This document shows positions 1-21,941 of a stretch of 21,941 nt of DNA, piece after piece. A program made the translations under genes and the position numbers. The stretch is taken from positions 1 through 21,941 of the IMG/VR virus record IMGVR_UViG_3300021335_000105. One strand, given 5' to 3'. The stretch comes from a virus. The notes beneath the pieces are model-generated. The model made no database searches. It was not told where the DNA came from and saw only the letters and a list, made by a program, of their open reading frames with translations. Position 1 is the first letter of the stretch; each line of letters starts with the position of its first letter.

Positions 1-285
1 GAACGACTTCGTACTGCTGGCGTTGGAATCAATGCTGAGGGTGGTGAGTTTCTTGAAATCATCAAGAAGATGGTTTTTCAGGGAAAACCTTGGGACGACC
101 ATAACCGTGAGCATCTTATTATTGAACTCGGTGATCTTATGTGGTATGCTGCTCAAGCCTGCATGGCACTCGGTGTTTCATTCGATGATGTGATTGCCCG
201 CAATGTGAAGAAACTAGAAGCACGATATCCCGGTGGTGCATTTGATGTATACTATTCTGAGAATCGTGCGGAGGGAGACCTGTGA
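1..285 (+). CDS. mazG: MazG-like nucleotide pyrophosphohydrolase, 5' end outside window
   Basis: The frame is open from base 1 and ends with TGA at 283-285, so only the last 94 codons are present. MazG-family enzymes hydrolyse nucleoside triphosphates (in some hosts also (p)ppGpp-related substrates) to monophosphates using Mg held by acidic residues on helices. The visible acidic pattern fits: E13, E16 and E19 in the first helix, then E42-L-G-D45 (the ExxD of the family) followed by a hydrophobic stretch. MazG is a common auxiliary gene of marine cyanophages, where it is thought to alter host nucleotide pools, and its position upstream of primase and nrdAB fits that. The stop overlaps the GTG of the next ORF. 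Family assignment is good; substrate is inference. Confidence 0.85.
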   Translation, partial: ERLRTAGVGINAEGGEFLEIIKKMVFQGKPWDDHNREHLIIELGDLMWYAAQACMALGVSFDDVIARNVKKLEARYPGGAFDVYYSENRAEGDL

Positions 286-467
286 GTGAAGAAAAGAAAG
301 TAACATTAGAACTGTCTGTTTATCAGGCAGCAGCAATTCGTGAGTCTTTGTTTACCGACACTAAACTGTATACATATGGTGATGCGTGTCCTGAACGAGT
401 TTCTCAAATTCGTGAAGCAATCGTTCAGATTGACAATCAACTTGAAGAGATACTGAAAGAAGACTGA
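282..467 (+). CDS. Small hypothetical protein, 61 aa
   Basis: GTG start at 282-284 overlaps the TGA of mazG (GTGA), so translation is probably coupled. A GGAG-like sequence lies just upstream (271-277). The product is soluble and charged, with a short acidic C-terminus (LEEILKED) and predicted helices, and no signal peptide or membrane segment. I do not recognise the family. It is kept as a gene because it sits tightly between mazG and the next ORF with overlapping codons on both sides, as is usual for small accessory ORFs of these phages. Confidence 0.7.
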   Translation: MSEEKKVTLELSVYQAAAIRESLFTDTKLYTYGDACPERVSQIREAIVQIDNQLEEILKED

Positions 468-658
468 TGTATACGATTCTTAACTACTTGACAGCATTTT
501 GGACAGTAGTTATAATGAATTGTATACAACCCATTAACTGGCAATATTGTTATCGGGTTGACCAGTGGTTGATTCCTGAACTTCAAGAAGGATGGAAAAT
601 AAAAACTGGTGAAGTAGTTCCTTATCAAAAAGAGAGGGACTATCTCAAGGGGTTATAA
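467..658 (+). CDS. Small hypothetical protein, 63 aa, overlapping tRNA-Ala
   Basis: ATG at 467 overlaps the preceding TGA (TGATG). The N-terminal 25 residues are hydrophobic (YLTAFWTVVIM), which could be a membrane segment or buried helix; the rest is polar and rich in W and Y. The TAA stop at 656-658 lies inside the tRNA-Ala gene, covering tRNA positions 8-10, so the last ten bases of the ORF are also tRNA. Family not recognised. It could be a spurious ORF, but the start overlap with the neighbouring gene argues for real translation. Confidence 0.55.
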   Translation: MYTILNYLTAFWTVVIMNCIQPINWQYCYRVDQWLIPELQEGWKIKTGEVVPYQKERDYLKGL

Positions 659-721
659 CTCAGTTGGTAGAGTGCCACCTTTGCACGGTGGAAGTCAGGA
701 GTTCGAGTCTCCTTAACTCCA
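649..721 (+). tRNA. tRNA-Ala (anticodon UGC)
   Basis: Full cloverleaf by eye: acceptor GGGGTTA/TAACTCC, D stem ACTC/GAGT, anticodon stem CCACC/GGTGG with loop TTTGCAC (anticodon TGC), variable loop AAGTC, T arm AGGAG-TTCGAGT-CTCCT and discriminator A. The third acceptor pair is G-U (G3:U70), the classic alanine identity element. CCA is not encoded. The 5' acceptor strand overlaps the end of the 63-aa ORF. Confidence 0.96.
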
Positions 722-722
722 T

Positions 723-745
723 TCTAAATACTTCAAAAAAGTATT
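723..745 (+). promoter_or_regulatory. Late-promoter-like TCTAAATA overlapping a 7-bp hairpin
   Basis: TCTAAATA at 723-730 differs by one base from the T4 late element TATAAATA. It overlaps a stem of AATACTT (727-733) and AAGTATT (739-745) with a 5-base loop, ending six bases before the ATG at 752. No Shine-Dalgarno sequence is visible before that ATG. The element could be a weak late promoter, or the hairpin could be a tRNA 3' processing or translation signal. Weak evidence. Confidence 0.3.
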
Positions 746-751
746 AGATAA

Positions 752-2149
752 ATGGCAGGATCAAGCACAGAATTATATTCTGAAGTTCTGGCACAAGTTT
801 GCTTGGCATATTCCATAGTATATAATAAAGCAGCTACAAAAGAAGAAATACTTTATAATACTGGATTAAATCCAAAAGTTGTTGCTGCAACAAAAAAATA
901 TATAATCTCTCAATCTAGTGTCAATCTCACAAGTCCTTCTTTTGTTAATGGGTTTGTTAAATACATTTCCGGAAATGTGAGTGGAAAACTGGGATGGATT
1001 GATGCTCAAGGTAAAAATATGTTTGAGGTCAAAAAAAGATTTAAAATAGGATCTCAACATAAGATATACAACGATAAATTATTTGGAAACACTCCGTCTG
1101 ATAATAACCCTTATAGTGCTTTTCTCAAAGCAAAAACTGGAGCACAAACTGATAAATGGAATCCTGCTGATATATGGGTTATGAATTTAGAGGGGAGACA
1201 GGAACTAAAAAAATTAAACCGCAGAGTTCAGTCAAGATCGAAAATATCTCTTGAGTATTGCAATCAATTTTTAGCAGATCAATTTTCTAAAGGTAATATC
1301 ATTCCAATATCCTTGAAGAAACCTCAAAAAACTCCACATATTGAGATAGTTAATAGCAATGAATTTGTAACAAGATTGGTTCTTAATGGGACAAATAATC
1401 CAACAGTAGAATATACTCTTGGAAATAAAGATGTTAAGATAAACTTTACTATAGAAACTGTTGAACTTGCAAAGGGACAAAAAGCATCTGCAGCTAGAAG
1501 GAATCCTGGTAATATTAGGGGAAAGGTTGTAAACGGATCTCAAAAACATATTAGATTGAAATATCACGTCGATAATAAAAAAGTAGAACTAGAATATACT
1601 CAAACGGGAAAACCATCTAGAGCGGCAGCAAAGATGGGTAATCTCGGAGCAAAAAACTTTCAAAAAATTATCAATAATACATCTAAACAGGGAGTATCAA
1701 AGTTGAATAGTATTCAATCTAATTACGGAGATATTGATCTCAAACAAAATCCCTGGTTTAATGGGCAACAATTGGGTGTGGTGAAGGCAAGAAAAGAGTC
1801 TGAAAAGTTAGAACCCCATTACCAAAGATTATCTGAGTATGTTGGTGATCTTTGGTCGGCTATAACAGATCATTCTCCTCCAGATTTTAGTAAAGATAGT
1901 AAAGGACTTAATGAAGCAGCAGGTCTCTGGAGTAAAGCAAGGGCAGGTGAATTGGGACTAGCAATATCTGGAATATCAAACGAATCTGTAAAAAGAAGAG
2001 TAATACAAAATTTGTATGAAGCTGCTGGATCCATTAGTTATGTTACGGGTTTGAGTAAAGATGAGATGGAAATGGAAAAAAGTATGGGTATAGAACCATC
2101 TCCAAGAAAAACAAATTTTAATGCTAGTGTATACGTTAAAGTATTTTGA
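752..2149 (+). CDS. 465-aa protein with a weak PD-(D/E)XK-nuclease-like pattern
   Basis: A long Lys/Asn-rich soluble protein with no signal peptide or membrane segment. Residues 134-143 read DKWNPADIWV and residues 183-190 read IIPISLKK. Together these resemble the 'PAD...SLK' arrangement of some PD-(D/E)XK nucleases, in which D140 would be the metal aspartate and K189 the catalytic lysine, with S187 in place of the usual D/E. The C-terminal half is Lys-rich (KGQKASAARR) and could bind nucleic acid. The gene is clearly AT-richer than its neighbours and relies on codons such as ATA, AGA and AAA, which may mean more recent acquisition. It could equally be an unrelated phage protein; a nuclease role is a guess from motif shape. 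Confidence 0.75.
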   Translation: MAGSSTELYSEVLAQVCLAYSIVYNKAATKEEILYNTGLNPKVVAATKKYIISQSSVNLTSPSFVNGFVKYISGNVSGKLGWIDAQGKNMFEVKKRFKIGSQHKIYNDKLFGNTPSDNNPYSAFLKAKTGAQTDKWNPADIWVMNLEGRQELKKLNRRVQSRSKISLEYCNQFLADQFSKGNIIPISLKKPQKTPHIEIVNSNEFVTRLVLNGTNNPTVEYTLGNKDVKINFTIETVELAKGQKASAARRNPGNIRGKVVNGSQKHIRLKYHVDNKKVELEYTQTGKPSRAAAKMGNLGAKNFQKIINNTSKQGVSKLNSIQSNYGDIDLKQNPWFNGQQLGVVKARKESEKLEPHYQRLSEYVGDLWSAITDHSPPDFSKDSKGLNEAAGLWSKARAGELGLAISGISNESVKRRVIQNLYEAAGSISYVTGLSKDEMEMEKSMGIEPSPRKTNFNASVYVKVF

Positions 2150-2151
2150 TT

Positions 2152-2376
2152 ATGAATCCACAAATTGACGAACTATTACAATCCTTTGAGGCAAGCGCAA
2201 AGAACACAAGGGGGAGGTATAATGAGTTTCTTGCACACGTTTATGTCGTTTTTGATAAGCAGATTACTCTGTGCCGTACAGATTGTATGATGAATAAATA
2301 TAAGAAAATGAGGATGGAAGTCCTCAGGTATATTGTTGCACACGAAAAAGAAATAATTAAACGTCTGAACAAGTAA
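2152..2376 (+). CDS. Small hypothetical protein, 74 aa
   Basis: ATG at 2152 lies two bases after the stop of the 465-aa gene. A TTG at 2146 in the same frame would add two codons and overlap that stop, so the start is uncertain by two residues. The product is basic and mostly helical, with two Cys (LCRTDC) near the middle and a Lys-rich C-terminus, and no signal peptide. Its TAA overlaps the ATG of the next gene (TAATG). Family not recognised; position and overlap support a real gene. Confidence 0.65.
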   Translation: MNPQIDELLQSFEASAKNTRGRYNEFLAHVYVVFDKQITLCRTDCMMNKYKKMRMEVLRYIVAHEKEIIKRLNK

Positions 2377-3617
2377 TGAAAAGTTTCTTCCAATTTCTGT
2401 CTGAAAACACTGCAACTCAGCAGGCAGCAAGATTAGGTCTGCAGGGTGATGGGCACGGTGGATGGTATGATAAGAATGGTGAGTTTGTTGCCAAAACAGA
2501 GAAGGGAAGACTGAAGTTTTATAATAAGAGACAACGAGTTGGTAGACAAGATCCTCCACAATCTGATAAGGAAAAGAACCTATCTCAAACAACATACGAA
2601 AAAGAACCAGCACAAGAACCTGCACCACAACAGCAGGCAGCAGCACCAGAACAACCAGCAGCACAACAGGCACCTGCACAAGAGGGACCACCACCAGTAG
2701 AAAAAACGAAAGGAACGTTGACCGTTGCATTTGGTCGTTTTAATCCACCAACAACTGGACACGAAAAACTTCTTGATACTGTAGCATCAAGTTCTGATGA
2801 TGGGGATTATATTATTGTTCCATCACGTAGCCAGGATAAGAAGAAGAATCCATTAGACCCTGATACAAAGATCTCTATTATGAGACAGATGTATCCAAAT
2901 CATAGTGAGAAGATCGTTAATGATCCACAGAATCGGACAATTTTTGATGTGCTGAAGAAAGCGCATATGGATGGATATGCTGGTGTTCGTATCATCGGTG
3001 GTGGAGATCGTGTTGCCGAGTTTGAAAAACTCTCAAATAATTACAATGGAAAACTCTATGCTTTTGATAATGTAGAAGTTCGTTCGGCAGGGGATCGTGA
3101 TCCTGATGGTGATGATGTTTCTGGTATGTCTGCATCTAAGCAAAGAAAGGCAGCAGCAGAAGGAGACTTTGCATCATTCCGTAAAGGTGTTCCTTCATCA
3201 CTGAATAATAAGCAGGCAAGAGAACTTTATAATACTCTTCGTTCTGCGATGAATATTAAAGAAGGATGGAATATGTGGGAGATTGCTCCGAAGTTTGATT
3301 GGAAAGGACTTCGTGAGAACTTTATTAATGAAAAGATTTTTAAGGTCGGTGAACTGGTAGAGAATGTTAATACTGGATTGGTTGGTAAGATTATTCGTCG
3401 AGGAACGAATCATCTGATTTGTGTTACCGAAGATAAGATTATGTTTAAATCTTGGATTAAAGATGTATCGGAAGCAGTGACGAATAGCAATGCTCCGTCC
3501 GGTGTTCCTTCTGATCAGAGACTTGTGGGAACTGATGCTCATCGTAAGTATGTTGAGAAAATGGTTCCCGGAAGTGAATGGGGAAAGCAATTTATAAATA
3601 AGTATAGAAAAAAGTAA
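2376..3617 (+). CDS. Cytidylyltransferase-fold protein with virion-like N-terminus
   Basis: 413 aa. The N-terminus MKSFFQFLSE resembles short N-terminal signatures seen on several structural proteins of cyanophages. It is followed by a glycine-rich segment (about 20-40) and a Gln/Pro/Ala linker (about 80-105). From residue 115 comes a nucleotidyltransferase (HIGH superfamily) domain: G120-RFNPPTTG-H129 contains the TxGH form of the nucleotide-binding motif, and GMSASKQR near residue 250 is the counterpart of the ISSTxxR motif. These enzymes transfer CMP or AMP to phospho-substrates; the substrate here cannot be told. The C-terminal 130 residues contain a small beta-rich region (FKVGELVENVNTGLVGKI). 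Similar phage genes are often labelled cytidylyltransferase. The next genes look structural, so it may be virion-associated. ATG overlaps the previous TAA. Confidence 0.85.
   Translation: MKSFFQFLSENTATQQAARLGLQGDGHGGWYDKNGEFVAKTEKGRLKFYNKRQRVGRQDPPQSDKEKNLSQTTYEKEPAQEPAPQQQAAAPEQPAAQQAPAQEGPPPVEKTKGTLTVAFGRFNPPTTGHEKLLDTVASSSDDGDYIIVPSRSQDKKKNPLDPDTKISIMRQMYPNHSEKIVNDPQNRTIFDVLKKAHMDGYAGVRIIGGGDRVAEFEKLSNNYNGKLYAFDNVEVRSAGDRDPDGDDVSGMSASKQRKAAAEGDFASFRKGVPSSLNNKQARELYNTLRSAMNIKEGWNMWEIAPKFDWKGLRENFINEKIFKVGELVENVNTGLVGKIIRRGTNHLICVTEDKIMFKSWIKDVSEAVTNSNAPSGVPSDQRLVGTDAHRKYVEKMVPGSEWGKQFINKYRKK
3593..3600 (+). promoter_or_regulatory. T4-type late promoter TATAAATA
   Basis: Exact TATAAATA at 3593-3600, inside the last codons of the cytidylyltransferase gene and 35 bases upstream of the ATG at 3636. 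In T4-like phages this is the -10 element read by the gp55 late sigma factor. It would drive the 534-aa gene and those after it. Confidence 0.7.
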
Positions 3618-3635
3618 GAATTATCAGATCTTCCA

Positions 3636-5240
3636 ATGGATAAAAATATTTTTGAAGAAGGTCCTCGTAGAGGTCATGCTGCAGGAGATACTAGTATTGA
3701 GCAGCAAGCATCACAACTTGCTTCTGATATTAAGTATAAAGCAAGACAAAAAATGAAGGGTAAGTCTGGTTCGAATCTTAGTCCCGGACAAGTCCAACAA
3801 CTCTATAGACAACTTCTAAATTCTTCTCCCGCACCTGGTGGTGTAAAGGCAATTGTCAAGAAGAAGTTATTTGGTGAGCAAATTGATCCAGGTATCGTTC
3901 CTGTTACTGAGCACTTGAAATCTTCTTCGGGATATGTATTTGGAAGAGTTTTTGAAGGTAAAGAAGAAAGAAAGTTTGTTGTTCGTGTAACCGATAGAGC
4001 AACTGGCAATACTACATATAGAAAAGCAGATCGTGCTAAGATTGCCGAACTGAGAGCAAATAAGAATATTTCTTCTGTTGAGATTACTGGAAGAAAGGAA
4101 GTGGATGATGCTTTTAAGGGAGATCCAAAACCAAATTATGGTGGTAAGAAAGCAAAGAAAGATTATGATGGTGATGGTAAAGTAGAGAGTGGTTCTAAGG
4201 AGCACGCTGGAGTAGTTCATAATGCTATCCAACGTAAGAAGGGTGGAGTTGCTGATGGGAAGGACACCAGAAAAGAAGAGTATATTGATGAGGATTCACG
4301 TCGTATGAGCAATAAGCAACATACTCAACGTGTAAGACGAAACATCAAGACTTTTGGAAGCAACTATACTCCTCCTAGTAACTATGATCCTGATGCCAAT
4401 CGTGGTCAAGGAGAAGTTCTTACTGATAAGCAGATTGAGAAAAAACGTCGTAAGGCACTTCGTCAGGAAGAAGTCATTTATGAAAAAGAAGATAGGGGTG
4501 ATAAGAAATTGGATGTAATGAAGGGTAAGAATAATGTAAAGATTAATCCGACTATTGGTGAAAGCATTCGTGCAGAACTTGATGCTCTGAAATCGCAAAG
4601 ACTTGAGGAACAGGAAGCAGCAGCAAAGGCAGCAGGTCCTTCTCCAGAGGAAAGACAGCAACTTATGAATAAAGATAAGATGCTGAAGAAAAAGATCATG
4701 ATGCAGAAGCAAACAATGCAGATGCAAAAGCAGGGAAGACTTCCTTTAAATTATAATGAGGAGTGTGGATGTGAGGATACATGTCCAAAGTGTGGTAAGA
4801 TGCCTTGTGTATGTGAGAAAAAGGAAGGTAAAGTTAAAGAAATGGATCCAAGAGAAATTCCAACCAGAATCAATCTCACAAAGAACAAGTTGAGAGCAAT
4901 GGGTCTCAAGATGTCTTATGATATGGAAGGTGATCAGATTGATGAACGCACTCGTTATGCTAAAGAAACTGGTAAGGATCCTCAGACTGGAAAACCATCA
5001 GAGAAAGGTGGAACTTTAGGTGGAGATGATACTCATTCTAAAGTAATGCGACAAATGAAGACAAGTCTCCGTAAGACTGGTGGATTGATGTCTTCCAGAG
5101 GTAAACCAATCCAACCTCAAGGCAAGAAAAAGGATCCTGGTGCAAAAGGTTATCAGGGGGAAACTCCTGTTGATAGAATCAAGGGACAACTTGCAAGAAA
5201 GAGAGCACCAAAACCTGATATGGGATCGAGGTTTGACTGA
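3636..5240 (+). CDS. Probable virion structural protein, Lys/Gly-rich, 534 aa
   Basis: Low-complexity, Lys-, Gly- and Gln-rich protein with long predicted disordered or helical stretches. A DYDGDGKVE segment at 176-184 has the DxDxDG calcium-loop pattern of EF-hand or dockerin-like repeats. A Cys cluster at 377-393 (C377, C379, C383, C386, C391, C393; CPKCGKMPCVC) looks like a small zinc or structural metal site. A Met/Gln/Lys-rich stretch precedes it (about 345-372). The C-terminus is basic (ARKRAPKPDMGSRFD). No enzyme domain is recognised. It is probably a head or internal virion protein, since it follows a late promoter and resembles the disordered structural proteins of cyanophages; this is inference. 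Its TGA overlaps the ATG of the DUF3008 gene. Confidence 0.8.
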   Translation: MDKNIFEEGPRRGHAAGDTSIEQQASQLASDIKYKARQKMKGKSGSNLSPGQVQQLYRQLLNSSPAPGGVKAIVKKKLFGEQIDPGIVPVTEHLKSSSGYVFGRVFEGKEERKFVVRVTDRATGNTTYRKADRAKIAELRANKNISSVEITGRKEVDDAFKGDPKPNYGGKKAKKDYDGDGKVESGSKEHAGVVHNAIQRKKGGVADGKDTRKEEYIDEDSRRMSNKQHTQRVRRNIKTFGSNYTPPSNYDPDANRGQGEVLTDKQIEKKRRKALRQEEVIYEKEDRGDKKLDVMKGKNNVKINPTIGESIRAELDALKSQRLEEQEAAAKAAGPSPEERQQLMNKDKMLKKKIMMQKQTMQMQKQGRLPLNYNEECGCEDTCPKCGKMPCVCEKKEGKVKEMDPREIPTRINLTKNKLRAMGLKMSYDMEGDQIDERTRYAKETGKDPQTGKPSEKGGTLGGDDTHSKVMRQMKTSLRKTGGLMSSRGKPIQPQGKKKDPGAKGYQGETPVDRIKGQLARKRAPKPDMGSRFD

Positions 5241-5737
5241 TGCCTGCAGTATCTAAAGCACAACAACGGTTTATGGGAATGGTCCATGCCGTAAAGAAGG
5301 GGGAGATGAAAGCACCTTCCCCTGAGGTTGCACAAGCAGCTGCATCTATGAAGAAGAAAGATGCGAAAGATTTTGCATCTACCAAGCACGACAAACTTCC
5401 TGAGAAGAAAGAAGCAAAGGAGTCATTTACTATTGACCCTAAGGCGCATAGACAGCAACAACGTTCTGCTAAAATAAGAACTCTTGCTCAGAAAGGTGCG
5501 ACTGAAGGTGAAAGAAAGGCTGCTGAAAGAAAAACAAAAGGTCCAAAGATGTTTGGTGAGGCACTTCGTTCTTCTTTATTGACTGATAAAAAGTTTATGA
5601 AGAAAGTTGATTCTGAAAAGAAAGAAAAGAAAAAATTTAGTGAGTTCTCAAAAGATATGGAAGCAGCAAAGAAAAGATCATATGAAGTTGATAAAAAAAC
5701 TCCATACAACGTTCATAGAAATACCCGTTATTATTGA
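5240..5737 (+). CDS. DUF3008 family protein, 165 aa
   Basis: The N-terminal 60 residues match the DUF3008 signature as I know it: MPAVSKAQQRFMGMVHAVKK, then SPEVAQAAASMKKKDAKDF and ASTKHDKLP. Function of the family is unknown; it occurs in bacteria and is widespread in cyanophages. The remaining 100 residues are highly charged and Lys-rich with FSEFSKDME-like helical segments, so the protein is longer than stand-alone bacterial members. ATG overlaps the TGA of the preceding gene (TGATG), indicating coupled expression from the late promoter at 3593. It ends in TGA immediately followed by TAA. Nucleic-acid or capsid binding is plausible from the charge but unproven. Confidence 0.85.
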   Translation: MPAVSKAQQRFMGMVHAVKKGEMKAPSPEVAQAAASMKKKDAKDFASTKHDKLPEKKEAKESFTIDPKAHRQQQRSAKIRTLAQKGATEGERKAAERKTKGPKMFGEALRSSLLTDKKFMKKVDSEKKEKKKFSEFSKDMEAAKKRSYEVDKKTPYNVHRNTRYY

Positions 5738-5762
5738 TAAGTTTGCTATATAGTTTAGACTT

Positions 5763-5978
5763 TTGGCTAAGACTATGTTAGCATTTCTTCTTCCACTAGC
5801 ATCAAAGATTATTGCTGATGCCGTTGCTAAGATTCCTGAGAATGAGGAACTTGGAGAAAAATTGATTGAGATTTGTTTAGTAATTCTTGGTAAAGCAGTC
5901 AAGTTGACCAAGACTGAAATGGATGATCAACTTCTTGAAGTGGTTGCAAGTGCAATCAAGGTAAGAGAAGCTGAATAA
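5763..5978 (+). CDS. Small hydrophobic/amphipathic protein, 71 aa
   Basis: Two starts are possible: TTG at 5763 (MAKTM) or ATG at 5775 (MLAFLL). Neither has a clear Shine-Dalgarno sequence, and the TTG is shown because Ala as second codon is typical. The N-terminal 20 residues are hydrophobic (MLAFLLPLASKIIADAVAKI). Then come an acidic turn and two further amphipathic helices (EICLVILGKAVKL and QLLEVVASAIKV). The pattern suits a helical bundle or a membrane-associated protein. A late promoter starts at the base after its TAA. Not recognised; a holin-like or structural role is possible but unsupported. Confidence 0.65.
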   Translation: MAKTMLAFLLPLASKIIADAVAKIPENEELGEKLIEICLVILGKAVKLTKTEMDDQLLEVVASAIKVREAE

Positions 5979-5986
5979 TATAAATA
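5979..5986 (+). promoter_or_regulatory. T4-type late promoter TATAAATA
   Basis: Exact TATAAATA directly after the stop codon at 5976-5978 and 31 bases before the ATG at 6018. An AAGGA ribosome site follows at 6010-6014. The spacing suits a leader of about 20-25 bases for the virion gene. Confidence 0.75.
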
Positions 5987-6017
5987 TCAATATAAAGAAA
6001 TTATAGGGTAAGGAAAC

Positions 6018-6572
6018 ATGGCTCTTTGGGGCAATAAAGACTTAGTAACGAGCACAGGAACTATTTCTATTGATTTTGCTAGTAAGACTGTTACTGGTTC
6101 TGGAACATCATTTACTGATGATGGTGTCTCCCAAGGAGATGTTATCAATGTTGGTGCTGGAGCAACTTATGGATTTGCTGTAGTTGATGCTGTTGCTAAT
6201 AATGGATCTTTAACGATCTATTCTACAGATTATATGGTTGCTGGGGTTACAACAGTTCCTGTGGGAACGACATTTGCAATTTCGCAAGAACCACTTTATG
6301 CAATGGCAGATACTGCATATGCAGCACCTGAGGTTCAAACAGGTCTCTCGACCAATCCTGTAACTCGTGTTGTTTATGGTATCGATCAGAATGAAGTTAG
6401 TGCAGCATCAACAACTGCATATGCAGTTGGACATTCTGGATGGGTTGGAATCACAACTTACATGGATAACTCCTATAATCCACCAAGACTCAGAGTTAAG
6501 CATGAAGTTCTAGTTGCTGGAGGAATTTCTACAGATGCTGGTACCGACAATACTGCCGAAGGTTTAGTTTGA
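6018..6572 (+). CDS. Probable virion structural protein, 184 aa
   Basis: Beta-rich, Gly/Thr/Ser/Ala-rich protein with few charged residues and no signal peptide. It begins MALWGNKDLV, an N-terminus I associate with a conserved cyanophage virion protein. The repeated beta-strand pattern (KTVTGSGTSF, GDVINVGAGATYGFAVV) suggests a beta-sandwich or decoration-type fold. Start choice is strong: AAGGA at 6010-6014 lies three bases before ATG 6018, and a perfect late promoter lies at 5979. The dedicated promoter and good ribosome site imply high late expression, as for a head or tail component. Exact place in the virion is unknown. Confidence 0.8.
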   Translation: MALWGNKDLVTSTGTISIDFASKTVTGSGTSFTDDGVSQGDVINVGAGATYGFAVVDAVANNGSLTIYSTDYMVAGVTTVPVGTTFAISQEPLYAMADTAYAAPEVQTGLSTNPVTRVVYGIDQNEVSAASTTAYAVGHSGWVGITTYMDNSYNPPRLRVKHEVLVAGGISTDAGTDNTAEGLV

Positions 6573-6588
6573 TAATATGAGATAAAGT

Positions 6589-6960
6589 ATGAGATTTGAT
6601 GAATTGAATGAAAGCAATTATTTGCTTTTTGCTATAAAATTCTATGATAATCCTCAGGCAATAACTAAGGACGACTTTGAAGATGATTTGAAGCGAATTA
6701 AATATATTAAAAGATTACTGAAACGATATAAGAATACGGGGGAACTCAAGACGCACCTCATACTAAATCATTTAACTGTTTTGTTTAATGTATTTGGTGA
6801 TGCAGCAGTTCCTCTATTATTTTATAATCTTGAGATTGAATTGTGGTCATGTATAAAAAGTTTTTTGATTTTTTTAAATCGACTTTCAGAATATCCAAAA
6901 ACTAAAATAAGTGAAATAAAAGAAGATACTTATTGTCTAGAAAAACTGCAAGAAATCTGA
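6589..6960 (+). CDS. Conserved cyanophage-type hypothetical protein, 123 aa
   Basis: ATG at 6589, sixteen bases after the virion gene. All-helical, soluble, with a charged N-terminus (MRFDELNESNYLLFAIKFYD), a basic centre (KRIKYIKRLLKRYKN) and a hydrophobic core (HLILNHLTVLFNVFG) that is probably buried rather than membrane-spanning. The sequence resembles a small helical protein common in T4-like cyanophages, whose function I do not know. Its TGA overlaps the ATG of the next ORF (TGATG), so it heads a coupled three-gene run to 7594. The frequent Lys/Asp/Leu pattern suits a protein-protein adaptor, but this is speculation. Confidence 0.75.
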   Translation: MRFDELNESNYLLFAIKFYDNPQAITKDDFEDDLKRIKYIKRLLKRYKNTGELKTHLILNHLTVLFNVFGDAAVPLLFYNLEIELWSCIKSFLIFLNRLSEYPKTKISEIKEDTYCLEKLQEI

Positions 6961-7178
6961 TGAATATAGATAAAATTATAAACATCGTCAGAAACTTGAA
7001 TGAAAATATGTCCGTAAGTGTTGGAAGTGGATATGTAGGTTCTGGTCCAGAAACTAGTTCTCCACAAGCATCTGCTGGGTATGATAAGATAATGAAATTC
7101 AAAAAAAGAAAGAAACCTACAATTATTGCTAAGGGGTTGATGCCCGGTGCCAGAAAACGTTGGTCTGGAGAAAAATAA
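6960..7178 (+). CDS. Small hypothetical protein, 72 aa
   Basis: ATG at 6960 overlaps the preceding TGA, which favours it over an in-frame TTG at 6933. The N-terminal helix (MNIDKIINIVRNLNE) is followed by a Gly/Ser/Pro-rich linker (SVGSGYVGSGPETSS) and a basic tail (KFKKRKKPTIIAKG, then RKRW). The layout resembles short phage proteins with an N-terminal assembly helix and a basic tail that may touch nucleic acid. Not recognised. Its TAA overlaps the ATG of the coiled-coil gene. Confidence 0.7.
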   Translation: MNIDKIINIVRNLNENMSVSVGSGYVGSGPETSSPQASAGYDKIMKFKKRKKPTIIAKGLMPGARKRWSGEK

Positions 7179-7594
7179 TGTTTTCTCAGAATTCTAAAGT
7201 AGCAGTTCTTGAATCGAAACTTGATATGTATGAGGACCTTTCCCGCGAAATGTTGGCGAAGTTAGAGTCTGCAGTAGAAAAGATATCAGAAGGAAATAAT
7301 CGTATTGCTCAAATTCTTACAAAGCACGATGAGAGAATTGAGCAAAGTATGAAAACTGATGACCTCATCATTAAGATGATTGATGAAGTCAAGAAAGAAA
7401 GTGAAAAGGATCATAAAATCATTCATGAAAGAATTGATAAAATAGAACAAAATATAAGTGCCTTATCAAAATTTAAGTGGCAGGCAGGTGCAGCTGCTGC
7501 CGTTCTAGCACTCTTGGTAGGTGCCGGAAGTAGAATTATACCATTCTTCTTGACTCCCCCCACACAACCCGTTATAATAGAGAACCAGAAGTAA
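7178..7594 (+). CDS. Coiled-coil protein with C-terminal membrane segment, 138 aa
   Basis: ATG at 7178 overlaps the upstream TAA (TAATG), so it is preferred over the in-frame TTG at 7160. Residues 5-98 form a long heptad-like coiled coil (SKVAVLESKLDMYEDL, then HERIDKIEQNISAL). Residues about 99-128 start FKWQAGAAAAVLALLVG and look like a membrane helix, with a short Pro-rich tail. The protein is probably a tail-anchored coiled coil facing the cytoplasm. Similar small proteins recur in cyanophages without known function; a role in lysis or membrane attachment of replication is conceivable. The ORF at 17663 repeats its opening SKxAVLES motif and then stops. Confidence 0.78.
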   Translation: MFSQNSKVAVLESKLDMYEDLSREMLAKLESAVEKISEGNNRIAQILTKHDERIEQSMKTDDLIIKMIDEVKKESEKDHKIIHERIDKIEQNISALSKFKWQAGAAAAVLALLVGAGSRIIPFFLTPPTQPVIIENQK

Positions 7595-7607
7595 TACTCG
7601 AAGCATA

Positions 7608-8579
7608 ATGGATTTGGTGGATTCCAAGTATATTGGACTAGTATCTTCACGTCTTCAAAAATTTAAGAGAGTTAAGACCGACTTGTATACTTTTCGGTGT
7701 CCTCTCTGTGGAGATTCGCAAAAGAATAAAAATAAAACAAGAGGATATATTTACAGAGTAAAGAATAATACAAATTTTAAGTGCCACAATTGCGGTGCAA
7801 GTTCATCTTTTAATAATTTCCTCAAAAAGATGGATGCTACATTACATAAGCAATATACTCTTGAGAAGTTTAGAGATGGTCATACCGGAAAAAACTTTGT
7901 TGTGGAAGAACCAAAGTTTGACTTTAAGAAACCTATTTTTAAAAAATCTATTGATCTTCCCAAGGCATCGTCAAATCCTGTTGCAGCAGAGTATCTAAGA
8001 AATCGTAAAATAGATCCAAATAAGTTTTATTATGCCGACAAGTTCATGGAGTGGACGAATACTCAAAAACAAACATTTGATACCATCAATAAGGATGAGG
8101 CAAGAATTGTCATTCCCATGTATGATAAAGATAAAGATCTGATTGGTTTTCAGGGCAGAGCACTAGGAAAATCATTCACTAAATATATCACTGTGATGTT
8201 AGACGAAGGAGCACCAAAGATTTATGGACTTGATACAGTCAATCAAAAACTACCAATCTATGTGGTCGAAGGACCCTTTGACAGCACTTTCATCAACAAT
8301 AGTTTGGCTTTGTGTGGTAGTGATGGTGACGTTCATTGTCTTGAGGGAAGCATTGTCATTTTTGTTTATGATAATGAACCCCGGAATAGAGAAATTGTCA
8401 ACCGAATTGGCAAGTGCATATCAGCAGGAAAAAGAGTCGTCATCTGGCCAAACGGAATTATAGAGAAGGACATCAATGACATGATTATCGCTGGACATAA
8501 TGTCCAAAAAATGTTAGAATTAAATACCTATTCTGGTTTAGAAGCAAAGATTAAATTTAACAATTGGAAAAAGATATGA
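7608..8579 (+). CDS. 61: DNA primase, T4 gp61 type
   Basis: 323 aa, close to T4 gp61 (about 340). The N-terminal zinc ribbon is intact: C31-x2-C34 in CPLCGDS and C59-x2-C62 in CHNCG. A TOPRIM-type catalytic core follows: E221-G222 in YVVEGPFDS is the TOPRIM glutamate, and D255-N-E257 in IFVYDNEP supplies the metal-binding DxE-type residues. gp61 makes short RNA primers for lagging-strand synthesis with the gp41 helicase. ATG 7608 is 13 bases after the previous gene. The TGA at 8577-8579 overlaps the ATG of nrdA (ATGA), so primase and ribonucleotide reductase are translated from one transcript, linking priming to dNTP supply. Confidence 0.93.
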   Translation: MDLVDSKYIGLVSSRLQKFKRVKTDLYTFRCPLCGDSQKNKNKTRGYIYRVKNNTNFKCHNCGASSSFNNFLKKMDATLHKQYTLEKFRDGHTGKNFVVEEPKFDFKKPIFKKSIDLPKASSNPVAAEYLRNRKIDPNKFYYADKFMEWTNTQKQTFDTINKDEARIVIPMYDKDKDLIGFQGRALGKSFTKYITVMLDEGAPKIYGLDTVNQKLPIYVVEGPFDSTFINNSLALCGSDGDVHCLEGSIVIFVYDNEPRNREIVNRIGKCISAGKRVVIWPNGIIEKDINDMIIAGHNVQKMLELNTYSGLEAKIKFNNWKKI

Positions 8580-10876
8580 GCAACGGGACTAAAGTTATTA
8601 AGAGAAATGGTAAGACTGAAACACTGGATCTAAATAAACTACATGTAATGGTAGAAGAAGCATGTAAGGATCTTGCTGGTGTTTCTGCATCTCAGGTTGA
8701 AATGCAATCTGGTATTCAGTTTTATGATGGTATTACGACTGCAGAAATTCAAGAGATTCTAATTCGATCTGCTTCTGATTTGGTGAGTTTAGATCATCCA
8801 AATTATCAATTTGTTGCGGCACGTTTACTTTTGTTTGCACTTCGTAAGCAATTGTATGGACGTATGCATGAGACACCAAGTGTAAAGACACATACTAAAA
8901 CCTGTGTTGATAAAGGTGTTTATGATCCAGAAATCCTTGATCTATACAGTGATGAAGAGTTTGATAAACTTGAGTCATATATTGATCATAGTCGTGACTA
9001 TCTGTTTACTTATGCAGGTCTACGTCAAGTCTGTGATAAGTACCTCGTGCAGGATAGAAGTTCTGGAAAGGTATATGAAACTCCACAGTTCATGTACCTT
9101 CTAATTGCAGCAACAATTTTTTCTAAGTACCCTACAGAGACTCGTCTGGACTACGTAAAAAAATACTATGACGCAATCTCACGACACAAAATCAACATTC
9201 CCACACCTATCATGGCGGGAGTGCGAACTCCACTTCGACAATATGCTAGCTGTGTTCTTGTTGATGTTGATGACTCCCTCGATAGCATCTTTAGTTCTGA
9301 TATGGCTATCGGCAGATATGTTGCACAAAGGGCGGGCATCGGTATCAACGCAGGCAGAATCCGTGGCATCAACAGTAAGATCCGAGGTGGAGAAGTTAAG
9401 CACACAGGTGTTGTCCCATTCCTCAAGAAGTTTGAAGCGACTGTCAGATGCTGCACTCAGAATGGCATCAGAGGTGGATCAGCAACTGTCCACTTCCCAA
9501 TCTGGCACCAAGAAATCGAAGACATCTTAGTCCTAAAAAATAATAAAGGAACTGAAGATAACCGAGTTCGTAAGTTAGATTATAGTATCCAAATTTCTAA
9601 ACTTTTCTATGAACGTTTCATCCAAAACGGAGAAATCTCACTCTTCTCTCCACACGACGTTCCTGGTCTGTATGATGCTTTTGGTACTGATGGATTTGAT
9701 GCACTATACAATGATTATGAATCAGATCAGTCTATTCCAAGAAAAACTATCGGTGCTCAAGAACTCATTATGGACCTCTTGAAAGAGAGGGCAGAAACTG
9801 GTAGAATCTATATTATGAACATTGACCACTGCAATTCTCACTCGTCCTTTGTGGATAAAGTTGAGATGAGCAACTTGTGCCAAGAGATTACACTTCCAAC
9901 TAAACCTTTGCAGCATATTGATGATACTAGTGGTGAAATTGCTCTTTGCATTCTTAGTGCTATCAATGTTGGTAAACTCCGTGACCTTGAAGATCTTCAG
10001 ATTCTTTGTGATCTTGCTGTTAGGAGTCTTGATGAACTTATTGATTTTCAACAATATCCCGTCAAAGCAGCAGAAATTGCCACCAAAGCACGTAGATCAC
10101 TTGGAATCGGTTACATTGGACTTGCACACTACCTTGCCAAAAATGGTTGGAACTATGAAGAACCTCAAGCATGGAAACTTGTTCATGATCTCACAGAAGC
10201 ATTCCAATACTATCTGATTCAGGCAACCGTCAATCTTGCGAAAGAAAAGGGTGCTTGTGGATATAGTGATCGCACCAAATATGGTCAGGGAATTCTTCCG
10301 ATTGATACATACAAGAAGGACGTAGATGAGATTGTGCCAAATGAGCTTCACTATGATTGGGAGGGTCTTCGGGCACAAGTACGGCAGTATGGTGTTAGGA
10401 ACTCAACAATGTCCGCACAAATGCCTTCAGAGAGCAGTTCCGTTGTGTCAAATGCAACCAATGGAATTGAACCACCTAGAGGATTCTTGTCCATTAAAAA
10501 ATCAAAACAAGGACCTCTTAAGCAGATTGTTCCGCAGTACAATACACTAAGGAACAATTACACATTGCTCTGGGATATGACTTCGAATAAAGGTTATATC
10601 AATATCGTTGCAGTAATGCAAAAGTTCTTTGATCAGGCAATTTCTGGTAACTGGAGTTATAATCCTAAGCATTATCCAAACAATGAGATACCTGTGTCTG
10701 TAATGGCACAAGATCTTTTAACTACATATAAGTACGGTTGGAAAACCAGTTACTATCAAAACACATATGATATTAAAACTGATGAGGTAGATGAAGAATC
10801 TACTGAATCACTTGATACTTTGATTAGTCAATTAGAAGCAGCAGAGGAGGAAGACTGTGAGTCTTGTAAGATTTAA
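8576..10876 (+). CDS. nrdA: Ribonucleoside-diphosphate reductase alpha subunit, class Ia
   Basis: 766 aa from ATG 8576, which overlaps the primase stop; an in-frame TTG at 8564 is less likely. Residues 1-95 form an ATP-cone regulatory domain (KVIKRNGKTETLD). The catalytic residues known from E. coli NrdA are all visible: C226 and C458 as the active-site redox pair (C225/C462), C435 as the thiyl radical site with N433 and E437 (NLCQE), Y726-Y727 for radical transfer (KTSYYQNT), and the C-terminal reducing pair C761/C764 (CESCKI). The PSESSSVVSNATNGIEPPRG loop is also typical. It reduces NDPs to dNDPs with NrdB. The frame is uninterrupted, so no intron or intein is present here. Confidence 0.98.
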   Translation: MSNGTKVIKRNGKTETLDLNKLHVMVEEACKDLAGVSASQVEMQSGIQFYDGITTAEIQEILIRSASDLVSLDHPNYQFVAARLLLFALRKQLYGRMHETPSVKTHTKTCVDKGVYDPEILDLYSDEEFDKLESYIDHSRDYLFTYAGLRQVCDKYLVQDRSSGKVYETPQFMYLLIAATIFSKYPTETRLDYVKKYYDAISRHKINIPTPIMAGVRTPLRQYASCVLVDVDDSLDSIFSSDMAIGRYVAQRAGIGINAGRIRGINSKIRGGEVKHTGVVPFLKKFEATVRCCTQNGIRGGSATVHFPIWHQEIEDILVLKNNKGTEDNRVRKLDYSIQISKLFYERFIQNGEISLFSPHDVPGLYDAFGTDGFDALYNDYESDQSIPRKTIGAQELIMDLLKERAETGRIYIMNIDHCNSHSSFVDKVEMSNLCQEITLPTKPLQHIDDTSGEIALCILSAINVGKLRDLEDLQILCDLAVRSLDELIDFQQYPVKAAEIATKARRSLGIGYIGLAHYLAKNGWNYEEPQAWKLVHDLTEAFQYYLIQATVNLAKEKGACGYSDRTKYGQGILPIDTYKKDVDEIVPNELHYDWEGLRAQVRQYGVRNSTMSAQMPSESSSVVSNATNGIEPPRGFLSIKKSKQGPLKQIVPQYNTLRNNYTLLWDMTSNKGYINIVAVMQKFFDQAISGNWSYNPKHYPNNEIPVSVMAQDLLTTYKYGWKTSYYQNTYDIKTDEVDEESTESLDTLISQLEAAEEEDCESCKI

Positions 10877-10898
10877 GACAAATAAAGAGGAGCGTCCA

Positions 10899-12041
10899 GT
10901 GGTCGATTCTATGACCGTATTTAATTCTGAAGAGATTGATACTAAAAAGCAACCGATGTTTTTCGGTAAACCACTTGGAATTCAGAGATATGATTCTTAC
11001 AAGTATCCAATTTTTGAAAAACTAACTACTCAGCAACTTGGTTATTTTTGGAGACCTGAAGAGGTCTCTCTTCAGAAAGATCGTGGAGATTATCAATCAC
11101 TACGACCTGAACAAAAGCATATCTTTACCAGTAACCTGAAATATCAGGTTATGCTTGATTCTGTGCAAGGGAGAGGTCCTGGTATGGCATTTGCTCCATA
11201 CTGCTCTCTTCCCGAATTGGAAGCATGTATGAAGGTTTGGGAGTTTATGGAGATGATTCATAGTCGTTCCTACACCTACATCATCAAGAATGTATATTCA
11301 AATCCATCAGATGTTTTTGATACTATCCTCAAAGAGGACCGTATTATGGAACGTGCAGTCAGTGTGACACAAGCATATAATGATTTCATTAATCATGCAC
11401 ATCAGTATGATAATGGAAATGATTGGATGCACGCATTAGAGCAAGTTCCCACCGCACTAGAAGGAAGATATGAACTCAAACGCAAACTCTATAGAGCAGT
11501 TGCAAATGTTAATATTCTTGAAGGTATTCGCTTTTACGTATCCTTTGCTTGCAGTTTTGCTTTTGGCGAACTCAAGCTTATGGAAGGAAGTGCAAAAATC
11601 ATCTCTCTCATCGCAAGAGATGAAAATCAACACCTAGTTATTACACAAAATATTCTGAAAAATTGGATGAACGGTGATGATCCTGAGATGAAGAGAATTG
11701 CTAAGGAAGAAGAACCTTGGTTAGTTCGCACTTTTGAGAATGCTGTAAATCAGGAAAAACTTTGGGCAGAATATTTGTTTAAAGATGGATCTATGATTGG
11801 TCTAAATGACAAACTGTTACAACAGTATGTCGAATGGATTGCTAATCGTAGAATGAAGGCAATCGGACTTAAACCAATCTATGACATACCAGCAAAGAAT
11901 AACCCACTCCCCTGGACGGAACATTGGATTTCGTCAAAGGGTCTCCAAGTGGCTCCACAAGAAACAGAAGTCGAATCTTACATTGTCGGAGGAATCAAGC
12001 AAGATGTTACCAAAGACACCTTCGCAGGATTCTCTCTGTAA
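10899..12041 (+). CDS. nrdB: Ribonucleoside-diphosphate reductase beta subunit, class Ia
   Basis: 380 aa from GTG 10899, chosen because AGGAG at 10888-10892 sits six bases upstream. Alternatives are GTG 10857 (overlaps nrdA by 20 bases) and ATG 10911 (MTVFNSEE, closest to the T4 N-terminus but badly spaced from the ribosome site). All di-iron ligands are present: D87, E118, H121, E208, E242 and H245 (SRSYT and ARDENQH regions), and the radical tyrosine is Y125. The C-terminus (SYIVGGIKQ through AGFSL) carries the tyrosine used in radical transfer and the tail that docks to NrdA. It is a normal iron-tyrosyl-radical subunit forming an alpha2beta2 enzyme with the upstream NrdA. Confidence 0.97.
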   Translation: MVDSMTVFNSEEIDTKKQPMFFGKPLGIQRYDSYKYPIFEKLTTQQLGYFWRPEEVSLQKDRGDYQSLRPEQKHIFTSNLKYQVMLDSVQGRGPGMAFAPYCSLPELEACMKVWEFMEMIHSRSYTYIIKNVYSNPSDVFDTILKEDRIMERAVSVTQAYNDFINHAHQYDNGNDWMHALEQVPTALEGRYELKRKLYRAVANVNILEGIRFYVSFACSFAFGELKLMEGSAKIISLIARDENQHLVITQNILKNWMNGDDPEMKRIAKEEEPWLVRTFENAVNQEKLWAEYLFKDGSMIGLNDKLLQQYVEWIANRRMKAIGLKPIYDIPAKNNPLPWTEHWISSKGLQVAPQETEVESYIVGGIKQDVTKDTFAGFSL

Positions 12042-12168
12042 AGGTAATTGTAAATGTAATTGTGTAAAAACTGAAGATGCTTTAGAAGCATATAAAAAAG
12101 CAGCAAAAGCAGATGATTATCTGTTTGGAGAATATGATGGATATGAAGCATATGAGGAGGGTCATTGA
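12004..12168 (+). CDS. Cys-rich small protein, 54 aa, nested start inside nrdB
   Basis: ATG 12004 lies 38 bases inside the end of nrdB in another frame. The start is supported by GGAGGA at 11988-11993, ten bases upstream, one of the best ribosome sites in the window. The product has a tight cysteine cluster (LCKGNCKCNC, with CKxNCxCxC spacing) near residue 12-20, then an acidic helical part with repeated DGYEAYEEG-like residues at the end. The stop lies within the loop of the following terminator hairpin. It might be a metal-binding or thiol-redox accessory of ribonucleotide reductase, whose active site must be re-reduced by dithiols, but the motif is not glutaredoxin CPYC. Function unknown. 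Confidence 0.7.
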   Translation: MLPKTPSQDSLCKGNCKCNCVKTEDALEAYKKAAKADDYLFGEYDGYEAYEEGH

Positions 12169-12182
12169 GACCCTCTTTTTTT
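12157..12182 (+). terminator. Intrinsic terminator after nrdAB
   Basis: Stem GAGGGTC (12157-12163) and GACCCTC (12169-12175) with a 5-base loop ATTGA, followed by seven T (12176-12182). The TGA stop of the Cys-rich ORF is at 12166-12168 in the loop and stem base. The T-run continues into the late promoter at 12182. Confidence 0.9.
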
Positions 12183-12189
12183 ATAAATA
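12182..12189 (+). promoter_or_regulatory. T4-type late promoter TATAAATA abutting terminator
   Basis: Exact TATAAATA, its first base being the last T of the terminator run. The ATG at 12219 is 29 bases downstream. The arrangement switches cleanly from the early/middle nrd transcript to a late one. Confidence 0.75.
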
Positions 12190-12218
12190 TTCTTATAAAG
12201 GGTAATTTAAGAATTAAA

Positions 12219-13607
12219 ATGAAATCTTTATCTCAATCAGAATATGGAGAACTTCGAAGTCTTTATGAGAGTGTATATGCTCCTAAGTTCGAAAGTATCT
12301 TAGATGAGTTTACTGATGAAGATCTTGATGATCTTACAGATGAGTATATTGAAGAACAAGTAACTGAGTTTTTTAATGAGTGCTTGGAAGAAGGACTTGA
12401 TATTGAAATTTTAGAAGAAACGATTTGTGAGTCGATTGATTCTGAATTGGAACTTTTAAGTGAAGTAACTAATCCTGCAAAGGTTGCTGCACTAAGAGCA
12501 AAGAATAAGGTTGCCGCAGCTGCTGGTGAAGGTAGTGGTGATGCTGGTGCTAAGGCAAGAGCAAGGTTAAATGTCAGTAAGCAAAAAGTTAGTGGTTCTT
12601 CAGAGAAGAAAGCATCGGCACTTTCAAGAATCAAAGGTGCGGTCAAGAAAGTAGGAAAGGCAGTACAAGGTGGTGTAGGACTTGCTGCAAGGGCAGTGAG
12701 TACGGCACAGAGAGCAGGTAGTGCAGTTAAGAGTGCTGCTAAGAAAGGATATGAGAGAGGTAAGAAAGGTTCTGGTAGTGAGTCTTCTACAGATTCTTCA
12801 ACTCCTTCATCATCCTCTTCGAGTGGTGAGTCTTCTACATATTCTTCAACTCCTTCATCATCATCTTCTTCAGGTACATCAGCAGCACCTAAGAAGAGAA
12901 AGGATGGTCTTTTGAAGAGAGGACTGAAGAAACTTGTTAGAGGAGTTGGTAAGGCAGCATCTGTTGGTGCGGGTGCTGTCAAGGCAGGTGCCGATTATGT
13001 AACCGATAGAGCAAGGAAAGAGCAAATGAACTACAACGATATTGCAACAATTCAAGAACTTTATAATCAAATGTATGCACCTCAAGATGTTGAGGAAGTC
13101 TACAAAGGCAAGCACGGTCAGTCAGATAAAGAATATGCCGACTCCCGTTCTCAGGGTGGTAAGATGGTATCTGGAACTTCTAAGATGAGTGGTGCTGAAT
13201 ATACTCATGGTCGCAGAGTCAAGGCAGCAAATCCTGGTATGCAACCTGATGTAGGTGGTAAGACCAAGCCTAAGTCGCAAGGTAAGATGGATCGTGGCAC
13301 TCGTGCAGATATTGAGTATCGTAAAGCAAACCTCAAGAAAGAAGAACTAGAAGCAACCGGATTGTTCTCTGAAATGGAGATCGAAGCAATCATGGAAGCA
13401 GAAATGAGTGAAGCAATGAGTTCTTATGATCGTAATCGTAAGAGAGCAGCACAAAGAGCAGCAGCAAGAAATGCTGCTAGAGATGCTGGTAAGACTGGTG
13501 TAGTTCCTGGTGTCGGCTATGTGACCCCCAGAAGGGAAAGAGAAACTTATGTTGACTCTGCAGGCATAACCCGTCATAAGTCGGGTGCTAAGATGCCCAA
13601 AGACTGA
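12219..13607 (+). CDS. Probable virion structural protein with Ser-rich repeats, 462 aa
   Basis: ATG 12219 follows the late promoter. An upstream extension to 12165 would cross the promoter and terminator and is rejected. The acidic N-terminus (about 1-85, many D/E) is followed by an Ala/Lys-rich region, then a Ser-rich linker made of two 16-residue repeats (ESSTDSSTPSSSSSSG), then a basic segment (KKRKDGLLKRGLKK). LRSLYESVYAP around 12-22 recurs as IQELYNQMYAP around 278-288, an internal duplication. The C-terminus is Ala/Arg-rich and basic. No enzyme domain recognised. This acidic-head, basic-body layout suits a scaffold or internal head protein, possibly cleaved by the prohead protease; this is inference. 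Confidence 0.8.
   Translation: MKSLSQSEYGELRSLYESVYAPKFESILDEFTDEDLDDLTDEYIEEQVTEFFNECLEEGLDIEILEETICESIDSELELLSEVTNPAKVAALRAKNKVAAAAGEGSGDAGAKARARLNVSKQKVSGSSEKKASALSRIKGAVKKVGKAVQGGVGLAARAVSTAQRAGSAVKSAAKKGYERGKKGSGSESSTDSSTPSSSSSSGESSTYSSTPSSSSSSGTSAAPKKRKDGLLKRGLKKLVRGVGKAASVGAGAVKAGADYVTDRARKEQMNYNDIATIQELYNQMYAPQDVEEVYKGKHGQSDKEYADSRSQGGKMVSGTSKMSGAEYTHGRRVKAANPGMQPDVGGKTKPKSQGKMDRGTRADIEYRKANLKKEELEATGLFSEMEIEAIMEAEMSEAMSSYDRNRKRAAQRAAARNAARDAGKTGVVPGVGYVTPRRERETYVDSAGITRHKSGAKMPKD
12780..12875 (+). repeat. Two tandem 48-bp repeats in coding sequence
   Basis: Copies at 12780-12827 and 12828-12875, in frame, each encoding 16 residues ending in a six-serine run. They differ at a handful of positions, mainly near the 3' end of the unit. 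Each unit also contains short TCATCATCxTC microrepeats, so slippage could change copy number. Confidence 0.9.
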
Positions 13608-13628
13608 TACAAAACTCACATAATACAC

Positions 13629-13654
13629 AGCAGGGCTTGACACCCTGCTTTTTT
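13629..13654 (+). terminator. Intrinsic terminator
   Basis: Stem AGCAGGG (13629-13635) and CCCTGCT (13643-13649) with a 7-base loop, then six T. It lies 21 bases after the stop at 13607 and ends the structural-gene transcript. Confidence 0.88.
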
Positions 13655-13683
13655 ATTGCTAGACTAGGTTTGTCTCCATTGAA

Positions 13684-13691
13684 GATAAATA
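13684..13691 (+). promoter_or_regulatory. Late-promoter-like GATAAATA
   Basis: GATAAATA fits the NATAAATA class reported for cyanophage late genes but not the strict T4 TATAAATA. It lies 22 bases upstream of ATG 13714 and just after a terminator, which makes a promoter here likely. Confidence 0.5.
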
Positions 13692-13713
13692 ATAGCTCAT
13701 TGAGTTCTATAAG

Positions 13714-14163
13714 ATGAGCTATGAAAATCCATGGACTTATAACGGGAAAGTTTTTGACTCTGATGCTATTCATGAGTATTTTGGTTTTGTTTACTGTATT
13801 ACCAATCAGTCCAACGGACGATCGTACATTGGGAGAAAGTATTTTTGGTCGTTCAGAAAACCTCCTGGAAAAAAGAGAAAAGTAAAACAAGAATCAGATT
13901 GGAAAAAGTATTATGGTTCTTGTCCTGAGTTAAAAGAAGATATTAAAAAGTATGGTAAAGAGACCTTCAGTAGAGTTATATTGAGTTTGCACACGACTAA
14001 AGGTCTTTGTAACTATGAAGAGACCAAGCAATTATTTTTGAATAATGTCTTGAGTGAGTCTCTTGACACAGGAGGTCCGGCATATTATAATAACAATATC
14101 CTAGGCCGTTACATGCGGAAAGATTATGGAAATTTTGGAAAAGACACTGCAAGTGACACATGA
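13714..14163 (+). CDS. GIY-YIG family nuclease, 149 aa
   Basis: Motifs are readable: G24-F-V-Y27 (the GIY position, with F for I), Y38-I-G40-R41-K42 (YIG plus the conserved Arg), a Glu in CNYEETKQL as candidate catalytic residue, and a late Asn stretch YYNNN. GIY-YIG nucleases cut DNA using one metal ion. At 149 aa it has the catalytic domain with only a short C-terminal addition, so it lacks the long DNA-binding tail of most homing endonucleases. It could be a free-standing mobile nuclease or a domesticated phage nuclease. ATG 13714 has no strong ribosome site. Its end overlaps the next ORF by 38 bases. Confidence 0.88.
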   Translation: MSYENPWTYNGKVFDSDAIHEYFGFVYCITNQSNGRSYIGRKYFWSFRKPPGKKRKVKQESDWKKYYGSCPELKEDIKKYGKETFSRVILSLHTTKGLCNYEETKQLFLNNVLSESLDTGGPAYYNNNILGRYMRKDYGNFGKDTASDT

Positions 14164-14326
14164 CTGGGCAGTTGATCGAATGCACACTCTATGTGATATG
14201 AAAACTGATAACGTGCTAAAATCTGTTGAAGATGCTCATGCTATTCAGTCAGAATTTGCCGAATGGTTAGATCCTGATATTGAGGATCATGAAATTTATT
14301 CTCTGGAGTATCTTGGAGAAGATTGA
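14126..14326 (+). CDS. Small acidic hypothetical protein, 66 aa
   Basis: ATG 14126 lies within the end of the nuclease gene, with GGAAAG at 14117-14122 as a ribosome site. The product is acidic and helical (SVEDAHAIQSEFAEWLDPDI), with no signal peptide or membrane segment. An alternative ATG downstream at 14180 would shorten it by 18 residues. Not recognised. Good start spacing and strong overlap suggest it is co-translated with the nuclease; whether they interact is unknown. Confidence 0.65.
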   Translation: MEILEKTLQVTHDWAVDRMHTLCDMKTDNVLKSVEDAHAIQSEFAEWLDPDIEDHEIYSLEYLGED

Positions 14327-14356
14327 TATTTTCTTCTATATACCCTGTGCCGTATG

Positions 14357-14374
14357 AAAAACAATATTGTTTTT
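14357..14374. promoter_or_regulatory. Perfect 18-bp palindrome AAAAACAATATTGTTTTT
   Basis: An exact inverted repeat with no mismatches, centred between 14365 and 14366, eight bases before the start chosen for the exported lysozyme-like gene. It could be an operator for a dimeric repressor or a short A/T-rich hairpin that ends the upstream transcript in both directions. No standard promoter is clear around it. Confidence 0.45.
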
Positions 14375-14381
14375 GAAACGG

Positions 14382-15005
14382 ATGTTCTATGTAATTAATT
14401 CAATGTTTAAATCTATTTTTGCTTCACTTTGTTTAACAGCATCGGCAGCTTGTGCTTATCCATCAATCACTGAAATTGATAATCCACCTGAAGTTGATGT
14501 TTCTGAAAATGTAGAAGAAGCAATTAAACTTGAAGTAGTTGAAAAAACATGGAAATGTCCTGAATGTAATCCTAATGAACAGTATGTTTTGGCAGAACTT
14601 CAAGAGCATACAAGAATTACTGATCGCAATGCATTAGCAACTATTCTTGGCAATATTAAATCAGAATCAAATTTCCATCCAAACATTTGTGAAGGTGGAG
14701 CAAGAGTTTCATATGATAAATGTTATTCTGGTGGTTATGGATTGATTCAATGGACTTCTATTGGACGATATGATGGACTTGGCAAATTTGCTATTAAATA
14801 TAATTGTGATCCAAGTACACTTAAATGTCAAACTCGTTATATGATTAATGAGAATATTTTCCAAAGATATCTTCCAGAGTTTGAAGGGACTGGTCGTACA
14901 GTAAGACAGTATATGGTTCCTGCATATTATTGGTTAGGTTGGGGAATCAAAGGTTATAGAGAACTTTATGCTTATGATTACACTAAGAAAATGGTATTAG
15001 TATGA
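14382..15005 (+). CDS. Exported lysozyme-like (tail-lysozyme family) protein, ~207 aa
   Basis: Three starts are possible: TTG 14367, ATG 14382 and ATG 14403. All give a signal peptide ending ...LTASAACA before YPS. Cys residues follow in KCPECNPNE. Residues about 75-130 resemble phage tail lysozyme domains: NALATILGNIKSESNFHP (candidate catalytic E95) and GGYGLIQWTSIGRYDGL, the substrate-cleft motif. These enzymes cleave peptidoglycan glycan strands. Four or more Cys in the mature part suggest disulfides formed in the periplasm. An exported, signal-peptide-bearing muralytic enzyme could act as an endolysin without a holin or remodel host wall. It starts a block of exported and membrane genes; stop overlaps the next start (ATGA). 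Confidence 0.82.
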   Translation: MFYVINSMFKSIFASLCLTASAACAYPSITEIDNPPEVDVSENVEEAIKLEVVEKTWKCPECNPNEQYVLAELQEHTRITDRNALATILGNIKSESNFHPNICEGGARVSYDKCYSGGYGLIQWTSIGRYDGLGKFAIKYNCDPSTLKCQTRYMINENIFQRYLPEFEGTGRTVRQYMVPAYYWLGWGIKGYRELYAYDYTKKMVLV

Positions 15006-15421
15006 TTAAAAAAATTAAATCGGTAATTAAATCCACAGTATCAACACTCAAAAAAGTTTCCACTAAAGAGAAAAAAGTTGAATGTGTAATTGATAATCAA
15101 AAAGTTGATTGTCAAACATTTGAAGATACTAACTGGATTGGATATCCGGCTCCTGTAAGTATTCCTTATGATCCTTGGTTTGGATCTGCACCAAAATCAC
15201 AAAAAGCAATTCAATATGAAGAAAAAGTTGCCGCAGAATCTAAAATTAAAGAAGAGCAAAGAAAAGAAAAGACTCAAGAACCTGAAAACATTCACCAAGT
15301 GATGTATGAGAAAGCAACTAAAAATTGGAACACTGTAAAAGAAACTCAAGGTGGTTCTGAGAACTTTCAAGAAGGTTCTGGTGGTTGGAACTCTGGCACT
15401 GGTATGGGGCAATATCGATGA
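15002..15421 (+). CDS. Hypothetical protein, Lys/Gly-rich, 139 aa
   Basis: ATG overlaps the lysozyme-like stop (ATGA). The basic N-terminus (MIKKIKSVIKSTVSTLKK) is amphipathic rather than a signal peptide. A pair of Cys follows (ECVIDNQKVDCQT), then a Pro/Trp segment (YPAPVSIPYDPWFG), a charged helix and a Gly-rich tail (GSGGWNSGTGMGQYR). Not recognised. It ends ATGA with the next ORF, so the three genes are probably translated together. Possible partner or regulator of the exported lysozyme-like protein by position only. Confidence 0.68.
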   Translation: MIKKIKSVIKSTVSTLKKVSTKEKKVECVIDNQKVDCQTFEDTNWIGYPAPVSIPYDPWFGSAPKSQKAIQYEEKVAAESKIKEEQRKEKTQEPENIHQVMYEKATKNWNTVKETQGGSENFQEGSGGWNSGTGMGQYR

Positions 15422-15630
15422 ATAAGGATTGGCGTTACAGTAAGGAAAAGACTGCACTAAGAACTAGTGCTCTCAATATTCTTCTTCACAAATTTGGAAG
15501 AGAAATTAATTCTGATGGAACACCAAGACATTCAAATCAAAGTATTTACGAATGTGTTCATGATTGGGTATCACAAGGTAATGTAAATACTAATGGACTA
15601 GTTAAATACTATGAGGCATATTACTCATGA
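15418..15630 (+). CDS. Small hypothetical protein, 70 aa
   Basis: ATG 15418 overlaps the previous TGA and is preferred to an in-frame TTG at 15385. The product is soluble, helical and rich in Asn, Lys and Tyr (KTALRTSALNILLHKFG), ending in KYYEAYYS. No signal peptide. The stop overlaps the ATG of the metallopeptidase-like gene. Not recognised; a real gene judging from overlaps on both sides. Confidence 0.65.
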   Translation: MNKDWRYSKEKTALRTSALNILLHKFGREINSDGTPRHSNQSIYECVHDWVSQGNVNTNGLVKYYEAYYS

Positions 15631-16289
15631 AAAATCTTTTTGCTGCATTAATAGTAGCAATTTCATTTAGTTCTTCGGCAATTGCCAAACCAACTAAAGG
15701 ATTCAATACTATGGACTCTTTGGGTTGCATGATCCTACGAGAATGCACCGACAATGTTCGAAGAATCACAAGTATCAAGGATATTAAAAATAACTATCCC
15801 GACACTGATTATTCTGCTATTAATGTGGAGTTTGACCAGATGTTGGTATCCCTTGATAAAGTCGGAGTTATGGTTTTTTTAGCAGACCAAAAATACTTTC
15901 CAGTCGGGCATCGTGGTGTTTATCATACTGTAAGTAACAACTTTTATTTGAATGATGCTTTTATGCATCGACCATCAACACTTATGACTGTTATGCGTCA
16001 TGAGGGATGGCACGCTGCACAGGATTGTATGGCAGGTAGTATTAAGAATAGTTTGGTTGCTATTATTAAACCAGAAGAAGATGTGCCCAAACTTTGGAGA
16101 GAAATGGTAGAGGACACTTATCCAAAACATTCAGTGCCTTGGGAATCGGAAGCAATGTGGGCAGGTAAGACTGAAGGCATGACTGCTAAAGCACTCTCTG
16201 CTTGTGCTACTGGTAAAATGTGGACCATATATCCTCCCACACCTCTGACTAAAAAGTGGTTGATTGAAAATAACTATATCAATAAATAA
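15627..16289 (+). CDS. Exported HExxH protein, putative zinc metallopeptidase, 220 aa
   Basis: A signal peptide is clear (MKNLFAALIVAISFSSSAIA, cut after residue 20). The mature part contains MRHEGWHAAQDC: H125-E126-x-x-H129, the zincin HExxH motif, with an adjacent Cys. A third ligand could be E173 or E175 in WESEAMWAGK about 45 residues later, as in gluzincin-type arrangements. Paired Cys around 34-40 (CMILREC) and 133 suggest disulfides. If active it would cleave proteins in the host periplasm or outer envelope. ATG overlaps the previous stop (ATGA). The HExxH match alone can be accidental; the local helix and downstream Glu raise the odds. Confidence 0.75.
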   Translation: MKNLFAALIVAISFSSSAIAKPTKGFNTMDSLGCMILRECTDNVRRITSIKDIKNNYPDTDYSAINVEFDQMLVSLDKVGVMVFLADQKYFPVGHRGVYHTVSNNFYLNDAFMHRPSTLMTVMRHEGWHAAQDCMAGSIKNSLVAIIKPEEDVPKLWREMVEDTYPKHSVPWESEAMWAGKTEGMTAKALSACATGKMWTIYPPTPLTKKWLIENNYINK

Positions 16290-16318
16290 TAAAATCCTAC
16301 ATAGGAAAACCAGCCAAG

Positions 16319-16352
16319 AAGAGTTCTGTGAAAAAACTCTTTGTGTTATAAT
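16319..16352 (+). promoter_or_regulatory. Hairpin and extended -10 promoter
   Basis: AAGAGTT (16319-16325) pairs with AACTCTT (16335-16341) over a 9-base loop. The 3' arm runs almost directly into TGTTATAAT (16344-16352), an extended -10 (TGnTATAAT) of sigma-70 type. The -35 region is poor. This is the only clear gap (16290-16385) in the run of small genes and probably starts a second transcript. A late-like AATAAATA also lies at 16281-16288. Confidence 0.5.
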
Positions 16353-16385
16353 GGTAAACTCTTTGTTGGATATTAAAACTCAAGC

Positions 16386-16580
16386 ATGACTAACTTAACA
16401 AGAGATGTATTAATCAAAACCATAGTTGCTGAAGAAATGAAAGAATGTGATGGTAATGATTATACAAAACAACTTAAGAATGTCTATCATAAATGGGAAC
16501 ATGAATCAAGTGAAGTTCTTTGTAGACAATATAACAAGATCGTGAATACAAATCTGACAGTAGATGTATTGACACCCTAA
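16386..16580 (+). CDS. Small hypothetical protein, 64 aa
   Basis: ATG 16386 lies 34 bases after the extended -10 element, without a clear ribosome site. Soluble, mixed-charge helical protein (RDVLIKTIVAEEMKECDG), no signal peptide or membrane segment. Two Cys (ECDG, LCRQ). Not recognised; moderate support from position and codon use like its neighbours. Confidence 0.6.
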   Translation: MTNLTRDVLIKTIVAEEMKECDGNDYTKQLKNVYHKWEHESSEVLCRQYNKIVNTNLTVDVLTP

Positions 16581-16604
16581 ATAGAGTTGCCTTACTCTAT
16601 ACTC

Positions 16605-16916
16605 ATGCTCGGAAACAAATCCAAAGCAAAGGTAGAAGAGAAAGACGACCACCATGAAGATAAAAGTGAAGTTCTTGGTAATCTGGTGAAAGTTGTTGTA
16701 CTTATATGGTCTGCTTCTTTACTCACCTTTAGTTACGTTAGACTTCCTAATGGTCAAAAGATTTTAGATTTTGATCCTACGTTTATTGCATCAGTCTTTT
16801 CAGGATCACTTGCTGCATTTGGTTTAAGTCCTGCTAAAAATGGTGGTTCTCAAGCAAAGGTAATTGCAAAAAAAGAACCTGAAGTTGTATCTGCAGTAGA
16901 ACCCAAGAAATACTAA
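16605..16916 (+). CDS. Two-segment membrane protein, 103 aa
   Basis: ATG 16605 chosen over TTG 16587, both in frame; no strong ribosome site. The charged cytoplasmic N-terminus (KVEEKDDHHEDKSE) is followed by a hydrophobic segment at about 27-45 (LVKVVVLIWSASLLTFSYV), a short loop with RLPNGQK, and a second weaker segment at about 59-74 (TFIASVFSGSLAAFGL). Both termini probably face the cytoplasm. Size and two-segment topology resemble small phage holins (class II), but no family is recognised. The TAA overlaps the ATG of the next gene (TAATG). Confidence 0.72.
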   Translation: MLGNKSKAKVEEKDDHHEDKSEVLGNLVKVVVLIWSASLLTFSYVRLPNGQKILDFDPTFIASVFSGSLAAFGLSPAKNGGSQAKVIAKKEPEVVSAVEPKKY

Positions 16917-17527
16917 TGAGGAAATCTACCGAGCAAGTTACAGAGCATGTACCGAGTAAGTCTCCTTTTAAAATTGTAGCATTAGTAATTGGTGGAGTTA
17001 TTGGTATTGCTCATATTGGTGTTTTGGGGCATTTGATTAATGCTAGCAACACAATTAAATACCCAATTATTAATCTTCCTGATGGGAAGTATTCTTCTTA
17101 TAATGTACAAGTTGGAAAAGATGGGTATAAAATTGAGTATCGTGCAAATGACCCAAAGGTTTTGACCTCTGAAAGGTCAATGAATTTGGATAAGGACAGA
17201 AGGGGTCTCTTTGGTGGTGGAAGTGAGCAGAGAAATGAATATCGTCGTGATGAATATACTGCTGAAGGGTATCGTAATATGCAAGGTGGAGGTGAAATAA
17301 ATGCTGAGGGAAAGTCTGCAAAAGACATAGAGTGCATCGTGGCGGACGCTGGAGCACGGAGTCAAGGTGCGATGGCAGGAACTAGTATTGCTGCTGGTGC
17401 CATTATTCCTGCGGTTGCTAATATTCCTTATATTGGATGGTTAGCATCTGGATGGGCTCTTATTTTAGGGCAAAAAGTTGGATCTGAAGTTGGATCTGAA
17501 GTTGGTAGTGTATTTAATGACTGTTAA
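16916..17527 (+). CDS. Membrane protein with Gly-rich domain, 203 aa
   Basis: ATG 16916 overlaps the previous stop. One N-terminal membrane helix at about 20-41 (IVALVIGGVIGIAHIGVLGHL), then a polar segment of about 100 residues with charged and Gly-rich parts (GLFGGGSEQRNEYRRDEY). The C-terminal region is small-residue-rich and hydrophobic (SIAAGAIIPAVANIPYIGWL, then ASGWALILGQ), resembling glycine-zipper segments that insert in membranes. It ends with a short VGSE repeat and NDC. A pore-forming or membrane-anchored envelope role is plausible. The stop overlaps the start of the 51-aa gene. Confidence 0.72.
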   Translation: MRKSTEQVTEHVPSKSPFKIVALVIGGVIGIAHIGVLGHLINASNTIKYPIINLPDGKYSSYNVQVGKDGYKIEYRANDPKVLTSERSMNLDKDRRGLFGGGSEQRNEYRRDEYTAEGYRNMQGGGEINAEGKSAKDIECIVADAGARSQGAMAGTSIAAGAIIPAVANIPYIGWLASGWALILGQKVGSEVGSEVGSVFNDC

Positions 17528-17682
17528 TGGAATTGTTTTTAAGACCACTGAATGATTTTAATGATCCTACTTGGAGTGTAATTATATCTCTTGCCATTCT
17601 TTTGGGAGGAGTTTTATATTATGTTGCATATATACTTCGTATGGCTTCTGATGAAATGAGAAATGAGCGACCTGACGAATAA
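17527..17682 (+). CDS. Single-span small membrane protein, 51 aa
   Basis: ATG 17527 overlaps the preceding TAA (TAATG). The protein has an N-terminal polar segment, one hydrophobic helix (WSVIISLAILLGGVLYYVAYIL, shown by its first and last parts WSVII and VAYIL) and a short charged tail (SDEMRNERPDE). Too short for a family call. Topology is unclear. It belongs to the coupled run of membrane genes and overlaps the 26-codon remnant at 17663. Confidence 0.62.
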   Translation: MELFLRPLNDFNDPTWSVIISLAILLGGVLYYVAYILRMASDEMRNERPDE

Positions 17683-17743
17683 GGATGCTGAACAAGATTC
17701 TAAACTTGCTGTTCTAGAAAGTAGAGTAAATTATGAATTCTAG
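17663..17743 (+). pseudogene. 26-aa remnant resembling the coiled-coil gene at 7178
   Basis: ATG 17663 opens a frame that reads MSDLTNKDAEQDSKLAVLES and stops after RVNYEF at TAG 17741-17743. SKLAVLESRV matches SKVAVLESKL near the start of the coiled-coil membrane protein at 7178. The match ends where the next gene begins (ATG 17733), as if a paralogue had been cut off. It may still be translated as a short peptide. The match is short, so chance is possible. Confidence 0.4.
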
Positions 17744-17984
17744 AGGGCAAAATATTGTTATTCAACAACCAGAATGTGATGGTTATATTAAAGTTGGTTT
17801 TTTTGAAGGATGTTTAGGTGATTTTAGTACATTACATTTAATTTTAATTTTAAGTGCATCTGGATTATTGCTCATCATCTGGAAATCTCCCTCTATTATA
17901 AAAGAACTAAAGTGGTATAAGTTTAGGCAAAGATATTATGATTTTCGTTCTGTAATGGAAAAGAAATTTTATAGGAAAAAGTAA
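17733..17984 (+). CDS. Single-span membrane protein, 83 aa
   Basis: ATG 17733 lies inside the remnant ORF. The N-terminal 33 residues are polar with two Cys (C15, C27). They precede one membrane helix at about 34-50 (LHLILILSASGLLLIIW) and a strongly basic C-terminal tail (KWYKFRQRYYDFRSV, then KKFYRKK). The positive-inside rule puts the tail in the cytoplasm and the Cys-bearing N-terminus outside. Not recognised. TAA overlaps the next ATG (TAATG). Confidence 0.7.
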   Translation: MNSRGQNIVIQQPECDGYIKVGFFEGCLGDFSTLHLILILSASGLLLIIWKSPSIIKELKWYKFRQRYYDFRSVMEKKFYRKK

Positions 17985-18217
17985 TGCAAAAAGTCATTAA
18001 CATAATCGCACTTCTTTCAGGTCTTGTATCACTATCAGTCGTTGGTGGTGGAGCATATCTCTATCTCAATAAGGATGCAATGATTGAAGATGTAAGAGCA
18101 AAGGCAACAGAAGAAATCACAAAGGCAATCACAGAAGCACTTCCTGGAATGATTGATAGTGCTATGCCGGAGGTTCCTGAGTTACCAAAAGAAACTGGTG
18201 GTGTGTTGCCTTTCTGA
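17984..18217 (+). CDS. Membrane-anchored small protein, 77 aa
   Basis: ATG 17984 overlaps the previous stop. One N-terminal hydrophobic helix at about 5-28 (INIIALLSGLVSLSVVGGGA) acts as anchor. An amphipathic helical stretch rich in A/E/K follows, then a Pro-rich tail (PEVPELPKETGG). A similar protein is, in my recollection, common in T4-like cyanophages, function unknown. N-in topology with a short outer domain is compatible with, but does not show, a spanin-like role. Confidence 0.74.
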   Translation: MQKVINIIALLSGLVSLSVVGGGAYLYLNKDAMIEDVRAKATEEITKAITEALPGMIDSAMPEVPELPKETGGVLPF

Positions 18218-18265
18218 CAATTTGATGAGAAATGTTAAATAACAATAATATTACTGCTCTTTTCA

Positions 18266-18376
18266 ATGACTAGATCTGTACCTAGAAAAAAACAAAAAGA
18301 TAATCAAGATAAGTTCTTCTTGTATGTTATTTTTTTTCATCTCTTCACTGCCATTTCTAACATCTTTAAAGATTGA
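18266..18376 (+). CDS. Very small membrane protein, 36 aa
   Basis: ATG 18266 to TGA 18376. A basic N-terminus (MTRSVPRKKQKDNQDK) precedes one hydrophobic helix (FFLYVIFFHLFTAISNIF). The stop overlaps the ATG of the Pro-rich gene (TGATG), the same coupling seen through this block, which is the main reason to believe it. No recognisable family; no clear ribosome site. Confidence 0.5.
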   Translation: MTRSVPRKKQKDNQDKFFLYVIFFHLFTAISNIFKD

Positions 18377-19023
18377 TGCCTGAAATTCGTGATATAAAAA
18401 TAAATGAAATAAGTATTCCTCCAGTTAGAAGTATCTTTACTGGACCACCACAAGCAATACCAAATTCACCACCAGTCACTGTTACAATAGGTTCTCCTAT
18501 TGTTGATATTCCAGGATGTGTAGAGTTTAATCCTAATGGTCCTGGATTAGTTGATAGTGATCCAGCAGGTAATAGAGTGTTGTGTGATGGTAATGTGCCA
18601 TCATTTAATCCAATTGAGTATGAACCAAATCAGGCAATTATGTCTGGACCTCCAGAACCTATTCCTTCTCATGATGAGACACCAAAACCTTCAATAATAC
18701 CAGAGATACCAATACCATCTGGGACACCTCCTGCCCCTGCTATTGTGGATAAGAAAGAAGAAAAATCAATAGAAGTAGTAGAGGATCCAACATTCGTGGA
18801 GCAGTATCTACCATCAACAGAAGAAGTTATTACGACAGTTATTATTGCTGCTACAGCAGCTTCTGCAGCAGTGTTTGGTAAACCAATAGCAGATTTTTTA
18901 CTTAAGTTAATTAAACCTACTGTTAGAAAAGTAATTCAGAAAGTAAAGGATAAGGTAGGTGTTACTCCTGAGGTGCTGTCTGTGAGGGAGAGACGCCAGT
19001 TGCAGAGGGACTTGAGAAAGTAG
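18376..19023 (+). CDS. Pro-rich protein with membrane segment, 215 aa
   Basis: ATG 18376 overlaps the stop of the 36-aa ORF and is preferred over TTG 18373. The N-terminal two-thirds are extended and Pro-rich (ISIPPVRSIFTGPPQAIPNS) with two Cys (PGCVEF, VLCDG). A hydrophobic segment at about 152-170 (VITTVIIAATAASAAVFG) is followed by a basic C-terminus (KPTVRKVIQKVKDKV). A similar Pro-rich protein is, to my knowledge, widespread in cyanophages, function unknown. The last 62 bases overlap the end of the convergent minus-strand gene. Confidence 0.78.
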   Translation: MPEIRDIKINEISIPPVRSIFTGPPQAIPNSPPVTVTIGSPIVDIPGCVEFNPNGPGLVDSDPAGNRVLCDGNVPSFNPIEYEPNQAIMSGPPEPIPSHDETPKPSIIPEIPIPSGTPPAPAIVDKKEEKSIEVVEDPTFVEQYLPSTEEVITTVIIAATAASAAVFGKPIADFLLKLIKPTVRKVIQKVKDKVGVTPEVLSVRERRQLQRDLRK

Positions 19024-19717
19024 GAATAGAATGTCGGTGTGGGGCAATAGCATTCTTATTCATCACGGTTACATCGGCACAAATCTTTGCCATCTCTGTG
19101 CCGGGAGTGAACATAATCCCCTCCTTCATTAGATTTCCACAATTTTTAAGACGTGCCAGTTCAAAATCCAATCTCTTATTAGCAGTGAGTTGTTGCTGTA
19201 AAGCAATCTGTGTTGCTGCTGCTTTCTTACACTGATCTTGTAGTTTTTGATCCAGTGGTTTACTCCATGTAGCAGAGAATCCAACACTCAAATTATAATT
19301 ATCTTTTTGTCCTGTTCTTGTACGTTTGTAGAATACTACGTCACCAGGATTATCTAAAATACCATCACCAATAGGGTTGCCATTCTCATCAAAGGCACCA
19401 AAGTTATCTGTGACATCATATACAGGGTCATTATAATAAGGTTCATATGGTCTGGCAGATGACACACTGCCCGTTACATATGGAGTGAAGTTTAGAGTAG
19501 GTCCCTGACACTGGATTCCACCACCATAAGTGTTTGTGATGTACGGACCCTGTAAAACTTGTATTGCCTGATTAGTAACAGAACCTGAAGAGTTAGCAAC
19601 AGGATTAGCTGTGGCGCTAACACCACCCACAGTATTAGCCAATGCTTGAGATGGCGATAGTAGTCCAAGAAGAATTATTCCTACTGACTGAATATGGAGG
19701 TTGTATCTGTTACGGAT
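18962..19717 (-). CDS. Exported Cys-containing protein, about 243-251 aa, start unclear
   Basis: The frame is well supported by its signal-peptide-like stretch (VGIILLGLLSPSQALA) and mature sequence, but no ATG, GTG or TTG precedes that stretch except an ATG at 19846, which would overlap the upstream gene by 166 bases with an implausible Arg/Ser-rich leader. Initiation from ATC 19717 (MRNRYNLHIQSV) or ATT 19693 would give a good signal peptide. The mature part has Tyr/Asn/Gly-rich segments, four Cys and an Ala/Gln-rich helix (KKAAATQIALQQQLTANKRL). It probably acts outside the cytoplasm with the two genes upstream of it. A frameshift from the preceding gene or a sequencing error are alternatives. 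Confidence 0.65.
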   Translation of the reverse strand: MRNRYNLHIQSVGIILLGLLSPSQALANTVGGVSATANPVANSSGSVTNQAIQVLQGPYITNTYGGGIQCQGPTLNFTPYVTGSVSSARPYEPYYNDPVYDVTDNFGAFDENGNPIGDGILDNPGDVVFYKRTRTGQKDNYNLSVGFSATWSKPLDQKLQDQCKKAAATQIALQQQLTANKRLDFELARLKNCGNLMKEGIMFTPGTEMAKICADVTVMNKNAIAPHRHSIPTFSSPSATGVSPSQTAPQE

Positions 19718-20121
19718 TCTATGAGAGTTTCTCTTTGGATTATTGTTTGATTCTGTAATCCTGGTCCTTGATAGGATTCTGTGAATTGAAATGCTGCTCC
19801 AGGATTTGATTGTTTCCAGGTTTGATTTCCTTGTAATCCTGTCCATGTCGAAGTCACTCCGTCTATAGTATTAGTTCCCGCAGTTGATGGGGTTAAATTG
19901 ATTGTTCCACTCGCAGTTTCTACATTACTTCCGGTTACAGAATATTGATAACCAGTAGAGTAATCCATCGAGTTAATGGTTTCTGTAATCTTTTGTGTCG
20001 TTTCAGTATGACTCGTCATAGAGCCTTGGGTAAAGTTAGGCACGACTGGGACAGCTTGTGCTGCTCCATGTGCCATACCAAGAATCAATCCGAGACCGAT
20101 TGCTTCTTGTAGTCTTGTCAT
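19681..20121 (-). CDS. Exported Thr/Ser-rich protein, 146 aa
   Basis: ATG (20121-20119) overlaps the TGA of the upstream gene (ATGA). The N-terminal signal peptide (IGLGLILGMAHGAAQA, cut after about residue 23) is followed by a beta-rich Thr/Ser/Asn/Gln-rich domain (TQKITETINSMDYSTGYQYS) with no Cys. Composition resembles secreted beta-sheet or fibre-like proteins. Similar proteins recur in cyanophages, function unknown. The 3' end overlaps the beginning of the next exported gene. Confidence 0.78.
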   Translation of the reverse strand: MTRLQEAIGLGLILGMAHGAAQAVPVVPNFTQGSMTSHTETTQKITETINSMDYSTGYQYSVTGSNVETASGTINLTPSTAGTNTIDGVTSTWTGLQGNQTWKQSNPGAAFQFTESYQGPGLQNQTIIQRETLIESVTDTTSIFSQ

Positions 20122-20633
20122 CAGTCAAAAATAGATACTTCAGATACAAATTGTCCGATAGCAGATGTGCCAGCACCACCAGCACCTACAGTGATAGCAC
20201 CATCTGTTGTGATAGTACCAGTAGGAGTACCAGTTCCAGCAGCAGTAGAGGTAAGATCGCCAAAGTTAGCAACATCACCAACACTTACAGCAGCAGAAGG
20301 AATAGCATCACCAGCAGTAAAGGAGTTTGAGAAACTGAATGTAGTACCATCAGTTGTTTGATATGCTGTAGGAACAGAACCAGGAGCAACACCGCTGGAA
20401 AGAGTTCCAAGACCACCTACAGAATAATCGGCAGATGCTTTTGAACCACCACCAACATCGAGAGTTACACCATTACCGGATACAGAGTAGGAGTTTCCAA
20501 CTCTTACTGCTCTGGTAGCAGCAGCATCAACCGTTAGTTGAACACTAGATGAAAGTTTATGTGTAAGGGCACCGGCATTTGCTGCCGTACCTGTCATCAA
20601 TAACATTCCAAAAGCAATTAATGCTTTTTTCAT
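20121..20633 (-). CDS. Exported Gly/Ala/Ser-rich protein, 170 aa
   Basis: ATG 20633-20631 with a clear signal peptide (MKKALIAFGMLLMTGTAANA, cut after residue 20). The mature domain is almost entirely G, A, S, T and V (VSGNGVTLDVGGGSKASADY; TAAGTGTPTGTITTDGAITV) with very few charges, suggesting a beta-sheet secreted or surface protein. It is the first gene of a three-gene minus-strand operon behind CATAAATA at 20668-20661. No Shine-Dalgarno sequence is visible. Function not known. Confidence 0.8.
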   Translation of the reverse strand: MKKALIAFGMLLMTGTAANAGALTHKLSSSVQLTVDAAATRAVRVGNSYSVSGNGVTLDVGGGSKASADYSVGGLGTLSSGVAPGSVPTAYQTTDGTTFSFSNSFTAGDAIPSAAVSVGDVANFGDLTSTAAGTGTPTGTITTDGAITVGAGGAGTSAIGQFVSEVSIFD

Positions 20634-20660
20634 TTGAAGGATTATATGTATAACTGAGAT

Positions 20661-20668
20661 TATTTATG
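20661..20668 (-). promoter_or_regulatory. Late promoter CATAAATA for exported operon
   Basis: On the minus strand this reads CATAAATA (NATAAATA class), 27 bases upstream of the ATG at 20633. It is the mirror image of the plus-strand element at 20680-20687. Confidence 0.65.
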
Positions 20669-20679
20669 ATTCTGATTAG

Positions 20680-20687
20680 CATAAATA
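20680..20687 (+). promoter_or_regulatory. Late promoter CATAAATA
   Basis: CATAAATA 21 bases before ATG 20709. With the minus-strand copy it forms a 9-bp inverted repeat (TTATTTATG / CATAAATAA) with an 11-base spacer, so the two operons fire divergently from one site. Confidence 0.65.
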
Positions 20688-20708
20688 AAACGAATTGATA
20701 AAATTGAA

Positions 20709-20924
20709 ATGAACGAACAGCAAAATCATTTGTCACAATTAGTTGAACAAAGATCTAAACTTGCATCAGATTTGGATAATTTAGGAAATCAATCTACAAG
20801 AACCAGAGAGTTGTTCTTGAAGACACAAGGTGCGATTGAGTATCTTGAGGCTGTCGGAGTCACACTGTCAGAACCAGAAGTCACCGAAGAATCAGCAGAA
20901 GAAGAGACCGCAGAAGAAGGTTGA
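20709..20924 (+). CDS. Small coiled-coil protein, 71 aa
   Basis: ATG 20709. Residues about 3-55 form a helical coiled coil (HLSQLVEQRSKLASDLDNLG) and the tail is strongly acidic (EESAEEETAEEG). No signal peptide or membrane segment. Similar small acidic coiled-coil proteins are frequent in cyanophages, without known role; an assembly chaperone is conceivable. The ORF end overlaps the sigma-70 promoter of the tRNA cluster by four bases. Confidence 0.75.
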   Translation: MNEQQNHLSQLVEQRSKLASDLDNLGNQSTRTRELFLKTQGAIEYLEAVGVTLSEPEVTEESAEEETAEEG

Positions 20925-20949
20925 CAGATACATTTTAATCCCTTATAAT
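20921..20949 (+). promoter_or_regulatory. Near-consensus sigma-70 promoter of tRNA cluster
   Basis: TTGACA (20921-20926), 17-base spacer, TATAAT (20944-20949). This is a perfect consensus for host sigma-70-type polymerase, so the tRNAs are probably transcribed early. Start would be near 20956, just before tRNA-Arg. Confidence 0.92.
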
Positions 20950-20963
20950 ATGAGGGTCAACAA

Positions 20964-21037
20964 GGGCAAGTAGTTCAGTGGATCAGAACAGCGCACTTCT
21001 AATGCGTTGGTCGGGGGTTCGAATCCCTCCTTGCCTG
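20964..21037 (+). tRNA. tRNA-Arg (anticodon UCU)
   Basis: Acceptor GGGCAAG/CTTGCCT (first pair G-U), D stem GTTC/GAAC, anticodon stem GCGCA/TGCGT with loop CTTCTAA (anticodon TCT), T arm GGGGG-TTCGAAT-CCCTC, discriminator G, no encoded CCA. It decodes AGA/AGG, codons frequent in this AT-rich phage. Confidence 0.94.
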
Positions 21038-21039
21038 TT

Positions 21040-21056
21040 GGAAACTTTATGTTTCC
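21040..21056 (+). other. Hairpin between tRNA-Arg and tRNA-Asn
   Basis: GGAAAC (21040-21045) pairs with GTTTCC (21051-21056) over TTTAT, followed by TTTA. It may be a processing signal or weak attenuator between the two tRNAs. Confidence 0.5.
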
Positions 21057-21061
21057 TTTAA

Positions 21062-21135
21062 TCCCCTGTAGCTCAATCAGGCAGAGCACGGAGCTGTTAA
21101 CTCTGGGGTTACAAGTTCGATTCTTGTCGGGGGAG
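21062..21135 (+). tRNA. tRNA-Asn (anticodon GUU)
   Basis: Acceptor TCCCCTG/CGGGGGA, D stem GCTC/GAGC, anticodon stem CGGAG/CTCTG with loop CTGTTAA (anticodon GTT), T arm ACAAG-TTCGATT-CTTGT, discriminator G, no encoded CCA. Confidence 0.95.
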
Positions 21136-21138
21136 CCT

Positions 21139-21210
21139 GCCCTATAAGCATTGAGGCGATGCAGCGGTTTTGTAAACCGCAGAGGATGGTTCGATTTCCG
21201 TCATAGGGCT
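21139..21210 (+). tRNA. tRNA-Thr (anticodon UGU), atypical
   Basis: Acceptor GCCCTAT/ATAGGGC (perfect 7 bp), D stem GCAT/ATGC, anticodon stem GCGGT/ACCGC with loop TTTGTAA (anticodon TGT), discriminator T. Oddities: A at position 8 instead of the near-universal T, a 4-base variable loop, and an 8-base T loop (TTCGATTT) between GATGG and CCGTC. It starts three bases after tRNA-Asn and its last base is the first T of the next promoter. Confidence 0.85.
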
Positions 21211-21238
21211 TGACAAGGTTACGATCTTGTCTTATACT
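21210..21238 (+). promoter_or_regulatory. Second sigma-70 promoter, inside tRNA cluster
   Basis: TTGACA (21210-21215), 17-base spacer, TATACT (21233-21238). The -35 box begins at the discriminator base of tRNA-Thr. It would transcribe the hairpin leader and tRNA-Gly separately. Confidence 0.8.
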
Positions 21239-21290
21239 TCCTTTGTCCGTGTGAAGGAAGTGTATTGGGGGACCTCTAATGCCCCCATAC
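21236..21290 (+). other. Two tandem hairpins between tRNA-Thr and tRNA-Gly
   Basis: Hairpin 1: ACTTCCTT (21236-21243) with AAGGAAGT (21254-21261). Hairpin 2: GTA-T-TGGGGG (21262-21271) with CCCCCA-TAC (21282-21290), one bulge. No T-run follows, so they are not classic terminators. They could be tRNA processing structures or a small RNA. Confidence 0.5.
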
Positions 21291-21293
21291 CTT

Positions 21294-21365
21294 GCGGAAG
21301 TAACTCAACGGTAGAGTCACAGCCTTCCAAGCTGTTGGTTGCGAGTTCGAATCTCGTCTTCCGCT
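21294..21365 (+). tRNA. tRNA-Gly (anticodon UCC)
   Basis: Acceptor GCGGAAG/CTTCCGC, D stem ACTC/GAGT, anticodon stem ACAGC/GCTGT with loop CTTCCAA (anticodon TCC), T arm GCGAG-TTCGAAT-CTCGT, discriminator T, no encoded CCA. Confidence 0.96.
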
Positions 21366-21386
21366 TCGGGATTATTCCCGATTGTT
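21366..21386 (+). terminator. Probable terminator of tRNA cluster
   Basis: TCGGGA (21366-21371) pairs with TCCCGA (21376-21381) over TTAT, followed by TTGTT. The U-tract is interrupted by G, so efficiency may be partial. Confidence 0.6.
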
Positions 21387-21395
21387 GTAAAACTT

Positions 21396-21403
21396 TATAA
21401 ATA
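21396..21403 (+). promoter_or_regulatory. T4-type late promoter TATAAATA
   Basis: Exact TATAAATA ten bases after the tRNA terminator hairpin. It gives a leader of roughly 110 bases to the ATG at 21521, much longer than for the other late genes here. Confidence 0.75.
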
Positions 21404-21520
21404 ACCAAGTGAAGAAGCCTCAACTACTCGCTGAATCACGAAGTTTTTAACAGAGACACGTCGAGTCTCTTTCCATCCGCAGGTATATTACTCTGCGAGA
21501 AAATAACGAGGTATTAACAA
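21404..21520 (+). promoter_or_regulatory. Structured 5' leader of the exported beta-rich gene
   Basis: Two hairpins are visible: AGAGAC (21452-21457)/GTCTCT (21465-21470) and CGCAG (21478-21482)/CTGCG (21493-21497). A ribosome site GAGG (21508-21511) is followed nine bases later by ATG 21521. The hairpins may stabilise the mRNA or control translation. Confidence 0.5.
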
Positions 21521-21883
21521 ATGATCAAATCTGTATTCGCAGCAACTGCTGCTCTCTCCATGTCCGCTGGTGCTGCTTTTGCAGGTCCTTACGTGAACGT
21601 CGAAGCCAACTCTGGTTTCGTCGGCAGCGACTATCAAGGAACTGTAACCGATGCTCACGTAGGATACGAAGGTCCTCTGGGTGAATCTGCTGCTTGGTAC
21701 ATCCAAGGTGGTCCTGCTCTCGTCTCTCCTGACGGTGCTGAAACCGAAGTTGAGTTCTCCGGTAAGGGTGGTGCTTCTGTTGCACTGACCGATGCTCTGA
21801 GTCTCTATGGTGAAATTTCGTTCATCACTGGTGACAACGACACTGGTTACGGCACCAAGGCTGGTGTTAAGTACTCCTTCTGA
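21521..21883 (+). CDS. Exported beta-rich (porin-like) protein, 120 aa
   Basis: A signal peptide is clear (MIKSVFAATAALSMSAGAAF, cut after AFA about residue 21). The mature 99 residues show alternating beta-strand pattern (YVNVEANSGFVGSDYQG; AAWYIQGGPALV; GTKAGVKYSF) ending in a C-terminal aromatic (Phe), as in outer-membrane beta-barrels, though it is short for a full barrel. No Cys. Codon use differs from most of the window (AAC, TTC, GGT, GCT, TCC favoured) and GC is higher, pointing to strong expression or host origin. It has its own late promoter, long leader, ribosome site and terminator. Function unknown; an outer-membrane or surface role is inferred. Confidence 0.8.
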   Translation: MIKSVFAATAALSMSAGAAFAGPYVNVEANSGFVGSDYQGTVTDAHVGYEGPLGESAAWYIQGGPALVSPDGAETEVEFSGKGGASVALTDALSLYGEISFITGDNDTGYGTKAGVKYSF

Positions 21884-21906
21884 TAATCAATCAGATAAAA
21901 AAATCG

Positions 21907-21932
21907 GGATCCTCTAACGAGGGTCCTTTTTT
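21907..21932 (+). terminator. Intrinsic terminator
   Basis: GGATCCTC (21907-21914) pairs with GAGGGTCC (21919-21926) over TAAC, followed by six T. A run of seven A (21897-21903) just upstream could make it work in both directions. Confidence 0.9.
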
Positions 21933-21941
21933 ATGTTAAAT

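Follow-up and report, generated by a model that had tools for sequence, protein, structure and literature searches.

Holins belong to unrelated families, and similarity to a known holin family is not strictly defining for them. In phage T7, the lysis region carries gene 17.5, encoding a class II holin, and genes 18.5 and 18.7, encoding spanins. The initial annotation of the DNA described here stated that T4-like cyanophages have no agreed lysis set; this agrees with the literature examined, in which none of the families considered below was found to be assigned as a cyanophage holin or spanin.

A cyanophage gene cluster composed of T4-GCs 218, 219, 234, 235, and 237 and a "plasmid stability" gene was described previously (Sullivan et al., 2010; PMC3037559). 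The main text of that study gives the cluster no function, suggests that the plasmid stability gene makes it mobile, and describes it from T4-like cyanophages alone. The window analyzed here (21,941 nucleotides of viral DNA, IMG/VR record IMGVR_UViG_3300021335_000105, positions 1 to 21,941 of the record) carries the identical cluster. Mapping through S-SM2 equates T4-GC 218/219/234/235/237 and the "plasmid stability" gene with DUF6450, g605, g570, g848, g564, and g568, and all six lie in one neighborhood of the window. All coordinates are positions in the window.

Results

Layout of the locus

Every ORF named in the initial annotation is present where it was placed (Table 1). Window ORFs match PHROG families (phrog_512 for lyz, 4639, 4136, 591 for mpt, 721 for DUF6450, 605, 814, 568, 8670, and 570), and therefore they are unlikely to be chance ORFs. 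The sole named ORF without a PHROG match is u17733, which is present in 10 of the loci compared. The overlapping stop and start codons are real: most genes of the block are joined by overlaps of 1–4 nt, of the ATGA type at 15002, 15418, and 15627 and of the TAATG type at 16916, 17527, and 17984.

Table 1. Coordinates of genes and late-promoter-like motifs in the window.
Feature	Position	Strand	Description
GATAAATA	13684..13691	+	Late-promoter-like; 30 nt before giy start
giy (phrog_447)	13714..14163	+	GIY-YIG-like ORF; opens giy-u14126-lyz-g4639-g4136-mpt run
u14126	14126..14326	+	Small conserved ORF between giy and predicted wall-degrading genes
lyz (phrog_512)	14403..15005	+	Phage_lysozyme2 protein, predicted exported endolysin; catalytic E88
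g4639 (phrog_4639)	15002..15421	+	Accompanies lyz
g4136 (phrog_4136)	15418..15630	+	Accompanies lyz
mpt (phrog_591)	15627..16289	+	Exported HExxH protein, predicted gluzincin metallopeptidase
AATAAATA	16281..16288	+	Late-promoter-like; 105 nt before u16386
u16386	16386..16580	+	Small soluble ORF, conserved
DUF6450 (PF20048, phrog_721)	16605..16916	+	Predicted holin; one strong, one weaker TM segment
g605 (phrog_605)	16916..17527	+	N-terminal TM, periplasmic part, C-terminal Gly-rich hydrophobic hairpin; low-confidence model
g814 (phrog_814)	17527..17682	+	Single-TM protein
u17733	17733..17984	+	Single-TM protein, rare in relatives
g568 (phrog_568)	17984..18217	+	Named "plasmid stability"; N-terminal TM and helical tail
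g8670 (phrog_8670)	18266..18376	+	36-aa ORF, doubtful membrane protein
g570 (phrog_570)	18376..19023	+	Pro-rich, C-terminal hydrophobic/basic tail; related to podovirus phrog_9426
g848 (phrog_848)	18962..19846	-	Exported Cys-containing protein
g650 (phrog_650)	19681..20121	-	Exported Thr-rich protein, C-terminus SIFSQ
g564 (phrog_564)	20121..20633	-	Exported protein, relative of g650
CATAAATA	20661..20668	-	Late-promoter-like; before g564

The block had been read as one 4-kb unit (14382–18376), which comparison with relatives does not bear out. Instead, lyz-g4639(-g4136), mpt, and the membrane-gene core can occur apart from one another, and gene order near lyz and mpt is labile. Linkage between lyz and the membrane genes is partly lost among relatives: in Syn9, lyz is about 27 kb away from the core, next to psbA. 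Position 18376 is also not the end of the conserved unit, which runs on to 20633. The block falls into a mobile lyz-g4639-g4136 part, mpt with its exported HExxH product, and a core. In the core, DUF6450-g605-g814-g568-g570 run toward g848, g650, and g564, which encode three exported proteins on the other strand. An OMP-like gene, g417, is close by.

lyz and mpt

The label "lysozyme-like" is right for lyz, which matches PF18013 at 45.5 bits (cut-off 28.2). The closest known counterpart is phi29 gp13, with its Phage_lysozyme2 domain (PDB 3csr). The likeness lies in the catalytic domain (E=0.00045), and lyz E88, invariant in relatives, aligns with gp13 E45. Unlike gp13, which has a second domain and functions in tail-tip morphogenesis, lyz is a standalone exported protein of about 200 aa. 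As annotated initially, the N-termini of lyz and mpt are of the Sec type, but for lyz the ATG at 14403 suits the signal peptide better than the original start at 14382. Most lyz relatives carry a signal peptide or an N-terminal anchor for export (56/88 by an AxA heuristic), but the lyz of podovirus S-RIP1 has no export signal. In the window, lyz has two features expected of an exported endolysin, a muralytic domain with a catalytic Glu and an export signal. In three named phages (S-CAM7, S-SRM01, and ACG-2014f), no more than 1 kb separates lyz from a PF00959 lysozyme.

The metallopeptidase motif reported for mpt is HEGWH (residues 125–129), invariant save W128 in 34 relatives. H125, E126, and H129 are thus constant, and the invariant residues E173 and E175 are candidate third ligands, giving the gluzincin pattern of HExxH with a downstream Glu ligand. 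Sequence comparison with PDB gave no meaningful match. The leading matches of the structural model (pLDDT 88), none of them better than Z 6.1 or Foldseek E 0.16, are HExxH metallopeptidases or proteins with a related fold. A host origin of mpt was set aside on two of five GTDB hits, one being phage P-TIM40 inside a bacterial assembly and another bearing the whole phage block. The first 17 cyanomyovirus records examined each hold both lyz and mpt or neither. The pairing is broken in S-CAM7, S-SRM01, ACG-2014f, and DSL-LC02, which have lyz and no full-length mpt.

DUF6450 and its neighbors

DUF6450 is a 103-aa protein with a charged tail. Across 35 relatives, its first TM segment is clear (mean KD 1.86) and its second weaker (mean KD 1.50). 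Searched against Pfam at E up to 10, it matched no known holin family, only DUF6450 itself and weak noise. The family occurs in 445 phage records at E up to 1. A holin gene is expected next to an endolysin gene, and DUF6450 has this position in relatives, though not in the window itself: on 13 IMG/VR metagenomic contigs, a canonical PF00959 phage lysozyme gene on the same strand precedes its start by 4–20 nt, and on 17 further IMG/VR contigs DUF6450 lies 1.7–2.7 kb downstream of such a gene, counts that represent contigs and not independent lineages. Prochlorococcus phages retain DUF6450 without lyz or mpt. No recognized lysozyme of the tested families was found in Prochlorococcus phages and podoviruses with DUF6450, except S-RIP1. 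Mutual exclusion with PF00959 lysins was considered for DUF6450 and for mpt from 14 named phages (Fisher p 0.003 and 0.03) and was dropped; a wider scan placed DUF6450 near 29/66 of these lysins and mpt near 12/66.

At least six small membrane proteins had been counted in the block. Nearly all of the ORFs belong to conserved families, but that at 16916 encodes 203 aa, that at 18266 is borderline, and the second segment of DUF6450 is weak. The 18266 ORF (36 aa) is the weakest of the block, its membrane call being passed by 8/46 relatives. AlphaFold modeled g605 poorly (pLDDT 63, pTM 0.25), with no fold match, and the exported core proteins showed no known fold. The name "plasmid stability" of g568 is without Pfam support (E 0.098). 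Spanin membership was rejected for g848, g650, g564, and g605, as no lipobox was seen on reading their sequences.

The core in other phages

T7-like cyanopodoviruses carry phrog_9426-DUF6450-g650-g848 directly ahead of TerS/TerL. The neighbor counts are 74/74, 65/67 (g650 adjoining DUF6450), and 51/51, again contigs and not independent lineages, with TerS within 2.5 kb in 37/39; the same arrangement is seen in named phages. In siphovirus-like MED4-117, the order is DUF6450-g564-g650-g848. Comparison of the core families by hhalign gave 99.8% for DUF6450, 99.9% for g848, and 99.5% for g650. Core composition is kept in three phage morphotypes, whereas the cluster described in 2010 was linked, in the main text, to T4-like cyanophages only (PMC3037559); the core is also linked here to lysozymes.

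The podovirus copies lie between tail fiber and TerS/TerL, the slot of the T7 holin and spanins, and DUF6450 resembles the 17.5 holin in being small with two hydrophobic stretches, although the second is weak. The differences are that DUF6450 has no sequence match to holin families, and exported core proteins without a lipobox stand where T7 has spanins.

Late promoters

The motif NATAAATA is the published late promoter (PMC2984593). It lies about 28–30 nt upstream of DUF6450 and giy (for giy, 28–30 nt in relatives, 18/19 where g764 is upstream) and about 28–36 nt upstream of g564. Ahead of u16386, 19/34 relatives have it at about 90–116 nt. Among comparison genes, it was found in 17/17 for g764 and 0/39 for nrdB.

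Discussion

The region is probably a modular locus for host lysis in T4-like cyanophages, expressed late, in which DUF6450 would serve as the holin and lyz as the exported endolysin. The envelope or lysis module first proposed is partly supported, as to the function of DUF6450 and lyz but not as a single 4-kb unit. Lysis is the best-supported function for these two because of the canonical lysozyme neighbor of DUF6450 elsewhere, the T7 holin-like slot, and the late promoters. We infer each biochemical role, and the joint action of the genes, from conservation, export signals, motifs, late-promoter spacing, DUF6450-lysozyme adjacency, and the podovirus T7 slot. DUF6450 would permeabilize the inner membrane, and lyz, a putative Sec-exported muramidase, would act in the periplasm together with mpt as exported metallopeptidase; their targets may be peptidoglycan or proteins tying the envelope. 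Helper roles may fall to the small membrane proteins g605, g814, g568, and g570, while the exported products of the facing strand (g848, g650, and g564) probably contribute to outer-membrane disruption, taking over from spanins. A role in lysis would supply the cluster described in 2010 with its missing function.

New here are the DUF6450-PF00959 adjacency, the podovirus arrangement before TerS, the late-promoter spacing, and the catalytic Glu, export, and PF00959 proximity of lyz. Tentatively, and with distinctly less confidence, DUF6450, g570/phrog_9426, g650, and g848 (with g564 in T4-like phages) may form a lysis system common to T4-like, T7-like, and siphovirus-like marine cyanophages, where a previously unrecognized holin would work with Sec-exported proteins that disrupt the outer membrane independently of spanins. 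Many of the main photosynthesizers in the ocean are killed by cyanophages, and with a holin candidate common to three morphotypes, the control of when cyanobacteria lyse can be put to the test. Should the outer membrane be opened by the exported proteins, this would add a new route for completing lysis in cells of the Gram-negative type.

Several observations run against lysis. In Syn9, lyz and mpt are far from DUF6450; the lyz-mpt pairing fails in S-CAM7, S-SRM01, ACG-2014f, and DSL-LC02; the second hydrophobic stretch of DUF6450 is weak (mean KD 1.5) and no known holin family is matched; and, apart from S-RIP1, the DUF6450-bearing Prochlorococcus phages and podoviruses are without a recognized lysozyme of the tested families. 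Retention of DUF6450 in Prochlorococcus phages without lyz or mpt, the exported or membrane nature of most core proteins, which have no wall-degrading domains, and the nearby g417 would also fit a module for envelope modification or superinfection exclusion, remodeling the infected-cell envelope (receptor masking, nutrient uptake) with no part in lysis. This is unlikely, as late promoters are late for exclusion and DUF6450 adjoins lysozyme in other phages and occupies the T7 lysis slot.

Late promoters also drive structural genes, and the podovirus copies adjoin tail fiber and terminase genes. PF18013 is named "phage tail lysozyme," and two hits are labeled tail lysozyme. The exported proteins and DUF6450 could accordingly be minor particle proteins and lyz a tail-associated lysozyme, but we regard such virion or assembly roles as quite improbable, since lyz, mpt, g564, and g650 bear Sec signals. 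Likelier tail enzymes are large ORFs of 1173 aa in S-PM2 and 466 aa in S-SKS1, which carry a separate PF18013 domain, and the main text of the 2010 study, with S-SM1 virion proteomics and S-PM2 and Syn9 data, treats the cluster as hypothetical, not virion structural (PMC3037559). That unrelated late genes without a common function gathered in a recombination-prone region after nrdB would suit the labile lyz/mpt order and the GIY-YIG-like genes at the block borders, but is very improbable given the core composition retained across three morphotypes.

A cassette of C39 peptidase and PF00959 lysozyme (S-PM2, S-CREM1, and S-SRM01) resembles lyz and mpt in its site, after nrdB or giy-u14126, and in pairing a peptidase with a muramidase. 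The enzyme families differ, and the PF00959 lysozyme there has no signal peptide. A C39-like peptidase was near the PF00959 lysozyme in 64/66 loci. GIY-YIG-like genes flank the block, and giy is also found upstream of C39/lysozyme in other phages.

Gene content and gene order

Among named phages, the nearest relative of this 21.9-kb virus fragment is the T4-like cyanophage S-SKS1. All ORFs listed in the initial annotation are present in the window, and all except the one at 17733 match a PHROG family (written here as g plus the family number). ORF starts were taken from profile alignment, and transmembrane (TM) segments and signal sequences were called with simple heuristics based on hydropathy.

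The block had been read as a single 4-kb envelope or lysis unit, a reading that did not hold when gene order was compared in 219 loci from IMG/VR, whose contigs are partly redundant. In these loci, the lysozyme-like gene lyz with the two following ORFs (lyz-g4639-g4136), the HExxH gene mpt, and a core gene set are separable. The core order is DUF6450 (a predicted holin gene), g605, g814, g568, and g570, then opposing g848, g650, and g564. The mpt gene frequently adjoins DUF6450, and lyz-g4639-g4136 is placed either ahead of mpt or behind g564. In phage Syn9, lyz is about 27 kb away from the core, and mpt is located past psbD. Among the first 17 cyanomyovirus records searched, lyz and mpt occur together in 12 and are both missing from five; where both are present, they are often far apart. 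This pairing is broken in additional phages having PF00959 lysins, which carry lyz without a full-length mpt. One short contig has lyz copies on both strands and is perhaps an assembly chimera. In the window, g848 and g650 are read in different frames and share 166 nt; in podovirus P-SSP3, the overlap of this pair is 67 nt.

Coordinates of late-promoter-like matches and ORFs in the window
Feature	Position	Strand	Assignment
ORF 5' of DNA primase	7160-7594	+	
NATAAATA late-promoter-like	13684	+	motif match in window
giy	13714-14163	+	phrog_447
lyz	14403-15005		phrog_512
mpt	15627-16289		exported HExxH ORF
NATAAATA late-promoter-like	16281	+	motif match in window
g568	17984-18217	+	
g848/g650	18962-20633	-	
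NATAAATA late-promoter-like	20661	-	motif match in window
g417	21521-21883	+	phrog_417

Most of the core is a gene cluster described earlier in cyanophages (T4-GCs 218, 219, 234, 235, and 237 plus "plasmid stability"). According to the main text of that study, the cluster is present in 15 of 16 cyanophages, S-PM2 being the exception, and was given no function by its authors; the virion-proteome section of the main text does not name the core cluster genes (Sullivan et al., 2010; PMC3037559). The "plasmid stability" name of g568 is weakly grounded (ParM_N, E 0.098), and its product looks like a small membrane protein.

Late-promoter-like motifs

The motif NATAAATA is the published late promoter of T4-like cyanophages (PMC2984593). 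It stands upstream of g764, which is related to a family of virion proteins, in 17 of 17 cases and upstream of nrdB in 0 of 39. It also lies at a fixed upstream distance from giy (a GIY-YIG-like ORF), DUF6450, g564, and g20934. The block is predicted to form three late transcripts.

Properties of lyz and mpt

The lysozyme-like assignment of lyz was upheld by a PF18013 match of 45.5 bits against a cut-off of 28.2. The lyz profile also matches phi29 gp13, with the invariant lyz E88 aligned to gp13 E45. By hydropathy, N-termini of lyz relatives are mostly signal peptides ending in ..AACA|YPS or Ala/Gly-rich anchors; lyz of podovirus S-RIP1 has neither a signal peptide nor an anchor at its N-terminus. 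The description of mpt as an exported HExxH protein also proved sound, as H125-E126-x-x-H129 is invariant in relatives and a signal peptide is present by the same heuristics. Its cysteines are conserved, and its structural model (pLDDT 88) has a weak likeness to zincin metallopeptidases.

Association with lysis genes in other cyanophages

The strongest tie to canonical lysins is the adjoining of DUF6450 and PF00959 lysozyme genes. When contigs were scanned with the S-PM2 PF00959 lysozyme as query, DUF6450 started 4-20 nt downstream of such a lysozyme in 13 contigs and lay 1.7-2.7 kb downstream in 17 further contigs. The lyz gene is less than 1 kb from a PF00959 lysozyme in S-CAM7, S-SRM01, and ACG-2014f. 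S-PM2 and S-CREM1 are without DUF6450, lyz, and mpt, and their PF00959 lysozyme is located past nrdB. In S-PM2, a C39-like peptidase is encoded 5' of this lysozyme. The protein encoded 3' of it (6439-6801 of the S-PM2 locus), named "lipoprotein precursor", is exported and resembles DPBB lytic transglycosylases (PF03330). Mutual exclusion of the DUF6450/mpt-type set and PF00959 lysins was considered and is refuted by the S-PM2 lysozyme scan.

DUF6450 also occurs in T7-like cyanopodoviruses, in an arrangement that is almost constant over 80 contigs. In P-SSP7, P-SSP3, NATL2A-133, S-RIP1, and S-TIP37, phrog_9426 or a related Pro-rich ORF is 5' of DUF6450, which is followed by phrog_650 and then mostly by a g848 relative. 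The terminase small subunit comes next in P-SSP7, P-SSP3, and S-RIP1. The DUF6450 group in these three phages occupies the slot taken up in T7 by the holin and spanins. The siphovirus-like MED4-117 has the order DUF6450-g564-g650-g848. Profile comparison confirmed homology across morphotypes for DUF6450, g848, and g650, while g570 and phrog_9426 have only a C-terminal hydrophobic/basic tail in common (84%).

Proposed lysis mechanism

Following late transcription, DUF6450 would accumulate in the inner membrane during export of lyz and mpt. Once triggered, the holin would collapse the membrane and free lyz, the predicted muramidase, to act, and exported core proteins may weaken the outer membrane. 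We infer the chemistry and order of these steps from the observed genomic anatomy. The holin status of DUF6450 is provisional because its predicted second TM segment is weak and it matches no known holin family in Pfam. Spanin identity is not claimed for the exported core proteins because no lipobox is seen in their sequences.

Other genes and records

The exported g417 product resembles a small barrel protein of the outer membrane, and some of its relatives carry the label DUF680 or outer membrane protein. S-SM2 has two copies of g417, and one copy adjoins lyz in podovirus S-RIP1. The window ORF directly 5' of DNA primase encodes a coiled coil and one C-terminal TM segment, with 62% identity over 97 aa to an S-CREM1 gene annotated "holin-like". 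The family of giy is named NAD synthetase; the protein matches GIY-YIG/homing endonuclease families, and the name looks wrong. NZ_RMVE01000006.1, a 188-kb contig of the Nonlabens xiamenensis assembly, has 98.7% identity to Prochlorococcus phage P-TIM40 over the 8 kb compared and is likely phage sequence inside a bacterial genome record.
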